From positions 3,327,001 to 3,391,000 of the forward strand of contig NZ_CP077085.1 of assembly GCF_014268455.2 (NCBI RefSeq): a DNA stretch of 64,000 nucleotides, in the 5' to 3' direction. Position numbers and translations under genes: made by a program. The DNA is from Pseudomonas shahriarae. GTDB taxonomy: Bacteria > Pseudomonadota > Gammaproteobacteria > Pseudomonadales > Pseudomonadaceae. Shown piece after piece: positions 1 through 64,000 of this stretch (position 1 is the stretch's first letter; each line of letters starts with the position of its first letter). A model generated the notes under the pieces. The model was not told the origin of the DNA. It ran no database searches and saw only the letters and a program-made list of their open reading frames with translations.

Positions 1-1497
1 GAACACGTCGAAATTCACCGCCAACTGATAATAGGTGCGCTCCAGCAGCGGGTAGTCGAACAGCCACATCGTCTGTGGGACTTCGCCAATCAGGCCCTTG
101 TTCACCGAAGCGCTGTCGAAGTGGCGGAAGATGCTCAGCAACGCGTTGTCATTGCCCTGCCACAGGCTCGACCAGCCCGGCGCCGGCAAATCAGCGTAGT
201 TGTCGCGGCGCAGTACCTCGTATTCATTGCGTTTGTCACGGTAGGCCAGCCACAGGCTCAACACACTGCCCACGTCATCGTTCTGCCCCGGCATCGCCAG
301 CAGCGGCGTGGCCTGGCCGCGATAGCGGGCATCGGTGATGTACAGGTCATGGTCCGGGTCCTGGAACAGGGTCCAGAAGTTGTCGCGGATTACGTCCGTG
401 GCAATCTGCCCACGGCACACCGGCCCACGAATAAACGTGCGCACGAAGTATTCGGCGTTATCCAGCATGAACTGGTAGCGCGCCTTGACCGGGATCGCCT
501 CGAACGTTTCAAACGGGTTGGCCCGACGGCCAGGGCCGTAGCCCGGCAGCGCCGTGGCTTGCCAGTCGCCACTGTAGAACAGCGACTTGACCCGCTCCAT
601 CTTCGCCGCGCTGAAGGGGTAGGTAATGTGGGTCTTGTGCACGATCACCCCTTGCACCGGCCACAGGCGGTAGTACACGCGGGTGCCAGGGTCGTCATTC
701 GGACGACGGGTGTTGATCAGGTCGATGGGCTGGCCGCTGGGCGTACGCGAGCGGACCCACTGGAAAAAATGCCCCGGCTCACCGCCCTCGAAATAGATAT
801 GAGCGAGGAACAGATGCTCGAACAACCAGCGCGCCACCAGGCTTTCCCGGGCGCCGGGCTGGTTCAGCAGGTTTTCCCATTGCTGTACCTGCAAGGCTTC
901 CTGGGCACTCGGCGCCAGGCCCTGCTCATCAATAGGCGCACCGGACGCCAGCCAACGCTGCAGGGTCTGGTATTGCTGATCGGTCAGGCCGGTGACGGCC
1001 AACGGCATGCCTTCCTTGGGGTGCGCGCCGGCGTAGGCGTCGAACTCCCCCGGCAATGGGCACATATTCTCGCGGTTCAGGCCCAGCACAATCTCTTCGG
1101 GCAGCTTGGCATTGGGCGCCAATGGGGTTTTATGACCCAGTTCCAGCATGCGCGCCATCAGCGCCGCCTGGGTGCCCTGGGCATCTAGCACCGAGGCAAA
1201 ACCGTGGCGCTGCCAGGCGGCCTTGCCAAAGGCGTCATAAAACAGCCGGGTCGGCTGCGACGCCTGGCTGCGCTCGCCGTCATACACCGGCAGCTTGCTC
1301 GCGCCGCGTGCCGCACCTTCGCCACTGCCCAGGTTGAGCTGGCAGGCGGAGTCGTAGCAGGCATGGCAGGCCACGCATTTCTCGGTGAAGATCGGTTGAA
1401 TATCGCGGGTATAGGAAAGCGCCGGGGCGGGTCCGTTGGCCTGCGCGAGGCAGGCGACCAGCGCCAAGGCGGCGCCGGTGATGAGGCGAAGTTGCAT
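1..1497 (-). CDS. cti: Cis/trans fatty acid isomerase Cti (3' part beyond window)
   Basis: Periplasmic heme enzyme that converts cis-unsaturated membrane fatty acids to trans isomers in place, rigidifying the membrane under solvent or heat stress. The ATG lies at 1495-1497 and 499 codons are readable before the window edge; the family is about 760 residues, so the C-terminus is missing. The N-terminus is a typical Sec signal peptide (about residues 1-20, ending LAQA). It is followed by a c-type heme motif, CVACH, near residue 41, within a Cys-rich stretch (ACYDSAC). Downstream sequence such as HKTHITYPF and VRTFIRGPVCRGQ agrees with the family. The gene is divergent from metH, an arrangement I know from other pseudomonads. 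Identification is by recognition of the family; only the heme motif and signal peptide are seen directly. Confidence 0.9.
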   Translation of the reverse strand, partial: MQLRLITGAALALVACLAQANGPAPALSYTRDIQPIFTEKCVACHACYDSACQLNLGSGEGAARGASKLPVYDGERSQASQPTRLFYDAFGKAAWQRHGFASVLDAQGTQAALMARMLELGHKTPLAPNAKLPEEIVLGLNRENMCPLPGEFDAYAGAHPKEGMPLAVTGLTDQQYQTLQRWLASGAPIDEQGLAPSAQEALQVQQWENLLNQPGARESLVARWLFEHLFLAHIYFEGGEPGHFFQWVRSRTPSGQPIDLINTRRPNDDPGTRVYYRLWPVQGVIVHKTHITYPFSAAKMERVKSLFYSGDWQATALPGYGPGRRANPFETFEAIPVKARYQFMLDNAEYFVRTFIRGPVCRGQIATDVIRDNFWTLFQDPDHDLYITDARYRGQATPLLAMPGQNDDVGSVLSLWLAYRDKRNEYEVLRRDNYADLPAPGWSSLWQGNDNALLSIFRHFDSASVNKGLIGEVPQTMWLFDYPLLERTYYQLAVNFDVF

Positions 1498-1662
1498 GTA
1501 TCCGGTCCCGAGTCGATGCGAGCGCTGAAAAATTGCCGCGATTCTACCGATGTCGAGGCGCCCTCAACATGAGCGATATTCATGCAAAACCCAGGCATGC
1601 TCTAAAAGCGCACAGGTTTGCTATGATCCACGCCCTCCGTAATGCCTGATTAGAGTAGTCCC

Positions 1663-4600
1663 ATGTCCGATCGTAGCACTCGCCTGCAAGCCCTCCACCA
1701 AGCCCTCAAGGAACGCATCCTGATCCTCGATGGCGGCATGGGCACGATGATCCAGAGCTACAAGCTGGAGGAAGAGGACTACCGTGGCAAACGCTTCGCC
1801 GACTGGCCCAGCGACGTCAAGGGTAACAACGACCTGTTGATCCTGAGCCGCCCGGACGTGATCGGCGGGATCGAGAAAGCGTACCTGGATGCCGGTGCCG
1901 ACATCCTCGAGACCAACACCTTCAACGCCACCCAAGTGTCCCAGGCCGACTACGGCATGGAGGCGCTGGCCTACGAGCTGAACCTGGAAGGCGCACGCCT
2001 GGCCCGCCGGGTCGCCGACGCCAAGACCCTGGAAACCCCGGACAAACCGCGCTTTGTCGCGGGCGTGCTGGGCCCGACCAGCCGCACCTGCTCGCTGTCG
2101 CCCGACGTGAACAACCCCGGCTACCGCAACGTCACCTTCGATGAACTGGTGGAGAACTACACCGAGGCCACCAAAGGCCTGATCGAAGGCGGCGCGGACA
2201 TGATCCTCATCGAAACCATCTTCGACACCCTCAACGCCAAGGCTGCGATCTTTGCCGTGCAAGGCGTGTACGAAGAACTGGGTGTGGAACTGCCGATCAT
2301 GATTTCCGGGACCATCACCGACGCCTCCGGCCGCACGCTGTCGGGCCAGACCACCGAGGCGTTCTGGAACTCCATCAGCCACGCCAAGCCGATTTCCGTG
2401 GGCTTGAACTGCGCCCTGGGCGCCAGCGAGTTGCGGCCGTACCTGGAAGAACTGTCGAACAAGGCCGACACCTACGTGTCCGCCCACCCCAACGCCGGCC
2501 TGCCCAACGAGTTCGGCGAGTACGACGAGCTACCAGCGCAAACCGCCAAGGTCATCGAAGAATTCGCCCAGAGCGGCTTCCTCAATATCGTCGGCGGTTG
2601 CTGCGGCACCACGCCGGGCCATATCGAGGCCATCGCCAAGGCCGTGGCCGGCTACGCGCCGCGCCAGATCCCGGACATTCCCAAGGCCTGCCGCCTGTCG
2701 GGCCTGGAGCCTTTCACCATTGATCGCCAGTCGTTGTTCGTCAACGTCGGCGAACGTACGAACATCACCGGTTCCGCCAAATTCGCCCGGCTGATCCGCG
2801 AGGACAACTACACCGAAGCCCTGGAAGTCGCCCTGCAGCAGGTGGAAGCCGGCGCCCAGGTGATCGACATCAACATGGACGAGGGCATGCTCGATTCGAA
2901 GAAGGCCATGGTGACCTTCCTCAATCTGATTGCCGGCGAGCCGGACATCTCCCGTGTACCGATCATGATCGACTCCTCCAAGTGGGAAGTGATCGAAGCC
3001 GGCCTCAAATGCATCCAGGGCAAGGGCATCGTCAACTCCATCAGCATGAAGGAAGGTGTCGAGCAGTTCATTCATCACGCCAAACTGTGCAAGCGCTACG
3101 GCGCGGCGGTGGTGGTGATGGCGTTCGATGAAGCCGGCCAGGCCGACACCGAGGCGCGCAAGAAAGAGATCTGCAAGCGCTCCTACGACATTCTGGTCAA
3201 TGAAGTGGGCTTCCCGCCGCAAGACATCATCTTCGACCCGAACATCTTCGCCGTGGCCACCGGTATCGAAGAGCACAACAACTATGCCGTCGACTTTATC
3301 AACGCCTGTGCCTATATCCGCGATGAACTGCCGTATGCGCTGACCTCCGGTGGCGTGTCCAACGTGTCGTTCTCGTTCCGCGGCAACAACCCGGTGCGTG
3401 AGGCGATCCACTCAGTGTTCTTGCTGTATGCGATCCGCAACGGCCTGACCATGGGTATCGTCAACGCCGGCCAACTGGAGATCTACGACCAGATCCCGGC
3501 CGAGCTGCGCGACGCCGTGGAAGACGTGGTCCTCAACCGCACCCCGGAAGGCACCGACGCCCTCCTCGCCATCGCCGACAAGTACAAGGGCGACGGCAGC
3601 GTCAAGGAAGCCGAGACCGAGGAATGGCGTGGCTGGGAAGTCAACAAGCGCCTGGAGCATGCGCTGGTCAAGGGCATCACCACCCATATCGTTGAAGACA
3701 CCGAGGAATCCCGGCAGTCGTTCGCGCGCCCGATCGAGGTGATCGAAGGCCCGTTGATGTCCGGCATGAACATCGTCGGCGACCTGTTTGGCGCCGGTAA
3801 AATGTTCCTGCCCCAGGTGGTGAAATCGGCACGGGTAATGAAGCAAGCCGTGGCCCACTTGATCCCCTTCATCGAGCTGGAAAAAGGCGACAAGCCGGAA
3901 GCCAAGGGCAAGATCCTCATGGCTACGGTCAAGGGTGACGTACACGACATCGGCAAGAACATTGTCGGCGTGGTGCTCGGTTGCAACGGCTACGACATTG
4001 TCGACCTGGGCGTGATGGTCCCGGCCGAGAAAATCCTGCAGGTGGCCAAGGAGCAGAAGTGCGACATCATCGGCCTGTCCGGGCTGATCACACCGTCCCT
4101 GGATGAAATGGTGCACGTGGCCCGCGAGATGCAGCGCCAGGACTTCCACCTGCCGCTGATGATCGGTGGCGCCACCACCTCCAAGGCGCACACGGCGGTG
4201 AAGATCGAGCCCAAGTACAGCAACGATGCGGTGATCTACGTGACCGACGCCTCACGCGCGGTGGGCGTGGCCACCCAGTTGCTGTCCAAGGAGCTGAAGG
4301 CCGGGTTTGTCGAGAAGACCCGCCTGGAATACATCGACGTGCGTGAGCGCACCTCTAACCGCAGCGCCCGCACCGAGCGCCTGAGCTACGCGGCGGCCAT
4401 CGCCAAGAAGCCGCAGTTCGACTGGAGCACCTACACCCCGGTCAAACCGACGTTTACCGGGGCCAAGGTGCTGGACAATATCGACCTCAAGGTGCTGGCC
4501 GAGTACATCGACTGGACGCCGTTCTTTATCTCCTGGGACCTGGCCGGCAAGTTTCCGCGCATCCTCACCGATGAGGTGGTGGGTGAAGCGGCCACCGCGC

Positions 4601-5373
4601 TGTACGCCGACGCCCAGGAAATGCTCAACAAGCTGATCGACGAAAAACTCATCAGCGCCCGCGCCGTGTTCGGTTTCTGGCCGACCAACCAGGTGCAGGA
4701 GGATGACCTGGAAGTCTACGGCGACGACGGCCAGCCGATTGCCAAACTGCATCACCTGCGCCAGCAGATCATCAAGACCGACGGCAAGCCGAACTTCTCC
4801 CTGGCCGACTTTGTTGCGCCCAAGGACAGCGGCGTAACCGACTACATCGGTGGTTTTATCACCACCGCCGGCATCGGCGCCGAGGAAGTGGCCAAGGCTT
4901 ACCAGGATGCGGGCGACGACTACAACTCGATCATGGTCAAGGCCCTGGCCGACCGCCTGGCCGAAGCCTGCGCCGAATGGCTGCACCAGCAAGTGCGTAA
5001 AGACTACTGGGGCTATGCCAAGGATGAAGAACTGGACAACGAGGCGCTGATCAAGGAGCAGTACAGCGGTATCCGCCCTGCCCCCGGCTACCCGGCGTGC
5101 CCGGATCACACCGAGAAGGCCCAGTTGTTCCAACTGCTCGACCCCGAGGCCCACGAGATGCATGCGGGCCGCAGCGGCGTGTTCCTCACCGAGCACTACG
5201 CGATGTTCCCGGCCGCAGCGGTCAGCGGCTGGTACTTCGCCCATCCACAGGCGCAGTACTTTGCTGTAGGCAAGATCGACAAGGACCAGGTGACCAGCTA
5301 CACCGCACGTAAAGACCAGGATCTGGCCGTGACCGAACGCTGGCTGGCGCCGAACCTGGGTTACGACAACTAG
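1663..5373 (+). CDS. metH: Cobalamin-dependent methionine synthase MetH
   Basis: Transfers a methyl group from 5-methyltetrahydrofolate to homocysteine through methylcobalamin, the last step of methionine synthesis. At 1236 residues it matches the E. coli enzyme (1227). Domains in order: homocysteine-binding barrel (about 1-340) with the zinc cysteines Cys250 (GLNCALG) and Cys313/Cys314 (GGCCGTTP); pterin-binding barrel (about 355-620); four-helix cap (about 650-745); B12-binding Rossmann domain with DVHDIGKN, whose His761 is the lower cobalt ligand; and the C-terminal AdoMet reactivation domain (about 900-1236, with [12 protein letters not shown]). All key residues are present, so it should be active. 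The 165-bp upstream gap shows no cobalamin or SAH riboswitch that I could recognise. Confidence 0.97.
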
Positions 5374-5381
5374 GGGCGATT

Positions 5382-5409
5382 GCCAGGCACTCTGTTCGGG
5401 TGCCTGGCA
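5382..5409. terminator. Hairpin between convergent metH and toxin gene
   Basis: A perfect 9-bp inverted repeat (GCCAGGCAC / GTGCCTGGC) with a 9-nt loop lies between the metH stop and the end of the opposing gene. It has no T-run on either side, so it may be a weak bidirectional terminator or a protective 3' hairpin. Confidence 0.45.
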
Positions 5410-5423
5410 CACCGCTGGCAGCC

Positions 5424-8400
5424 TTATAGCTTCAGCTCGGCCCGTTCCTGCCGGGTCAGGCGGATCGCCAGCGCCCTGCGCTGCTCCTTGATCCAGGCAC
5501 CCAATGCCGCGTATTCACGCAAGTAGTCGGCACCGCTCTCGGGGTAGCGCTCATCCAGGCGATCGGTCTGGTGTTCCAGCTCGCGCGCCAGGGTCGCAAA
5601 ATCCGTGGCGTACTTTTTCTTCAGGTAATTGCGCCAATACTCAAGGCCCACCAGCTTTTCTTCAAAGCCCGGCGTGCTCTCGCCCTCCAGGACAGTGGCG
5701 TATGCCCGGTCGAGGTCGGCCTGGGTCACTTCCGATAACTCGCTATACAGCATGCCAGAGGGCTGCCGGGGCAGGTCCAGGCGCTCGGCAAGGCCAATGC
5801 GCAGGGCTAAACGAATTTCCGCCGGGTCAATATCCTCATGGGCCTTGATGATGTCCTCGGCGATGCCTTCAACCGCCTCCAGGCGAAGCATGCCACGGGC
5901 GAACTTCAACAGGGCGGCGCCATCCTGACCAGCCTCGGCCAATCTCAACGCAGCGAACTCCTGAACGCGGGTTTCAAACGCGTTGAACATCAGGATTCTG
6001 CCATCCCCACAGGTCACCTCGGGCATCAACGCCGTCGCCCGGGCGAACACGTCCCGACGCATGGCCGGGTTGCCGCCAATGGCCTCCAACACCGCCCATA
6101 CGCGCTGGGTCAGATCGCCTGGCGCCTCAAGGAAGTCCTCGGTATTGCGCAGTTGCGACAGGGTGAAGAAGAAATCGTGGCTCCCCGGCTGTGCGTTGAG
6201 GTCGTCCCAGATCCGGTGCCTTGGCGAATCGGGCAGGACATCAGCAAACCAGCGCGCCTTCTGGATTTGCGGCGTTTCGATATCCGGATGATCCAGCGAG
6301 TAGTCAGGGGAGTCAAAAGCCCCCCGCTCATCGCGCTCCCGGTATCCCTGGATCATTTCCTCAAGCTGCTCGGCGGAAAACCCCAAGCCATTGCCGGTCT
6401 GCGCCAGATACCCCTGCAAACGCTCACAGCTTTCCTGCTCAAGGCGGTTTCCCGAGAGGTCAGTCCCCGACATCAAGGCGCGGTGTTGCGGCTCAAAGGC
6501 TGTATCTGGCAGGGTCTCGATCCAGTTGTCGTGCAGGTCCAGGGTGCGCAGGCGCCCAAGCTCAAGCACTGTCATGGGCCACTCGTCCAACAGGTTGGTA
6601 TGCAGGTACAACGTTTCGAGCCTGGACAGGCCACCGAGGTCCAATTCGCTCAACACATTCTCGCCCAGGTTCAGCCATTCCAGCGCCTGCAGGCGCACCA
6701 GGTGCCCCTGAAGCTGGGAGGCGTTTTGTAGTTCATTTCTGCTGAGGTCCAAGCGTCTCAACCCGTGAAACTCTGCGAGGGCATCGGGCAAGGCTCGCAG
6801 GCCGTTGTCACTGAGGGTCAACGTACGCACGTGGCTGAAGGCCCGCAGGAACTCGTTGGAACCCTGGGCCGTGAGCCTGACGCGACTCAGGTTCAGTTCG
6901 GTGACGTGAGCGAAATACTTGGGCAACTTCGGCAGGTCGCCCAACAGCAGGCCGGACAAATCCAGCAGGCTGGCGCTATTCACTTCAGGCAGGCCGGGCG
7001 TGGCACGTAGGGTGTGACGCCAGCTTTCCAGCACACGGTCCGCTGCGCGACGACGATCCAATACACTGACCCAACCGCCATCAAGGTAGCCATGGACATC
7101 TATCCATTCATTGAGCAGTTGCACCCACTGGCTGTACTGCCCTTCCCACTCATCGAGGCGTGCCTGGATCTGCCCGGAGTCGAGGCCGCTGGCTTGCAGC
7201 TCGGCTAGCCGTGCCACCGCCTGCAACTCGTCCAGCGCCGGGACCAGGCGTTGTATGCGGGCTGCGGGAGCCAGTGCAGCCGAGGCAAGTGCCGTGGGGA
7301 GTGCCACGAGCAAGTCGGGGCGGCGCAAGACATTCTCGGGAAAATACTCAGGCTCCCCCCCGGTCAGGCCTTGGGCAAGCAACTCACGGGGTATGCCCAA
7401 CGGGTTTTCCAGGGCAACGGATGGGTGTTCAATCGCGTAGCGTCGCGCAAACGTCCGCGCATCGGTACGCGCCGTCACGCTGAGGCGACAACCGCGCAGA
7501 TGGGTGTTGGAAAGCAAACTATCATGCCCGCTCAGCGCCGCTTCGGGGATTGCCGTTACGGCGCTGTGGCTCAGATCCAGGCATTGCAACGACGACAACT
7601 CAAGCACACCCTGGGGCCATTCGCTGATTGCGCTGTGACTCAGGTCCAACGTACGCAAGTCGTGGAAGCCGCTGACATCCAGGCGGCTGATCGGGTTGTA
7701 CTGCAGGCGCAATGATAAAAGGCCGGTCAACCTGCTCAAACGCGCCTGGATCGCCGGGTTGATCACCAGCCAATTGTGAGACAGGTCGAGGTGGCGCAGG
7801 GACGAATGGGTAAGCAGTACCGCAGGCGGCTCGGTCAGGTTGTTGCGGGCCAGCCTCAATGTTTCGACCTGGGGAAACTGGTCGAGCCAGGCATTGATGC
7901 CTTCAAGGGAAACGCCGATATCCTCCAGGATCAAGCTGCGCACATGGGCAAACCCGTTGGCCGGCACCCGCGGTAAATCAATCAGGTTGGCGCCTGACAG
8001 GTCCAACACCGCCGCCCCGGCAGGAAGTGGCTCAGCCTCTGCTACCAGGCGTTGCTCCAGGCCTTCGCGCCAGCAATCCAGGAGTTTTTCAGAGGCTAGC
8101 TGACGATCCACCTCGACCCGGCCAGTGCTTGAATCGCGATCCGACCATTGCTCCAGCTCATCGACCAATCTACGGTATTGCGCCTGCACCGCGTTGACAC
8201 TCTCCAGACGTTGGCGGGCCGTCAGCCCCTGCGTTCTGAAGCTGAGCAACACCCTTTCGGCGAATGTCGGGTCCGCGCGTCGCAAGCGAGCCAAGGCCCC
8301 TTCGCAGTAGGCCTGCACCAGTCGCTGCTCATCGACCAGATGGGCCGGATTGTCATGCAGGTACTCAAAAACCCGCATGAAGTCTTCAGGCTCATACGCC

Positions 8401-11400
8401 GCCCAATTCATTTGCAACCCGCGCCACAACCGTTGATGCCCGACCAGCATCTCGGCCGGCACCGAACGCAACTGGGTCTGGGCAAGGTCGAGAAACTCCA
8501 GGTGCTCAAGTGCCAGGAGCCCTTGGGGCCAGGTTTCCAGGGTTCCGGACACGGTTAGGCGGCGCAACGCCGTCAGGCCTTGGATATCCAGGGTTTCCAG
8601 GTTGCCGGCCAGGGACAATCGTTCAAGCGCAGTCATGCGATTGAGCGCCAGCAGCACTTCAGGCGAATAGGTCAGCAATGGCCCGGTGAGCGACAGCCGG
8701 GTGATGCCGGGCACGCTCGCCAGCCGTTCAGCCACCTGGCCAAGATTGTTGGGGCGCACGTAGAGCTCCAGATACTGCACATTGGGAAATGACCGAAATA
8801 AATCGCTGGCTTGTTGGGCGAGCAATCTGGCCCCTGACAGGTGCAGGGATCGCACATGGGAAAAGTCGGCCTCCATCTGCGGTAGCGCGTGCTCCCCGCG
8901 CAGATTCAGGGTGGCATGGGCGCTGCGGTCTCGGTCATAGCCCTGGCGCCAGCATTCGATGACGTCCTCTACCGAACGCAAGCGCTGCGCATCTGCCCCC
9001 GCCCATTGCTCAAGGGTGTTGCGCAACCCCAACAACTCTCGCTGGCGATTGGCGAACAACCGCCAGATTTGCGGGTTGCTTTCACCGTCACGTCGGCGCG
9101 CCCAGATCAGCTCTTGCGCCTGGGTGTCGCTGATATTTGGATACGCCGTGCGAACCTGGGCGATCAGAGAGTCATCCGCTGCAAAAGGCCCGCCGCGCCC
9201 CGATAACTCATATCCCAGGCGCCCGCTGGGCAGGCGCAGCGCCGGCCGGGACCTGGGCCTGCGCAACTTTAAGATGTCATCGGCCATAACGTCGCGGTGG
9301 CGCCTGGCGTAGGCTGCCAACACCGGCTGCAAGTCCGCCCCATGAGGGGTCAGCGCCAGCGCTTGACGCGCCGCTTCGGGCAAGGCATCGACGATCGACG
9401 GGAATAGATTACGGCCCTGGGCCGGTGCGCTATTGAGCGGCTTGCCGGCTTGATCCTGGGCCTGGAAACGATTGCCGCGTTTGATCAGGTAGCGACGCGT
9501 GGCGGCGTGCGCCTCGCCAATGCTGTCGACCAAGGGCCCTTGAATGCTGTCTACACGCATCTCCAGGCGCAAGCCTGAAGGCCATCCGGGCAGGCGCTCC
9601 AGGGTATGCAAGGCGAGCCGGTCGCTGTCGGCGTTGGCGAGTCGGTCGCGGTGCAGGCCACTGATCGCTCGGCTCAAGCGCCCCTGGTGCAGGCTGCTGC
9701 GGGCCTGGTGATCCAGACGCTCGCTCAGCCGCGCGCTGTCTTGCAAGCGCCGCAGTTCCTGGGGGCTGGCGCTATTCAGGAGTTCCTCCCGGGCCCGCGC
9801 AGACAGCGAGGGAAACCGGCGTTGCAATGGCCCCCGGTCAACCGCCGGGTCACCCTTGGCAGATAACCGAGCGTCGAACAGCGCTGACTGGCGGTGCAGG
9901 GCATGATCGGCCAGGCGCTCGTTGAACACCTGCTCCCTGGGCCGCCCCCTCCAACTGGACGCACTGCCCAGCAGGCCGGTGATTTCCTGTTCGCTCAGGC
10001 CATTCAACAGCACCTGAGCGAGCTTGCCGTGCTGTAAATCGGCCCGGCTGATTTTCAGGGTCGGCAACTCATCATCTGCCAAGGCATGGCTGCCATAGCG
10101 AATGGAGCGCCCCGCCGGTTCCCAACGCCCGCCTTCCCACTCATCGATCAGCGGCGCGCCAGGCTGCTCGCCGCGCTGCGGCGTGCCCAGCAGACGCCTG
10201 GCCTCCTCCTCGCCCAGCCCCGTCTGGCCCTGCGCGCGCGCCACGAAGGCTACCTCCTCAAACACTTCCAATACCCGCCCTGGCGGCCAGCCGTCCAACT
10301 CAACCGTGAGGGGCAAGGCGTATTCGTGGCGGCTGTCCAGGCCGGCTCCACGGCGTAGCCGCCCGATCAGGTCGTCGACCTCCTGATCGACCCGGAATCG
10401 CTCCAGGGTGTCAGCCAGTCCTGCCGGCACCGGCAGGCCATCCATATGCACTTGGCGCAGCAGGTCGTCATCGACACCACTCACATCGCCGATCAGCCCC
10501 AAAGTCTCATCAGAGAACCCGTCGGTGATATGCCCCAGGCGCCGCAGCAGCGTCGGGCGGTCCCACGCCAAGGGCTGCTCATGACTATGGCGCCAGGCCC
10601 CCGCCCGGTTGTGCTCAAGGATCGGCTGATAGGCCATGGGGTCTTGCGGGTGTTTGATGCGCCATTTGTTGATCTGCGGATCGAAGGTTTTCTCGTAGAA
10701 CGCGTTATCCATATGGATGTGGAGCTGCCCATCGACCTCATACTGCCCCAAGGCGTTGGGCTGGCGGCCTGACGCAAGGGTGAGGTGCTTCTTGTAGGGC
10801 GCCAGGTCGGGCCGCCATAAGCGCTTCCGGCCGTCCGGCAGCGTTACCGGCACCAGGCCTTCGATCACCGGCTCGGGCCTGAGTTGGCGCAGCGCCGAAC
10901 CACCCGCCGCCATCAAGCCGATCAAGGCGAGGTTCTGCGCCAGGTCGATCAAGTGCGCACGGGCCGCCTGGCGGTCGCCCGCACTCCACTCCTGGGTTGC
11001 CTCAATCGCCCCCGTCAACAATTGCTCGACCATCACGGCCAGCATGAGCTCCCCCAACACGGGCACGAAGCCTGCCACAGCACCCAGGGCAAACATCTCG
11101 ATATTGAGCACCATGGCCAGTTTCTGTTTACGCACCCGGGCATCGACCTGCGCGGTGGGCACGGCGCGGCTGGCCGCGTCGGCGATGCACTTGTGCCGAT
11201 GTTGCTCATACAGGTAGGTCCACAGATCGACTTTATGGCTGCCGAACGCCTGGCCTTTGAACGCCATGGCCTTGGGCGCCAAAAACGGATCCGGGTTCGG
11301 CACCTGGGGGGCCAAAGGCAGCGGCGGGAAATTCTTCAGCCTCAAAGGCGTCAGCTTGCTGACCAGCTCATACAGTTGCCCGATGCCGGGGAAATTCGAG

Positions 11401-12536
11401 CCGATTTTTTCGCGCAAGGTGGCATCGGGCGCATCCTGGGTGAATTGCCTGAAGTAATAAGGGTGGTCGGCGGCCTCGACGAACTGACTGAAAAAGGCCT
11501 GATACGCGGTTGGCCGCTCGACCCGGGTGGTGGCCGCGCCAGGCGTGGTGAAGCGGCGCTGCAAAGTCCCCAGCAACTGTGCGTGATCTTTATAGCGCTT
11601 GAGGGGGTGATACGGGTCCTGGGGCACATAGAGGATCGGCGAATCCAGATGCTCATCGTCAAAGGCCAGAAACAACACACACCCCGTCATGCGTAATTTC
11701 ATCAGGCCAAGGTCGCAGATCCACACCGGTTGCCCATCCATCTGCGGCGCGCGCTCGCCGTTGATCACCGACAGGATCATGGTGTAGTCGTCCTCGGTAA
11801 TGTCCTGGCATAAGCGTGCCAGCTCGGCCGCAGCCCTCATTGCCGCCTTTTGACTGGCAATGAATTGCTGGCGCAGGGTGGTTTCGACCGAGGCAAAGAA
11901 ATCGCTGATATAGGCCTGGTACTTTCCGCCCAGATCCAGGCTGCGGCACAGCTGCACAAACTCATGGACCTTGAGCCTGCCCAAGCGCACGGGCAGCAAC
12001 GGCTCGTCAGGTGAGGAACCGGAAGACGACACGTGCCAGCGGAAACCGGACGAGGGGTGAAAGGCCCCCTCCTCGCATTCGGATTCCTCGAAGTTATGCA
12101 GCGCAGCCTGCAGTAGTTCCAGTTTCAAGAAGTCGTAGGTCCGCGCCGCTATCTTGAAGTCACTGACCAGCAGGGATTTTCTGAGGCTCAACCAGGTGTC
12201 GACGTGGGGGGCCAGTGTGACGTCATATTGCTCTTTAAGCGCATTGACCAACAGCGGCCTGGCAAACGCGTCGATCCCCTGCAAGGCAGACAGGGTCTTG
12301 TCCACCGCCGTCTGCGTGGAAAAGCTTGCGGTAAAACAGGCATGCAACTGCTGGCGTTGCTCGGGGGTGGCGCGCCAATAGGCCGGCGGCAGTGACGTAT
12401 CGGCGTGTTTGAGCGCCGCCCGTCGTGGGGCAGTGCTCTCGATCAGCCATTGCGGGGTGACACCGATCAACAATTGTCGATGGATACTGGGGGTTGGCGG
12501 CGCAAGGCGCACGGGCGTTACGGGAGAGTCGGGCAT
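5424..12536 (-). CDS. Giant LRR/NEL-domain E3 ubiquitin ligase-like toxin
   Basis: A 2370-residue protein of the large DUF6543 (dermonecrotic-toxin-domain)/LRR/NEL group seen in plant-associated pseudomonads. Residues 1 to about 1150 form the N-terminal region, with a long hydrophobic stretch near 470-550 typical of membrane-inserting toxin regions. Three related LRR modules follow, starting near residues 1173, 1459 and 1808. Each has a conserved W-rich helix (such as LLDCWREGLEQ), then a FAHVRSL-type strand and LxxLxLxxNxL repeats. The C-terminal ~290 residues are a NEL domain, the novel E3 ubiquitin ligase fold of Shigella IpaH and Salmonella SspH, with the catalytic CxD motif as Cys2176-Gly-Asp2178. 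I place the start at 12536 because CTGGAG lies about 8 nt upstream; an ATG 12 codons earlier lacks a ribosome site. There is no signal peptide and no adjacent secretion or immunity gene. A host-directed role is inferred from the family. Confidence 0.85.
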   Translation of the reverse strand: MPDSPVTPVRLAPPTPSIHRQLLIGVTPQWLIESTAPRRAALKHADTSLPPAYWRATPEQRQQLHACFTASFSTQTAVDKTLSALQGIDAFARPLLVNALKEQYDVTLAPHVDTWLSLRKSLLVSDFKIAARTYDFLKLELLQAALHNFEESECEEGAFHPSSGFRWHVSSSGSSPDEPLLPVRLGRLKVHEFVQLCRSLDLGGKYQAYISDFFASVETTLRQQFIASQKAAMRAAAELARLCQDITEDDYTMILSVINGERAPQMDGQPVWICDLGLMKLRMTGCVLFLAFDDEHLDSPILYVPQDPYHPLKRYKDHAQLLGTLQRRFTTPGAATTRVERPTAYQAFFSQFVEAADHPYYFRQFTQDAPDATLREKIGSNFPGIGQLYELVSKLTPLRLKNFPPLPLAPQVPNPDPFLAPKAMAFKGQAFGSHKVDLWTYLYEQHRHKCIADAASRAVPTAQVDARVRKQKLAMVLNIEMFALGAVAGFVPVLGELMLAVMVEQLLTGAIEATQEWSAGDRQAARAHLIDLAQNLALIGLMAAGGSALRQLRPEPVIEGLVPVTLPDGRKRLWRPDLAPYKKHLTLASGRQPNALGQYEVDGQLHIHMDNAFYEKTFDPQINKWRIKHPQDPMAYQPILEHNRAGAWRHSHEQPLAWDRPTLLRRLGHITDGFSDETLGLIGDVSGVDDDLLRQVHMDGLPVPAGLADTLERFRVDQEVDDLIGRLRRGAGLDSRHEYALPLTVELDGWPPGRVLEVFEEVAFVARAQGQTGLGEEEARRLLGTPQRGEQPGAPLIDEWEGGRWEPAGRSIRYGSHALADDELPTLKISRADLQHGKLAQVLLNGLSEQEITGLLGSASSWRGRPREQVFNERLADHALHRQSALFDARLSAKGDPAVDRGPLQRRFPSLSARAREELLNSASPQELRRLQDSARLSERLDHQARSSLHQGRLSRAISGLHRDRLANADSDRLALHTLERLPGWPSGLRLEMRVDSIQGPLVDSIGEAHAATRRYLIKRGNRFQAQDQAGKPLNSAPAQGRNLFPSIVDALPEAARQALALTPHGADLQPVLAAYARRHRDVMADDILKLRRPRSRPALRLPSGRLGYELSGRGGPFAADDSLIAQVRTAYPNISDTQAQELIWARRRDGESNPQIWRLFANRQRELLGLRNTLEQWAGADAQRLRSVEDVIECWRQGYDRDRSAHATLNLRGEHALPQMEADFSHVRSLHLSGARLLAQQASDLFRSFPNVQYLELYVRPNNLGQVAERLASVPGITRLSLTGPLLTYSPEVLLALNRMTALERLSLAGNLETLDIQGLTALRRLTVSGTLETWPQGLLALEHLEFLDLAQTQLRSVPAEMLVGHQRLWRGLQMNWAAYEPEDFMRVFEYLHDNPAHLVDEQRLVQAYCEGALARLRRADPTFAERVLLSFRTQGLTARQRLESVNAVQAQYRRLVDELEQWSDRDSSTGRVEVDRQLASEKLLDCWREGLEQRLVAEAEPLPAGAAVLDLSGANLIDLPRVPANGFAHVRSLILEDIGVSLEGINAWLDQFPQVETLRLARNNLTEPPAVLLTHSSLRHLDLSHNWLVINPAIQARLSRLTGLLSLRLQYNPISRLDVSGFHDLRTLDLSHSAISEWPQGVLELSSLQCLDLSHSAVTAIPEAALSGHDSLLSNTHLRGCRLSVTARTDARTFARRYAIEHPSVALENPLGIPRELLAQGLTGGEPEYFPENVLRRPDLLVALPTALASAALAPAARIQRLVPALDELQAVARLAELQASGLDSGQIQARLDEWEGQYSQWVQLLNEWIDVHGYLDGGWVSVLDRRRAADRVLESWRHTLRATPGLPEVNSASLLDLSGLLLGDLPKLPKYFAHVTELNLSRVRLTAQGSNEFLRAFSHVRTLTLSDNGLRALPDALAEFHGLRRLDLSRNELQNASQLQGHLVRLQALEWLNLGENVLSELDLGGLSRLETLYLHTNLLDEWPMTVLELGRLRTLDLHDNWIETLPDTAFEPQHRALMSGTDLSGNRLEQESCERLQGYLAQTGNGLGFSAEQLEEMIQGYRERDERGAFDSPDYSLDHPDIETPQIQKARWFADVLPDSPRHRIWDDLNAQPGSHDFFFTLSQLRNTEDFLEAPGDLTQRVWAVLEAIGGNPAMRRDVFARATALMPEVTCGDGRILMFNAFETRVQEFAALRLAEAGQDGAALLKFARGMLRLEAVEGIAEDIIKAHEDIDPAEIRLALRIGLAERLDLPRQPSGMLYSELSEVTQADLDRAYATVLEGESTPGFEEKLVGLEYWRNYLKKKYATDFATLARELEHQTDRLDERYPESGADYLREYAALGAWIKEQRRALAIRLTRQERAELKL

Positions 12537-12672
12537 GATGCAGCTCCAGGAAAAGGAGCTCCAGCACATCACGCAGGTCAGGCGCGACAGCGGTAACTAC
12601 GTCTACCTATTCCCCCGGCCTTGGCTATCCTGTTGGGAGACATCATGTCACCCAGACCTCGCAGGAGGACTC

Positions 12673-12888
12673 ATGGACGCACCGGACGATAAACCACCGA
12701 CCTTCTGGCAGATGCTTCACAGCGTGATGGCTGCCGCTTTTGGCGTGCAGAGCGGCAAAAACCGCGCGCGGGACTTCACCCATGGCAAGCCCAGCCATTT
12801 TGTAGTGCTGGGGATCCTGTTTACCGCCGTGTTTGCCCTGACTCTCTTTGCCATCGTCAAGCTGGTGCTGCACCTGGCCGGGGTCTAG
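12673..12888 (+). CDS. DUF2970 small membrane protein
   Basis: A 71-residue protein with a soluble N-terminal half (TFWQMLHSVMAAAFGVQS, characteristic of DUF2970) and one C-terminal transmembrane helix (about 43-67). AGGAGG lies 6 nt upstream of the ATG. The family is widespread in Gamma- and Betaproteobacteria and its function is unknown. It is divergent from the large toxin gene and runs toward the binding-protein gene. Confidence 0.85.
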   Translation: MDAPDDKPPTFWQMLHSVMAAAFGVQSGKNRARDFTHGKPSHFVVLGILFTAVFALTLFAIVKLVLHLAGV

Positions 12889-12894
12889 TCGCGC

Positions 12895-13974
12895 TTACTT
12901 CCACAGCATCTTCAAGCTGAAGGGGTACTGGTAGGCCGCCGGCTTGCCCTGAGCCGACAGTGCGCGAAAATTCACCCCGTCGCCCTCGTGGTTACGCAGG
13001 TCCAGCAGGCGCTGGGCCTGTGGCCTGTCAATCAACTGAAATAACCTCACCTGACGCTCGCGCCCGCCATGGCGTTGAATGTCCACCCCACTGGCGTCGT
13101 CATGCAGCAGCACCATGGCCCAGCCACCGAGCGTAAAATGCCCGGCCACCAGCGCACTGATCTGCCCTTGCAGGCGCGCCTGCAACACCTCTGGGGAACT
13201 GTTGATCGCGCTGAACAACACCTCCTTGCCGGGCGTGCGCCCGCTGCCATTCAAGGCCTGCATGGCGCCGAAGGCCATTTCATCATTGGCCGACCAGACC
13301 AGCGTCGCCTGCGGGTAGCGCTTGAACATCAGGGTTGCTTGCTCGAAGGCGCGCTGGCGGCTCCATTCGCCATAAACCAACTGGCGCAGATGCACTTGCG
13401 GGTGTTCGCCCAAGGCCCGCCGCAGGCCCTGCTCACGGGCCTGGGAAGTGGGGGTATTCTTGGCGCCGGAAAATGCCAGCAATTGGAGGGTTTCGCCCGC
13501 CGGAACCGGGCCGTGCTGACGCAGCAGCTCCTTGAGCATCAGGTAGCCGCCCTCCTCGTCGTTGGCGGTGATGCTGCCGATCCAGTTGGGGTATTTGCCG
13601 GCATCCAGCAACTGCACCTGGTCCGGGGTCAGGGCATTGTTGACGATCAGCAACTTGACCGGGCTGCCCTGGGCCATCCGCAAAATCTGCGGGGCGATGT
13701 ACTGCTCATTGACCACCACAAGGTAATCCGGGTAACTGGGGCCTTGCAGTGCTTCGCGGGCTTGTTGCAAGGTGTTCTGCCCGTTGCGCTCCGAATAGCG
13801 CACACGCAAATCCAGGCCGAGGTCCTTGGCTGCGGCCTGCATGAATTGCGAATAGCTGACCCAGAAGGTTTCAGTGGACAGGCCGGGGTTGAGAAACACC
13901 ACCGATGTGGCATGAGCGATCGTCCCGAACGTCAGCCCCACCCACCACAAGCACCCACAGAGAACCTTCAACAT
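12895..13974 (-). CDS. Periplasmic sugar-type binding protein (ABC substrate-binding fold)
   Basis: A 359-residue periplasmic protein with an N-terminal signal peptide (about 1-22, ending AHA). The fold is a type I periplasmic binding protein like LacI/RbsB relatives, supported by the opening VVFLNPGLSTETFWVS, the repeated alpha/beta pattern, and VWSANDEMAFGAMQAL near residue 230, a hallmark of this group. No permease or ATPase gene is adjacent. It may therefore feed a transporter encoded elsewhere or act as the sensing partner of a histidine kinase, as orphan members often do. The ATG at 13974 is preferred over a GTG four codons upstream, which has no room for a ribosome site. The ligand cannot be told from the sequence. 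Confidence 0.75.
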   Translation of the reverse strand: MLKVLCGCLWWVGLTFGTIAHATSVVFLNPGLSTETFWVSYSQFMQAAAKDLGLDLRVRYSERNGQNTLQQAREALQGPSYPDYLVVVNEQYIAPQILRMAQGSPVKLLIVNNALTPDQVQLLDAGKYPNWIGSITANDEEGGYLMLKELLRQHGPVPAGETLQLLAFSGAKNTPTSQAREQGLRRALGEHPQVHLRQLVYGEWSRQRAFEQATLMFKRYPQATLVWSANDEMAFGAMQALNGSGRTPGKEVLFSAINSSPEVLQARLQGQISALVAGHFTLGGWAMVLLHDDASGVDIQRHGGRERQVRLFQLIDRPQAQRLLDLRNHEGDGVNFRALSAQGKPAAYQYPFSLKMLWK

Positions 13975-14079
13975 TACTGCCCGCACCCTGGAAATTGACC
14001 GATCATAATAATGGCAATGAGCCTTTTGATCTTGGCTATTTGTCAGATAGTAGGACAGTTGCGTGGCGATCAGCGCTCC

Positions 14080-14193
14080 CTATTGATGGCTGACCCAGAA
14101 CACGGCGGTGGCAACCACCAGGATAATCAGGAACAGAATTGCCCAGGCATCCACACTGCTGTCGGGTTTGCGGGCTTTGGTTGGATTGCTCAT
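14080..14193 (-). CDS. 37-residue single-span membrane peptide
   Basis: A short ORF: MSNPTKARKPDSSVDAW followed by one hydrophobic helix (about residues 17-33) and the end FWVSHQ. AGAGGC is placed 7 nt before the ATG. A soluble charged head followed by a single span is typical of small membrane proteins in Pseudomonas. It lies between the binding-protein gene and the cysI promoter and points away from cysI. Function unknown; being a real gene is supported by the ribosome site and the clean membrane helix. Confidence 0.65.
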   Translation of the reverse strand: MSNPTKARKPDSSVDAWAILFLIILVVATAVFWVSHQ

Positions 14194-14426
14194 CGCATCG
14201 CCTCTTGTCGGTTTTATGGCTGATTGCATTAAGACTCGACCACAGTAAAGTCGATGATTGCCCGCATGACAAATGTGGGTATCGCAATAACCGTTCTCAT
14301 TAGGCTATTTGGTTATGTGCATATACTAAAACATCACTTTTGCGCATAAACGCAAGCTGGTATCGTTCGCCGGCTCCGTTGGGAGTGCGCGGCCGTGCGC
14401 GCAGATTTGCCGAGAACAGGACCTAT

Positions 14427-16085
14427 ATGTACGTATACGACGAATACGATCAGCGCATCATCGAGGACCGCGTCAAGCAGTTCCGTGATCAGACCCGACG
14501 CTATCTGGCAGGTGAACTGAGCGAAGAAGAGTTCCGCCCTCTGCGCCTGCAAAATGGCCTTTATGTCCAGCGCTTTGCGCCGATGCTGCGGGTGGCCGTG
14601 CCTTACGGCCAACTGACTTCGCGCCAGACGCGCATGATGGCCAAGATCGCCCGTGACTTCGACAAGGGCTATGCCCATATCAGTACCCGCCAGAACGTGC
14701 AGTTCAACTGGCCGGCCCTGGAAGACGTGCCGGACATCCTGGCTGAATTGGCCACCGTGCAGATGCACGCCATTCAGACCAGCGGTAACTGCCTGCGCAA
14801 CGTGACGACAGACCAGTTTGCCGGCGTGGCCGCCGATGAAGTGATCGACCCGCGCCCGTGGTGCGAGATCGTTCGGCAGTGGACTACGTTCCACCCAGAA
14901 TTTGCCTACCTGCCGCGTAAATTCAAGATCGCCATCAATGGCTCGGCTTCCGACCGTGCCGCGATCGAAGTCCACGATATCGGCCTGGAGCCGGTGTACA
15001 ACGCTGCCGGCGAACTGGGCTTCCGCGTCCTGGTGGGCGGCGGCCTGGGGCGTACCCCGGTGGTGGGCGCATTCATCAATGAATTCCTGCCCTGGCAAGA
15101 CCTGTTGAGCTATCTCGACGCCATCCTGCGTGTGTACAACCGCTATGGCCGTCGGGACAACAAGTACAAGGCGCGCATCAAGATCCTGGTCAAGGCCCTC
15201 ACCCCCGAGGTGTTTGCCCAGAAGGTCGACGCCGAGATGGAACACCTGCGCGGCGGCCAGACCACTCTGACCGAAGCCGAAGTGCATCGCGTGGCCAAGC
15301 ACTTTGTCGACCCGCACTACAAGGCCCTGGACAACCAGGACGCCGAACTGGCCGCACTCGACCAGCAGCACCCGGGCTTTGCCCGCTGGCGTACCCGCAA
15401 CACCCTGGCGCACAAGCAGCCGGGCTATGTGGCCGTGACCCTGTCGCTCAAGCCGACTGGCGTAGCACCTGGCGATATCACCGACAAGCAGCTGGACGCC
15501 GTCGCTGACCTGGCCGAGCGTTACAGCTTCGGCCAACTGCGTACGTCCCACGAACAGAACATCATCCTCGCGGACGTTGAGCAGAGCCAACTGTTCACCC
15601 TGTGGGGTGAGCTGCGCGAAGGCGGTTTCGCCACGCCGAACATTGGCCTGCTGACCGATATCATCTGCTGCCCGGGTGGCGACTTCTGCTCCCTGGCCAA
15701 CGCCAAGTCAATTCCGATTGCCGAGTCGATCCAGCGCCGTTTCGACGACCTGGACTACCTGTTCGACATTGGCGAGCTGGACCTGAACATCTCCGGGTGC
15801 ATGAACGCCTGTGGTCACCACCACGTCGGCCACATCGGCATCCTCGGGGTGGACAAGAAAGGCGAAGAATTCTACCAAGTGTCCCTGGGTGGCAGCGCCA
15901 GCCGCGATGCGAGCCTGGGCAAGATCCTCGGCCCATCCTTCGCCCAGGAAGCCATGCCCGAGGTGATCGGCAAGCTGATCGACGTTTATATCGAACAGCG
16001 CACCGAAGATGAGCGCTTCATCGACACCTACCAGCGCATTGGCATTGACCTGTTCAAGGAGCGCGTCTATGCAGCGAATCATTAA
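14427..16085 (+). CDS. cysI: Sulfite reductase hemoprotein CysI (nitrite/sulfite reductase family)
   Basis: Six-electron reduction of sulfite to sulfide in assimilatory sulfate reduction; cytoplasmic. The protein is 552 residues with two ferredoxin-like and two siroheme/4Fe-4S half-domains. The cluster and siroheme ligands are present as C-x5-C (Cys415 and Cys421 in CCPGGDFC) and C-x3-C (Cys458 and Cys462 in SGCMNACGHHH). The start is the ATG at 14427 (MYVYDEYDQRI), with AGG 7 nt upstream. The 230-bp AT-rich upstream gap would suit CysB control, but I could not define an operator. The stop overlaps the start of the next gene by 17 nt, indicating coupled translation. Confidence 0.93.
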   Translation: MYVYDEYDQRIIEDRVKQFRDQTRRYLAGELSEEEFRPLRLQNGLYVQRFAPMLRVAVPYGQLTSRQTRMMAKIARDFDKGYAHISTRQNVQFNWPALEDVPDILAELATVQMHAIQTSGNCLRNVTTDQFAGVAADEVIDPRPWCEIVRQWTTFHPEFAYLPRKFKIAINGSASDRAAIEVHDIGLEPVYNAAGELGFRVLVGGGLGRTPVVGAFINEFLPWQDLLSYLDAILRVYNRYGRRDNKYKARIKILVKALTPEVFAQKVDAEMEHLRGGQTTLTEAEVHRVAKHFVDPHYKALDNQDAELAALDQQHPGFARWRTRNTLAHKQPGYVAVTLSLKPTGVAPGDITDKQLDAVADLAERYSFGQLRTSHEQNIILADVEQSQLFTLWGELREGGFATPNIGLLTDIICCPGGDFCSLANAKSIPIAESIQRRFDDLDYLFDIGELDLNISGCMNACGHHHVGHIGILGVDKKGEEFYQVSLGGSASRDASLGKILGPSFAQEAMPEVIGKLIDVYIEQRTEDERFIDTYQRIGIDLFKERVYAANH

Positions 16086-16563
16086 GAACAACGAAGTCGT
16101 CGACGAAACCTGGCACCTGTTGCCCAAGGACGCGACGTTCGATGGCATCTCCAACTGCGACGACCTGATCGTGCCACTGGCCCTGTGGCGCGAGCATGGT
16201 CATGCGCTCAAGGCCCGCGATGGCGGCCTGGGTGTGTGGCTGGACGCCGATGAAGAAGCCGAGGAAATCGGCGATGACGTGCAACACTTCCAGGTCATCG
16301 CCCTGAATTTCCCGGCCTTCACCGACGGGCGCAACTACTCCAACGCGCGCCTGCTGCGTGACCGCTACGGTTACAAGGGCGAACTGCGGGCGATTGGCGA
16401 TGTGCTGCGCGACCAGTTGTTCTACCTGCATCGCTGCGGCTTCGATGCCTACGCCTTGCGCGCTGACAAAGACCCGTATGAAGCGCTGGAAAGTCTCAAG
16501 GACTTTTCGGTGACGTACCAGGCGGCTACGGATGAACCGCTGCCGCTGTTCCGTCGGCGCTAA
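16069..16563 (+). CDS. DUF934 protein, CysI partner
   Basis: A 164-residue protein of the DUF934 family (FPAFTDGRNYSNARLLRDRYGYKGELRAIGDV is the family signature region, near residues 83-114). It overlaps the 3' end of cysI by 17 nt and shares its terminator. In many proteobacteria this gene follows a ferredoxin-type sulfite/nitrite reductase, so a role in electron delivery or assembly for CysI is inferred. It has no cofactor motif visible to me. Confidence 0.88.
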   Translation: MQRIIKNNEVVDETWHLLPKDATFDGISNCDDLIVPLALWREHGHALKARDGGLGVWLDADEEAEEIGDDVQHFQVIALNFPAFTDGRNYSNARLLRDRYGYKGELRAIGDVLRDQLFYLHRCGFDAYALRADKDPYEALESLKDFSVTYQAATDEPLPLFRRR

Positions 16564-16576
16564 GCGCCAGCCAATG

Positions 16577-16605
16577 AAAAAGCCCTGACCTGTCAGGGCT
16601 TTTTT
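16577..16605 (+). terminator. Rho-independent terminator of cysI-DUF934
   Basis: A perfect stem of about 12 bp (AAAAGCCCTGAC / GTCAGGGCTTTT) with a 2-nt loop and a following T-tract, 14 nt after the DUF934 stop. The A-rich left arm means it could also work for the opposing operon that ends at 16656. Confidence 0.92.
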
Positions 16606-16655
16606 GGTTTTACGCCGTGCGGACACGGCTTTGCCGGGGTTGAGGGCAAGCGCGG

Positions 16656-19600
16656 TTATGCGCCAGCGTGAGCCCGACTCAGCAATTGAGCGGTAATGAC
16701 GGCTTGACCGATTTTTTCTCCCCGATTGAACAGATCAATACAGACCTGGTTGGTTTTGAATGACGGCTCAGGCGCCTCGAAGCTGCCTTGTGGCGCCAGT
16801 AGCAAGGGGCTGTTCGTCGGAATCGGTCGATCCAGCGTGAAACTCAAGGCCAGCAGGTTCATCGGGGTGCCCAGCGGGATGCGTCGGTGGGTGTGAGCAA
16901 TCTGCATGAAGCACTGGCGCGCAACTTCAAGGAAATACACCATCGAGTAATGCTTGGGGCCGCCCTTGCGGAAAAAGTGCTCGTTGGCCGGTTGAAGGGT
17001 TTCGACGCTCAAGCCCCGAGCGACATCGCTCATGTCGCTGACCAGAACGTTTTCTTGTCTGTCCTTGTGCAGCAGAGCCTTGTCGCGGCAGGCGGTCGCA
17101 GTGAACGGGGCGGCGGGCAACGCCTCGTGTGCCGAGCTGTATGCAATGCCCAGGGTGCAGGTGCACATGAGCTTGCCGGCTTGCCGGACCTTCGCGCGAA
17201 ATACCTGGAGTTCTTGGTCGTATTCCAGTTGCAGGTCAATTGCCCCTTGTTTTTGTACGTACCGCTGGAACTTGATCGTCAGGTCGTTGACATACGCGAC
17301 CCGGCCACTGCGTGGAGGCATGGCGAGTTCGGTCAACTGCAATACCCCCTCGATCAATAAAATGCCGGGGACATGGTCCAGTGGGTGATCAAAAAAATAG
17401 GGGTGCGCTTCATTTACCAGCAATTGCGCGTGCAGTGACTGCGCACTGCGTTGAACATTGCTGATCACGATGTTTTCCGGGCTGCGCTGCCAGTGCTCGG
17501 CAGGCCGGGCGTGAGCGTCACGGCGCAGGGTGCAAAGCGCTTCGATGGCACGCACCCTGACACGCAGCGCCGAGAGCAGTGTCTCTGTCAGTTGATCGCT
17601 GAGTGCCAGCACGCCTGTCTCATCGTTTTGCAAATCAGCCACAGGGCTGGCAGGACCGTCAGGCCCGATGCACGACTGCAACGCCTGAGGCTGCGGGTGC
17701 GCGAAGCGCAATTCAAAGGGGCGCTTGATGGCTGGCGGGCATTCGGGGGCGGTGATCCCCCACTCCCGCAGTTTCTCGGTGAATAACCACATCACCGGCT
17801 TGCCGGCCTGGCGCACCTCGATCACCGAGTGAACCGACGCATTCATCATCACGGCCAACAGGGTTTCGACGCCGGTGGCTTCAGCCAGGCAACCGGTCAT
17901 GCCTTGCCATGAACCGCCGACAGGGGCTGCCGCCGGCTGCAACTCACACACCTCAATATGCTGGACATCGCTTCGCGCCCGGCCCAGACGTGCGCACGCC
18001 GCTTCCAGGGAGGTGGCGACATGGCCCAAGACCGCTGCGCGGATCACCAGCACAGGTGTGTCACTGGTTTGCGCTCGATAGGGCCGCAAAGCGAACACCC
18101 CCATGCCCTCCCCCTGCAGGGTCGGTGACTGCCGAACGCGCTCGATTTCGGCTGGCGCACTGATGAAGCGCCCCGCACCGAGCAACAGCGTGGTGATGCC
18201 TTCGTTGAACCATTGTTGCGAGGCCAGCAGGGCGTGCCAGAACACCCCAGGCGTGCCGACCAATGTCTGATGAAATCCCTTGAGGTCAAAAATTTTCGCC
18301 GGGTACCCCGACAACATGCTCGGCAAACTGGTTGCCACGTCCGCCGCATCCTGCTCGGGTGGCATGCCCTGTGCCCGGCCGAAGAAGTTGTGAATACGGC
18401 TATAGGCGTTACTGAAGTGCGCGCCGCCCAAGTTACAGCACATGACCATCGCGGTCTCGGGTGAGCCGGCTACCCCCGGCAGGCGGCGCAGTAAGTGATT
18501 GACGCGATCGGTGATCAACAGTTTGAACGGATCGACACTGGCCAGCAGTTTGGGGCCCATGCCGAAGCCATCGATATCAATGACGTGGTCCTGCGCCAAG
18601 AATCGCCCTGGCAACGGCTGAACCGAAGTGGCCGGGTAATCAACAAAGCGCCCGTGGGGAAAACCAACCAAGGGGGCCGCAGGCTGATCAAGTTGTTGCT
18701 TGAGTGAGTGTAACGAGAGGTGGCTGCCGATCGCCGCCTCCGCCTCGACAATGCCCAGGTCCAGTAGCAGCACGCCGGGGCTGACTCGGGAGGCCATGGG
18801 CTGGTTGCCGGGCAGGTATTGATCCACCACCAGGTGCGCGTTGGCACCGCCAAAACCAAAGCTGGAGATACCGATGCGAATCGCCGACTGGCGATCAGCC
18901 AAGGGCTGTCCCTGCCCGCTCGCAAGTTGCAGACAGGATTCATCGACCTTGGCGCTTGGCGAGTAGTCGGGCTGGGGTGGAATGGTTTTTTGAGCCAGTA
19001 TCATCAACGTCTTGGCGAGCGAAGCACCTCCTGCGGCCGCCAAGGGATGCCCAATGACAGATTTGATCGAGCCTATGGGTAATTTTTTACCCTCGGTCCG
19101 ATAGGCACCGAAGAAACTGTTCAGCGAGTCGAGTTCTGTCGCATCACCCAGCGGGGTGCCCGTGCCATGGGTCTCGATATAGTCCACCGCGCCGGGGTCC
19201 AGGCCGAGATAGGCGCGTTGGTACGCCGTATATTGGGCCTGTTTGCCGGGTGCAAACACTGAACCCTCTGCGCCATCGGCCGACAGCCCCAATGCGCGCA
19301 GTATGCCCAGGGGGCGGCGCTGCGCCTGCAGGGCTTGGGATACCGGCTCGACCAGGAAAGCCACCGCGCACTCACCCGGCACAATACCGTCCGCGTCGCG
19401 ACCGAACGCCTGCATCCGGGCCCTGGGTGAAAACGCCGTCAACTGGGAAAACCCCAGGAAAAGTGGAAGCGGCAGTACCGTGTTCAACGCCATCACGATA
19501 GCGTTATCCGCCTGCCCGCTGTTGACCAGGGCCTGGGCCATGTTGAGCGCGTAAGGGAACGAACTGCAGGCGGTATCGACGGACAACGCCGGCCCTCCCA

Positions 19601-20072
19601 GCCCCAGCGCCAACGCCAGCTCCGCCACTTGTTCGCCGGGCGCATAGCCCTGTGGCGCACGGGCGTCAGTCGATGTGGGGGCAAGGAAAAAACTCTCGTC
19701 GCTCCAGGACGTCGCGACGACCAACGCCGTGCGCTCCCTGATCAACGCCGAACCTTGTGCAGTCAATTGGGCAAGGAGTGCCTGCAGCACTTTCCGGCCA
19801 ATGGCGACCTGCCTTCCTTCATACCGTGAAGGGGTCGCTGCGCTATCAGACAGGCAATAGGCACTGTCCAGGTAGGTGCGGTTTTTTTCCCCGACCGTGG
19901 CTGAATAGATCGACGCTTTATCCAGCTCCCAGCGTGGCAGCATCGAATTCAGAGGCGCGATCTGCCCTTGTGCCAGCAAGTGCCAAAGCGCATCCACTGA
20001 GGGCGCCCCAGGGAACTCGCCAGCCATGGCGCTGAAGCAAAAATCCCCCTCTGGTGTCACCGTGCTCTGCAT
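16656..20072 (-). CDS. Ketosynthase / KS-like / AfsA hotdog fusion protein
   Basis: A 1138-residue multidomain protein, last gene of the five-gene operon. Residues 1-440 are a beta-ketoacyl synthase with an intact triad: Cys169 in DTACSSF, His302 in ETHGTGTPLGD and His342 in SVIGHPLAAAG. Residues about 440-800 look like a second thiolase-fold domain, but the active-site Cys position reads VGTPGVF, so this half is probably a chain-length-factor-like inactive partner. Residues about 860-1130 match the AfsA/ScbA hotdog family: HPYFFDHPLDHVPGILLIEG from His890, and LSFTLDRPIP in the second hotdog half. AfsA in Streptomyces joins a beta-ketoacyl-ACP to dihydroxyacetone phosphate in gamma-butyrolactone synthesis. 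Start at 20072 is set by AGGAGG 8 nt upstream. It has no AT domain, so malonyl loading would use the host FabD. The butenolide-type product is inferred. Confidence 0.8.
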   Translation of the reverse strand: MQSTVTPEGDFCFSAMAGEFPGAPSVDALWHLLAQGQIAPLNSMLPRWELDKASIYSATVGEKNRTYLDSAYCLSDSAATPSRYEGRQVAIGRKVLQALLAQLTAQGSALIRERTALVVATSWSDESFFLAPTSTDARAPQGYAPGEQVAELALALGLGGPALSVDTACSSFPYALNMAQALVNSGQADNAIVMALNTVLPLPLFLGFSQLTAFSPRARMQAFGRDADGIVPGECAVAFLVEPVSQALQAQRRPLGILRALGLSADGAEGSVFAPGKQAQYTAYQRAYLGLDPGAVDYIETHGTGTPLGDATELDSLNSFFGAYRTEGKKLPIGSIKSVIGHPLAAAGGASLAKTLMILAQKTIPPQPDYSPSAKVDESCLQLASGQGQPLADRQSAIRIGISSFGFGGANAHLVVDQYLPGNQPMASRVSPGVLLLDLGIVEAEAAIGSHLSLHSLKQQLDQPAAPLVGFPHGRFVDYPATSVQPLPGRFLAQDHVIDIDGFGMGPKLLASVDPFKLLITDRVNHLLRRLPGVAGSPETAMVMCCNLGGAHFSNAYSRIHNFFGRAQGMPPEQDAADVATSLPSMLSGYPAKIFDLKGFHQTLVGTPGVFWHALLASQQWFNEGITTLLLGAGRFISAPAEIERVRQSPTLQGEGMGVFALRPYRAQTSDTPVLVIRAAVLGHVATSLEAACARLGRARSDVQHIEVCELQPAAAPVGGSWQGMTGCLAEATGVETLLAVMMNASVHSVIEVRQAGKPVMWLFTEKLREWGITAPECPPAIKRPFELRFAHPQPQALQSCIGPDGPASPVADLQNDETGVLALSDQLTETLLSALRVRVRAIEALCTLRRDAHARPAEHWQRSPENIVISNVQRSAQSLHAQLLVNEAHPYFFDHPLDHVPGILLIEGVLQLTELAMPPRSGRVAYVNDLTIKFQRYVQKQGAIDLQLEYDQELQVFRAKVRQAGKLMCTCTLGIAYSSAHEALPAAPFTATACRDKALLHKDRQENVLVSDMSDVARGLSVETLQPANEHFFRKGGPKHYSMVYFLEVARQCFMQIAHTHRRIPLGTPMNLLALSFTLDRPIPTNSPLLLAPQGSFEAPEPSFKTNQVCIDLFNRGEKIGQAVITAQLLSRAHAGA

Positions 20073-20113
20073 GTCGTTTCCTCCTGATTGCCAAAATTGC
20101 AGCGGGGCGTGTC

Positions 20114-20971
20114 TCAGCTCAGCCTTTCCAAAAACCACAGCGTGTCCCGCGGCGTACGACATGACATCAACGCTTCACCGGCAAACTGGCTGGCAGAGCA
20201 CTGCTGTGCCAGTGCTTGGCAAAATGCTTCGCGGGCAAAACCATTGAGTCCCAGCTCGGTGAAGGGCGTATCAATATCGAACGCTTTTGGCTCGCCCGGG
20301 ATCAGCGGTACCAAGGCGTCGAACAGTTGTTGGCTGAAGGCCGGCTCGGCGCTCTGGGCCTCAGGCGTTTGCGCAGCACTTGCCGGCGCGGGGGGCGACT
20401 CGGGCGCGGCCAGAGCCGCTTTAATCAGTGCGATAGTGTGTTGCGGGCACTTGGCGTTGAGCAATTGAGTGCCGCTGGCTTTGAGTTCCGGCCACAGGTC
20501 GACGAGCGACTCGAGGAATTCCATCTGCACCAAAGAGTCCAGCCCCAGGCTTTCATAGGGTTGTTCCTGGTCGATCTGATCTACGGTAAAACCGGTGATA
20601 ATTGCCAGTTGTTCAAGCACCGAGGCTTCGACATCCACAGCTGGCAATTGCGCACTGCCTGGCTCATCAAGAGTGGCCGTTGCCAGTGTGGCTGAGTTCA
20701 AGTACGACGTTTCCAGCGGTGCAACAGTTGGATTAAGCGGTACTTCAACCCGACGGGAAAACGCGCCCTCAAGTACTTGTTTGTGAGCATTGAGATACTG
20801 CACCGTGATGGTTTCGGCCTGAGCCAGCAAACGCATCAATATTGATTCTTTCGCTGTATCCGAGTCGCCCAGCGAATCAATGATCCTCTCTGATAGAGAG
20901 AAATAACTCTGGACCATTTTTCCATTGGACACGATAAATTCCTGCACAACATCGCCAAGTTCAAGGCGCAT
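20114..20971 (-). CDS. ACP protein with one active and one degenerate ACP domain
   Basis: A 285-residue protein. An N-terminal helical region (about 1-80) is followed by an acyl carrier protein domain (about 112-190) with the phosphopantetheine attachment motif LGLDSL, Ser146. A Pro/Ala-rich linker leads to a second ACP-like helix bundle (about 215-285) in which the same motif reads LGLNGF: Gly244 replaces the serine, so it cannot carry the arm. It would hold the growing acyl chain for the ketosynthase encoded 41 nt downstream. GGGAGG lies just upstream of the ATG. The second domain might dock partners or be a relic. The 117-bp gap before it contains a hairpin and is clearly AT-richer than the rest of the operon. 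Confidence 0.82.
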   Translation of the reverse strand: MRLELGDVVQEFIVSNGKMVQSYFSLSERIIDSLGDSDTAKESILMRLLAQAETITVQYLNAHKQVLEGAFSRRVEVPLNPTVAPLETSYLNSATLATATLDEPGSAQLPAVDVEASVLEQLAIITGFTVDQIDQEQPYESLGLDSLVQMEFLESLVDLWPELKASGTQLLNAKCPQHTIALIKAALAAPESPPAPASAAQTPEAQSAEPAFSQQLFDALVPLIPGEPKAFDIDTPFTELGLNGFAREAFCQALAQQCSASQFAGEALMSCRTPRDTLWFLERLS

Positions 20972-21018
20972 GGAGACCTCCCAACCGAAGTTAAATTTGG
21001 TTATTTAAAACAAACTAT

Positions 21019-21060
21019 CAGTTCATCGCCAACGCGGGCCTTGCGCAAACTAATGAACTG
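21019..21060 (-). terminator. Hairpin inside the biosynthetic operon, possible attenuator
   Basis: Perfect 8-bp arms (CAGTTCAT / ATGAACTG) with an inner GCG/CGC pairing lie between the monooxygenase-like gene and the ACP gene. Read on the minus strand, the hairpin is followed by a T-rich stretch (TAGTTTGTTTT). It could lower expression of the ACP and ketosynthase genes relative to the first three, or end the upstream transcript if the ACP gene has its own promoter. Confidence 0.45.
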
Positions 21061-21088
21061 CGCACACAGGTTTAAATCGGCAGCGCCG

Positions 21089-22495
21089 TTAAATCATTCT
21101 TGCTGGAAGTTGCTTTTTTTTCACCTTGACCAGCCCGGATCGCACGTGCAGATACGTCATCAGCGTAGTTATATCCAGCCCCTGAAAAGCGATATAGCCG
21201 TCAGGACGAATCAGCATCAATGTGCCTGCCCGCGCGTGATAACGCTTGTGCAAGCGCCAGTCCGGGTCCAATAACGTCGAATGTTGAAACGGCGCCCCTG
21301 CACTGCCGAGGGCATCAATAACGCAATAGGCCTTGATACCTGGGTAATCCGTCTGCACTGCATCAGCCAGTACGTAATAACCCGGCAGTAAAGAGGAAAA
21401 TTGATCGGCCGCACTGAAGACCAGTAACGTGAACGTTCCCTGGAACAGATCCATCAAGCGTCTTGGCGGCGTACCTGGGGGTTGCCATAACTCGATATCG
21501 GGAGCCAGTTGGCCGGCGCGAGGCGCTGCGGTCGGGAACCGCGACTTCCTGCCCTTTTTATTCCAATGCGCGCGCTGCTTGTTCGTCAGGGACTCTTGAA
21601 TACCGGTACTTTTGCCGTAGCGGTAGTGATGAGCACAAATCATCGAGGCCAACGTGCGCTGGAGCGGGCGCCAGTCACCCAGCAGTGGCAGGATGTTATC
21701 CCGCAGCCAGACAAGCACTCGGTGCACCATGCTCTCGGCTCGCAAGGTTGTCGGGAAGCACTCTTCGTTATAGCTCTGCAGCAATGCGGGGGCTGCCAGG
21801 CCCTGATCGACATAGGCGATTTTCCACGCCAGGTTATAGGCCTCGCCCATCCCCAGGTTAATCGCCTGATCCGCCAGAGGGTGGCCGATAGGCGCCGAAT
21901 CGCCTGCCAGGAACACGGCATCGTGCTGCAGTGCCTGCACACGACGCGGCTGGGACGTGGCAATGCGGCGATGAGCACCGTCGCAGGCGACCATCCAGCG
22001 AGCGCTCAAACGTTCGTCGCGGCCATCAGCATGATGCAGGAGCATCTGCACGGATTGCGGCTGGTTCTGCAGTTCGACCAGTTCGGTATTCCACTCAACA
22101 CCCAGGCCCGATGCATCAAGACGCTCAAGCAGGATTTGCTCTAGCGTCGACGCTGGCAAGCTGAGTAAAAAAGGGTAACAGGCATCCAGATAGGAGAAGT
22201 TATCGTTCGGTACCCGTTTGCTGTTCGCCTGCAGCGAAAACTGCTTGAGCGTAAAACCGTTGCTGACAGCCTGTTCGGCAACCCCCAGGTGCCGGAGCAT
22301 TTCCAGGGTTCTTGAATGCACGACCCGCGACGTGGTGGCGGTCGAAGGGCCGGCATTCTTGTCAATAAGGCGGAAAGAAACGCCCCATTTCTGCAGTAGG
22401 TTTGCCAGTAGCAGGCCAACAGGTCCGGCACCCACGATCATGACCGTCGTCGGCACAGCGCATGGCCCGGGGACTGAAGTGTTCGAGGCGCCCAT
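21089..22495 (-). CDS. FAD monooxygenase-like protein lacking the substrate domain
   Basis: A 468-residue relative of class A flavin hydroxylases (TfdB/PheA/MhpA type). It has the N-terminal dinucleotide fold (VGAGPVG, near residue 21), the DG motif (ACDGAHRR, Asp172), the GD motif (FLAGDSAP, Asp199) and a C-terminal thioredoxin-like domain (about 320-468, with RPDGYIAFQG). In the family about 100 or more residues of substrate-binding domain separate the DG and GD motifs; here there are only 27. The usual GGQGMN after GD is LADQAIN. The reading frame is intact, so this is a clean internal loss, not a frameshift. It may be inactive or may have acquired another role such as oxidising an ACP-bound substrate. 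It starts three bases after the phosphatase stop. Confidence 0.78.
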   Translation of the reverse strand: MGASNTSVPGPCAVPTTVMIVGAGPVGLLLANLLQKWGVSFRLIDKNAGPSTATTSRVVHSRTLEMLRHLGVAEQAVSNGFTLKQFSLQANSKRVPNDNFSYLDACYPFLLSLPASTLEQILLERLDASGLGVEWNTELVELQNQPQSVQMLLHHADGRDERLSARWMVACDGAHRRIATSQPRRVQALQHDAVFLAGDSAPIGHPLADQAINLGMGEAYNLAWKIAYVDQGLAAPALLQSYNEECFPTTLRAESMVHRVLVWLRDNILPLLGDWRPLQRTLASMICAHHYRYGKSTGIQESLTNKQRAHWNKKGRKSRFPTAAPRAGQLAPDIELWQPPGTPPRRLMDLFQGTFTLLVFSAADQFSSLLPGYYVLADAVQTDYPGIKAYCVIDALGSAGAPFQHSTLLDPDWRLHKRYHARAGTLMLIRPDGYIAFQGLDITTLMTYLHVRSGLVKVKKKQLPARMI

Positions 22496-22498
22496 AAG

Positions 22499-23110
22499 TC
22501 AGTACCAGTTCCGATAAAAGGGGGCGTTGGCAATACCGAGCAGGGCATCGTCGCCGGATGAGTCGCCGTAGGCGTAAATGTAGTAGTCATCAAGGTTGGC
22601 CAGGCAGCCTCTGAGCCGTATGACTTTCTCCGGCCCAACACAGTTGGTGCCTGAGATGCCCCCCGTCAGCCTGTCGTTCTCGGTTTCCAGGCGAGTGCCG
22701 CACACATAGTCGAACCCCACTGCCGCCCCCCAGGGAGCCAGGTAGTTCTCTGGCGAGTTGCTGACCAGCGCCGTGACATGCCCCATGGATTGATGCCATT
22801 GCAGCCGGCGCAGCGCCTCGGGCCTGATCCAGCGTGGCAATTGCTCAGTCACGAAATGCCGCGCGTGCTCACGCTCCTTCTCCACCGACACGCCACCCAG
22901 GTAACGCGCAATAAACGCCAATCGAGCCTGCATCAACGGGGTCACGCCCAGAATCACGCTGAACACTTTTGGCAGCAGCCAGATCATTTTGAGCCAGAAC
23001 ATTTTTGTTCCCGCGACGTAACGCATATAGCGCCAGAACGTATGCCGGTCGGAGAGCGTGCCGTCAAAGTCAAACACCGCCAATACCGGTGGCGTGCCAT
23101 CAGCTTGCAT
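22499..23110 (-). CDS. HAD-superfamily phosphatase (SerB/HAD-IB type)
   Basis: A 203-residue phosphohydrolase with all HAD motifs: DFDGTLSD with nucleophile Asp14 and Asp16, the motif II serine in ALVSNSPE, Lys in GPEKVIRL, and the motif IV acid pair in YGDSSGDD. The helical cap between motifs I and II carries a hydrophobic stretch (FWLKMIWLLPKVFSVILG) that may sit against a membrane or acyl chain. The start at 23110 has AGGAG 8 nt upstream and overlaps the end of the ligase gene by 11 nt. In a butenolide pathway this enzyme could remove the phosphate left by the dihydroxyacetone-phosphate unit; that is an inference from its neighbours. Confidence 0.82.
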   Translation of the reverse strand: MQADGTPPVLAVFDFDGTLSDRHTFWRYMRYVAGTKMFWLKMIWLLPKVFSVILGVTPLMQARLAFIARYLGGVSVEKEREHARHFVTEQLPRWIRPEALRRLQWHQSMGHVTALVSNSPENYLAPWGAAVGFDYVCGTRLETENDRLTGGISGTNCVGPEKVIRLRGCLANLDDYYIYAYGDSSGDDALLGIANAPFYRNWY

Positions 23111-24614
23111 GGCTGTGCTCCTTGAGGACGATGATCTCAATGGTCTTGGGCAGTTTGAACCCCGAGAGGTGCTGAGAAAGCAGCGTGGAAATTGCGCTCT
23201 GAGTCAGCCCGGCACGCCCCTCGACACACAGGTGCAATGCGTTGACCTCTTTGTGGTCGGGAACGATGTAGGCTTTTGCACGCACCGCATCGGGGTGTTG
23301 CATGGCGACGGATTCGACCTCCAACAGATCGACCATCTGCGCTTTGATCTTTGAGATGCGTAAGCGTTGACGATAGAAAAACACATGTCCATCGTCATCG
23401 CGCCAAACCAGGTCACCCGTGTGCAGCCAGCCGTCACGGAAGAACCGCTTATTGGCTTCTTCTGCATCGTCGTAACCGTCAATCACCATCGACCCGCGTA
23501 CCAGCAATTCGCCGATCCGCCCTGGCGCGACGTCTTGCCCTTGAGCGTCGACGACGCGCAGTTCCACACCCCTGATCGGCTGCCCCATGGCACCGCGCTG
23601 CGCGACGCCAAGCGTACTCTGTAGCAGCACGGGCATGCTCTCGGTCAAGCCGTAGCCCTGCAATACCGGTTTGCAGCCCAGCAACCGCCCCAGTTTCTCC
23701 GCTTCGTCCGCGGGTAGATGGCTACCGCCTGAGTAAATCATCAGTTGAGGGTGCATCGGCAACAGCGCGCCTTTGCGCTTGGCCAGTCGGCTATTGAAAT
23801 AGCGAATGACATCGGGCACCAGGCAGGTATAGGTGACCTTATGCCGGGACAGGACTTCTGCCAGGTCCCTGTTGAGCACGGTATCGGTCATCAACAGCGT
23901 GGCGCCCACGCTCAATGGAAAGATCATCATCGCCGACAGCCCGAAGATGGCGTGCAGCGGCAGCGTGACCAGATGGACGGAGCCGACCCCCTGGCGATGA
24001 ATATGCTCGTGCATGCCATCGATTGCATGCGTCACGTCAAGGTAGCGGTGAGGAACCGCCAGCGGTTTGCCGGTGCCCCGATAAGTGAACTGTATCGAGA
24101 CGATTGGGTTGCCTTCAGGCAATACCAGCGGTTCGTTGCGACACATAAGCTGAACATCAGGCGTCGCATTTTCAGACAGGGATGAGGACTCACCCACTTC
24201 CAATAACAAGGAGTGACGAACGCCGTTGGCGAGTTGGAATATTTCGCTGTGTTTTTCGAAGAGCGCAGCTGTTGTCACAACCAGCACAGGCCTGGCGCTG
24301 CCCACCACACTCGCCATTTCAAATGGCGTCAACTTGTAGTTAAGGATGACCGGAATTGCACCACGTCCAACGATCGCTAAAAAATAAGCGATAAATTCAA
24401 CACCGCTGGGTAGAACAAGTGCAACTTTTTCGCCCGGCAAGATATTTAAAGTGCCGAGCGCACCGTTACACTGCTCGGCTTTTAGTCGTAACTCGCGATA
24501 TGTCACAACCCCTGTGTCGACATCCAGATTCCTGATAGCGATATGTTCAGGGAAGGACTCTGAGATCCCGAAAAATCGGTGTAGAAAACCGTCCTGACAC
24601 AGCAAGGATTCCAT
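23100..24614 (-). CDS. Divergent AMP-dependent acyl synthetase/ligase
   Basis: A 504-residue member of the ANL adenylating superfamily and the first gene of the operon. Core motif A5 (GYGLTE, near residue 320) and A7 (HTGD, near 397) are present. Two catalytic features are abnormal. The A3 phosphate loop reads TYRGTGKPLAV (177-187), with Leu185 where the conserved Lys normally stands. The C-terminal A10 motif with the adenylating lysine (GKxxR) is absent, because the protein ends about where it should begin. It may therefore work poorly at adenylation, use a preformed acyl adenylate, or act only in acyl binding or transfer to the ACP. AGGAG lies 9 nt before the ATG. Codon and base composition are AT-richer than the flanks, with some lines near 43% GC. 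Confidence 0.8.
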   Translation of the reverse strand: MESLLCQDGFLHRFFGISESFPEHIAIRNLDVDTGVVTYRELRLKAEQCNGALGTLNILPGEKVALVLPSGVEFIAYFLAIVGRGAIPVILNYKLTPFEMASVVGSARPVLVVTTAALFEKHSEIFQLANGVRHSLLLEVGESSSLSENATPDVQLMCRNEPLVLPEGNPIVSIQFTYRGTGKPLAVPHRYLDVTHAIDGMHEHIHRQGVGSVHLVTLPLHAIFGLSAMMIFPLSVGATLLMTDTVLNRDLAEVLSRHKVTYTCLVPDVIRYFNSRLAKRKGALLPMHPQLMIYSGGSHLPADEAEKLGRLLGCKPVLQGYGLTESMPVLLQSTLGVAQRGAMGQPIRGVELRVVDAQGQDVAPGRIGELLVRGSMVIDGYDDAEEANKRFFRDGWLHTGDLVWRDDDGHVFFYRQRLRISKIKAQMVDLLEVESVAMQHPDAVRAKAYIVPDHKEVNALHLCVEGRAGLTQSAISTLLSQHLSGFKLPKTIEIIVLKEHSHAS

Positions 24615-24942
24615 TTATTAATACTCCTGACGTTTCAAACCAGTGAATTGGACTAAAGCACCTTAGGCACAGGTAGAGTGACGAGGCCGTTTATACTTCC
24701 AGGGCGCTTGGATCTTACTCATCTGAGGCTCGAATACATGTAGGACACTTCAACATGTAATGCCGAATTATCTTTGAAACACTTTTAAGTTCCAGTCCAG
24801 GGAACCCCCATAGCCCTCTTTTCACCAACGCAACAGTGCCAGGCGCAGACCCTGGGCTTCCAGAACCCCTGCATGCAAGCCAGGCTCAAGTTTATCGGGC
24901 GGCAGGCGTTGCACCTGGCCGACCAATTGAGCTGACCGTAGC
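24615..24942 (-). promoter_or_regulatory. AT-rich leader of the biosynthetic operon
   Basis: About 330 bases without a credible gene, upstream of the ligase gene. Visible elements are two ACATGT palindromes at 24737-24742 and 24754-24759, which together form an inverted pair with an 11-nt gap and could be an operator half-site pair, and a TATAAA-like sequence (minus strand, near 24689-24694). No regulator gene is linked to the operon, so control may be distant. The promoter itself is not securely placed. Confidence 0.3.
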
Positions 24943-24971
24943 AAAAGACCCAGCCGCGATGCCTGGGTCTT
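24943..24971 (-). terminator. Terminator of the FMN reductase gene
   Basis: Inverted repeat AAGACCCAG / CTGGGTCTT with a 9-nt loop, followed on the minus strand by TTTTGC, 10 nt after the reductase stop. It should insulate the biosynthetic operon from the upstream gene. Confidence 0.75.
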
Positions 24972-24980
24972 GCCGATCGG

Positions 24981-25538
24981 TCAGCCCTTCTGTTTCGTTA
25001 CCCACTGGCCATAGGCATCAATAAACGCCTGCAGGAACGGTTTGGTTTTCTCCGACAGTTTGCCCGCCTCATCGAACGCACTGCCCGCACCTCCCAGGTA
25101 GGCTTCTGGCTGCTGCATGCACGGCACATCCAGGAACACCAGGGACTGGCGCAAATGGTGGTTGGCGCCGAACCCACCAATGGCCCCCGGTGAAACGCTG
25201 ATGACCGCACCTGGCTTGCCGCTCCAGACGCTCTGGCCATAAGGACGCGAACCCACATCAATGGCATTCTTCAAGGCCGCCGGCACCGAGCGATTGTATT
25301 CGGGGGTGACAAACAGCACCGCATCGGCCGCAGCCACCTGCTGGCGGAAGGTGCTGTAGGCGGCAGGCGGCGCTGAGCCATCAAGGTCTTCGTTATACAG
25401 CGGCAATTCGCCGATTTCGACGATGCTGAGCTTGAGGTTTGCAGGCGCCAATTGCGCCAATGCCTGGGCGACCTTGCGGTTGATCGACTGTTTTCTCAAG
25501 CTGCCGACCAGTACGGCAATCGTGTAGACCTTGCTCAT
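24981..25538 (-). CDS. NADPH-dependent FMN reductase (ChrR/quinone reductase type)
   Basis: A 185-residue flavodoxin-fold enzyme that reduces FMN, quinones or chromate with NAD(P)H. The FMN phosphate loop GSLRKQSINRK (near 12-22) and the second signature TPEYNRSVPAALKNAID (near 78-94) are both intact, and the length fits the family. It is a single gene with its own terminator, on the same strand as the biosynthetic operon but separated by over 350 bp. A role in supplying reduced flavin to the downstream flavoprotein is possible but unsupported. Confidence 0.88.
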   Translation of the reverse strand: MSKVYTIAVLVGSLRKQSINRKVAQALAQLAPANLKLSIVEIGELPLYNEDLDGSAPPAAYSTFRQQVAAADAVLFVTPEYNRSVPAALKNAIDVGSRPYGQSVWSGKPGAVISVSPGAIGGFGANHHLRQSLVFLDVPCMQQPEAYLGGAGSAFDEAGKLSEKTKPFLQAFIDAYGQWVTKQKG

Positions 25539-25765
25539 GGGGCTTTCCCGACATCTGACTAAAGGAACCTGTAGTTATAGAGCCTTAGCCGGCCTATCAC
25601 CAGCAGGTTGTGGCCAATCGGCGGCTGTTTTGCGCCGTGATCTACCTGTAGGAAAAATAAGCGGCACATCATCGAATAGTATTTTTTCTATGTAGGTAAA
25701 CTACCCGCCTTAATGACGGTCTACAGAACCGCAAATCGGTGTTTTTCTCCAGAGGTTCTAAACAG

Positions 25766-25990
25766 ATGGCAGCAGTACTTGTCGGACAATTCCATGCCCG
25801 CGACGCGGAAGGCCGCGTTTATTCCGTGCATGAATTCCAGGAGTCCACCTCGACAGACGGCGGTTCAGAACCTGTCATTTCCTACAAGCTGGCGATTGGT
25901 GATCGGGTCAACAAAGTCGATGACAATACCTTTGTGCTGGTCCAGTCGCAGGTTTCACTGACCCGCGAACCCGAAAACACGCCTGTTTGA
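25766..25990 (+). CDS. Conserved 74-residue hypothetical protein
   Basis: A small soluble protein (MAAVLVGQFHARDAEGRVYSV at its start) of predicted beta-strand character, with no motif known to me. The region KLAIGDRVNKVDDNTFVLVQSQ resembles short beta-barrel proteins. AGAGG lies about 10 nt before the ATG at 25766. It has its own AT-rich upstream region of over 200 bp. It appears a real gene by codon use. Confidence 0.65.
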   Translation: MAAVLVGQFHARDAEGRVYSVHEFQESTSTDGGSEPVISYKLAIGDRVNKVDDNTFVLVQSQVSLTREPENTPV

Positions 25991-26082
25991 TAAGGCTGTG
26001 CCTCCAGGCAGAAGTCATATGAGCGGACTTGGGTTAGGATTCACCCGGTGAATCCCTTACCTGCTGAACATGGACTTCATGC

Positions 26083-26982
26083 ATGCGTTTACGTCATATC
26101 GAAGTGATTCAAGCCATTTTGCAAACCGGACACCTCGGCACCGCCGCCGAATGGTTGCAATTGGCTGTGTCCGACGTGGACGCCACCCTCAAGGACGCTG
26201 AGCAGCAACTGGGATTCATGCTGTTTGCCAGCGTCCGCGGGCGGTTGCAGGCCACCCGGGAAACCCTGGCGATGCAGGCACAGATCGCCCATCTCTACGA
26301 AGCCCTGGAACCGATACAACGCCTGGCCAGCAGCCTCAAGCATCATCATGCGCCGCCACTGCGCACGCTCTGTACACCGCCGTTGGCCAATCAATTGCTG
26401 CCGCAAAGCATTGCGCTGTTGCGTCGGCGTTTCCAGGACACCCCCTGCAACCTGTCCAGCCAGCCGACCCGCGACATCGTCAGGAGCCTGTTGCTGCAAG
26501 AGGCCGACCTGGGCCTGAGCCTGCATGATCCCGAACACCCGCAAATCACCAGTACCGTGCTGGCCCAGGGCAAGTTGCAGTTGTTGGCGCCCCATGGCTG
26601 GCTCAAGCCACGGCAGAAATACATCGCCCTGCAAGAATTGGCCGGCCAGTCGATGATCGGCCTGGAGGGCCAGGACCCGTTGAGCCAGTTGCTGGACAGC
26701 AAATTACAGGCGCTGCGCCCGTTGCCGGTAATCCAGACACGGGTGCAGACCTATCAGATGATGCGCAGCATGGTCGAGGCCGGCGAAGGGTTGGCGGTGG
26801 TCGATCCCTTCACCGCCAGTGGCGCGCGTGAGGCCGGGCTGGATACCTGCCCGTTATCACCGCCAATCCTGGTAAGCCTGTATGGCTTGACGGTCAAGGA
26901 CAGCAGCCCGAGCCCGGCGCTCAATGCGTTGCTGGAGATTGTCACGCACAAAGCGCAGGGCCTGTTGTCGCCGGTCAATTAG
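26083..26982 (+). CDS. LysR-family transcriptional regulator
   Basis: A 299-residue DNA-binding regulator. The N-terminal winged helix-turn-helix (about 1-60) begins MRLRHIEVIQAILQTG and contains TAAEWLQLAVSDVDATLKDAEQQLGFMLF. The C-terminal effector domain (about 90-295) has two alpha/beta lobes ending in a typical GLAVVDPFTA segment. No divergent target gene is adjacent: the upstream neighbour is the small hypothetical and the downstream gene is convergent. A short GC-rich inverted repeat (AGCCCC / GGGGCT) spans its stop codon. The target is unknown. Confidence 0.88.
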   Translation: MRLRHIEVIQAILQTGHLGTAAEWLQLAVSDVDATLKDAEQQLGFMLFASVRGRLQATRETLAMQAQIAHLYEALEPIQRLASSLKHHHAPPLRTLCTPPLANQLLPQSIALLRRRFQDTPCNLSSQPTRDIVRSLLLQEADLGLSLHDPEHPQITSTVLAQGKLQLLAPHGWLKPRQKYIALQELAGQSMIGLEGQDPLSQLLDSKLQALRPLPVIQTRVQTYQMMRSMVEAGEGLAVVDPFTASGAREAGLDTCPLSPPILVSLYGLTVKDSSPSPALNALLEIVTHKAQGLLSPVN

Positions 26983-27001
26983 CCCCCGCCACGGGTGGGG
27001 C

Positions 27002-27565
27002 TCAGCCGAACAAGCGATACCAGAAAATCGCCACCTCACGCGTCTGCGGATCAATCCCGCGATAACGCAGATGGTCGATCCCGCCCATGACGTAGCCGCT
27101 GCGTTCATACAGCCGACAGGCCCCGAGGTTGTTGTTCTGGGTCTCCAGCATCATCCCCGGCAGGTTTTTCTTGCGGCTCCAGAACTGTGCCACGTCGAGC
27201 AAAGCCTTGGCCACGCCATGCCGGCGTGCCGGCAGCACCACCGCCAACTCATCGACATGGGCATAGCCGTTCCAATTGGTACTGACGACGATATGGCCAA
27301 CCGGCCGATCATCCAGATAAGCCATGAATACCGCGCTGTCGGCGGCATCGCGATAGCTGGCGAACTCCTCGGGATCAATGCCGTAGCATTTGCGGTACGG
27401 CAGGATCTGCTCCACCGCCCACTGATCAACTGGCTTGCCCAGTTCCGGCGTGCCATATACGCACACCTCAAAGCTGAAATCATTGCCCCACACGTAGGCG
27501 TCAAATCCCTCGTCGGCGACTCGCACACTGAGCCCCGGGTACTTCGGATTCACTACAGCTTGCAT
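27002..27565 (-). CDS. GNAT-family N-acetyltransferase
   Basis: A 187-residue acetyltransferase with the acetyl-CoA loop region VLPARRHGVAKALLDVAQ (motif A, R/QxxGxxA) and the later LYERSGYVMGG. It starts 8 nt after the lysine decarboxylase stop and is therefore co-transcribed with it. The start at 27565 is preferred because AAGGA lies 5 nt upstream; the ATG two codons earlier is too close to that site. A role in acetylating cadaverine or another amine made by the decarboxylase is suggested by the pairing alone. Confidence 0.85.
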   Translation of the reverse strand: MQAVVNPKYPGLSVRVADEGFDAYVWGNDFSFEVCVYGTPELGKPVDQWAVEQILPYRKCYGIDPEEFASYRDAADSAVFMAYLDDRPVGHIVVSTNWNGYAHVDELAVVLPARRHGVAKALLDVAQFWSRKKNLPGMMLETQNNNLGACRLYERSGYVMGGIDHLRYRGIDPQTREVAIFWYRLFG

Positions 27566-27573
27566 AACCATCC

Positions 27574-29829
27574 TTAACACTTGATGCAATCGACGGTGTA
27601 ACAACGACCGTTGCCGTCGTCTTCGTGTTGTAAACCATGCACATCGGCGACAAACCCCGGGAAGCTGCTATCGAACTCACGGGCAAAGGCCAGGTAGTCG
27701 ATGATCGAGCGCGTCGATTCGGTAAAGCGCTCCCCCGGCATGATCAGCGGAATGCCCGGCGGATAAGGCACCAGCATCACGGCGGCGATACGCCCTGGCA
27801 AGGCATCTATGGACACGGCCTCGACTTCACCGCGTACCAACTGGTCATAGGCATCGGCCGGTTTCATGGCGATTTCCGGTAACACCGTGTACATGCGCTT
27901 AAGGTGCTTGGCCGTGGCGTTGCTGCGATAGCAGCCGTGCAACTGGTCGCACAAGTCTTGCAAACCCATGCCCTGGTAGCGCGTCGGGCCCTGCTCGAAC
28001 ACCGATGGCAGGCAACTGGCCAGGCTGCTATTGGCGTCGTAACTGCGCTTGAACTCCAGCAATTCCGTGAGCAGGGTACTCCACTTGCCTTTGGTGATCC
28101 CCATGGAAAACAGCACGAGGAATGAATAGAGCCCGGTTTTTTCCACCACCAGGCCACGCTCCCAGAGGAATTTACTGACCACCGCCGCCGGGATTCCGCA
28201 GTCACTCAAGGCACCGCCCGCCGTAAGGCCGGGCATCACCAGGGTGACCTTGATCGGGTCGAGCAACACATAGTCTTCGGCGATATCACCAAAGCCATGC
28301 CAGTCGGCCTCGGGCTGCAGCAACCAGTCGGCCGTCGCCACCCGGTCAATGCCCGCCACCGAAGGCGGCTGCCAGATGGAAAACCACCAGTCATCGGCGG
28401 CAATATGCTGGCGCAGATTGGCCAGGGCCCGACGGAAACTCAGGGCCTCATCGAACATCTCCTGGAGCAGCGAACGCCCTGCCGGCCCTTCCATCATGGC
28501 CGATGCCACGTCCAGCGAGGCAATGATGCTGTACTGCGGCGAGGTAGAGATGTGCATCATGAACGCTTCATTGAACCGGTCACGGTCCAGTTGCCGTGCC
28601 CCGCCGTCCTGTACATGGATCATCGACGCCTGGCTGAAGGCCGCCAACAACTTGTGGGTCGAATGCGTGGTGAACACCAGCGGGCTATCGGGCGTACGTG
28701 AAGTCCCCATGCCATAGCGCCCGGCGAAAAACTCGTGGAAGGCCGCGTAGGCATACCAGGCCTCGTCAAAGTGCAGGACCTCGACACTGTTGCCCAATTG
28801 TTGCTTGATCAGCTCAGCGTTGTAGCACAGGCCGTCATAGGTCGAGTTGGTCACCACCGCCAGCTTGACCTTGGGCTCGCGGCCCCGGGTCAAGGGGCTG
28901 GCCTCGATCTTCGCGAGAATCGACTCGCGGCTGAACTCGGTCAGCGGAATCGGGCCGATGATCCCCAGCTCATTGCGCTCCGGGCACAAGTACAGCGGGA
29001 TCGCGCCGGTCATGATGATCGAGTGCAGCACCGACTTGTGGCAGTTGCGGTCCACCAGCACCAGGTCATCGCGGCCGACCATGGAATGCCAGACGATCTT
29101 ATTGGCGGTGGACGTACCATTGATCACAAAAAAGGTATGGTCGGCGCCAAAGTTGCGCGCCGCACGGGCTTCAGCTTCGGCCAAGGGGCCGGTGTGATCC
29201 AGCAGCGAGCCGAGTTCCGGCACCGACACCGACAAATCCGAACGCAGGGTATTTTCCCCGAAAAACTGATGAAACGCCTGCCCCACCGGGCTTTTGCGAT
29301 AGGCAACACCGCCGCCGTGACCGGGGGTATGCCAGGAGTAGTTGGAGTCGGCCGTGTGCTGCACCAGAGCCTTGAAGAATGGCGGCAGCAGTCCATCGAG
29401 GTAAGTACGCGCCGCCCGGGCCACCTGCCGGGCCAGAAATGGCACGGTGTCTTCGAACAGGTAGAGAATGCCGCGCAGCTGGTTGAGTTCACTCATGGCG
29501 TCGGCCGGGGCATTTTCCAGGGTGACTTGCTCACCCAGGGCAAAGATCGGCAGGTTGGGCGCACGTAGGCGCGCCAGTCGAATCAGCTCGACCATGTTCT
29601 GCAGCAGATGGGTATTTTCCCCGGCGCCTTCAGCGGCGATCAGCATGCACGCCAGCCCATGATGGGTCGAGGCCACCAGCCGGCCCTCGGCATAGTCCAC
29701 GGCAGAAAAGATACTGAAACCTTCTTGCTCCAGCTCCCGGGCGATGCCCCGGACCCGATCACCGGCGACGGTGTCGGCCTTGATATCACGGTGCACGATC
29801 AGGATAGGGAACTTCAGGTCTTTGTACAT
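27574..29829 (-). CDS. ldcA: Lysine decarboxylase LdcA (Orn/Lys/Arg decarboxylase class I)
   Basis: PLP-dependent decarboxylase producing cadaverine from lysine, part of lysine catabolism and acid tolerance. At 751 residues it is the length of the P. aeruginosa lysine-specific enzyme, and the surrounding gene order (dnaQ, rnhA, methyltransferase, gloB, mltD) also matches that locus. It has an N-terminal wing domain (about 1-130), the PLP core with Lys393 in STHKLLAAFSQAS, the upstream LHFDEAWYAYAAFH segment binding PLP, and the C-terminal domain ending in KC. Substrate assignment to lysine rests on the locus and length. Its stop lies 8 nt from the GNAT gene. Confidence 0.9.
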   Translation of the reverse strand: MYKDLKFPILIVHRDIKADTVAGDRVRGIARELEQEGFSIFSAVDYAEGRLVASTHHGLACMLIAAEGAGENTHLLQNMVELIRLARLRAPNLPIFALGEQVTLENAPADAMSELNQLRGILYLFEDTVPFLARQVARAARTYLDGLLPPFFKALVQHTADSNYSWHTPGHGGGVAYRKSPVGQAFHQFFGENTLRSDLSVSVPELGSLLDHTGPLAEAEARAARNFGADHTFFVINGTSTANKIVWHSMVGRDDLVLVDRNCHKSVLHSIIMTGAIPLYLCPERNELGIIGPIPLTEFSRESILAKIEASPLTRGREPKVKLAVVTNSTYDGLCYNAELIKQQLGNSVEVLHFDEAWYAYAAFHEFFAGRYGMGTSRTPDSPLVFTTHSTHKLLAAFSQASMIHVQDGGARQLDRDRFNEAFMMHISTSPQYSIIASLDVASAMMEGPAGRSLLQEMFDEALSFRRALANLRQHIAADDWWFSIWQPPSVAGIDRVATADWLLQPEADWHGFGDIAEDYVLLDPIKVTLVMPGLTAGGALSDCGIPAAVVSKFLWERGLVVEKTGLYSFLVLFSMGITKGKWSTLLTELLEFKRSYDANSSLASCLPSVFEQGPTRYQGMGLQDLCDQLHGCYRSNATAKHLKRMYTVLPEIAMKPADAYDQLVRGEVEAVSIDALPGRIAAVMLVPYPPGIPLIMPGERFTESTRSIIDYLAFAREFDSSFPGFVADVHGLQHEDDGNGRCYTVDCIKC

Positions 29830-29918
29830 GGGGCTTGGCGTCCTGAGAGCGATGTACTCAGGGTAGAAGCTGGCAGCGAATGTCGCGAATGAAGATTTCG
29901 AAGCCTATACAGAACCAA

Positions 29919-30007
29919 TGTGGGAGCGGGCTTGCCCGCGATGGCGGTGGATCAGTAACAGCTGCACTGGCTGTCAAACCGTAATCGCGGGCAAGCCCGC
30001 TCCCACA
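29919..30007. repeat. REPIN (inverted pair of REP sequences)
   Basis: Two REP copies in inverted orientation, TGTGGGAGCGGGCTTGCCCG on the left and its complement on the right, enclosing a variable spacer with CAGCTGCACTGGCTG. It fills the gap between ldcA and dnaQ. Such elements are mobilised by RAYT transposases; none is in this window. Confidence 0.92.
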
Positions 30008-30046
30008 CAAGCCTGCTCCGACATGTTTAGACCGTGCCGGGCCCGA

Positions 30047-30793
30047 CTAGTGTTGGGTCAACTGGGTCCACAACGCCGGCGCACCCGCCGACTTGGCGAT
30101 GGCTTCCAGGCGTGCCGCGTGCTCGGCCATGTCCTGCTCGCTCGCGCGGATGATGGTCGTGGGCTTGCGGTCCGCCGGCAGGCGACGGATTTCCGAAGGT
30201 CGGTTGCCCGAGCCTTCGGCCGAACCGTTGCCATCGGAGGCGTTGCCGGCCAGGGACAGGCTGGTCTGCCCGCCCGTCATGGTCAGGTAGACGTCCGCGA
30301 GAATCTCGGAGTCGAGCAAGGCGCCGTGCAGTTCACGGCCGGAGTTGTCGACGCCATAGCGTTTGCACAAGGCGTCGAGGCTGTTGCGCTGGCCTGGGTG
30401 GCGCTCACGGGCCATCATCAGGGTGTCGAGGATCGAGCAGTGACGGGTGATGTCCGCCCGATCCGTCTGGCCCATCAGCGCGAATTCGTTGTTGATGAAA
30501 CCCACGTCGAACGCCGCGTTGTGGATGATCAACTGCGCGCCGTTGATGAACTCGAAAAACTCATCGGCAACTTCCGCAAAGCGCGGCTTGCCCACCAGGA
30601 ATTCGTTGGTGATACCGTGGACGCCAATGGCGCCTTCGTCACTTTCCCGGTCCGGTTGCAGGTACACGTGGAAATGCCGGCCGGTAAGGCGGCGGCCCAT
30701 CAACTCGACACAGCCGATTTCAATGATCCGGTGACCATCGGTCACCGGCATGCCGGTGGTTTCGGTATCGAGTACAACGGATCGGATGGCCAT
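30047..30793 (-). CDS. dnaQ: DNA polymerase III epsilon subunit DnaQ
   Basis: 3'-5' proofreading exonuclease of the replicative polymerase. The 248-residue protein has the three DEDDh motifs: Exo I LDTETTG (Asp9, Glu11), Exo II HNAAFDVGF, and Exo III LHGALLDSEILADVY with the histidine and last aspartate. The C-terminal tail (about 180-248) would carry the alpha-subunit binding region. It is separated from rnhA by the oppositely oriented DUF2388 gene. Confidence 0.95.
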   Translation of the reverse strand: MAIRSVVLDTETTGMPVTDGHRIIEIGCVELMGRRLTGRHFHVYLQPDRESDEGAIGVHGITNEFLVGKPRFAEVADEFFEFINGAQLIIHNAAFDVGFINNEFALMGQTDRADITRHCSILDTLMMARERHPGQRNSLDALCKRYGVDNSGRELHGALLDSEILADVYLTMTGGQTSLSLAGNASDGNGSAEGSGNRPSEIRRLPADRKPTTIIRASEQDMAEHAARLEAIAKSAGAPALWTQLTQH

Positions 30794-30969
30794 CAGGGTT
30801 CAGCTCTCAACGGTGTGTATTTCAAGGGGCGGGATATTAGCACGCTCTATAACCGGAGCGCCCCCTGGAGGAACGCCGCGAGCCCTCGCCCAACAGTTTT
30901 TTACAAGGTTTAGCAAAGCTTGCGCAGTTTGCTATCAAGCGCCTTGTTAGCCTGCGCCGCTCCTTACAG

Positions 30970-31293
30970 ATGCGTAAAAATCTACCCATGCTCAAGCCAA
31001 ACTATCTGCTCGCCCTATGCCTGATGGGCGCTGCCCATGCCCAGGCCACCAGCTTTGTGATGACCACCGACGCCCTGGTCAGCCTGTCGATGAGTGCCAC
31101 CAAGGGCACCAGCAGCAACTTCAAGGATGACAAGATCGTACTGGCGGCCAAGGACGATGCCGCGGCGTTTGTTGCCAGCCACGGCGAGATACGCGGTGTC
31201 CAGCTGGAGTCGGCATTGCAGCACATTCGCCGCACCTTGCCGGCGTTACGCGATACGGACGAGCAACTCGCCCGGGGGATTCTGGCGTTGTGA
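30970..31293 (+). CDS. DUF2388 secreted small protein
   Basis: A 107-residue exported protein, with a signal peptide ending AHAQA followed by SFVMTTDALVSLSMSATKGTS, typical of DUF2388 proteins abundant in Pseudomonas. The exact start is uncertain: ATG at 30970 or 30988, neither with a strong ribosome site; the second gives the cleaner signal peptide. Function unknown. It sits between and opposite to rnhA and dnaQ. Confidence 0.8.
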   Translation: MRKNLPMLKPNYLLALCLMGAAHAQATSFVMTTDALVSLSMSATKGTSSNFKDDKIVLAAKDDAAAFVASHGEIRGVQLESALQHIRRTLPALRDTDEQLARGILAL

Positions 31294-31348
31294 TTTCAGC
31301 GATTGCCAGATCCAGGACCGCGCCCGCCAACAAGGGCTATGGGGAACC

Positions 31349-31801
31349 TCAGCTCTGCTTGTAACCGCGCACGTCATCCACGCCACGATTGGCCAGTTGG
31401 TCGGCCCGCTCGTTGCCCGGGTGGCCGATATGCCCGCGCACCCATTTCCAGGTGATGTTATGGCGGTTGCACTGTTCATCCAGCAACTGCCATAGGTCGG
31501 CGTTCTTTACCGGCTCCTTGGCTGCAGTTTTCCAACCGCGCTTTTTCCAGTTGACCATCCACTCGTTGATGCCTTTCATGACGTACTGCGAGTCCGTCAC
31601 CAGCAGCACGTCGCAACGGCGCTTGAGTTCCTCCAGGCCGCGAATGGCGCCCATCAGCTCCATGCGGTTGTTGGTGGTGTTGGGTTCGCCGCCCCACAAC
31701 TCCTTCTCCACGCCCTTGCACACCAGCAAGGCGCCCCAGCCGCCCGGACCAGGATTGCCCTTGCAGGCGCCGTCGGTAAAGAGTTCTACGCTATCGGTCA
31801 T
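31349..31801 (-). CDS. rnhA: Ribonuclease HI
   Basis: Cleaves the RNA strand of RNA:DNA hybrids, clearing R-loops and primers. The 150-residue protein has the catalytic acids in the expected places: Asp in [11 protein letters not shown] (about 9), Glu in NRMELMGAI (about 47), Asp in TDSQYV (about 69) and Asp in GNERADQLA (about 133). GGA lies 8 nt before the ATG at 31801. It follows the methyltransferase gene on the same strand. Confidence 0.95.
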
Positions 31802-31885
31802 TACGCTATCCATCAAAGCGGGTTGCCGGTAATCGACCGACAGCTCCCGAGGTCGCACACGACGACCTGAATGCCAAAAAGTGAG

Positions 31886-32644
31886 TTATTGCTCGCTGGA
31901 GCGCCGGTTGACCTTGGCCAGGGGCATTGGCACCAGTTTGCCGATGGGCTCGCGCCGGACCTGGCTCACCGGTCGCAGCCCGACCACGATCTTACGGGCT
32001 ACCAGCAGGTAGAAACCGCCCCCGGACAACTGCCAGGCCCCGGCACGGCGCTCCCAACCGGCCAACCGGCCCTGCCACTTGGGCGAAGCAAGCGGCGGAC
32101 GATAGCACCCGAAGCGACGTTTCTCCAGCGCGAAGCCCAGCAGGTTCAACCAGTCGCTGACCCGCGAGGGCGAGATGCAGCGCGCCTGGCGCAGCGCATC
32201 ATGGGCGAAGACATGCCGCAGGCCCCAGGAGCTCCAGGGGTTGATGCCGACGATCAACAGATGGCCACCCGGGCGCACCGCGCTGGCCGCTTCACGCAGC
32301 AAGCCATGGGGCGACAGGCAGAAATCCAGGCCATGCTGCATCACCACCACATCGGCGGCGTGCTCGCTCAAAGGCCAGGCCTGTTCTTCGCAGACAATCT
32401 CGACCCCCGGCAACGGCGCGCCCAGGCGCACATTGCGCTGCACCTGGGGCGCGGGCGGCGGGGTTTGTGCCGAAGGGCCGTAGTGCACCAGGTAGCCGCC
32501 AAAGAAGCGCTCAAGCTCTTCTTCGAGCATAAGCCGCTCCTGTTCCAGCAGAAATTGCCCGATCGGCCCGGACAGCCACTCACGGGCTGCGCTGATCAAC
32601 GCCAGCCACTCGGGATCGGCCTGGGCGAACGCTTTATCAGTCAT
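31886..32644 (-). CDS. Class I SAM-dependent methyltransferase
   Basis: A 252-residue protein of the methyltransferase group next to gloB and rnhA in many gammaproteobacteria. The central Rossmann-type region includes [30 protein letters not shown] and [20 protein letters not shown], the post-I to IV motifs of UbiE-like enzymes. A canonical GxGxG loop is not obvious, so SAM binding may be degenerate. GGAGA lies 7 nt before the ATG. It is divergent from gloB with a 65-bp gap. The substrate is unknown. Confidence 0.8.
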
Positions 32645-32709
32645 TGCATTCTCCAACTCGCCAAGACGTTCTAAGATGCACCAATGTGTTCAGCTTGGCG
32701 AATAGAAGA

Positions 32710-33477
32710 ATGATACAGATCAGTGCCCTGCCCGCCTTCACCGATAACTACATCTGGTTGTTACAGGACCATCGCAGCCATCGTTGTGCCGTGGTCGATC
32801 CGGGCGATGCCGCGCCTGTCATGGCGTGGCTTGCGCAACATCCGGACTGGACCCTCGGCGACATCCTGATTACCCACCACCACAATGACCACGTGGGCGG
32901 TGTAGAGCAGCTCAAGCAAGCCACAGGCGCCAAGGTCTATGGCCCGGCCAGCGAAAAAATCCCGGCCCGTGACGTCGCGCTCAACGATAACGACCGGATC
33001 GAGGTGCTGGGCTGGGGCTTCGACGTGCTCGCCGTGCCGGGACACACCCTGGGACATATAGCCTTTTATCATCATGGCTTGCTGTTCTGCGGCGACACCC
33101 TGTTCGCCGCCGGTTGTGGGCGTTTGTTCGAAGGCACGCCGCAACAGATGTACAACTCCCTGGAGCGCCTGGCCGCGCTGCCGGCCGACACACTGGTCTA
33201 CTGCACCCACGAGTACACCCAAAGCAACCTGCGCTTTGCCCAGGCCGTGGAACCGCACAACGCCGATATCGCCGAACGGGTGGCTAAAGTCAGCCAACTT
33301 CGGGCAGCCGGCAAGATGACGGTGCCCTCGACCCTGGCCCTGGAAAAACTCACCAACCCGTTTTTGCGCACCGCTGAAACATCCGTTAAACAAAAAGCGG
33401 ACGAGTGGGGGAACCGCGATAACCGCGCCGGGAGCGAGGTTTTTGCTAGCTTGCGAGCGTGGAAAGACACGTTCTAA
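32710..33477 (+). CDS. gloB: Hydroxyacylglutathione hydrolase (glyoxalase II)
   Basis: Hydrolyses S-lactoylglutathione, completing methylglyoxal detoxification. The 255-residue metallo-beta-lactamase-fold protein has the dinuclear metal motif THHHNDH near residue 56, the GHTLGH and CGDTLF ligands, and the HEYT motif, followed by the C-terminal glutathione-binding region ending in LRAWKDTF. The ATG at 32710 is followed by [16 protein letters not shown], the usual N-terminus. Confidence 0.95.
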
Positions 33478-33575
33478 GCAGACAGGTTCTGATACGAAAT
33501 TTCTGAATGGTTGACCGGAACCCAAGCGCTTTCTAGAATCGCCCGACATTTTTGCCCGGAACTAACTTCCAGCCA

Positions 33576-34988
33576 ATGTCGTCATCTATTCGTAAGTCCA
33601 ACCATTCAGACGCATTGACCCGCCTGGCTCAAGCCATTGCGGTGGCCGTATCCGCAACTCTGGCGGGCTGCCAAACCACTCATTTCGCTGCACAATCCAC
33701 CGTGCAACCCAAACCCGTACTCACAGCCAAGATCAAGCAAAAACCCCTTTGGCTCTCAGAGAAGCCAAGCCCGCAGGTACCCCAGGATGTCTGGGAGCGC
33801 ATGCGCCAGGGGTTCCAACTGCAGGACGGTGTCGGCGTCAACCCGCGTATCGAGCAACAGCGCCTGTGGTTCGCCAGCAACCCGTCCTTCCTGGAGAACG
33901 CCAGCGAACGCGGCAGCCTCTATATTCACTACATCGTCGAACGCCTTGAAGAACGCAACATGCCCCTGGAACTGGCACTGCTGCCAGTGATTGAAAGTGC
34001 CTACAACCCAATGGCCTATTCACGCAGCGATGCGGTCGGCCTGTGGCAATTCATTCCCTCCACCGGGCGCTACTTCAACCTGCGCCAGACCCGTGCCTAC
34101 GACGGCCGTCGCGACATCACCGCCTCCACCACCGCCGCCCTGGACTATCTGACACGTCTGCATGACATGTTCAACGGCGACTGGCTGCTGGCCCTGGCGG
34201 CCTATAACGCGGGTGAAGGCACCGTCAGCCGGGCCATCGAGCGCAACGAGAAGCTCGGCCTGCCCACCGACTACTGGAACCTGCCACTGCCCCAGGAAAC
34301 CAAGGACTACGTGCCCAAGTTCCTGGCGCTGTCCCAGGTGGTGCTGGCCCCCGAGGCCTACGGCGTCAACCTGAACCCGATTGCCAACACGCCATACTTC
34401 GAAATGGTCGAAGTCAAGCAAAGCATGGACCTGTCCCGGGTCGCCGCGCTGGCCGAGATCGACGAAGACGAACTGTTCCAGCTCAACCCGGCCTTCAAGC
34501 AACGCACCACCCTGGACGGTCCCCAGCATTTGTTGGTGCCCACCTCCAAGGCGCAGTTACTGGCCAGTAGCCTGTCCTCGATGAACCCCGAGGAATTGTT
34601 GAGCCTGCGCCCGAAAAAGCCGGTGTTTGACGAAGTCGAGCACAAGGCCGTGGCCGGGCGCTCGCGCAGCTATAAGGTCAAGAGCGGCGACAACCTGACG
34701 CTGATTGCCAAGGCCAACAAGGTCAACGTGCATGACCTGCAGCGCTGGAACAAGCTCAATGGCCAGGCCTTGAAGGTCGGCCAGACCCTGGTGATGCAGG
34801 ACACCCGTAAACTGGTGGCCAAGGCTCGCGGCAAGAAGCCGGTGCAATACAAGGTCAAGAAAGGTGACTCGCTGTACTTGGTTGCCAAGCGCTTCAACGT
34901 CGAGATGCAACATCTCAAGCGTTGGAACCCTCGCACTGGCCAGGCCTTGAAGCCGGGGCAGATGCTGGTGGTCTCCGGGCCAAGATAA
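33576..34988 (+). CDS. mltD: Membrane-bound lytic transglycosylase D
   Basis: Cleaves peptidoglycan glycan strands to 1,6-anhydro products. The 470-residue precursor is a lipoprotein: signal peptide with lipobox LAGC, Cys32. A SLT domain (about 100-260) follows with the catalytic Glu140 in LPVIESAYNP and the SDAVGLWQFIPSTG and LALAAYNAGEG motifs. Two LysM peptidoglycan-binding repeats (YKVKSGDNL and YKVKKGDSL, about 365-408 and 425-468) end the protein. The start at 33576 yields the conventional signal sequence. It is followed by a strong stem-loop. Confidence 0.93.
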   Translation: MSSSIRKSNHSDALTRLAQAIAVAVSATLAGCQTTHFAAQSTVQPKPVLTAKIKQKPLWLSEKPSPQVPQDVWERMRQGFQLQDGVGVNPRIEQQRLWFASNPSFLENASERGSLYIHYIVERLEERNMPLELALLPVIESAYNPMAYSRSDAVGLWQFIPSTGRYFNLRQTRAYDGRRDITASTTAALDYLTRLHDMFNGDWLLALAAYNAGEGTVSRAIERNEKLGLPTDYWNLPLPQETKDYVPKFLALSQVVLAPEAYGVNLNPIANTPYFEMVEVKQSMDLSRVAALAEIDEDELFQLNPAFKQRTTLDGPQHLLVPTSKAQLLASSLSSMNPEELLSLRPKKPVFDEVEHKAVAGRSRSYKVKSGDNLTLIAKANKVNVHDLQRWNKLNGQALKVGQTLVMQDTRKLVAKARGKKPVQYKVKKGDSLYLVAKRFNVEMQHLKRWNPRTGQALKPGQMLVVSGPR

Positions 34989-34997
34989 ACCGAGTGC

Positions 34998-35040
34998 ACG
35001 CAGGCCTGTATGGGAGCCAGCTCCCATATCTGCCCTGCGT
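34998..35040. repeat. Extended inverted repeat after mltD
   Basis: A nested palindrome: an inner 8-bp stem (ATGGGAGC / GCTCCCAT, 2-nt loop) and outer 7-bp arms (ACGCAGG / CCTGCGT). The core resembles the GGGAGC part of REP sequences. It has no T-run, so it is more likely a REP-like element or mRNA 3' stabiliser than an intrinsic terminator. Confidence 0.6.
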
Positions 35041-35156
35041 ACCGCTCAAGATCCCTCCGAGCCTGAAAATGGCCTTTTCAACAGTCTTTTTCCAAGTGGA
35101 ACAAGCTGTTACTGTACCGATCATAAAGCCCAAGCCGCCCGGATCGGATCTCTGAC

Positions 35157-36986
35157 TTGAAGCGTCCCCTCCTTCTACTAATAAGTCTGGCCTTGAGCTT
35201 TTGTGCGAATGCGACCATTACCGAGAACCACGGTTATGCGCAGTTCGGTACGCTCAAGTACCCGGCCAAATTCACCCACTTCGATTGGGTAAACCCCGCA
35301 GCGCCCAAGGGCGGCACCTTGCGGGTCATGGCATTTGGCACGTTTGATACCCTCAACCCCTATACCTTCAAGGGCTCCAGCCCAGTCTCAACCGCCAATT
35401 TCCTGCAATACGGCGTCAATGAGCTCAACGAGCCGCTGATGGTCGGCACCGGCCAGTACGCCCCGTCCGGCGACGAGCCCACGTCCAGTTATGGCCTGAT
35501 TGCCCAATCTGTGGAGTACAGCGAGGACCGCAGTTGGGTGGTGTTCAACCTGCGCCCGCAAGCGCGTTTCCATGACGGCAAGCCCATTACCGCCGACGAC
35601 GTGGCGTTTTCCTACCGCACGTTGCTGACCGAAGGCCATCCGCAATACCGCACCAACCTGCAGGAAGTGGCCCGGGTGGATGTACTCAACCCCCATCGCA
35701 TCCGCTTCGTGTTCAAGCGCGCCGGCAACCCGTTGTTGATCCTGCGCCTGGGTGAGTTGCCGGTGCTGCCTCAGCACTACTGGAAAAACCGCGACTTCAA
35801 GGCCACCACCTTCGAGCCACCGCTGGGCAGCGGGCCCTATCGCATCAGCCAGGTCCAACCGGGCCGGCAATTGGTGTTCGAGCGGGTCAAGGACTATTGG
35901 GGCAAAGACCTGCCGGTCAATCGCGGGTTCTACAACTACGACAAGGTCGAGGTGGAGTTCTATCGCGACAGCGACGTGGCCTTCGAGGCATTCAAGGCCG
36001 GCGAATTCGACATTTATATCGAACACCAGGCCAAAAACTGGGCCAATGGCTACAACTTCCCGGCGGTGAACCGTGGCGAAGTCATCAAGGCGCAGATTGC
36101 CCACCAGGTTCCGACCCAGAGCCAGGGCCTGTTCATGAACAGCCGGCGCGCCACTTTCAGCCAGGCCAAGGTGCGCGAAGCGCTGGGGTTGATGTTCGAT
36201 TTCGAGTGGACCAACCGCACCCTGTTCAGCGGCGCCTATAAACGCACCCTGAGCTACTACCCCAACAGCGAATTCGCAGCCAGCGGCCTGCCGGTGGGTC
36301 ATGAATGGCTGATGCTCTCACCCTATCGCGACCGACTACCGGCCAATCTGTTTACCCAGGCCTTCAGCCTGCCGCAGACCGACGGGCGCGGCATCCCCCG
36401 GGAAACCTTGCGTCGTGCCCTCGGCCTGCTGGCCGAAGGTGGCTGGACACTCTCTGGCCAGCGCCTGCTCGACAGCAATGGCCAGCCGCTGCGTTTCGAA
36501 ATCCTGCTGGTCAACCCGAACCTGGAGCGCATCCTGCAACCTTACGTCGAAAACCTGCGCAGCATCGGCATCGATGCCCGCCTGCGTACGGTAGACCGCG
36601 CGCAGTACAAGCAGCGCCTCGATCAGTTTGATTTCGACATGATCCTGATGACCCTCAACCAGACCTTGAGCCCTGGCCTTGAGCAGTGGCAGTACTTCCA
36701 CTCCAGCCAGGCCGCGATCAAAGGCAGCAAGAACTACGCGGGCATCGCCAACCCGGTGGTCGACCACCTGCTGGAGCAACTGCTCGCCGCGCAGACCCGC
36801 GACCAACAAGTCGCCGCCGGCCGGGCTTTGGACCGGGTCCTGCTGTGGCAGCACTACAGTATTCCCAATTGGTATCTCAACTATCATCGCCTGGCGTACC
36901 GTAACCGGTTCGCCTTCGTCACCACGCCGCCCTACAGCCTGGGCCTGAGAGCGTGGTGGCTGAAAGCTTCGGAGAAACCCCAATGA
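35157..36986 (+). CDS. Peptide ABC transporter substrate-binding protein (first copy)
   Basis: A 609-residue family 5 (oligopeptide/YejA-type) periplasmic binding protein. The signal peptide (KRPLLLLISLALSFCANA) begins at a TTG codon; no ATG precedes it in frame, and GGAT is placed upstream. Signature segments include FDWVNPAAPKGGTLRV and WVVFNLRPQARFHDGKPITADDVAFS. It is the first gene of a five-gene operon. Its last bases overlap the start of the next gene (ATGA). Confidence 0.92.
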   Translation: MKRPLLLLISLALSFCANATITENHGYAQFGTLKYPAKFTHFDWVNPAAPKGGTLRVMAFGTFDTLNPYTFKGSSPVSTANFLQYGVNELNEPLMVGTGQYAPSGDEPTSSYGLIAQSVEYSEDRSWVVFNLRPQARFHDGKPITADDVAFSYRTLLTEGHPQYRTNLQEVARVDVLNPHRIRFVFKRAGNPLLILRLGELPVLPQHYWKNRDFKATTFEPPLGSGPYRISQVQPGRQLVFERVKDYWGKDLPVNRGFYNYDKVEVEFYRDSDVAFEAFKAGEFDIYIEHQAKNWANGYNFPAVNRGEVIKAQIAHQVPTQSQGLFMNSRRATFSQAKVREALGLMFDFEWTNRTLFSGAYKRTLSYYPNSEFAASGLPVGHEWLMLSPYRDRLPANLFTQAFSLPQTDGRGIPRETLRRALGLLAEGGWTLSGQRLLDSNGQPLRFEILLVNPNLERILQPYVENLRSIGIDARLRTVDRAQYKQRLDQFDFDMILMTLNQTLSPGLEQWQYFHSSQAAIKGSKNYAGIANPVVDHLLEQLLAAQTRDQQVAAGRALDRVLLWQHYSIPNWYLNYHRLAYRNRFAFVTTPPYSLGLRAWWLKASEKPQ

Positions 36987-38821
36987 TGCCTTTGCGTACT
37001 GCGATTATCAGTGGCCTGTTGTTTTGCGCCCAGGCCGTTGCTGCCCCACAACATGCCCTGACCCTGTATGACGAGCCGCCCAAGTACCCGGCCAATTTCA
37101 AGCATGTCGACTACGTCAACCCGGATGCGCCCAAAGGCGGCACCTTTCGCGAAGCAGCCATGGGCAGCTTCGACAGCCTCAATCCGTTTATCAGCAAGGG
37201 CGTGCCCGCCGATAACATCACCCTGGTCTACGACACCCTGGCCCAGCAGGGCCTGGACGAGCCCATCACTGAATATGGCCTGATCGCCGGCAAGATCGAA
37301 AAGGCCCCGGATAACAGCTGGGTACGCTTCTACCTGCGGCCCGAAGCGCGCTTCCACGATGGCCATCCGGTGCATGCCGAAGATGTGGTGTTCACCTTTG
37401 AAACCCTGATCACCCAGGGCAGCCCGATCTACCGCACCTACTACGCCGACGTCGCCGAAGTGATCGCCGAAGACCCGTTGCGCGTGCTGTTCAAGTTCAA
37501 GCACACCAGTAACCGCGAGCTGCCGTTAATCCTCGGCCAATTGCCAGTGTTGCCCAAACACTGGTGGGCCGGGCGTGACTTTGCCAAGAGCAGCCTGGAG
37601 ATCCCCCTGGGCAGCGGCCCGTACAAAGTGGCCGAGGTCAAGCCAGGGCGCTCGATCCGCTACGAGCGGGTCAAGGATTACTGGGGCAAGGACCTGCCCG
37701 TCAACAAGGGCCTGTACAACTTCGATTACCGCGTCAGCGATTACTACCGCGACAGCACCGTGGCCCTAGAGGCGCTCAAGGCCGGGCAGTTCGATTACTG
37801 GCAGGAAATGACGGCCAAGAACTGGGCCAACGCCTACAACGTCCCGGCCGTGGCCGAGGGCCGGCTGATCAAGGAAGAACTGCCGAACGGCAATCCCACC
37901 GGGATGCAGGGTTTTGTGTTCAATATCCGCAAGCCGATGTTCCAGGACGTGCGGGTGCGCAAGGCGATCAGCCTGTTGATGGACTTCGAATGGACTAACA
38001 AGCAACTGTTCAACGGCGCCTACACCCGTACCCGCAGCTATTTCGAGAACTCGGACATGGCCGCCACCGGCCTGCCCAGCCCTGCCGAACTGGCGATTCT
38101 CGAACCGCTGCGCGGCAGGATCCCTGACGAAGCCTTCACCCAGGCCTTCGCCCCGGCAAAAACCGATGCCAGCGGCATGATCCGCACCCAGCAGCGCGAA
38201 GCCTACCAACTGTTGCAAGAGGCCGGCTGGCGCATTGTTGACGACAAGATGGTCGACACCACCGGCAAGCCGGTGAGCATCGAGTTCATGCTGGCCCAGA
38301 CCGACTTCGAGCGCATCCTGCTGCCGTTCAAGCGCAACCTGGCGGACCTGGGCATCGAACTGGTGATCCGCCGGGTCGATGTCTCGCAATACGTCAACCG
38401 CGTGCGCTCGCGGGACTTCGACATGATGGTCGGCAGCTTTCCGCAGTCCTCTTCACCGGGTAACGAGCAGCGTGAGTTCTGGCAATCGAGCAGTGCCGAC
38501 AAGCCCGGCAGCCGCAACTACATCGGCCTCAAGGACCCGGCCATCGACGAATTGGTGGAACAATTGATCAACGCCGACTCGCGTAACAGCCTGGTGGCCC
38601 ACGCCAAGGCCCTGGACCGGGTCTTGCAGTTTGGCTACTACGTGATCCCCAACTGGCATATCAAGACCTACCGCGTGGCCTATTGGAATCACCTTGGCCA
38701 CCCTAAAGTCCCGCCGCGCTATGACGTGGGCATTGCCACTTGGTGGATCAAGCCCGATCAGGCCCCGGCCGTGACGCCGCAACCCCAGACCACGGCCGTT
38801 CCGGCGAGCGGAGGCGACTGA
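36983..38821 (+). CDS. Peptide ABC transporter substrate-binding protein (second copy)
   Basis: A 612-residue paralogue of the preceding protein with the same architecture: signal peptide (about 1-20, ending AVAA), [16 protein letters not shown], and [25 protein letters not shown]. The ATG overlaps the previous stop (ATGA), with GGAGA upstream. Two binding proteins feeding one permease pair would widen the range of peptides or peptide antibiotics taken up. The duplication looks old, as only scattered blocks match. Confidence 0.92.
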
Positions 38822-38822
38822 C

Positions 38823-39896
38823 ATGCTGGCTTATATTTTTCGCAGGTTGCTGCTGATCATCCCCACGCTGTTCGGCATTTTGCTGATCAACTTTGTGATT
38901 ATCCAGGCCGCCCCCGGCGGCCCGGTGGAACAAATGATCGCCAAGCTCGAAGGCTTTGAAGGTGCTACCAGCCGCATCGCCGGTGGCGGTGCCGAAGTCT
39001 CGGTGGCCGGCTCCAGCTACCGCGGGGCCCAGGGCCTGGACCCGACGCTGATCAAGGAAATCGAGAAGATGTACGGCTTCGACAAGTCGGCGCCGGAACG
39101 CTTGTGGATCATGGTCAAGAACTACGCCCAGCTGGACTTTGGCGACAGCTTCTTTCGCGACGCCAAGGTCATCGACCTGATCAAGGAGAAAATGCCGGTG
39201 TCCATCTCCCTCGGGTTATGGAGCACCCTGATCATGTACCTGGTCTCGATCCCCCTGGGGATCGCCAAGGCCACTCGCCATGGCAGCCACTTTGACGTGT
39301 GGACCAGTTCGGCAATCATCGTCGGCTATGCGATCCCGGCGTTCCTGTTTGCCATCCTGTTGATCGTGGTGTTTGCCGGCGGCAGTTATTTTGACTGGTT
39401 CCCGTTGCGGGGACTGACCTCCAACAACTTTGACGAACTGAGCTGGGGCGGCAAAATCCTCGACTACTTCTGGCACCTGGCGCTGCCGGTCACGGCCCTG
39501 GTCATCGGTAACTTCGCCACCATGACCCTGCTGACCAAAAACAGCTTTCTCGACGAGATCAACAAGCAGTACGTGATCACCGCCAAGGCCAAGGGCCTGA
39601 CCAATCACCGCGTGCTCTACGGCCATGTGTTCCGCAACGCCATGCTGCTGGTGATCGCCGGGTTCCCTTCAGCGTTTATCGGCATCTTTTTTACCGGCTC
39701 GCTGCTAGTCGAAGTGATCTTCTCCCTCGACGGCCTGGGCCTGATGAGCTTTGAAGCGGCGATCAACCGCGATTACCCGGTGGTGTTCGGCACGCTGTTT
39801 ATCTTCACCCTGCTGGGCCTGGTGGTGAAACTGATCGGTGATTTGACCTACACCCTGGTCGACCCGCGTATCGACTTCGAAAGCCGGGAGCATTGA
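38823..39896 (+). CDS. yejB: Peptide ABC transporter permease (YejB-like)
   Basis: A 357-residue inner-membrane permease of the DppB/YejB type: N-terminal span ([21 protein letters not shown]), a periplasmic loop of about 100 residues typical of YejB, then five more spans. The EAA loop segment is [27 protein letters not shown] near residue 250. It starts one base after the binding-protein stop. Confidence 0.93.
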
Positions 39897-39897
39897 G

Positions 39898-40917
39898 ATG
39901 ACGCTATCCCCCCTCAATCGCCGCCGCTTCGAGCGTTTCAAGGCCAATAAACGTGGCTGGTGGTCGCTGTGGCTGTTCCTGATCCTGTTTGGCCTGAGCC
40001 TGGGCGCCGAGTTGATCGCCAATGACAAGCCGTTGGCAGTGCATTACGACGGCGACTGGTACTTCCCGGCGCTCAAGCGCTACCCGGAAACCACCTTCGG
40101 CGGCGAATTCCCCCTGGAAGCCAACTACAAAAGCCCGTACATCCGCGAACTGCTCAAGGCCAAGGATGCCTGGACGCTCTGGGCACCGATCCCCTACAGC
40201 TACCAGAGCATCAACTACGACCTGAAAGTCCCGGCGCCGGCGCCGCCCTCGGCGGATAACCTGCTGGGCACCGACGACCAGGGCCGCGACGTGCTGGCGC
40301 GGGTGATCTATGGCTTTCGAGTCTCGGTGCTGTTTGCCCTGACCCTGACGGTGTTGAGCTCGATCATCGGTGTGGCGGCCGGGGCCCTGCAGGGTTTTTA
40401 TGGCGGCTGGGTCGACCTGGCCGGCCAGCGGTTCCTGGAAATCTGGTCGGGGTTGCCGGTGCTGTACCTGCTGATCATCCTCGCCAGCTTTGTGCAGCCG
40501 AACTTCTGGTGGCTGCTGGGGATCATGTTGCTGTTTTCCTGGATGAGCCTGGTGGACGTGGTGCGCGCCGAGTTCCTGCGCGGCCGTAACCTGGAATACG
40601 TGCGCGCGGCCCGCGCCCTGGGCATGCAGAACGGCGCGATCATGTTCCGCCATATCCTGCCCAATGCCATGGTCTCGACCATGACCTTTATGCCCTTCAT
40701 CCTCACCGGCGCGATTGGCACCCTCACCGCCCTGGACTTCCTGGGCTTCGGCCTGCCCGCCGGTTCGCCGTCCCTGGGCGAGTTGGTGGCCCAGGGCAAA
40801 TCCAACCTGCAGGCGCCATGGCTGGGCATCAGTGCCTTTGCGGTGCTGGCGATCATGTTGAGTTTGCTGGTGTTTATCGGCGAGTCCGCTCGCGATGCCT
40901 TCGACCCGAGGAAATGA
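39898..40917 (+). CDS. yejE: Peptide ABC transporter permease (YejE-like)
   Basis: A 339-residue DppC/YejE-type permease with an N-terminal span, a long periplasmic loop containing the YejE-type segment around SYQSINYDLKVPAP, and a LLGTDDQGRDVLARVIYGFRVS motif before the membrane core. The EAA loop is LEYVRAARALGMQNGAIMFRHILPN near residue 230. One base separates it from yejB and one from the ATPase gene. Confidence 0.93.
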   Translation: MTLSPLNRRRFERFKANKRGWWSLWLFLILFGLSLGAELIANDKPLAVHYDGDWYFPALKRYPETTFGGEFPLEANYKSPYIRELLKAKDAWTLWAPIPYSYQSINYDLKVPAPAPPSADNLLGTDDQGRDVLARVIYGFRVSVLFALTLTVLSSIIGVAAGALQGFYGGWVDLAGQRFLEIWSGLPVLYLLIILASFVQPNFWWLLGIMLLFSWMSLVDVVRAEFLRGRNLEYVRAARALGMQNGAIMFRHILPNAMVSTMTFMPFILTGAIGTLTALDFLGFGLPAGSPSLGELVAQGKSNLQAPWLGISAFAVLAIMLSLLVFIGESARDAFDPRK

Positions 40918-40918
40918 G

Positions 40919-42529
40919 ATGAATCAGGACAATCTGATCGAAGTCCGCGACCTCAGCGTCGAGTTCGTCACCGGCGAGCAGCATCAGCGCGTGGTGGAAA
41001 ATATCAGCTTCGATATCCGCCGCGGTGAAACCCTGGCCCTGGTCGGCGAAAGCGGCTCCGGCAAGTCGGTGACCGCCCACTCGATTCTGCGCCTGCTGCC
41101 CTACCCCCTGGCGCGGCATCCGTCCGGCACGATCAAGTATGCCGGGCAGGATCTGCTGACCCTGAAAGAAAAGCCCCTGCGCCAGATTCGCGGCAACCGC
41201 ATTGCGATGATCTTCCAGGAGCCGATGACCTCGCTGAACCCGCTGCACTCCATCGAAAAGCAGATCAACGAAGTGCTGGGCCTGCACAAGGGCCTGACCG
41301 GCAAGGCTGCGACCCTGCGCACCCTGGAACTGCTGGACCTGGTGGGCATCCCCGAACCGCACAAGCGCCTCAAGGCCTTGCCCCATGAGTTGTCCGGCGG
41401 CCAGCGTCAGCGGGTGATGATCGCCATGGCCCTGGCCAACGAGCCGGAACTGCTGATCGCCGACGAGCCGACCACGGCCCTGGACGTGACCGTGCAGTTG
41501 AAGATCCTCGAACTGCTCAAGGAGTTGCAGGCGCGCCTGGGCATGGCGCTGTTGCTGATCAGCCATGACTTGAACCTGGTGCGGCGCATTGCCCACCGCG
41601 TGTGTGTGATGCAGCGCGGTTGCATTGTCGAGCAGGCGTCCTGCGAAGAACTGTTTCGCTCCCCGCAGCATCCGTACACCCAGGAACTGCTGGCCGCCGA
41701 GCCCAGTGGCGGTCCGGCGAGCAACGCGGTTGGCCCACCACTGCTGGAAGTCGACGACCTGAAAGTCTGGTTCCCGATCAAAAAAGGCTTCCTGCGCAAT
41801 ACCGTCGATTACGTCAAGGCGGTGAACGGCATCCACTTCAGCCTGCCCCAGGGCCAGACCCTGGGCATTGTCGGCGAAAGCGGCTCGGGCAAATCCACCC
41901 TGGGCCTGGCGATCCTGCGGTTGATCGGCAGCAAGGGCGGGATCCGTTTTGAGGGCCAGCAACTGGACCAACTCACCCAGCAACAGGTGCGGCCATTGCG
42001 CCGGGAAATGCAGGTGGTGTTCCAGGACCCGTTTGGCAGCCTGAGCCCGCGTATGTGCGTCAGCGAGATCGTTGGCGAAGGTTTGCGCATCCACAAGATC
42101 GGCACCGCGGCCGAGCAGGAAGCAGCGATTATCGCCGCGCTCAAGGAGGTGGGGCTCGACCCGCAGACCCGCCACCGCTACCCCCACGAATTCTCCGGAG
42201 GTCAACGCCAGCGCATCGCCATTGCCCGCGCCCTGGTGCTCAAGCCACGCCTGATCCTGCTGGATGAACCCACCTCGGCCCTGGACCGCACGGTGCAGCG
42301 CCAGGTGGTGGAACTGCTGCGTAACCTGCAGGCCAAGTACAACCTGACCTACCTGTTTATCAGCCATGACCTGGCGGTGGTCAAAGCCCTGAGCCATCAG
42401 TTGATGGTGGTCAAACAGGGGCAAGTGGTGGAACAGGGGGATGCCAAGACCATCTTCGCCGATCCCCAGCATGCCTATACCCGGCAGCTGCTGGAGGCCG
42501 CGTTTCTGGTGCCAACCTCACGTAGCTGA
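40919..42529 (+). CDS. yejF: Peptide ABC transporter ATPase with two nucleotide-binding domains (YejF-like)
   Basis: A 536-residue fused ATPase. Each half has a full set of motifs: Walker A GESGSGKS (near residues 43 and 318), signature LSGGQRQRV and FSGGQRQRI, Walker B LLIADEP and LILLDEP, and the switch histidine in ISHDL. The C-terminal oligopeptide/dipeptide extension follows each half ([20 protein letters not shown]). The ATG at 40919 follows GAGGAAATGAG and is directly after the yejE stop. It energises the two permeases upstream. Confidence 0.95.
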
Positions 42530-42557
42530 TCTTGAGTTTAGGCCGGAGACGCCTTGT

Positions 42558-42579
42558 GGGAGCTGGCTTGCCAGCTCCC
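42558..42579. repeat. REP-type palindrome
   Basis: A perfect 10-bp stem (GGGAGCTGGC / GCCAGCTCCC) with a 2-nt loop, 29 nt after the transporter operon stop. The sequence belongs to the GGGAGC-type REP family of Pseudomonas and may also stop transcription. Confidence 0.8.
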
Positions 42580-42714
42580 CCATTTGATTTGTGCAGCTCT
42601 GCAGGCAAAGCCTTTCGCAAAAGCAAACCAATATCATTTGCGCTGCCCGCAGGCCTTTGCTTTAATCGCGACCAATTCCTATTCACGTCGTGGCGCCAGC
42701 GCCGGTTGGATATT

Positions 42715-43236
42715 GTGTCGACTTCCCCCGCTTCCTTCAGTCAGCTCTACGGCAGCCACCACTCCTGGCTGCTCGGCCTGTTGCGCCGGCGCCTGAGCAA
42801 CCGCTGGGATGCCGCCGACCTGGCGCAAGACACCTTTATCCGCGTGCTCAAGCGCCCGCCTGACCAGGCTGACGCCGTGCGCGAGCGCTCGTACCTGGCC
42901 ACCATCGCCCGTGGCCTGTGCATCGACCATTGGCGCCGCCGCCAACTGGAGCAGGCCTGGCTGCAAAGCCTCGCCGACCGCCCACAGGCGGTGCAGCCAT
43001 CGCCGGAGCAGCGGGCGATCATTGTCGAAACCCTGTACGAGGTCGATGCCATGCTCGCGCGCCTGCCGCGCAAGGTCAGCGACGCCTTCCTGCTGGCGCA
43101 ACTGCATGGCCTGACCTACAAGCAAATCGCCCTGCAGTTGGGGGTCTGTGAGCGCATGGTGAAAAAATACATGGCCCAGGCGCTGTTGCACTGCGCGGTG
43201 CTGGAAGCCGAGCTCGACGGGGTGCTGGTGGAATGA
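42715..43236 (+). CDS. FecI-family iron-starvation sigma factor
   Basis: A 173-residue ECF sigma factor. Region 2 (AADLAQDTFIRVLKRP, then ERSYLATIARGLCIDHWRRRQLEQAW) and region 4 (LPRKVSDAFLLAQLHGLTYKQIALQLGVCERMVKKYMAQAL) are complete. Start is taken as the GTG at 42715 (MSTSPASFSQLYGSHHSWL); a TTG three codons earlier is also possible. The stop overlaps the anti-sigma start (ATGA). It should transcribe the downstream receptor gene when released by the anti-sigma factor in response to a ferric siderophore, and is likely repressed by Fur, though I see no clear Fur box. Confidence 0.9.
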   Translation: MSTSPASFSQLYGSHHSWLLGLLRRRLSNRWDAADLAQDTFIRVLKRPPDQADAVRERSYLATIARGLCIDHWRRRQLEQAWLQSLADRPQAVQPSPEQRAIIVETLYEVDAMLARLPRKVSDAFLLAQLHGLTYKQIALQLGVCERMVKKYMAQALLHCAVLEAELDGVLVE

Positions 43237-44201
43237 ACCCCAGCGGAAAACTCAGCCACGCCAGCCTGCAGCAGGCAGCCCAATGGTATGTGCGCCTACA
43301 GGACCCGCAAGACGGCAGCCAGGCACAACAGCATTGGCAGACATGGCTGGGGCAGAACCCCGAGCATCAGGCTGCCTGGCGCTATGTCGAGCGCGTCAGC
43401 CAACGCTTCGCGCCCTTGACCGACGAGCCCATCGGCGCCGGCCGCGCCCTGCGCAGCACGCGGCGGCAAACCCTCAAGACATTATTGGTACTGTGCGCCG
43501 GTTCGACCTTGGCCTGGGGTACCTGGCGCGGCACTGCCCTGCCCCGGGTGATCAGCGGCTGGAGCGCCGACTACGCCACGGCCAGCGGCGAGATCCGCGA
43601 CGCATTGCTCGCCGACGGCACACATATCTGGCTCAACGCCCTGAGCGCCATGGATGTACGCTTCGATGCGCAGCAGCGCCTGCTGCACCTGCGTTTTGGC
43701 GAAGTGTTGATCGACACCGCCAAGGACCTCCAGCGCCCGTTCCTGGTCGACACCGCGCACGGCCACCTGCGTGCCTTGGGTACGCGCTTCAGTGTGCTGC
43801 ACAGCGAAGACAGCACCACCCTGAATGTCTTCGACGGCCGGGTAGAAGTGCGCACCGCCGACGGCCAGCAGGTACGCATTATCGAGTCCGGACAACAGGC
43901 GGTGTTCGGTCGGCACACGATCCGCAGCACAGTGCCCGCATCCGCCACCCGCGAGGCCTGGAGCCGCGGCGTGCTATTGGCCGACAACCTGCCCCTGGGC
44001 CAATTGATCGGTGAACTGAACCGCTACCGGCCCGGCCACCTCGGTTGTGATCCGGCCGTGGCCCATCTGCCAGTGATGGGCTCGTTCCCGCTCAAGGACA
44101 GCGAGCATGCGTTGCGGCTGCTGAAGGCGGCATTGCCGATCCAGGTGGACAGAGTGCTGCCGTGGTGGGTCAGCGTGGGGCCCAAAACACACGCTACCTA
44201 A
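43233..44201 (+). CDS. FecR-family anti-sigma factor
   Basis: A 322-residue inner-membrane regulator. The N-terminal cytoplasmic DUF4880 region (about 8-50, AAQWYVRLQDPQDGSQAQQHWQ) binds the sigma factor, one span lies near residues 75-95, and the periplasmic FecR domain (about 110-210, LADGTHIWLNALSAMDVRF and LRFGEVLIDTA) is followed by a C-terminal receptor-contact region with LNRYRPGHLGCDPAVA. It is translationally coupled to the sigma gene. A REPIN separates it from the receptor gene. Confidence 0.92.
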   Translation: MNPSGKLSHASLQQAAQWYVRLQDPQDGSQAQQHWQTWLGQNPEHQAAWRYVERVSQRFAPLTDEPIGAGRALRSTRRQTLKTLLVLCAGSTLAWGTWRGTALPRVISGWSADYATASGEIRDALLADGTHIWLNALSAMDVRFDAQQRLLHLRFGEVLIDTAKDLQRPFLVDTAHGHLRALGTRFSVLHSEDSTTLNVFDGRVEVRTADGQQVRIIESGQQAVFGRHTIRSTVPASATREAWSRGVLLADNLPLGQLIGELNRYRPGHLGCDPAVAHLPVMGSFPLKDSEHALRLLKAALPIQVDRVLPWWVSVGPKTHAT

Positions 44202-44217
44202 CGCCAACCGTCCGGGC

Positions 44218-44316
44218 TGTTGTGGCGAGCGGGCTTGCCCGCGTTGGGTCGCGTAGCGGCCCCAAAAGATGGGACTGCTGCGCAGTCCAACGCGGGCAAG
44301 CCCGCTCGCCACAACA
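44218..44316. repeat. REPIN between anti-sigma and receptor genes
   Basis: Inverted REP copies, TGTTGTGGCGAGCGGGCTTG at the left and the complement at the right, flanking a spacer with GCGTAGCGGCCC. This REP has GTGGCGAGCGGGC, a different subtype from the GTGGGAGCGGGC copies at 29919 and 55453. Confidence 0.92.
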
Positions 44317-44428
44317 GGCCTGGCTCAAGGCGAGCAGTTTTTTTGGCTCCACCTGTTCCCCTTTTCGACGTTCGTTCGGTTAACCCAGCAGACGCTTTCA
44401 TATTCGCCGAATCCGTAGGGAACCTTCC

Positions 44429-46897
44429 ATGTCGCAACCCACTGCTTTCACGCTGCGCCCCCTGGCGCTGGCCATCACCGCGACCCTGCTCTGCCTGGGC
44501 CCGCTCAATGTGCAGGCGGTGGAAACGCCGTCGACCCAGGAAACCACGCGCAGCTACAACATTGGCGCCGGGTCGCTGGTCAGCGTGCTGAATCGCTTTG
44601 CCGAGCAGTCCGGGGTGTTTATCGCCGGCCACAACAGCCTGGCAGCCGGGAAGACCAGCCCTGGACTCAGTGGCAGCTACACCCCCGCAGCCGGCTTGCA
44701 GCGTTTGTTGCAAGGCAGCGGTTTGCAGGCCCAGCCCCAGGGCGACAATGGCTATGTGCTGGAGCTGGTGCCGCTCAATACCGGCGAGCTGGAGCTGGGT
44801 GCCACCACCATTTCCGGCGTGGCCCTGGGCGCCACCACCGAAGACAGTCATTCCTACACCACCGGCTCGATGGCCTCGGCCACCGGCCTGCCGCTGTCGA
44901 TCCGCGAGACGCCGCAGTCGGTCACCGTGATCACCCGCCAGCAGATGGATGACCAGGGTTCCAACAACATCGCCGACACCCTGCGCCGCGCCCCTGGCGT
45001 CAGCGTGCAGAACTACGACAGCGAGCGCTGGGAGTTCTCCAGCCGTGGCCTGCCGATCACCAATTTCCAGTACGACGGCGTCAACTCCACCTATGACGGC
45101 GTGTATGACTACGGCACCACCAGCACCGACATGGCGGTGTACGACCACCTGGAAATCATCAAGGGCTCATCGGGCCTGATGAGCGGTTCGGGCGACCCGT
45201 CGGCCACGGTCAACCTGATCCGTAAAAAGCCCACCAAGGACTTCAAGGCCTCGGTTACCGGCACCGTGGGCTCCTGGGACAACTACCGCACCGAAGGCGA
45301 TATCTCCGGGCCGCTGACCGAGTCGGGCAATGTGCGCGGGCGTTTTGTCGGGGTTTATCAGGATCGCTCGTCGTACCTGGACCACTACCAGCACACCAAG
45401 GACATTGCCTACGGCATCCTCGAAGCCGATCTGACTCCCGACACCCTGCTGACCTTCGGTATCGACCAGCAGGACACCCGCTCCCGTGGCGCCAGCTGGA
45501 CCGGTTTCCCGATGTATTTCAGCAATGGCAATCGCACGAATTTCTCGCGCTCGTTCAACCCCGCCGCCGACTGGAGCCGCCGCGACTTCCAGAACCAGAC
45601 GATCTTCGCCTCGGTCCAGCAAAAGCTGGCCAACGACTGGTCGCTCAAAGTCAGCCTGGACCGCAAGCGCAGCCAGCACGACACCTTGCTCGCCTCCGCC
45701 AGTGGCGGCAACCCGGACCAGGTCACTGGTGAGGGCATGTATATGTTCATGGGCAAGTACAAGGGCGACCAGGTGCAGAACACCCTCGACGTCAACCTCA
45801 GCGGCCCGTTCAGCCTGTTGGGTCGCGAGCACGAGTTGATCATGGGCTTTATGGCAACACGCTCGAAACAGGACGTGCCGGTCTACGGTTCGATCTACCC
45901 GCCGGTGGGCGGCAGCATTTATGACTGGCGTGGTGAGTACGCCAAGCCGGATATCCCGCGCAGCGGCCAGAACGATATTGTGCAACGCCAAACCGGCGCC
46001 TACCTGGCGACCCGCCTCAAGCCTACCGATGACCTGTCGGTGATCCTGGGTACCCGCGTCAGCAATTTCAGCAACACCGACACCACCGACTTCTACGCTG
46101 CGACGAGTACCGACGCCCGCACCAGCTACAAGCAAACCGGGGTGGTGACGCCCTACGCCGGGGTGGTCTATGACCTCAACGACATCTGGTCGGTGTACAG
46201 CAGCTACACCAAGATCTACCGCCCGCAAAACAGCAAGGATGCCGACCGCAAATTGCTCGACGCGATTGAGGGCGACACTTACGAAGCCGGGCTCAAGGCG
46301 GCCTTTTTCGACGGCCGCCTGAACGCCAGCTTCGCCGCGTTCCGCATCGAACAGGACAATGTCGCGCAATACGTCTCGGGCTTTGAAAGCGACTCGATCT
46401 ATCGCCCGATTGCCGGCGCCACCACCAAGGGCTTTGAGGTGGAACTGGCCGGCGAAGTGCTGGACGGCTGGAATGTCTCGGCCGGCTACACCTACCAGCA
46501 CACCCGCGATGCCAACGACGATTACGTCTACAGCTCGGTGCTGCAAACCACCACGCCGCAACAAGTGGTGCGCCTGTTCAACACCTATCGCCTGCCGGGC
46601 GCGCTGGACAAGGTGACCCTCGGCGCCGGGGTCAACTGGCAGAGCGAGTTCTTCGGCAATGTGTTCCAGCCCAACCCGAATGACACGGTCAACTTTGGCC
46701 AATACGCGCGCATCACCCAGGACAGCTACTACCTGGTGGACCTGATGGCACGCTATCGCTTCAACGAGCACTTGAGCGCCACGTTGAACGTGAAAAATGC
46801 CCTGGATAAAAAGTACTACACCGGCCTGGGCAACTTCGGCACCGGGTTCTACGGCGAGCCGCGCAGCCTGCAACTGGCGACGCGCTGGGACTTCTAA
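44429..46897 (+). CDS. TonB-dependent siderophore receptor with signalling (STN) domain
   Basis: An 822-residue outer-membrane receptor. A signal peptide ends near residue 32. The periplasmic STN signalling domain follows (about 38-112, YNIGAGSLVSVLNRFAEQSGV), then a plug (about 140-270) with ETPQSVTVITRQQMDDQ and MSGSGDPSATVNLIRKKPT, and a 22-strand barrel ending in RWDF. The STN domain matches the sigma/anti-sigma pair upstream, so ligand binding should induce its own gene. The ligand is a ferric hydroxamate- or ferrioxamine-type siderophore by general resemblance to FoxA/FhuE-like receptors, but not determinable here. Confidence 0.9.
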   Translation: MSQPTAFTLRPLALAITATLLCLGPLNVQAVETPSTQETTRSYNIGAGSLVSVLNRFAEQSGVFIAGHNSLAAGKTSPGLSGSYTPAAGLQRLLQGSGLQAQPQGDNGYVLELVPLNTGELELGATTISGVALGATTEDSHSYTTGSMASATGLPLSIRETPQSVTVITRQQMDDQGSNNIADTLRRAPGVSVQNYDSERWEFSSRGLPITNFQYDGVNSTYDGVYDYGTTSTDMAVYDHLEIIKGSSGLMSGSGDPSATVNLIRKKPTKDFKASVTGTVGSWDNYRTEGDISGPLTESGNVRGRFVGVYQDRSSYLDHYQHTKDIAYGILEADLTPDTLLTFGIDQQDTRSRGASWTGFPMYFSNGNRTNFSRSFNPAADWSRRDFQNQTIFASVQQKLANDWSLKVSLDRKRSQHDTLLASASGGNPDQVTGEGMYMFMGKYKGDQVQNTLDVNLSGPFSLLGREHELIMGFMATRSKQDVPVYGSIYPPVGGSIYDWRGEYAKPDIPRSGQNDIVQRQTGAYLATRLKPTDDLSVILGTRVSNFSNTDTTDFYAATSTDARTSYKQTGVVTPYAGVVYDLNDIWSVYSSYTKIYRPQNSKDADRKLLDAIEGDTYEAGLKAAFFDGRLNASFAAFRIEQDNVAQYVSGFESDSIYRPIAGATTKGFEVELAGEVLDGWNVSAGYTYQHTRDANDDYVYSSVLQTTTPQQVVRLFNTYRLPGALDKVTLGAGVNWQSEFFGNVFQPNPNDTVNFGQYARITQDSYYLVDLMARYRFNEHLSATLNVKNALDKKYYTGLGNFGTGFYGEPRSLQLATRWDF

Positions 46898-47007
46898 GCC
46901 TGGGGCGTCCCCTGAAAAATGTGGGGGCTTGCCGGCGCCTAGATAAGGTCGGCGGCGTATTTATGTGCAATCATCGTGGTCCTACAAGGTCCCCCGGAGA
47001 TTGCACC

Positions 47008-47829
47008 ATGGCGCTGCCCGACCTCGCCGCCCCACGCTTCTGGCGTGATGCCAGCCTGCCGTTTATCGAGGCGCGTACCATCGAGGATGGGCGCAAGGTC
47101 TGCTACACCCGGCATGCCCACGACCACTTCTCGATTGGCGCGATCACCGCCGGGCAAAGCCTGTATCTCCATGGCCCGGACACCTTCCACATCCGCGCCG
47201 GCACTGTGGTGCTGATGAACCCGGGCGATGTGCATGCCTGCAACCCCATCGACGACCAACCCTGGTCGTATCACATGCTCTACATCGACACGCCCTGGCT
47301 GACCGATCTGCAACACCAGTTGGGGTTTGCCAGTGACTTGGGCTTTCGCCGCTTCGACGCGACCCATACCGACGACCCGCTGCTGTTTGCCGGCCTGTTG
47401 GAGCTGTACACCGTGCTGGTCGACGAGCACACCGAACACCTGCAGAAACACAGCGCCGTGGTGAGTTTTTTCACTGAGGTGCAACTGCGCCTGAACCCGG
47501 CTGCCGAGCCTGTACGCGAGGTCAATCACAAGCTGGAACACGCCGCCGAGTACATCCGCGCGCATTGCACCGAGGCGCTGAAGCTGGAAGCAATCTGCCA
47601 GGCAGCGCAGCTGTCGCCGTCGTACCTGATCCGCGCGTTCAAGCAGGCTTACGGCATGACGCCCCATGCGTTCCTGATCAACCAGCGCGTCCAGTTCGCC
47701 CGCAACCAGTTGCGTAGCGGCCACCTGATTGCCGATGTGGCACTGGCCGCCGGTTTTGCCGACCAGGCGCATCTGCAACGCACGTTCAAGCAACACCTGG
47801 CGGCCACGCCGGGGCAATATCGCGGCTGA
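47008..47829 (+). CDS. AraC-family transcriptional regulator
   Basis: A 273-residue regulator with an N-terminal cupin effector domain (about 20-150; YTRHAHDHFSIGAITAGQS and PGDVHACNP) and two C-terminal helix-turn-helix motifs (LEAICQAAQLSPSYLIRAFKQAYGMTPHAFL and IADVALAAGFADQAHLQRTFKQH). The start at 47008 has GGAGA 7 nt upstream. It converges on a LysE-family exporter gene with one base between stops; this pairing is common, so control of that exporter is likely. Confidence 0.9.
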   Translation: MALPDLAAPRFWRDASLPFIEARTIEDGRKVCYTRHAHDHFSIGAITAGQSLYLHGPDTFHIRAGTVVLMNPGDVHACNPIDDQPWSYHMLYIDTPWLTDLQHQLGFASDLGFRRFDATHTDDPLLFAGLLELYTVLVDEHTEHLQKHSAVVSFFTEVQLRLNPAAEPVREVNHKLEHAAEYIRAHCTEALKLEAICQAAQLSPSYLIRAFKQAYGMTPHAFLINQRVQFARNQLRSGHLIADVALAAGFADQAHLQRTFKQHLAATPGQYRG

Positions 47830-47830
47830 C

Positions 47831-48418
47831 TCACGCCAGCAACAGGTACACCACGCTGATCACCAGCAACAGCGCCATGGCCCGATTGAACAGGCGCATG
47901 CCCCGGGCATTGCTCAGGTAACGACGAAAGAACGTGCCGACATACGCCCAGCACGCCACTGATAGATAGCAAATCACCAGGTACACCGCCGCCAGTTGCC
48001 AGACCCGCGCGGCCTCGCCATCGGCCGCAAACAGGCCCATGCCCGCCACGCACGCCAGCCAGGCCTTGGGGTTGAGCCATTGCATGACCGCGCCATAGAG
48101 CATCGACGGCGCAACAGCCGCGTCTTGCGCATCCAGCCGGCCGTCGTCCATCGCCAGCTTGTAGGCCATGTACAGCAGAAAGGCCACCCCGCCCCACTGG
48201 ATGCCCTGGGTCAGGATCGGCCAGCGCACCAGCAGTTCGTGCAGGCCCAGGCCAATCAACACCAGCAGCAAGGTGAAGCCCAAGGCCGCGCCGGCCACGT
48301 GTTTCTGGCTGGCGGCAAAACCAAAGCGCGCGCCCGAGCCAAGGGCGACCACATTGACCGGGCCGGGGGTGATGGACGTCGCCAAGGCGAAGGCGGCCAT
48401 GGACATGATCAAACTCAT
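47831..48418 (-). CDS. LysE-family amino acid exporter
   Basis: A 195-residue inner-membrane exporter with about six spans. It shows the family opening FALATSITPGPVNVVALGSGARFG (the PGPxN signature) and the mid-protein WLNPKAW segment. GGAAG lies 5 nt upstream of the ATG. The substrate is probably an amino acid or analogue. It is convergent with the AraC regulator gene. Confidence 0.9.
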   Translation of the reverse strand: MSLIMSMAAFALATSITPGPVNVVALGSGARFGFAASQKHVAGAALGFTLLLVLIGLGLHELLVRWPILTQGIQWGGVAFLLYMAYKLAMDDGRLDAQDAAVAPSMLYGAVMQWLNPKAWLACVAGMGLFAADGEAARVWQLAAVYLVICYLSVACWAYVGTFFRRYLSNARGMRLFNRAMALLLVISVVYLLLA

Positions 48419-48515
48419 TGCACTTCCTTTTTTGTAATGACAGGTGGACAGGCCTGTACGCTACGTCCCTGTAGCCAGTGCGTATTGAAGAAAATGCCCC
48501 TGGAGGCGCTGGCTT

Positions 48516-49112
48516 CTACGCGCGGGTCAGCGCCGCCTTGAGCAGCCGCAGCTCCAGGTATTGCAGGAGCATGATGGTCTTGCCATCGACAATTTCGCCG
48601 CGGCCAACCATGGCGATGGCCTCGTCGAATCCCAACTCCAGCACCTGAATATCTTCGCCTTCGTGCTCCAGCCCGCCGCCCTCGCCCACGCGGTCGCCAG
48701 GTTGGTACTCACCGATAAAGAAATGAATGCGCTCGGTCACCGAGCCCGGGCTCATGAAGGCCGAGTAGATTTTCTCCACGTGGCCGACGCGGTAGCCGGT
48801 TTCTTCCTCGACTTCCAGGCGAATACGTTCCTCGGGGCTGGCGTTGTCCAGCAAGCCAGCGGCGGTTTCGATCAGGTAGCCGTCATGACCATTGACGAAG
48901 GTCGGCATGCGGAACTGGCGAATCAGCAACACTGTGCGCTGCAAGGTGTTGTACAGCAGGATGGTTGCACCGTTGCCACGGTCGTACACCTCGCGGGTCT
49001 GGGCTTGCCAGCTGCCGTCCCGGCGACGCAGGTCGAAGCTGTATTTTTTCAGCAGGTACCAGTTGTCCGAGAGCAACTCTTCGGCGGTGATGCGTACGGG
49101 GCTGTTGTCCAT
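48516..49112 (-). CDS. nudK: NUDIX hydrolase, NudK (GDP-mannose pyrophosphatase) type
   Basis: A 198-residue NUDIX enzyme. The box [22 protein letters not shown] contains the REVxEExG-like core with one change at the arginine-adjacent position (RLEVEEETG). The N-terminal strand region and [32 protein letters not shown] match the ADP-ribose/GDP-mannose pyrophosphatase branch, NudK in E. coli. The start at 49112 (MDNSPVRIT) has AAGG 9 nt upstream. The substrate is assigned by resemblance only. Confidence 0.85.
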
Positions 49113-49295
49113 GGGGGGCCTTTTGGTCGCAGGGTCGCGCAGCATGTCGGTGACGCCCTGCCAGCGTCAAGCTGTCCATAGGCCAGCATTGTTATGCGTT
49201 ATCCAGCTACAATTGCGCCCTTTGTGCACCGGATCACCGCCCAGGCATGTGTCCGACGGGGTGATCTCGACAGTGCATCCTTCGGGGTCAAGGAC

Positions 49296-50465
49296 ATGAT
49301 GCTGCACATACCGACGCTCCTGATAGTTGCCGTCTTCGTTTTTTGCCTGATGGGCTTGCTCACCGTGCATGCCTGGCATCGCGTACGTGAGCCCACCCTG
49401 GGCTATCTTGGCGTGATGCTGTTGCTGGCCTCCCTCGGCACGGCGTTGATGGTCGTGCGCGGGGTGGGCGTGGACTTCGTCGCGCTGGTGATAGGCAATG
49501 TGGTGCTCCTGATGAGCGCGGCAATGAACTGGACCGCCATGCGCCTGTTTGTCCAGGGCAAGCCACACCTGCCGGGCATCCTTGCGGGGCCGGCGCTGTG
49601 GCTGGTGATGTGCCTGGTCCCGCAGTTCTATGGCTCGATGTCCAGCCGGGTGACCCTGTATTCCCTGATAGCCGCGAGCTACGGCGTGCTGTCGGCCCTG
49701 GAGTTGTGGCGCCACCGTCAACACCTGGAAGTGGCCTATCTGCCAGCCGTGGTGCTGATGCTGTTGCATACGACCTTTTACTGCGTGCGCGGCGTGCTCG
49801 ATCCCGGCATGCCGTACAAGGACCCGAACGCATTGATGAACGACGGCGTACAGCTTTTTTCGTTCATGCTGTTCGAATCCATGCTGTATGCCATCGGCAT
49901 CGCCTACGTCACCCTGGCGATGGTCAAGGAGCGCGCCGAACTCAACTTCAAGGCGGCCGCCTTCACCGACGTGCTGACCGGTATCGGCAACCGCCGGGCG
50001 TTCATGCTCCATGGCGAACAACTGCTGGCCGACAGCATGCAGCGCGGGCAGCCGGTGACATTGCTGTTGTGTGACCTCGACTACTTCAAGCGCCTGAACG
50101 ACAGTTTTGGCCATCCCATGGGCGACCAGGCGTTAATCGCCTTCAGCCAACTGACCGCGTCGATCTTGCGCAAGCACGATCTGTTTGCGCGTATTGGTGG
50201 CGAAGAGTTTGCCTGCCTGCTGGCCAATACCGATGAACGAGGCGCCGTGCAAGTGGCGGAACGCATTCGCCAGCGGTTCGCCGAGCTGGACCTGCTGGCA
50301 CCGGGGTTCCTCAGTGTGAGCATCGGGGTGGTGACCACCACGCCGGCCTGCCACGATCTGTCGCGCCTGCTGTCCCAGGCCGACCAGGCGCTGTATCGCG
50401 CCAAGGATCAGGGGCGCAATCGCGTGCAGACCGCCTGTAACACTTTGCAAGCAATCGCCCCCTGA
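49296..50465 (+). CDS. Membrane diguanylate cyclase
   Basis: A 389-residue enzyme that makes the second messenger c-di-GMP. About six transmembrane helices occupy residues 1-215 with no recognised ligand domain. The GGDEF domain (about 225-385) has the active-site motif GGEEF (301-305), an intact product-inhibition I-site RKHD (292-295) exactly five residues upstream, and the TDVLTGIGNRRAF entry motif. Start at 49296 or 49299 (two consecutive ATGs, AAGGAC just upstream). It is a single gene. Confidence 0.92.
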   Translation: MMLHIPTLLIVAVFVFCLMGLLTVHAWHRVREPTLGYLGVMLLLASLGTALMVVRGVGVDFVALVIGNVVLLMSAAMNWTAMRLFVQGKPHLPGILAGPALWLVMCLVPQFYGSMSSRVTLYSLIAASYGVLSALELWRHRQHLEVAYLPAVVLMLLHTTFYCVRGVLDPGMPYKDPNALMNDGVQLFSFMLFESMLYAIGIAYVTLAMVKERAELNFKAAAFTDVLTGIGNRRAFMLHGEQLLADSMQRGQPVTLLLCDLDYFKRLNDSFGHPMGDQALIAFSQLTASILRKHDLFARIGGEEFACLLANTDERGAVQVAERIRQRFAELDLLAPGFLSVSIGVVTTTPACHDLSRLLSQADQALYRAKDQGRNRVQTACNTLQAIAP

Positions 50466-50539
50466 CGGTGGTATGAATATTCCCCTCACTGGCCAGGCAT
50501 CTGGTAAAAATCCGGCTTCGCTCCTGTCCTGGAACCTCC

Positions 50540-51424
50540 ATGGCCTCACGTTTTCTCTCGCGCCTGCGTTTGCGCTGGTTGCCCCTGCTGTGCATGGCAT
50601 TGCTGATCATCGGCCTGCCCGTGGGCTGCAATGTGCTTCAACACAAGGAGCGCGAGCTGGTGTTTCGCATCGAGCCCGGCACCGCCAGTTGGTACCGCGG
50701 CCTGCCGCAAGGCTTACAGGAGTTCGAACTCAAGCCGGCCAGCTTCAAGTCCGGGCAGAGCCTGCATGGCTGGTGGTGGCCGGCGGCGAAAAAAGACGCG
50801 CCGGCGATCCTGTACCTGCACGGCGTGCGCTGGAACCTCACTGGCCAGCTGTTTCGCATCGAGCAACTGCACGCCCAGGGCTACTCGGTGCTGGCCATCG
50901 ACTATCGCGGGTTTGGCCAGAGCCAGGGCGACTTGCCGTCAGAGACCAGCGTCTATGAAGATGCGCGGATTGCCTGGGAGCGCTTCCAGTTGCTGCAACC
51001 TGATCCAGGCAAGCGCCTGATCTACGGCCATTCCCTGGGCGGCGCCGTCGCTATCGACCTGGCGGCCGAGTTGGGCCAGCAGGCCGCCAATAAACAGCTG
51101 CCGCCGCCGGTGCGCGGGCTGGTGATCGAGTCCACCTTTACCTCCCTGGCCGACGTGGCGGCGGCCGTGGCCAATACCTCGCTGCCGGTGCGCTGGTTGC
51201 TGTCGCAGAAGTTTGATTCCATCGACAAGATCGCCGAGATCCATATGCCCTTGCTGGTGGTGCATGGCCTTGACGACCGCTATGTGCCGCCGCGCTTCAG
51301 CCAGCAACTGTTTGATGCGGCCCTGGAGCCCAAGCACCTGCTGTTGGTGCCGGGGGCGAGTCATAACAACAGCCTGAGCCTGGGTGGTCGCAGCTATCGC
51401 CAGGCGCTCCAGGGTTTGCTGTAG
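50540..51424 (+). CDS. Alpha/beta hydrolase, putative lipoprotein
   Basis: A 294-residue serine hydrolase. The N-terminus is a signal sequence with a possible lipobox (LPVGC, Cys30). The fold has LYLHGVRWN (oxyanion loop), the nucleophile elbow GHSLGG near residue 172, the acid in VVHGLDDRYVPP near 242, and the catalytic histidine in GASHNNSLS near 273. It resembles YfhR-type membrane-associated alpha/beta hydrolases. The substrate is unknown. Confidence 0.87.
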   Translation: MASRFLSRLRLRWLPLLCMALLIIGLPVGCNVLQHKERELVFRIEPGTASWYRGLPQGLQEFELKPASFKSGQSLHGWWWPAAKKDAPAILYLHGVRWNLTGQLFRIEQLHAQGYSVLAIDYRGFGQSQGDLPSETSVYEDARIAWERFQLLQPDPGKRLIYGHSLGGAVAIDLAAELGQQAANKQLPPPVRGLVIESTFTSLADVAAAVANTSLPVRWLLSQKFDSIDKIAEIHMPLLVVHGLDDRYVPPRFSQQLFDAALEPKHLLLVPGASHNNSLSLGGRSYRQALQGLL

Positions 51425-51553
51425 AACTGCGGATCCGGCACCGATTTCAGCGACGCGTGTCAAGCGCAAGCCGCACGCCAAAAGGCTTGCGAACGATCCT
51501 GATCAAATATTAACCGCGGGTTGAATCGCCAGCGCTGCCGGGCCCGCGCAAGG

Positions 51554-51588
51554 TTATCCACAGAGATACCCACGGTTTTCGTGGACAA
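51554..51588. other. Inverted pair of DnaA-box-like sequences
   Basis: A perfect DnaA box (TTATCCACA, 51554-51562) and, 18 nt on, the opposite-strand near-box GTGGACAA (51581-51588). They lie in the 200-bp gap between the hydrolase gene and a small-protein gene. DnaA boxes occur by chance, and there is no origin-like AT-rich region beside it. Confidence 0.35.
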
Positions 51589-51626
51589 CTCTTTTGGCAT
51601 TTAAACGATTTTTTTACGCGGGAGGT

Positions 51627-51839
51627 TCACCGATTGGCGCCGGCGTTTTCCTTGGCAATCGCCTTGGGCCCGGTGATCGCCCACAGAATCATGCCCAGCA
51701 GCGGCACGAATACAATCACCACGACCCACAGCATCTTGGTTTCGGCTCGACTGGCACTGCGCAATACGCAGTTGATCGCCCACAACTCAGCCAGCACCAA
51801 CAGCGTTGCCAAAATAATCCAGATGTATTCGATTTGCAT
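51627..51839 (-). CDS. Small membrane protein with PLD nuclease N-terminal domain
   Basis: A 70-residue protein with two hydrophobic helices (about 5-27 and 36-58) and the short loop RSASRAETKMLWVVVIVFVP, the pattern of the PLDc_N family. Function unknown. AGGAGGTG lies 5 nt before the ATG. Confidence 0.82.
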   Translation of the reverse strand: MQIEYIWIILATLLVLAELWAINCVLRSASRAETKMLWVVVIVFVPLLGMILWAITGPKAIAKENAGANR

Positions 51840-51944
51840 GGTTCACCTCCTGAGGTCATATACCTTAGGGCCAGGGGTGAACGTGAGGGTTCAGAAAAAA
51901 TGCCAACGACTGCTCAGGCACCTGGCAAGTCCCCTCACCACCGG

Positions 51945-52154
51945 TCAGCCAGCTTCCGGCACTTTGTCCGTAGCAATCGGCAACTCAATCCCCCAATCAC
52001 CATGCAGGTACCAATCGTCGCCGATCATCTCGGCCGGATGCATGGTGCGGTCAGCCCCGTTGCCGCAGGCCAGGGAGGTGGTTGCGCAGTAACGGTCACA
52101 GCCCCAGCAGATACGTTCGGGGTGTTTGGGGTTGAGCGGGAATGGCTTGGCCAT
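51945..52154 (-). CDS. DUF3079 cysteine-rich small protein
   Basis: A 69-residue protein with the DUF3079 signature KHPERICWGCDRYCATTSLACGNG: four cysteines (CxxCxxxC and a later C) suggest a metal site. Function unknown; the conserved TMHP and DDWYLHGDWG follow. GGAGCC is placed just before the ATG. Confidence 0.88.
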   Translation of the reverse strand: MAKPFPLNPKHPERICWGCDRYCATTSLACGNGADRTMHPAEMIGDDWYLHGDWGIELPIATDKVPEAG

Positions 52155-52256
52155 GAGCAGGCTCCACAGCGGTGGGCAGTGATTGGATCCTACGGCTGGC
52201 GCCGCCCCACGGCCTTGACCAACGTCAAGAATGGTTATGTGTATATCCCTGGAAAC

Positions 52257-52280
52257 TTGACAGGAATCATTATTATTTAC
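52257..52280 (+). promoter_or_regulatory. Possible Fur box and -35 element before the iron-uptake operon
   Basis: TTGACA (52257-52262) runs into GAATCATTATTATTTAC, which resembles half of the Fur consensus (hexamers AATCAT TATTAT). It lies about 50-75 bp before the ftrA start, where Fur control would be expected for an iron transporter. The match is partial. Confidence 0.4.
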
Positions 52281-52330
52281 AGCAAAGCTTTCTAGACTCG
52301 ACTTCTCATTTGCCCTGTCAGGAAGTACCC

Positions 52331-52861
52331 ATGCGTATCCCCTTCACGCTGTCACTGGCCCTGCTGTTGTCGACTGGCGCAGCCGTCGCCAAGGAATACC
52401 CGATCGGCGAGCCACAAATGTGCCCTGGCCTGGAAGTCGGCGCGGTCTATCTGCAACCGATCGAGATGGCACCGCCAGGCATGATGCGCGCCACCGCCGA
52501 TTCGGATGTGCATCTGGAAGCCGATATCCGCGCCACCGCCGACAACCAGCAGGGCTTCCAGGAGGGCAGTTTCGTGCCCTACCTCAACGTATCGTTCCGC
52601 CTGCAGAAACAAGGCGGCGCAAGCCCGATCATCGGTGAGTTCCACGCCATGGTGGCCAACGACGGGCCACACTACGGCGACAACGTCAAGCTGCTGGGCC
52701 CGGGCAAATATCAGCTGACCTTTACCGTGATTCCGCCCAGCGGCCATGGCTCACTGGGCCGGCACACCGATAAGGAAACCGGGGTCGCGCCGTGGTTCGA
52801 GCGATGTGAAGTGCACTACGAATTCGTCTACGCGGGGATCGGCAAAAAAGGCGGCTACTGA
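52331..52861 (+). CDS. ftrA: Periplasmic iron-binding protein P19/FtrA type
   Basis: A 176-residue periplasmic protein with a signal peptide ending AAVA (about 1-20). The P19/Tp34 family is recognised by MAPPGMMRATADSDVHLEADIRAT and FVPYLNVSF, with metal-coordinating histidines and methionines (HLEAD; VKLLGPGKYQL; GRHTDKETGVAPWF). It binds iron and probably copper, and starts the uptake system. GGAAG lies 7 nt before the ATG. Its TGA directly precedes the next ATG. Confidence 0.9.
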   Translation: MRIPFTLSLALLLSTGAAVAKEYPIGEPQMCPGLEVGAVYLQPIEMAPPGMMRATADSDVHLEADIRATADNQQGFQEGSFVPYLNVSFRLQKQGGASPIIGEFHAMVANDGPHYGDNVKLLGPGKYQLTFTVIPPSGHGSLGRHTDKETGVAPWFERCEVHYEFVYAGIGKKGGY

Positions 52862-53185
52862 ATGCGCCGCCCCCTCGCCCTCTGCGCCCTGCTGGCCTGT
52901 GGCTCGGCCCTGGCCGCACCCTTGCCCACCTATGAATTGACCCTGCAAGACGGCCACTTCACCCCGGCGCAACTCAAGGTGGCGGCCGGCCAGCGCTTCA
53001 AGATCGTGCTGAAAAACATCGGCCAGGGCCCGGCCGAGTTCGAGAGCACACCACTGCGCGTGGAAAAGGTGCTGTCACCGGGGGTCACCACCTTCGTGGT
53101 GATCCACCCGCTCAAACCGGGCGCCTATCCGTTTTTCGACGAATTCAACTCACAGCTGCCCGAAGGCAGCATCCTCGCCGAATAA
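52862..53185 (+). CDS. ftrB: Cupredoxin-like periplasmic protein (FtrB type)
   Basis: A 107-residue exported protein: signal peptide (about 1-18, SALA) followed by a cupredoxin-like beta barrel, with DGHFTPAQLKVAAGQRFKIVLKN and VIHPLKPGAYPFFDEF. In FtrABCD systems this protein is thought to oxidise ferrous iron before transport. The usual copper ligands His and Cys are not all evident, so its metal site is uncertain. No gap separates it from ftrA. Confidence 0.85.
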   Translation: MRRPLALCALLACGSALAAPLPTYELTLQDGHFTPAQLKVAAGQRFKIVLKNIGQGPAEFESTPLRVEKVLSPGVTTFVVIHPLKPGAYPFFDEFNSQLPEGSILAE

Positions 53186-53202
53186 CGGCCCAGGAGCATT
53201 TG

Positions 53203-54045
53203 ATGAATCAATCGATGTTTATCGTCTGGCGCGAAAGCGTCGAGGCGTTGCTGGTGATCGGCATCCTTCAGGCCTGGATCAGCCAGCAGCCCGAGGACTC
53301 GCGCCTGGGGCGCTTCCTGTGGGCTGGCGTGGTGCTGGGCCTGCTGTGTTCTGCCGGGCTGGCCGGCCTGATGCTGTGGGCCGGCGAAGCCATGAGCGGG
53401 CCTGGCGGCGAATGGTTCCAGGCCGGCATGACCCTGCTGGCAAGCCTGCTGATGGTGCAGATGGTGTTCTGGATGCATCGCCACGGGCCGGGCCTGCGCC
53501 ATACCCTGCTGCGCGAAGCCGATCAGCGCGCGGCACGCCAGGGTGGCCTGGGGTTGCTGTTGCTGGCGCTGTTGGCGGTCAGCCGTGAAGGCAGCGAGAC
53601 CGTGGTGTTTCTGTACGGCGCCGGCGCCCATCTGGACGGCCCGGCATTGGCTCTGTTCGCCATTGGCGGCGGGCTGGGCCTGGTGTTGGCCGGGCTCACA
53701 GTGATGCTGCTGCGCAGTACACGCCGGTTGATTTCCTGGTCGAGTTTTTTCGCCCTCAGCGAGGCTCTGTTACTGCTGTTGGCAGCCTCCTTGCTAGTGG
53801 CCGCCGTGGAACGTATCGGCGGGCAACTGCTGGCGATGGACATGCCCAACTGGGTCTACACCCTGGTCGGCGAAGCCTGGTGGGACAGCAGCGTGCTGCT
53901 CAGTGACAGCCACGGCCTGGGCGCCGTGCTCGCAGGGTTTGCCGGCTACCGCGCGACGCCCAGCACTATCACCCTACTGGTGCTGGCGGGGTATTGGTTG
54001 CTGGTCGGCCGCGGGCTGTACCGGGCCCGGCGAGCGCCGTTGTGA
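53203..54045 (+). CDS. ftrC: FTR1-family iron permease (FtrC type)
   Basis: A 280-residue, roughly seven-span permease. The two REXXE iron-translocation motifs are both intact: RESVE (residues 10-14) and REGSE (128-132). AGGAG lies 7 nt before the ATG at 53203. Its TGA overlaps the GTG start of the next gene. Confidence 0.94.
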   Translation: MNQSMFIVWRESVEALLVIGILQAWISQQPEDSRLGRFLWAGVVLGLLCSAGLAGLMLWAGEAMSGPGGEWFQAGMTLLASLLMVQMVFWMHRHGPGLRHTLLREADQRAARQGGLGLLLLALLAVSREGSETVVFLYGAGAHLDGPALALFAIGGGLGLVLAGLTVMLLRSTRRLISWSSFFALSEALLLLLAASLLVAAVERIGGQLLAMDMPNWVYTLVGEAWWDSSVLLSDSHGLGAVLAGFAGYRATPSTITLLVLAGYWLLVGRGLYRARRAPL

Positions 54046-55403
54046 ACACCCCCTGGCTGCAACGCCTGGGGGATGGCATGCGCCGCCATGGGCGGGTGAT
54101 TCGTGGCGTGCAATGGGCCGTGGTGCTGTTCTACGCCGGGCTGCTGGTAGTGCCGGCGTGGCTGCCGCTACCCGACAGCCAGGCACGCCTGCTGGATAAC
54201 CTGACGCTGCTGGCACAGTTCCTGTTCTGGGGCCTGTGGTGGCCGTTCGTAGTGCTGTCCATCGTGTTGTTCGGCCGCGTGTGGTGCGGCGTGCTCTGCC
54301 CCGAAGGCTCCTTGAGCGAATGGGCCAGCCGCCATGGACGTGGCCTGGGCATTCCGAACTGGATCCGCTGGGGCGGCTGGCCCACGGTAGGCTTCTGCCT
54401 GACCACCCTCTACGGCCAGTTGATCAGTGTCTACGACTACGCCCAGGCGGCCCTGCTGATTCTCGGCGGTTCGACCGTGGCCGCCGTGCTGGTGGGGTTG
54501 TTGTTCGTGCGCGGCAAACGGGTGTGGTGCCGCTACCTGTGCCCGGTCAGCGGTGTGTTCGCCCTGCTCGCGCGCCTGGCACCGGTGCATTTCCAGGTCG
54601 ACGAACAACGCTGGAAAGCCAACGACGGCCCGCGCCTGCCCTTGCCCAACTGCGCGCCGCTGCTGGACATCCGCCGCCTGCAAGGCGCCAGCGATTGCCA
54701 CGCCTGCGGGCGCTGCAGCGGGCAACGGGGCGCGGTGCAGTTGATTGCCCGCTCATGCAATAGCGAAATCCTCCAGGCCCCACGCAAACCCGCGTTGGCC
54801 TGGGATACGCGCTTGTTGCTGTTCGGGGTGATCGGCCTGGCGATGGGCGCCTTCCAGTGGACCGTCAGCCCATGGTTTATCACGCTCAAGCAGTCCCTGG
54901 CGCAGTGGCTGGTGGAGCGCGACTGGCTGTGGCCATTGCAGGACAGCGCGCCCTGGTGGCTGTTGACCCATTACCCCCAGGCCAACGACAGTTTCAGTTG
55001 GCTGGACGGCTTTTGCATCGTCGCGTACCTGGGCGCCAGCGGCCTGCTGATCGGCGGCGCCTTGATGGGGCTGGTGCGCCTGGCCGCAAGAATCAGCGGT
55101 GATCGTGCACGGTATTGGGCCCTGGCGTTGACCTTGACGCCCCTGGGCGGTGCGGGGCTGTTCCTCGGGCTGTCGGCCACCACGGTGAAGTTGTTGCGCT
55201 ACGAAGGGTTGCTGCTCGAATGGGTCCAACCGGCGCGCGGCGCATTGCTGGTCGGGGCTGTTGGTTGGTGTGTGTGGCTGGCGTGGACACAGCTGGCCGA
55301 TCTACCCCTGGCGCGACGCTACGCTGCCTCGGCTTGCCTGCTACTGGGTAATGGGCTGGTGGCGTATGGCTGGTGGCTACAGTTCTGGGGCTGGAACCTG
55401 TAA
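54042..55403 (+). CDS. ftrD: Membrane ferredoxin-type protein (FtrD type)
   Basis: A 453-residue polytopic membrane protein with 4Fe-4S cysteine clusters: CGVLCPEG (near 85), CRYLCPVSG (near 165) and CHACGRCSG (near 220). Such NapH/CcoG-like proteins take electrons across the membrane and are proposed to recycle the cupredoxin partner during ferrous uptake. The GTG start overlaps the permease stop (GTGA). A REPIN follows. Confidence 0.9.
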   Translation: MNTPWLQRLGDGMRRHGRVIRGVQWAVVLFYAGLLVVPAWLPLPDSQARLLDNLTLLAQFLFWGLWWPFVVLSIVLFGRVWCGVLCPEGSLSEWASRHGRGLGIPNWIRWGGWPTVGFCLTTLYGQLISVYDYAQAALLILGGSTVAAVLVGLLFVRGKRVWCRYLCPVSGVFALLARLAPVHFQVDEQRWKANDGPRLPLPNCAPLLDIRRLQGASDCHACGRCSGQRGAVQLIARSCNSEILQAPRKPALAWDTRLLLFGVIGLAMGAFQWTVSPWFITLKQSLAQWLVERDWLWPLQDSAPWWLLTHYPQANDSFSWLDGFCIVAYLGASGLLIGGALMGLVRLAARISGDRARYWALALTLTPLGGAGLFLGLSATTVKLLRYEGLLLEWVQPARGALLVGAVGWCVWLAWTQLADLPLARRYAASACLLLGNGLVAYGWWLQFWGWNL

Positions 55404-55452
55404 GACGCCGTTCAGTCAAGCGAACGCAATACTCAAAGCGGCGCAGATCAAA

Positions 55453-55583
55453 TGGGGGAGCGGGTTTGCTCGCGAAAGCCGTGGGTCAGTCAACATCAAT
55501 GGTTGCTGGGCCGACGTCTTCGCGGGCAAGCCCGCTCCCACAGGGGATCTGCGCTTAACTGAACGGCATTCGGGCAAGCCCGC
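55453..55583. repeat. REPIN plus a REP half-site
   Basis: A left REP (GGGGGAGCGGGTTTGCTCGCG, slightly degenerate) and a right REP (CGCGGGCAAGCCCGCTCCCA) form a REPIN at 55453-55541. A further partial copy (CGGGCAAGCCCGC) lies at 55571-55583. They fill the space between the iron operon and the chemoreceptor gene. Confidence 0.88.
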
Positions 55584-55597
55584 ACACAGGCCCAGCG

Positions 55598-57217
55598 CTA
55601 AACGCGGAACCTGGCGACTGTCAGGTGCAACTCGCTAGCCATCTGCGCCAGCTCATGCCCGGCCGTATCGGTATGCCGGGCCCCCAGCAACACCTGCTCG
55701 GACAGGTTGCGAATGCCCACCAGGTTGCGATCCACTTCCCGCGCCACCAATGCCTGTTCTTCGGTGGCGCTGGCGATCATCAGGTTGCGTTCGTTGATCT
55801 GCGAGATCGACTGGGTAATCGCTTCCAGCGCCTCGCCAGAGCGTTGTGCCACGCTTAAGGTGGCTCGCACCAGGTCGCTGCTGCCCTGCATCGCGGTCAC
55901 GGCCTGTTCGGTGTCCAGGCGGATATTGCCGATCATCTGCTCGATCTCCTGGGTCGAGGCCTGGGTGCGATGGGCCAGGGCCCGCACTTCATCAGCCACC
56001 ACCGCAAAACCACGCCCGGCATCCCCGGCCCGTGCCGCTTCGATGGCCGCGTTGAGCGCCAGCAGGTTGGTCTGGTCGGCAATACTGCGGATCACCTCCA
56101 GCACGCCGCTGATGTCCTGCACCCGCCCGGCCAGTTGCTGGATGCGCACCGACGTGCCGCTCACACCCTCTGCCAGGGTGCTGATCGAGGCGACCGTTTC
56201 CTGCACCTGATCACGCCCAAGCTGGGCGGTCTGCGCCGACATACGCGAGGCTTCGCTGGTGCTGACGGCATTGCGCGCCACCTCATCCACCGCCGCCGTC
56301 ATCTCGTTGACCGCGGTGGCCGCCTGTTCAATCTCCATACCTTGCGACTGCAGGCTACTGCTGGTCTGGCTACTGACCGCGCTCAACTCCTCGGACGAAC
56401 TGGCCACGCGGTCCACCGACGCGGCGATCTGGCGCACCATTTCGTTAAGGTTGTGCTGCATGTGCTGCAGGTTCTTCATCACGCTGCCGTCAGCGCTGCC
56501 TGCCGTTGGCACTACCGTGGTCAGGTCGCCCTGGGCAATCTGGCTCAACACCCGCGCCGCCTCGTCGGGCTCGCCGCCCAGGGGCCGGGTCACGCTGCGG
56601 GTGACAATCACCGCTGCCGCCACCACCAGGGCCACGCACAGCAGGAACAGCCCGAGCATATTGCGCCGCGCGTCGCTGTACAGGGTATGCGCAGCGTGTT
56701 CGCGCTCGGCAAAAATCTGCCCCTGCAGGGCCATCATCGCCTCCAGGCTCTTGAACACCGCCTGCTCGGCGGGTTGTACGTTTTGCTTGAGCTGGGCCAC
56801 ACCCTCGGCATGGGCGCCCTGGCGAATCAGTGCCTGCACCTGGGTAAAGGCGCCCACATAGGCTTCGCGGTGTTTCTTCAGGTCGGCGTAGGCGGCCTGG
56901 CCGGCGGCCGTATCGAACAACGGCTCTAACTGGGTAAAGGCGTCGGTGATGCGTTGCCGGGTAGTACCAATGGCCTGCTGGGCCGCCTGGTTATCCTGGT
57001 CGATCAGCAAGTCTCGGGTGTTGCGGCCGTTATCGCGCACGCCGGTGGCAATCACCATGATCGGGGCGATTTTCGGCCAGTCCTGCTGCACGATCAGCTC
57101 CGACTGTTGTTTGAGGGTGCCCAGGTCGTGCAAGGCGTACAACGCCATGCCGGCCAGGGCCAGGGGGGCGATAGCAAAGCCGATGGCGATGCGGCGGGCG
57201 GTGGTTAATCGAGTCAT
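55598..57217 (-). CDS. Methyl-accepting chemotaxis protein
   Basis: A 539-residue transmembrane chemoreceptor. Transmembrane helix 1 lies near 10-30, followed by a periplasmic four-helix-bundle domain (about 31-183), helix 2 near 184-207, a HAMP domain (about 208-262) and the cytoplasmic signalling hairpin. The hairpin tip ([20 protein letters not shown], near 376-395) is the invariant motif for CheA/CheW contact. Start at 57217 has GGGAG 9 nt upstream. The ligand is unknown. There is no C-terminal CheR/CheB docking pentapeptide. Confidence 0.94.
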
Positions 57218-57317
57218 GTCATAAGCTCCCTGATGAATACCTGCCCACAAGGGGCAGCATCTTTGTAGATCCGGTGGGAGTTCAGTCGCCACGCTTGAAA
57301 GGGGTTGTGCGAAAGGA

Positions 57318-58013
57318 TCAACCCCGTAAAACAAATGCCGGGAACAGTGCCCGCATTTTTTCCCACAGTTCCGGCAGCAAGGCTTGCGCTGAAACGCTCG
57401 GCAACTGCTCATCGAGCATGCGCGCGGTGCGCACCAACTGCACGGCGAAACGCTTGACCCCTCGTTCCTGCAAACGCTGGGCCAGCAGCAGCAGGCGCTG
57501 CGGGTCAATCAGGTGCCAGTGCACGGTGGTGCGGCACTCATAGTCCACGCCGCTGTGCAGCAGCAGGTCGAGGCTGCGCCAATTGGCGGCGCCGCTGCCT
57601 TTGACCTGGGTGATCAACTGGCAATCCTCGGCCAGGGCCTTAACGTCAAACCCGACCCAGTCGGCATGAACCAGGGCGTGGCCGAACGCGGCAGGCTTGA
57701 TCCCGGCACTGTGCAGGCCAATGCGAAAGCCCATATGGCGCACTTCGTCCATGGCTGCCGGCAGGCCTTCCTGCAAGGTCGGTTCGCCGCCGCTGAACAC
57801 CACGGCGTCCAGCAGGTCCTGGCGGCGTTGCAGAAACAGCAAAACCCGGCGCCAATCCACCTCATCGCTGCCGCGAGGGGGGATCAGGTCCGGGTTATGG
57901 CAATACCGACAACGCCAGGCGCAGCCCTGGCAAAACAGCACGCAGGCGAGCATGCCGGGGTAGTCGAGGGTGGTCAGGGGCACCAGGCCCCCGACCCGTA
58001 GCGCTCGGCTCAT
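57318..58013 (-). CDS. nrdG: Anaerobic ribonucleotide reductase activase NrdG
   Basis: A 231-residue radical SAM enzyme that installs the glycyl radical on NrdD. The cluster motif is present as [11 protein letters not shown] (C-x3-C-x2-C, near residues 31-38), then FSGGEPTLQ near 77. Its ATG overlaps the preceding small ORF stop (ATGA), so the two are translated together. Confidence 0.93.
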
Positions 58014-58165
58014 TGGCGCCCGGCCGCAGCGGCACTTTCGGTAAAGTGCGCACGCTCGCGATGCTCCGATTGCTTGCCGGGATTGAAGGCCGAAACCGGT
58101 CGGTGGTAGCCCATCACACGGGTCCAGACTTCACAGCGTTGGCGTTGGGGCTGAGAGGTTTGCAT
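58010..58165 (-). CDS. Separate glycyl-radical tail of NrdD
   Basis: A 51-residue ORF whose core, CEVWTRVMGYHRPVSAFNPG followed by KQSEHRER, matches the C-terminal end of class III ribonucleotide reductases, where the R-x-x-GY segment holds the radical glycine (here about Gly19). The large nrdD ORF lacks this segment. AAGGAG is placed 7 nt upstream of the ATG, and its stop overlaps the nrdG start (ATGA). It looks like a stand-alone glycyl-radical subunit or a recently split gene end. The frame is open upstream to 58276, so a frameshift fusion with nrdD is also conceivable. Confidence 0.8.
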   Translation of the reverse strand: MQTSQPQRQRCEVWTRVMGYHRPVSAFNPGKQSEHRERAHFTESAAAAGRQ

Positions 58166-58229
58166 GGTCAATCTCCTTGGGGTGAAGCCTATTGCCAAAC
58201 CGGCAACAGGCACTTGTGGTAACCACTGA

Positions 58230-60224
58230 TTAATGGGGCAGGCCCAGGGCTTCGTCGCACTTGGGGCAGAATTCATGTTCGCCCGCCAGGTAGCCGTGCA
58301 CCGGGCAGATGGAGAACGTGGGGGTTACCGTCAGGTATGGCAGGCGGAAGCGTCCCAGGGCCTTGCGCACCAGCTGCTTGCAGGCCTGGGCCGAGGAAAT
58401 CTGTTCGGCCATGTACAGGTGCAACACGGTGCCGCCGGTGTATTTGCATTGCAGTTCGTCTTGCAGCTCCAGGGCTTCGAAGGGGTCTTCGGTAAAGCCC
58501 ACCGGCAGTTGTGAGGAGTTGGTGTAGTACGGCGCATCAAGGCTGCCGGCCTGGAGAATGTCGGGGTAGCGCTTGAGGTCTTCCTTGGCAAACCGGTAGG
58601 TAGTGCCTTCGGCCGGTGTGGCTTCCAGGTTGTACAGGTGGCCGGTGTCTTCCTGGAAGCGCAGCAACGTGGCGCGCACATGGTCCAGCACCTGCAGCGC
58701 AAACTCGCGGCCACGGGCGGTATGGGTGCCCTCCTCGTCGCCGGTGAAATTACGCAGCATCTCGTGCATGCCGTTCAGGCCAATGGTCGAGAAGTGATTG
58801 CGCAAGGTGCCCAGGTAGCGCTTGGTATAGGGATACAAGCCGGCGTCCATATGGTGCTGGATCACTTTGCGCTTGACCTCCAGGCTCTCCATCGCCAGTT
58901 CCATCAAGTGGTCCAGGCGTTGCAGCAGGCCACTGGTATCGCCCTTGAACAGGTAGCCCAGGCGCGCGCAATTGATCGTCACCACCCCCAATGAACCGGT
59001 CTGTTCCGCCGAGCCGAACAACCCGCCGCCACGCTTGAGCAACTCGCGCACGTCCAGTTGCAGGCGGCAGCACATCGAGCGCACCTGGTTGGGCTGCATA
59101 TCGGAGTTGAGGAAGTTCTGGAAGTACGGCAGGCCGTAGCGCGCGGTCATCTCGAACAGGCGGTCAGCGTTTTCGCTGTCCCACGGGAAGTCATGGGTAA
59201 TGTTGTAAGTCGGGATCGGGAAGGTAAACACCCGGCCCTTGGCGTCGCCCGCCTGCATCACTTCGATATAGGCGCGGTTGATCAGCTCCATTTCCACTTG
59301 CAGATCGCCGTAGGCAAACGGCATTTCTTCGCCGCCGATAATCGGGATCTGCTCGCGCAGGTCTTCCGGGCAGACCCAGTCGAATGTGAGGTTGGTAAAC
59401 GGTGTCTGGGTGCCCCAGCGCGACGGCACATTGAGGTTGTAGATGAACTCCTGCACCGCCTGGCGGATCTCGGGGAACGTCAGTTGGTCCTTGCGCACAA
59501 AGGGCGCCAGGTAGGTGTCGAACGAACTGAATGCCTGGGCGCCGGCCCACTCGTTTTGCAGGGTGCCGAGGAAGTTGACCATCTGCCCCAGGGCGCTGCC
59601 CAGATGCTTGGGTGGCCCGGCTTCGACACGGCCAGGCACGCCATTGAGGCCTTCGTGCAGCAGCGTGCGCAGGGACCAGCCGGCGCAGTATCCCGCGAGC
59701 ATGTCCAGGTCGTGGATATGCAAGTCCGCCTCACGGTGAGCCTGGCCGATCTCCTGGCTGTAGACCTCGTCCAGCCAGTAATTGGCCGTGACCTTGCCCG
59801 ACACATTAAGCACCAGCCCACCCAGGGAATAGCCTTGGTTGGCATTGGCCTGCACGCGCCAGTCCTCGCGGTCGAGGTACTCGTTCATCGAGGTGGCGAC
59901 CTCCACCAGGGTCTTGCGATCCCGGCGCAGGCGCCCGTGCTGCTCGCGGTAGACGATATAGGCGCGCATCGCCATAAAGTACCCGGCATCCATCAACACC
60001 CGCTCGACGCTGTCCTGGATCTGCTCCACATCCAGCCGGGCGATCCCGCGCAACCTGGCGAGCACCGCCCCCAACAACAGATCGACCTCGGCCTCCTGAT
60101 ACTCGCCGGTGGCGTTACCGGCGGCGATTATCGCCCGGCGGATTTTTTCGGCGTCAAAGGCGACCTGGGTGCCATCGCGCTTGTGTAGGCGGGTACTGAC
60201 CAGCGGGCTTGAGGTGATCTGCAT
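58230..60224 (-). CDS. nrdD: Anaerobic ribonucleoside-triphosphate reductase, large part
   Basis: A 664-residue class III ribonucleotide reductase large subunit for dNTP synthesis without oxygen. An N-terminal ATP-cone (about 5-100, LHKRDGTQVAFDAEKIRRAI) precedes the glycyl-radical barrel (DLHIHDLDMLAGYCAGWSL; FTNLTFDW; PTYNITHDF). It ends in a zinc-finger-like CPVHGY...CPKCD and stops at GLPH, before the usual RVxGY radical loop, which lies in a separate ORF 64 nt downstream. Start at 60224 (MQITSSPL) has GGAG 7 nt upstream. An Anr box at 60311 explains anaerobic control. Confidence 0.93.
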   Translation of the reverse strand: MQITSSPLVSTRLHKRDGTQVAFDAEKIRRAIIAAGNATGEYQEAEVDLLLGAVLARLRGIARLDVEQIQDSVERVLMDAGYFMAMRAYIVYREQHGRLRRDRKTLVEVATSMNEYLDREDWRVQANANQGYSLGGLVLNVSGKVTANYWLDEVYSQEIGQAHREADLHIHDLDMLAGYCAGWSLRTLLHEGLNGVPGRVEAGPPKHLGSALGQMVNFLGTLQNEWAGAQAFSSFDTYLAPFVRKDQLTFPEIRQAVQEFIYNLNVPSRWGTQTPFTNLTFDWVCPEDLREQIPIIGGEEMPFAYGDLQVEMELINRAYIEVMQAGDAKGRVFTFPIPTYNITHDFPWDSENADRLFEMTARYGLPYFQNFLNSDMQPNQVRSMCCRLQLDVRELLKRGGGLFGSAEQTGSLGVVTINCARLGYLFKGDTSGLLQRLDHLMELAMESLEVKRKVIQHHMDAGLYPYTKRYLGTLRNHFSTIGLNGMHEMLRNFTGDEEGTHTARGREFALQVLDHVRATLLRFQEDTGHLYNLEATPAEGTTYRFAKEDLKRYPDILQAGSLDAPYYTNSSQLPVGFTEDPFEALELQDELQCKYTGGTVLHLYMAEQISSAQACKQLVRKALGRFRLPYLTVTPTFSICPVHGYLAGEHEFCPKCDEALGLPH

Positions 60225-60310
60225 TGGGGGCTCCAAACACTACATATAGATTTAATAGTTCGTATAAACACAAGATGCAGTGATGGTACGCAGTGAATGC
60301 CGGGTTGCAA

Positions 60311-60324
60311 TTGACCAGGGTCAA
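60311..60324 (-). promoter_or_regulatory. Anr/FNR box of nrdD
   Basis: TTGACCAGGGTCAA, a perfect TTGAC-N4-GTCAA dyad, close to the Anr consensus TTGAT-N4-ATCAA. Its centre is 93 bp upstream of the nrdD start. A TACCAT -10-like hexamer (minus strand, 60283-60288) sits at the distance expected of an Anr-activated promoter. The box overlaps the stop codon of the DUF1016 gene. Confidence 0.75.
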
Positions 60325-61373
60325 GTTTGCGAAGACGTATCGTCACAGGCCAGTTCACGTTCAATCTGTTCAATGCTGGGCAAGCTGATTTGGAGTTCTG
60401 CCGGGAGGGAGTCGACCAACTGGTACTCCGCCACCCCGATGGGGCGAGCGCTGTCACGCAAAGCGTATTCAGCCACTATCTTGTTTTTGCTTTTGCACAG
60501 CAGCAGGCCGATGGTGGGGCTGTCTTGTGGGTGCTTGAGTTGGGCGTCCACCGCAGCGAGGTAAAAACCCAACTGCCCCAGATGTTCTGGTTTGAACTTG
60601 CCCGCCTTGAGCTCGATCGCGACGTAACAGCGCAGTTTCAGGTGATAAAACAGCAGGTCAAGGAAGAACTCCTCGCCGCCCACATCCAGCAGCACCTGCT
60701 TGCCGACAAAGGCAAAGCCTGCCCCCAGCTCCAGTAGAAAGTCGGTGACATGCCTGATCAGTGCGCTTTCGATCTCGCGCTCCTGCGCGTCCAGGGTCAG
60801 TCCCAGAAAGTCGAAACGGTAAGGATCTTTCAGCGACTCGCGGGCCAAGTCCGACTGGGGCTTGGGCAGCAGGGTTTCGAAGTTGCTGACAGCATTGCCA
60901 CTGCGCTCGAGCAAACGGGTCTCGATCTGCATGACCAGAATGTTGCGTGACCAGTTGTGTTCAATGGCTTGGGCGGCGTACCAGCGACGGGTTTCGGGGC
61001 CGGGTAGCTTATCGAGCAACGCTAATTGGTGATACCAAGGCAATTGTGCAAGCACCCCTTGCACAAACTCAGCGTCCGGCCAGGCTTCAGCAAATGCGCG
61101 CATGTACTTGAGGTTGCGTGGCGAAAAACCTTTCATATCAGGAAAAGCTGAACGCAAATCCCGCGCCAGACGCTCGATGACTTTTGCTCCCCATCCCTGC
61201 TGCGCCTGTCGGGTCAATATGTCCTGGCCAATCTGCCAGTACAGCAGCACCAGTTCACGGTTTACCGCCAGAGATGCACGCAGTTGGGCAGAGTGGATGC
61301 GGCTTTTCAGTTCTTTCAACCAGTCGCCATATCCCTCAGGTGGTGCGGTGAGGCCGTCAGGGGGTCGATTCAT
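60321..61373 (-). CDS. DUF1016/YhcG PDDEXK nuclease
   Basis: A 350-residue protein: an N-terminal helical DUF1016 region (about 15-150, WKELKSRIHSAQLRASLAVNRELVLLYWQIG-like pattern), and a C-terminal PDDEXK nuclease domain with FLDLLFYHLKLRCYVAIELK giving the D and ExK metal-binding residues near 245-262. Family members are linked to restriction and defence islands or act alone. Here no restriction gene is present; it lies among anaerobic-metabolism genes. AAGGAG is 7 nt before the ATG at 61373. Confidence 0.88.
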   Translation of the reverse strand: MNRPPDGLTAPPEGYGDWLKELKSRIHSAQLRASLAVNRELVLLYWQIGQDILTRQAQQGWGAKVIERLARDLRSAFPDMKGFSPRNLKYMRAFAEAWPDAEFVQGVLAQLPWYHQLALLDKLPGPETRRWYAAQAIEHNWSRNILVMQIETRLLERSGNAVSNFETLLPKPQSDLARESLKDPYRFDFLGLTLDAQEREIESALIRHVTDFLLELGAGFAFVGKQVLLDVGGEEFFLDLLFYHLKLRCYVAIELKAGKFKPEHLGQLGFYLAAVDAQLKHPQDSPTIGLLLCKSKNKIVAEYALRDSARPIGVAEYQLVDSLPAELQISLPSIEQIERELACDDTSSQT

Positions 61374-61441
61374 ACCTAACTCCTTTTCGATAGTGCTCGT
61401 TGTAGAAACCGGCAATGGTAACGACCGAAAAAAGCCACGCG

Positions 61442-61489
61442 GGCCAACGGAATGCCCTTGATACAAAACAATGGGAACTACCGTTGGCC
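61442..61489. repeat. 9-bp perfect inverted repeat between moaA and the nuclease gene
   Basis: Arms GGCCAACGG and CCGTTGGCC, 30 nt apart, with inner CCCTTG and CAATGGG pairing imperfectly, allow a 48-nt stem-loop. It sits 5 bases beyond the moaA stop on the minus strand, so it may end that transcript, but no T-run follows. It might also be a boundary element for the DUF1016 gene. Confidence 0.5.
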
Positions 61490-61493
61490 AGCC

Positions 61494-62480
61494 TCACCCC
61501 CCACTCATATTCATAAACCGCACCACCTGCACCTCGCCCTGCCCGGTGAAATCATGGCGCAATGGCTTGCCCCGCAACGCCTTGTGCAGCGCTTCCACCA
61601 ACGGCCGGTCATCCAGTGGATAACGGCGTACCAACGCCCGAAAATCCACCGCATTGTCCTGCCCCAGGCACAACAGCAACTGCCCTTCCACCGTCATCCG
61701 CACCCGGTTGCAGCTGGCGCAGAAGTTATGGGAGTTGGGCGAGATAAAGCCGATGCGCGTGCGCGGATGGCGGGCCAGGCGCACGTAGCGCGCCGGGCCG
61801 CCGCTGTTTTCGGTGCTGTCGAGTAAGCCATGATGCTCGGCGATCACCGCCCTCACCTGTTCGCTGGAGCAAAAGGATTCGCCCCGCGAGCGCCCTACAT
61901 CGCCCAGCGGCATCTCTTCGATAAAGCTGATATCAATGCCCTGGTCGATGGCGTACTGCACCAGCGCCGGGACTTCATCGAAATTGCGCCCCTTCATCAC
62001 CACGCAGTTGAGCTTGACCCGCTCGAACCCCGCGTCCCGCGCCGCCTCGATGCCGTCCAGCACCTGGCGCAGGTCACCGTTGCGGGTAATCGCGCGAAAG
62101 CGCTCGGGGTCGAGGCTGTCGAGGCTGATATTCATACGCTTGACCCCAGCCTCTACCAGCGGCCGGGCCAGGCGCTCCAGTTGCGTGCCGTTGCTGGTCA
62201 TCACCAGCTCACGCAGGCCGGGCAACGCGGCGATATGGCGGCACAGTTCGACAATGCCTGGACGGATCAGCGGTTCGCCCCCCGTCAGGCGGATCTTGCG
62301 CACACCCTGGCTGACGAACACCGTCGCCAGCCGTTGCAGCTCCTCCAGGGTCAGGACCTGCTGGCGCGGCAGGAACGTCATGTTTTTCGCCATGCAATAC
62401 ACACAGCGCAAATCACAACGATCGGTCACCGACAACCGCAGGTAGTCAATGGAACGGCCCACACCATCCACCAGGCTCAT
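61494..62480 (-). CDS. moaA: GTP 3',8-cyclase MoaA
   Basis: First enzyme of molybdenum cofactor synthesis, a radical SAM GTP cyclase. The 328-residue protein has the N-terminal cluster motif CDLRCVYC, the second C-terminal cluster with [10 protein letters not shown] and the functional C-terminal Gly-Gly (NMSGG). It lies at the end of a narI-ppiC-moaA run and supplies the cofactor to the Mo-dependent nitrate reductase. The ATG lies one base after the parvulin stop. Confidence 0.95.
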
Positions 62481-62481
62481 G

Positions 62482-63396
62482 TCACTGCACCAACGGCGAG
62501 TCGGCGCCCTGCAACGCGATGCCACGCACATCGGCCGCGCCAATCAGGGTTTGCAGGTATTGCACCAGTGCCTTCTGCCATACCCCTTGCTGCAACTGGG
62601 TGCGGATCGCCGTAGCCACCGCCTCGTATGGCAGCGCCTGGCCTTCGATGCGTTGATCGACGCAGATCACATGCCAGCCGTAGCGGCTTTCCAGGGGTTT
62701 GCCGGCCAGGCCCGGGGCCAGGGTGAACAACTGGCGCTCCAGTTCCGGCACGGTCTGGCCTTTGCTGACCTGCCCCAGGGAGCCGCCCTGGGCCTTGGAG
62801 GGGCACGCCGAATACTGCAGCGCCAGCTCGGCAAAGCTGCCGGGCGACTCTTCCAGCTTCTGCAACAGCACCTCGGCCTGGGCATGGGCCTGATGGCGCG
62901 CCTCAGCATCATCCGGCGCGCACTCCAGCAGGATGTGGCGCACCGCCAGCAACGGCGCGCTGTGAAAGCGCCCGCGATTGCTCTCGAAGTAGCGCACACA
63001 AGTGGCCTCGTCGCAGTCCGGCACCTGGACTTCGCGCTCCAGCAACAGGCGGGTCGCCGCCTCCTCTTCGTTCTCGCCGGCGCCGACTTCCAGTTGCACA
63101 CCCAACTCGCGAATCCGCTGCTGCAACAGCTCACGGATCACCAGCGCGCGGGCAGCCAGGAACACCGCCTCCTCGCGGCTTTCAGCCGGGTGATATTGCA
63201 ACTCCTGGGCCATGTTTTCCGGGGTGATCACCACCCCGTTGACGCTGACAATCGGCCATTCCTGCTCGCTACTGGCGATCAGTTGGGGCTCATCCGCCAC
63301 CTCGACCTCGGGTACCACAACGTCCACAGCCTTGGCCGAAGAACTGCAGCCGCCACCGCCTGCACCGCCGCCACCACATCCGCATCCTGTAGTCAT
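62482..63396 (-). CDS. Parvulin-type peptidyl-prolyl isomerase (NarI-linked)
   Basis: A 304-residue PpiC/NifM-like isomerase. The N-terminus is a glycine- and cysteine-rich segment (GCGCGGGGAGGGGC, residues 4-17) not typical of parvulins. The parvulin domain (about 155-250) has [31 protein letters not shown] and [11 protein letters not shown]. The gene order narI-ppiC-moaA is that of the Pseudomonas nar operon, and a role in nitrate reductase maturation is inferred. Start at 63396 has GAGGAG 6 nt upstream. Confidence 0.9.
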
Positions 63397-63406
63397 GACG
63401 TTCTCC

Positions 63407-64000
63407 TCACTTCTGCCGCACGATTTGATAACGACGCCCCAGGTACCAGATCGGTGCGCTGACCATATGCACCAGACGGGTAAACGGGAACAGCACAAAC
63501 AGGGTCAAACCCAGCGCCACGTGCAACTTGTAGATCAGGCTCACCGGGGCAATCGCGGCGGCCGCTTCCACAGGTCGCAGCAGCACGACGTTCTGCGCCC
63601 AGTCCGCGAGCATCACCATCACCGAGCCGTCCATATGCCCGGTGGAGGCGACGATGGTCAGCAAGCCCAGCACCAGCTGCGCCAGCAACACCAGCAGGAT
63701 CAAGATGTCCGACGGGCTCGACGTGGCCCGTACCCGAGGATCGGTGAGGCGGCGCTTGACCAGCATCAGCAGGCCCACCAGGCACAGCAGGCCGAAGAAA
63801 CCACCGGAAACCATCGCCAGCAGTTGCTTGTGCTCAGTGCTGATCACATGGTGGTAGATCGACGCCGGGGTCAGCAGGCCGACAAAATGCCCGGCCAGCA
63901 CGAACAGCACACCGATATGGAAGAAGTTGCTCGCCACGCGCATGCCACGGTTACTGAGCATCTGGCTGGAACCGGCCTTCCAGGTGTACTGGGACAGGTC
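63407..64000 (-). CDS. narI: Respiratory nitrate reductase gamma subunit NarI (5' end beyond window)
   Basis: The membrane cytochrome b subunit of the nitrate reductase complex NarGHI, passing quinol electrons to NarH. The last 197 codons are in view; the first ~30 lie outside. The heme b ligand histidines are in FFHIGVLFVLAGHF and in HVALGLTLFVLFPFTRLVH. The sequence preceding the first visible Met (DLSQYTWKAGSSQ) is the conserved N-terminal periplasmic loop. The rest of the nar operon should continue beyond 64000. Confidence 0.93.
   Translation of the reverse strand, partial: DLSQYTWKAGSSQMLSNRGMRVASNFFHIGVLFVLAGHFVGLLTPASIYHHVISTEHKQLLAMVSGGFFGLLCLVGLLMLVKRRLTDPRVRATSSPSDILILLVLLAQLVLGLLTIVASTGHMDGSVMVMLADWAQNVVLLRPVEAAAAIAPVSLIYKLHVALGLTLFVLFPFTRLVHMVSAPIWYLGRRYQIVRQK

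Follow-up and report, generated by a model that had tools for sequence, protein, structure and literature searches.

A five-gene operon in Pseudomonas shahriarae is an eroded, partly decayed remnant of an eight-gene cluster found in relatives within Pseudomonas, Serratia and Neisseria. The operon lies in a stretch of 64,000 nucleotides, which we call the window. Its largest product is a fusion of a ketosynthase (KS), a second KS-like domain resembling a chain-length factor (CLF) and an AfsA-family double hotdog. We consider it somewhat probable that the intact cluster makes a beta-ketoacyl-ACP, condenses it with dihydroxyacetone phosphate (DHAP) and removes the phosphate, with the window holding a shortened, decayed copy. 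The features are as follows, all on the minus strand:

23100..24614, minus: AMP-binding (ANL) ligase, 504 aa (Pfam AMP-binding, 195.9 bits)
22499..23110, minus: HAD-IB phosphatase-like protein, 203 aa (Pfam HAD, 123.3 bits; TIGR01490)
21089..22495, minus: PHBH-type flavoprotein, 468 aa (Pfam FAD_binding_3, 169.5 bits in two stretches)
20114..20971, minus: carrier protein, 285 aa (Pfam PP-binding, 29.2 bits, residues 118-156)
16656..20072, minus: KS / CLF-like / AfsA double-hotdog fusion, 1138 aa (Pfam, alignment and half-domain HMMs)
18798..20045 (approximate limits), minus: ketosynthase domain of the fusion (Pfam and conserved residues)
17673..18785 (approximate limits), minus: KS-like (chain-length-factor-like) domain of the fusion (alignment, model and fold match)
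17115..17486, minus: first AfsA hotdog, FFDHPLDHVPG (canonical C-half HMM, 72 bits)
16659..17114, minus: second AfsA hotdog, ExxRQxxMxxxH (canonical N-half HMM, 21.3 bits)

The window operon and its eight-gene relatives

The five co-directional genes claimed in the first-pass annotation (ligase, HAD protein, flavoprotein, ACP and fusion) are real: all of the open reading frames lie at the positions given there, and the Pfam assignments agree. Two starts were placed at an ATG common to the relatives, at 23110 for the HAD frame (listed as 22499-23140) and at 20072 for the fusion frame (listed as 16656-20162), which makes the fusion 1138 aa; AGGAGG occupies 20080-20085, just upstream of the latter. 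Gene content, gene order, domain identity and the loss of parts can all be observed directly by comparison with other genomes.

The genome search for the fusion and its neighbours that had been suggested as a check was run, and the fusion occurs in 21 of the 398 Pseudomonas genomes sampled (about 5%; one of the 21 is cut by a contig end). The relatives in Pseudomonas, Serratia and Neisseria share the order SDR–ligase–HAD–flavoprotein–ACP–KS/CLF/AfsA–SRPBCC–outer-membrane protein, kept in 44 of 47 loci, a count that combines two sets of loci overlapping in genomes and leaves out the more distant L079-L098. Of the three exceptions, two run into contig ends and the third has an inverted SDR gene. 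The shared eight-gene order counts in favor of the pathway proposed here. Because the five-gene order is kept in 46 of the same 47 loci, the lone exception being cut by a contig end, the arrangement is more than chance. A scan of contigs also places the fusion in other phyla and in metagenome-assembled genomes (MAGs), including those of deltaproteobacteria and Syntrophomonadaceae. The fusion was recovered in one of 57 genomes in a search of the nearest relatives and in one of 369 in a class-wide search, each time the window's own; in the latter, at most two candidates per genome were scored in the results shown, so the misses are weak evidence.

The window operon lacks the SDR, SRPBCC and outer-membrane protein genes, and two of its remaining proteins are shortened. 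The carrier protein has 285 aa; of 19 relatives, 18 have 356-373 aa and P. gessardii has 283 aa. Its N-terminal region looks helical by eye and is followed by an ACP that carries the serine (GLDSL) and, at the C-terminus, an ACP-like region that lacks it; judged by length, and by alignment for six of them, an extra ACP of the 18 relatives is missing. The flavoprotein has 468 aa versus 584-628 aa in 19 of 19 relatives, a loss of about 116 residues. In an alignment with six relatives, about 100 residues are missing beyond residue 178 (near position 21961), followed by about 10 more. The FAD_binding_3 profile, one continuous stretch (20-358) in the related locus L052, is split in two in the window. 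A complete flavin hydroxylase would carry both an FAD/substrate domain and a GD motif; in the window copy, part of the domain is missing and the motif is altered. At the 398 columns invariant in 18 relatives, the window has 93 deleted and 53 further changes of its own, and the flavoprotein dN/dS is 0.40 versus 0.13-0.24 for the other four genes, the latter range indicating purifying selection. These losses suggest that the window flavoprotein is probably non-functional. The flavoprotein gene attributed to the operon is present, but because part of the flavoprotein fold is absent and the SDR is gone as well, the window copy cannot run the whole scheme in the form that it takes in the relatives.

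It is quite possible, if short of an even chance, that the window operon is dead, a pseudo-operon that is being lost and yields no product at present, which would be compatible with the favored reading for the whole cluster. Three of eight genes are gone, and the flavoprotein is both deleted and drifting. The ligase, HAD protein, ACP and fusion, however, keep open frames, motifs and low pairwise dN/dS, although such pairwise values are also compatible with recent death. Window-only changes at otherwise invariant sites (9 of 303 in the ligase, 9 of 158 in the HAD protein and 29 of 670 in the fusion) are comparable to those of P. gessardii, which also speaks against a dead operon; their small number, like the purifying selection on these genes, counts in favor of the preferred reading.

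Domains of the fusion protein

Pfam finds ketoacyl-synt (89.8 bits) and Ketoacyl-synt_C (103 bits) in the fusion. The Cys-His-His residues of the KS domain are intact (TACSS, HGTGT, GHPLAAAG), as expected from the earlier claim of a condensing KS, and C169, H302, K337 and H342 are invariant in 12 of 12 aligned sequences. By eye, the alignment shows no condensing residues in the KS-like domain. Its predicted model (pLDDT 77.7) matches ketosynthases in general rather than CLFs specifically; the top seven fold matches include an ishigamide KS/CLF entry (6kxd_B) and the PfaC KS-CLF (6riw). From its sequence, the domain would be a chain-length-factor-like partner of the KS. The intact KS residues and the CLF-like partner count in favor of the preferred reading.

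For the C-terminal part, the AfsA call had been staked on a sensitive HMM search, and that search finds the AfsA family (PF03756) in two stretches at 80.7 bits, well above the Pfam cut-off of 24 and a further point in favor. The NCBIfam ScbA/BarX model NF041195 scores 103.6 bits, below its cut-off of 200, which we weigh against. The two hotdogs stand in reverse order relative to canonical AfsA, the first resembling the canonical C-half and the second the canonical N-half; MmfL has its hotdogs in the canonical order. The half-domain profiles were built from 15 canonical sequences (7 Streptomyces, 8 Pseudomonas), leaving out L003 (a long PKS) and L012-L018, L021, L024 and L030 (no motif). With these, 15 of 15 fusions, the window included, show the reverse order, the N-half being weak (<10 bits) in L074, L084, L085 and L087. 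In a second half-domain search, the order is reversed in all nine fusions with both halves over threshold, and L074, L083-L087 and L090 show only the C-half above it. Two AfsA proteins not used in profile building (L097, L098) have the canonical order; L110-L112 have it by construction, as the same proteins helped build the profiles. A single hotdog in L109 is matched by both profiles.

In the second hotdog, E241, R244, Q245, M248 and H252 (A4 numbering) are invariant in 24 of 24 sequences. The ExxR motif of the first hotdog (the FDHPxDHVPG half) is degenerate: in Pseudomonas its last residue is Leu or Met (E-x-x-L or E-x-x-M), and L077, L079 and L084 have no Glu. ScbA mutants at the corresponding residues are reported to be inactive, and the degeneracy is weighed against the favored reading. 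Given the reversed order of the AfsA halves and the degeneracy of this ExxR motif, we only infer that the fusion performs the canonical reaction.

A different logic is suggested by PfaC of bacterial polyunsaturated fatty acid (PUFA) synthases, which has the layout KS-CLF-DH-DH: the double hotdog would be a dehydratase/isomerase in an iterative lipid synthase, and no C3 unit would be added. We regard this as unlikely. The fusion shares with PfaC a KS with Cys-His-His, a catalytically empty CLF-like domain (judged by eye) and a double hotdog in the same order, and 6riw ranks fairly high in the sequence and fold searches (second, twelfth and, for the KS-like fold, seventh). PKS dehydratases are found among the fold matches of the AfsA part, along with the thioesterases TesB and FatA, and the only solved sequence matching it, weakly at an E-value of 0.27, is a hydroxymyristoyl-ACP dehydratase. 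Distant homologues of the fusion, moreover, lie directly behind a protein of 1247-1472 aa, which is AT-ACP-KR in the two scanned. Against this, Pfam reports AfsA and no FabA or PKS-DH family in the window fusion and the six relatives scanned, so the hotdogs differ from the FabA-type dehydratases of PfaC. PUFA-synthase domains (KS, AT, KR and others) are absent by Pfam from the other four proteins of the operon; no ketoreductase domain is there to supply a hydroxyacyl substrate, and the phosphatase gene would be left unexplained. The position of the FabZ catalytic His, counted from the PG of the hotdog motif, is Phe in the first hotdog, a weak argument against a dehydratase because two invariant histidines are nearby.

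The ligase, the phosphatase and the proposed pathway

The ligase has a variant P-loop, FTYRGTGKPLAV, and stops short of the usual PRTxSGK motif with the A10 lysine. The P-loop form [FY]T[YW][RK]G and the missing lysine are common to 13 of 13 aligned ligases, distant ones included. The A10 lysine is usually needed for adenylation in ANL enzymes, and its absence is weighed against the favored reading.

The HAD protein carries DFDGT and GDSSGDD motifs and scores 126.4 bits against TIGR01490, above the cut-off of 98.3, so the operon does contain the phosphatase-like gene claimed for it. Relatives of the HAD protein and the flavoprotein also occur near AfsA in four (L109, L115, L117 and L118) of 19 other Pseudomonas AfsA loci, which were taken from 27 non-fusion AfsA places listed and of which L109 and L117 were checked for Pfam domains. 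L109 is the end of a modular PKS, and its HAD protein is 50% identical to that of the window; the HAD matches in the other three are weak (29-32% over about half of the protein). In the window genome, only two other HAD-like and three other flavoprotein-like places pass an E-value of 1e-4, and this rarity, together with the co-occurrence with AfsA, counts in favor. Distant KS-CLF-AfsA clusters contain no detectable relative of either protein in the stretches examined, which makes an ancestral link of the HAD step to the fusion improbable; this lack, with the AT-ACP-KR neighbours in those clusters, is weighed against the favored reading.

The accompanying genes could also be read as a small type II PKS set (KS/CLF, SRPBCC, SDR and PHBH-type hydroxylase) for an aromatic or pyrone product, in which the AfsA-like domain would cyclise or release the chain without DHAP. 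The KS-CLF of the relatives is accompanied by a Polyketide_cyc2 protein, an SDR and a full-length FAD_binding_3 protein, the last matching aromatic-ring hydroxylase models below their cut-offs, and the KS-like model matches the ishigamide entry. Such a product seems improbable to us, since it would leave the AfsA domain and the HAD-IB phosphatase without a role, and relatives of the HAD protein and flavoprotein accompany AfsA in loci that have no KS-CLF-AfsA fusion.

In the DHAP pathway that we favor, we infer every chemical step, above all the use of DHAP as partner. An acyl chain supplied by the ligase and carrier protein would be extended to a beta-ketoacyl-ACP by the KS, paired with its CLF-like neighbour. 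As Pfam detects no domain of the ketoreductase, dehydratase or acyltransferase kind in the five proteins of the operon, the simplest reading is a short extension that draws malonyl-ACP from fatty acid synthesis. The double hotdog, with its reversed halves, would release the chain by condensation with DHAP, giving a phosphorylated 2-acyl-butenolide, and the HAD-IB protein would remove the phosphate. In the relatives, the product may next be worked on by the flavoprotein, SDR and SRPBCC protein, through oxidation, reduction or cyclisation, with the outer-membrane protein possibly aiding its export. Since these late genes are lost or broken in the window strain, the operon, if it still works, would end with the dephosphorylated butenolide or with a related compound from earlier in the pathway.

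Comparison with known systems

Release of PKS chains by an AfsA-like domain through condensation with DHAP has been reported in vitro for gladiostatin, and genetics and labelling support it for gladiofungin; editing with a guide RNA aimed at the AfsA domain gave a Glu-to-Ala change that reportedly left the gladiofungin profile as it was. In the Burkholderia gladioli PKS, as in the fusion, an AfsA-family domain ends a polypeptide, and the cluster is described as having a phosphatase-like gene, glaP, but that system is a modular trans-AT PKS, whereas the fusion has a PfaC-type KS-CLF didomain and a pair of reversed hotdogs. The Streptomyces clusters mmfLHP (methylenomycin furans) and ahfaLPH (AHFA) are described as combining an AfsA-family synthase, a phosphatase and a flavin-dependent oxidoreductase, for which a DHAP-derived phosphorylated butenolide is proposed or supported. 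In gene kinds the same trio occurs together in the window, with the flavoprotein damaged; the Streptomyces AfsA protein, however, stands alone, the beta-ketoacyl chain comes from fatty acid synthesis rather than a fused KS-CLF, and there is no dedicated ligase or ACP. In Chromobacterium subtsugae, an AfsA-related hotdog gene is reported as co-expressed with a HAD-IB hydrolase, and the accessible account mentions no KS-CLF fusion. Given these earlier proposals (mmfP/ahfaP, glaP and the Chromobacterium gene), the view that the phosphatase step is usually left unassigned has to be dropped: a phosphatase in an AfsA-type cluster is already known. An AfsA domain with a KS is also described for the 'KS-AfsA' PKS 1 and A-factor-like cluster of Pseudomonas strain Ps664 (eLife 2021), but as reported that system is an A/T/KS-AT-KR assembly line with a TE, closer to L109 than to the window operon.

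The open-access literature searched, as distinct from subscription papers, describes neither a KS-CLF-AfsA fusion nor a reversed AfsA. The fusion may, as a tentative proposal that we hold at a little under even, represent a distinct class of chain-releasing enzyme, in which a PfaC-like KS-CLF and a reversed AfsA double hotdog, served by their own A10-less ligase, build a beta-ketoacyl chain and close it onto DHAP on one polypeptide. Its members would occur in Pseudomonas, Serratia and Neisseria and as far away as MAGs of deltaproteobacteria and Syntrophomonadaceae, where AT-ACP-KR proteins and a different set of tailoring genes accompany them. The butenolide cores of gladiostatin and of Streptomyces hormones come from AfsA-type enzymes; if the proposal is right, the fusion would be a second way to couple chain building with DHAP capture. 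A compact eight-gene cluster in tractable pseudomonads would allow the phosphatase, oxidation and reduction steps to be tested separately, and the eroded window copy would be a natural test of which steps the pathway can do without.

It is very doubtful that the cluster makes the Pseudomonas antifungal (Z)-4-hydroxy-4-methyl-2-(1-hexenyl)-2-butenolide. The authors of a study on Pseudomonas sp. So3.2b suggest a 'butyrolactone' cluster as its source, but neither that study, in its accessible text, nor our analysis shows a sequence link; judging from the structures, moreover, the C3 part of the compound would be linear with a 4-methyl group, where an AfsA product would branch at C3.

A search of plasmids with the whole fusion returned 253 records, none covering 80% of it; the best 20 of the 253 match the KS part, 19 starting within the first 22 residues and all ending by residue 516. 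With the AfsA part, 44 records were found, 36 from Streptomyces and 8 from Aliiroseovarius. The 'butyrolactone' region sM_r8 of P. brassicacearum 3Re2-7, an automatic label reported without any known match, is possibly the same cluster; P. brassicacearum strains do carry it (L052, L072 and L076).

Gene content in the window and in relatives

Five open reading frames lie at 16656..24614, as the first-pass annotation had claimed; all are on the minus strand, and the operon that they form is real and conserved. Pfam and NCBIfam matches identify an AMP-binding ligase, a HAD-IB phosphatase-like protein, a FAD_binding_3 flavoprotein, a PP-binding carrier protein and a fusion protein; the HAD-IB match is to TIGR01490 in NCBIfam, at 126.4 bits (cut-off 98.3). 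The AfsA assignment of the fusion also held: in Pfam it contains ketoacyl-synt, Ketoacyl-synt_C and two AfsA stretches, and it is the single gene with PF03756 (in two stretches) in the whole genome (one contig, 6,054,205 bases). Better starts are ATG 20072 for the fusion, with AGGAGG in front, and 23110 for the HAD protein; relatives have the same starts. The P-loop of the ligase is a variant one, and all 13 sequences aligned, distant ones among them, terminate ahead of the A10 lysine. The C-terminal ACP-like region of the carrier protein (20114-20971) is without the phosphopantetheine serine in all seven aligned sequences.

AfsA occurs in 45 of 398 Pseudomonas genomes sampled evenly over the genus; 21 of the 45 (the window counted, one copy cut by a contig end) contain the long fusion, and 24 contain other AfsA proteins only. 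A scan of named genomes gave 47 fusion-related loci. Close relatives are found, for example, in P. brassicacearum, P. kilonensis, P. thivervalensis, P. mandelii, P. gingeri, P. gessardii and P. otitidis, and outside Pseudomonas in Serratia rubidaea and one Neisseria MAG. Distant relatives come from Desulfobacteraceae, Syntrophomonadaceae, Rhodocyclaceae, Bacteriovoracaceae and further MAGs; for distant loci L088 and L090-L098 the match is limited to the KS or AfsA part.

Gene order was compared in 47 loci (L032-L051 and L052-L078, sets overlapping in genomes), with distant loci L079-L098 set aside. In 44 the order is SDR, ligase, HAD, flavoprotein, carrier protein, fusion, SRPBCC and OMP; of the three exceptions, two are truncated at a contig end and one, the Neisseria locus, has SDR inverted. 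Of the additional genes, one codes for an SDR of the extended type (92.1 bits for Epimerase; scores for HpnA and OleD stay below cut-off). The SRPBCC protein matches Polyketide_cyc2 at 33.9 bits, above its cut-off of 27.4, and OMP is a beta-barrel protein of the outer membrane (63.1 bits). Nearby there is frequently a TetR-type gene, mostly on the opposite strand. In the Neisseria MAG (L077), a LysR regulator gene is close to the operon with the inverted SDR gene.

Damage to the window copy

In this genome the operon is damaged. The window alone, in the gene-order comparison, is without SDR, SRPBCC and OMP. None of these genes was found within the 64-kb window, and searches across the genome returned no match for SRPBCC or OMP and no SDR orthologue (best match 33% identity). 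Two control genomes, the query source included, were positive for the SRPBCC query; controls for the SDR and OMP queries were by tblastn only.

The nearest relative is P. gessardii DSM 17152, with a fusion 86% identical, cysI 98.8% identical and neighbouring genes identical in kind. There, Oxidored_FMN and MerR regulator genes lie between the FMN reductase and SDR genes (L070:2081-3778); both are absent at the corresponding spot in the window.

The window flavoprotein has 468 residues, versus 584-628 in 19 relatives. Compared with that of P. gessardii, it lacks two stretches, one of 100 residues after residue 178 and a second, of 10, beyond that; its GD motif is altered and its C-terminus is different. 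Of 398 columns invariant in the 18 other relatives, 93 are deleted and 70 changed in the window (17 of the changes common to P. gessardii), versus 46 changed and none deleted in P. gessardii. Its dN/dS is 0.40, versus 0.147 for the ligase, 0.128 for HAD, 0.182 for the fusion and 0.243 for the carrier protein. From the deletions, dN/dS and invariant-column changes, we infer that the window copy is an eroded remnant. Changes at invariant columns in the other genes number 29 in the window versus 30 in P. gessardii for the ligase, 18 versus 16 for HAD, 73 versus 75 for the fusion and 28 versus 24 for the carrier protein (43 columns deleted in both); judged from sequence, these four genes look to be still under constraint. 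In Serratia rubidaea NCTC12971 (L078), the flavoprotein and fusion are each two ORFs, either a true lesion or a sequencing error in the assembly.

Domain architecture of the fusion

In the first KS, C169, H302, K337 and H342 are retained by all 12 sequences of the alignment. In the KS-like domain, an alignment judged by eye revealed none of the KS motifs. Its model (pLDDT 77.7) matches ketosynthases generally, so the fold on its own is no proof of a CLF; the second match is the ishigamide KS/CLF 6kxd_B (E 4.1e-13), in which chain B is the CLF, and the seventh is the PfaC KS-CLF 6riw (E 1.9e-12).

The AfsA part is modelled as a double hotdog (pLDDT 80.8) with fold matches to TesB, FatA and PKS DH. 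From 15 canonical AfsA proteins, one profile was built for the N-terminal half and another for the C-terminal half. Of the two hotdogs in the window fusion, the first matches the C-half profile (72 bits) and the second the N-half profile (21.3 bits), the reverse of the canonical order. All 15 fusions tested are reversed (N-half match below 10 bits in four), as are all nine with both halves detected in a wider set at a stricter threshold. L097 and L098, outside the profile-building set, have the canonical order; L093, a Streptomyces protein that stands alone, shares the reversed one. The operon adds a new variant to AfsA-type biosynthesis.

HPYFFDHxLDHxPG, HK and ExxRQxxMxxxH are invariant in 24 of 24 sequences. 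The ExxR of the FDHPxDHVPG half is without its Arg in the fusions aligned. ScbA depends on its ExxR residues. In the gladiofungin study, a Glu-to-Ala change, with the guide aimed at the AfsA domain, was without effect. Given both cases, the missing Arg is proof neither of activity nor of its loss.

Partners of AfsA and the proposed chemistry

The first-pass annotation had proposed a butenolide-type pathway in which a beta-ketoacyl-ACP is joined to a C3 phosphate, dephosphorylated and oxidised. The case for dihydroxyacetone phosphate (DHAP)-type chemistry in this kind of operon is good but indirect.

In seven distant loci (L079, L081, L084-L087 and L089), a protein of 1247-1472 aa, AT-ACP-KR in both scanned (L079, L084), is followed by the fusion and then the ligase. 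In the three loci scanned for neighbours, varying sets lie downstream of the ligase, including ICMT-type methyltransferases (L079, L084) and SDR (L079, L089); other neighbours are a PPDK-like protein with PPDK_N and PEP-utilizers (L084, L089), UbiA (weak match, L089), P450 (L084) and MMPL (L089). No relatives of the window HAD or flavoprotein were detected in the distant-fusion stretches. This gene content indicates a core of fusion, ligase and carrier, with HAD and flavoprotein as part of the Pseudomonas-Serratia-Neisseria form. On a Streptomyces durmitorensis plasmid (L100), the genes next to a stand-alone reversed AfsA carry the labels isoprenylcysteine methyltransferase, PEP/pyruvate-binding and P450; together with L079, L084 and L089, this locus looks like a separate pathway.

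Of 27 non-fusion AfsA places listed in Pseudomonas, 19 were compared. Relatives of both HAD and flavoprotein are near AfsA in four (L109, L115, L117 and L118); no such pair was nearby in the other 15. At L109 (G286:C398:16000-29000), a modular PKS ends in KS...AfsA; a HAD gene (50% identical), a flavoprotein and MMPL follow, and the locus probably represents gladiofungin-like release with tailoring genes. The HAD match covers about half of the protein in L115, L117 and L118, at 29-32%. L117 and L118 look closely related to each other; the order in L117, the one of the two scanned with Pfam, is AfsA, HAD, aldo/keto reductase and flavoprotein. The AfsA protein of both is short (248 aa), with HAD and flavoprotein genes near. 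At E 1e-4, the window's genome has two other HAD-like and three other flavoprotein-like places, so chance proximity is probably small, although biosynthetic clusters are richer in such genes.

In the published literature, mmfLHP and ahfaLPH are earlier cases of phosphatase and flavoprotein genes with AfsA, glaP is an earlier phosphatase-like case, a HAD-IB gene adjoins an AfsA gene in Chromobacterium, and killing by Ruegeria pomeroyi needs an AfsA-containing cluster. On an Aliiroseovarius crassostreae plasmid (L101), an AfsA-related gene adjoins a gene labelled trpA, with FAD oxidoreductase and transporter genes.
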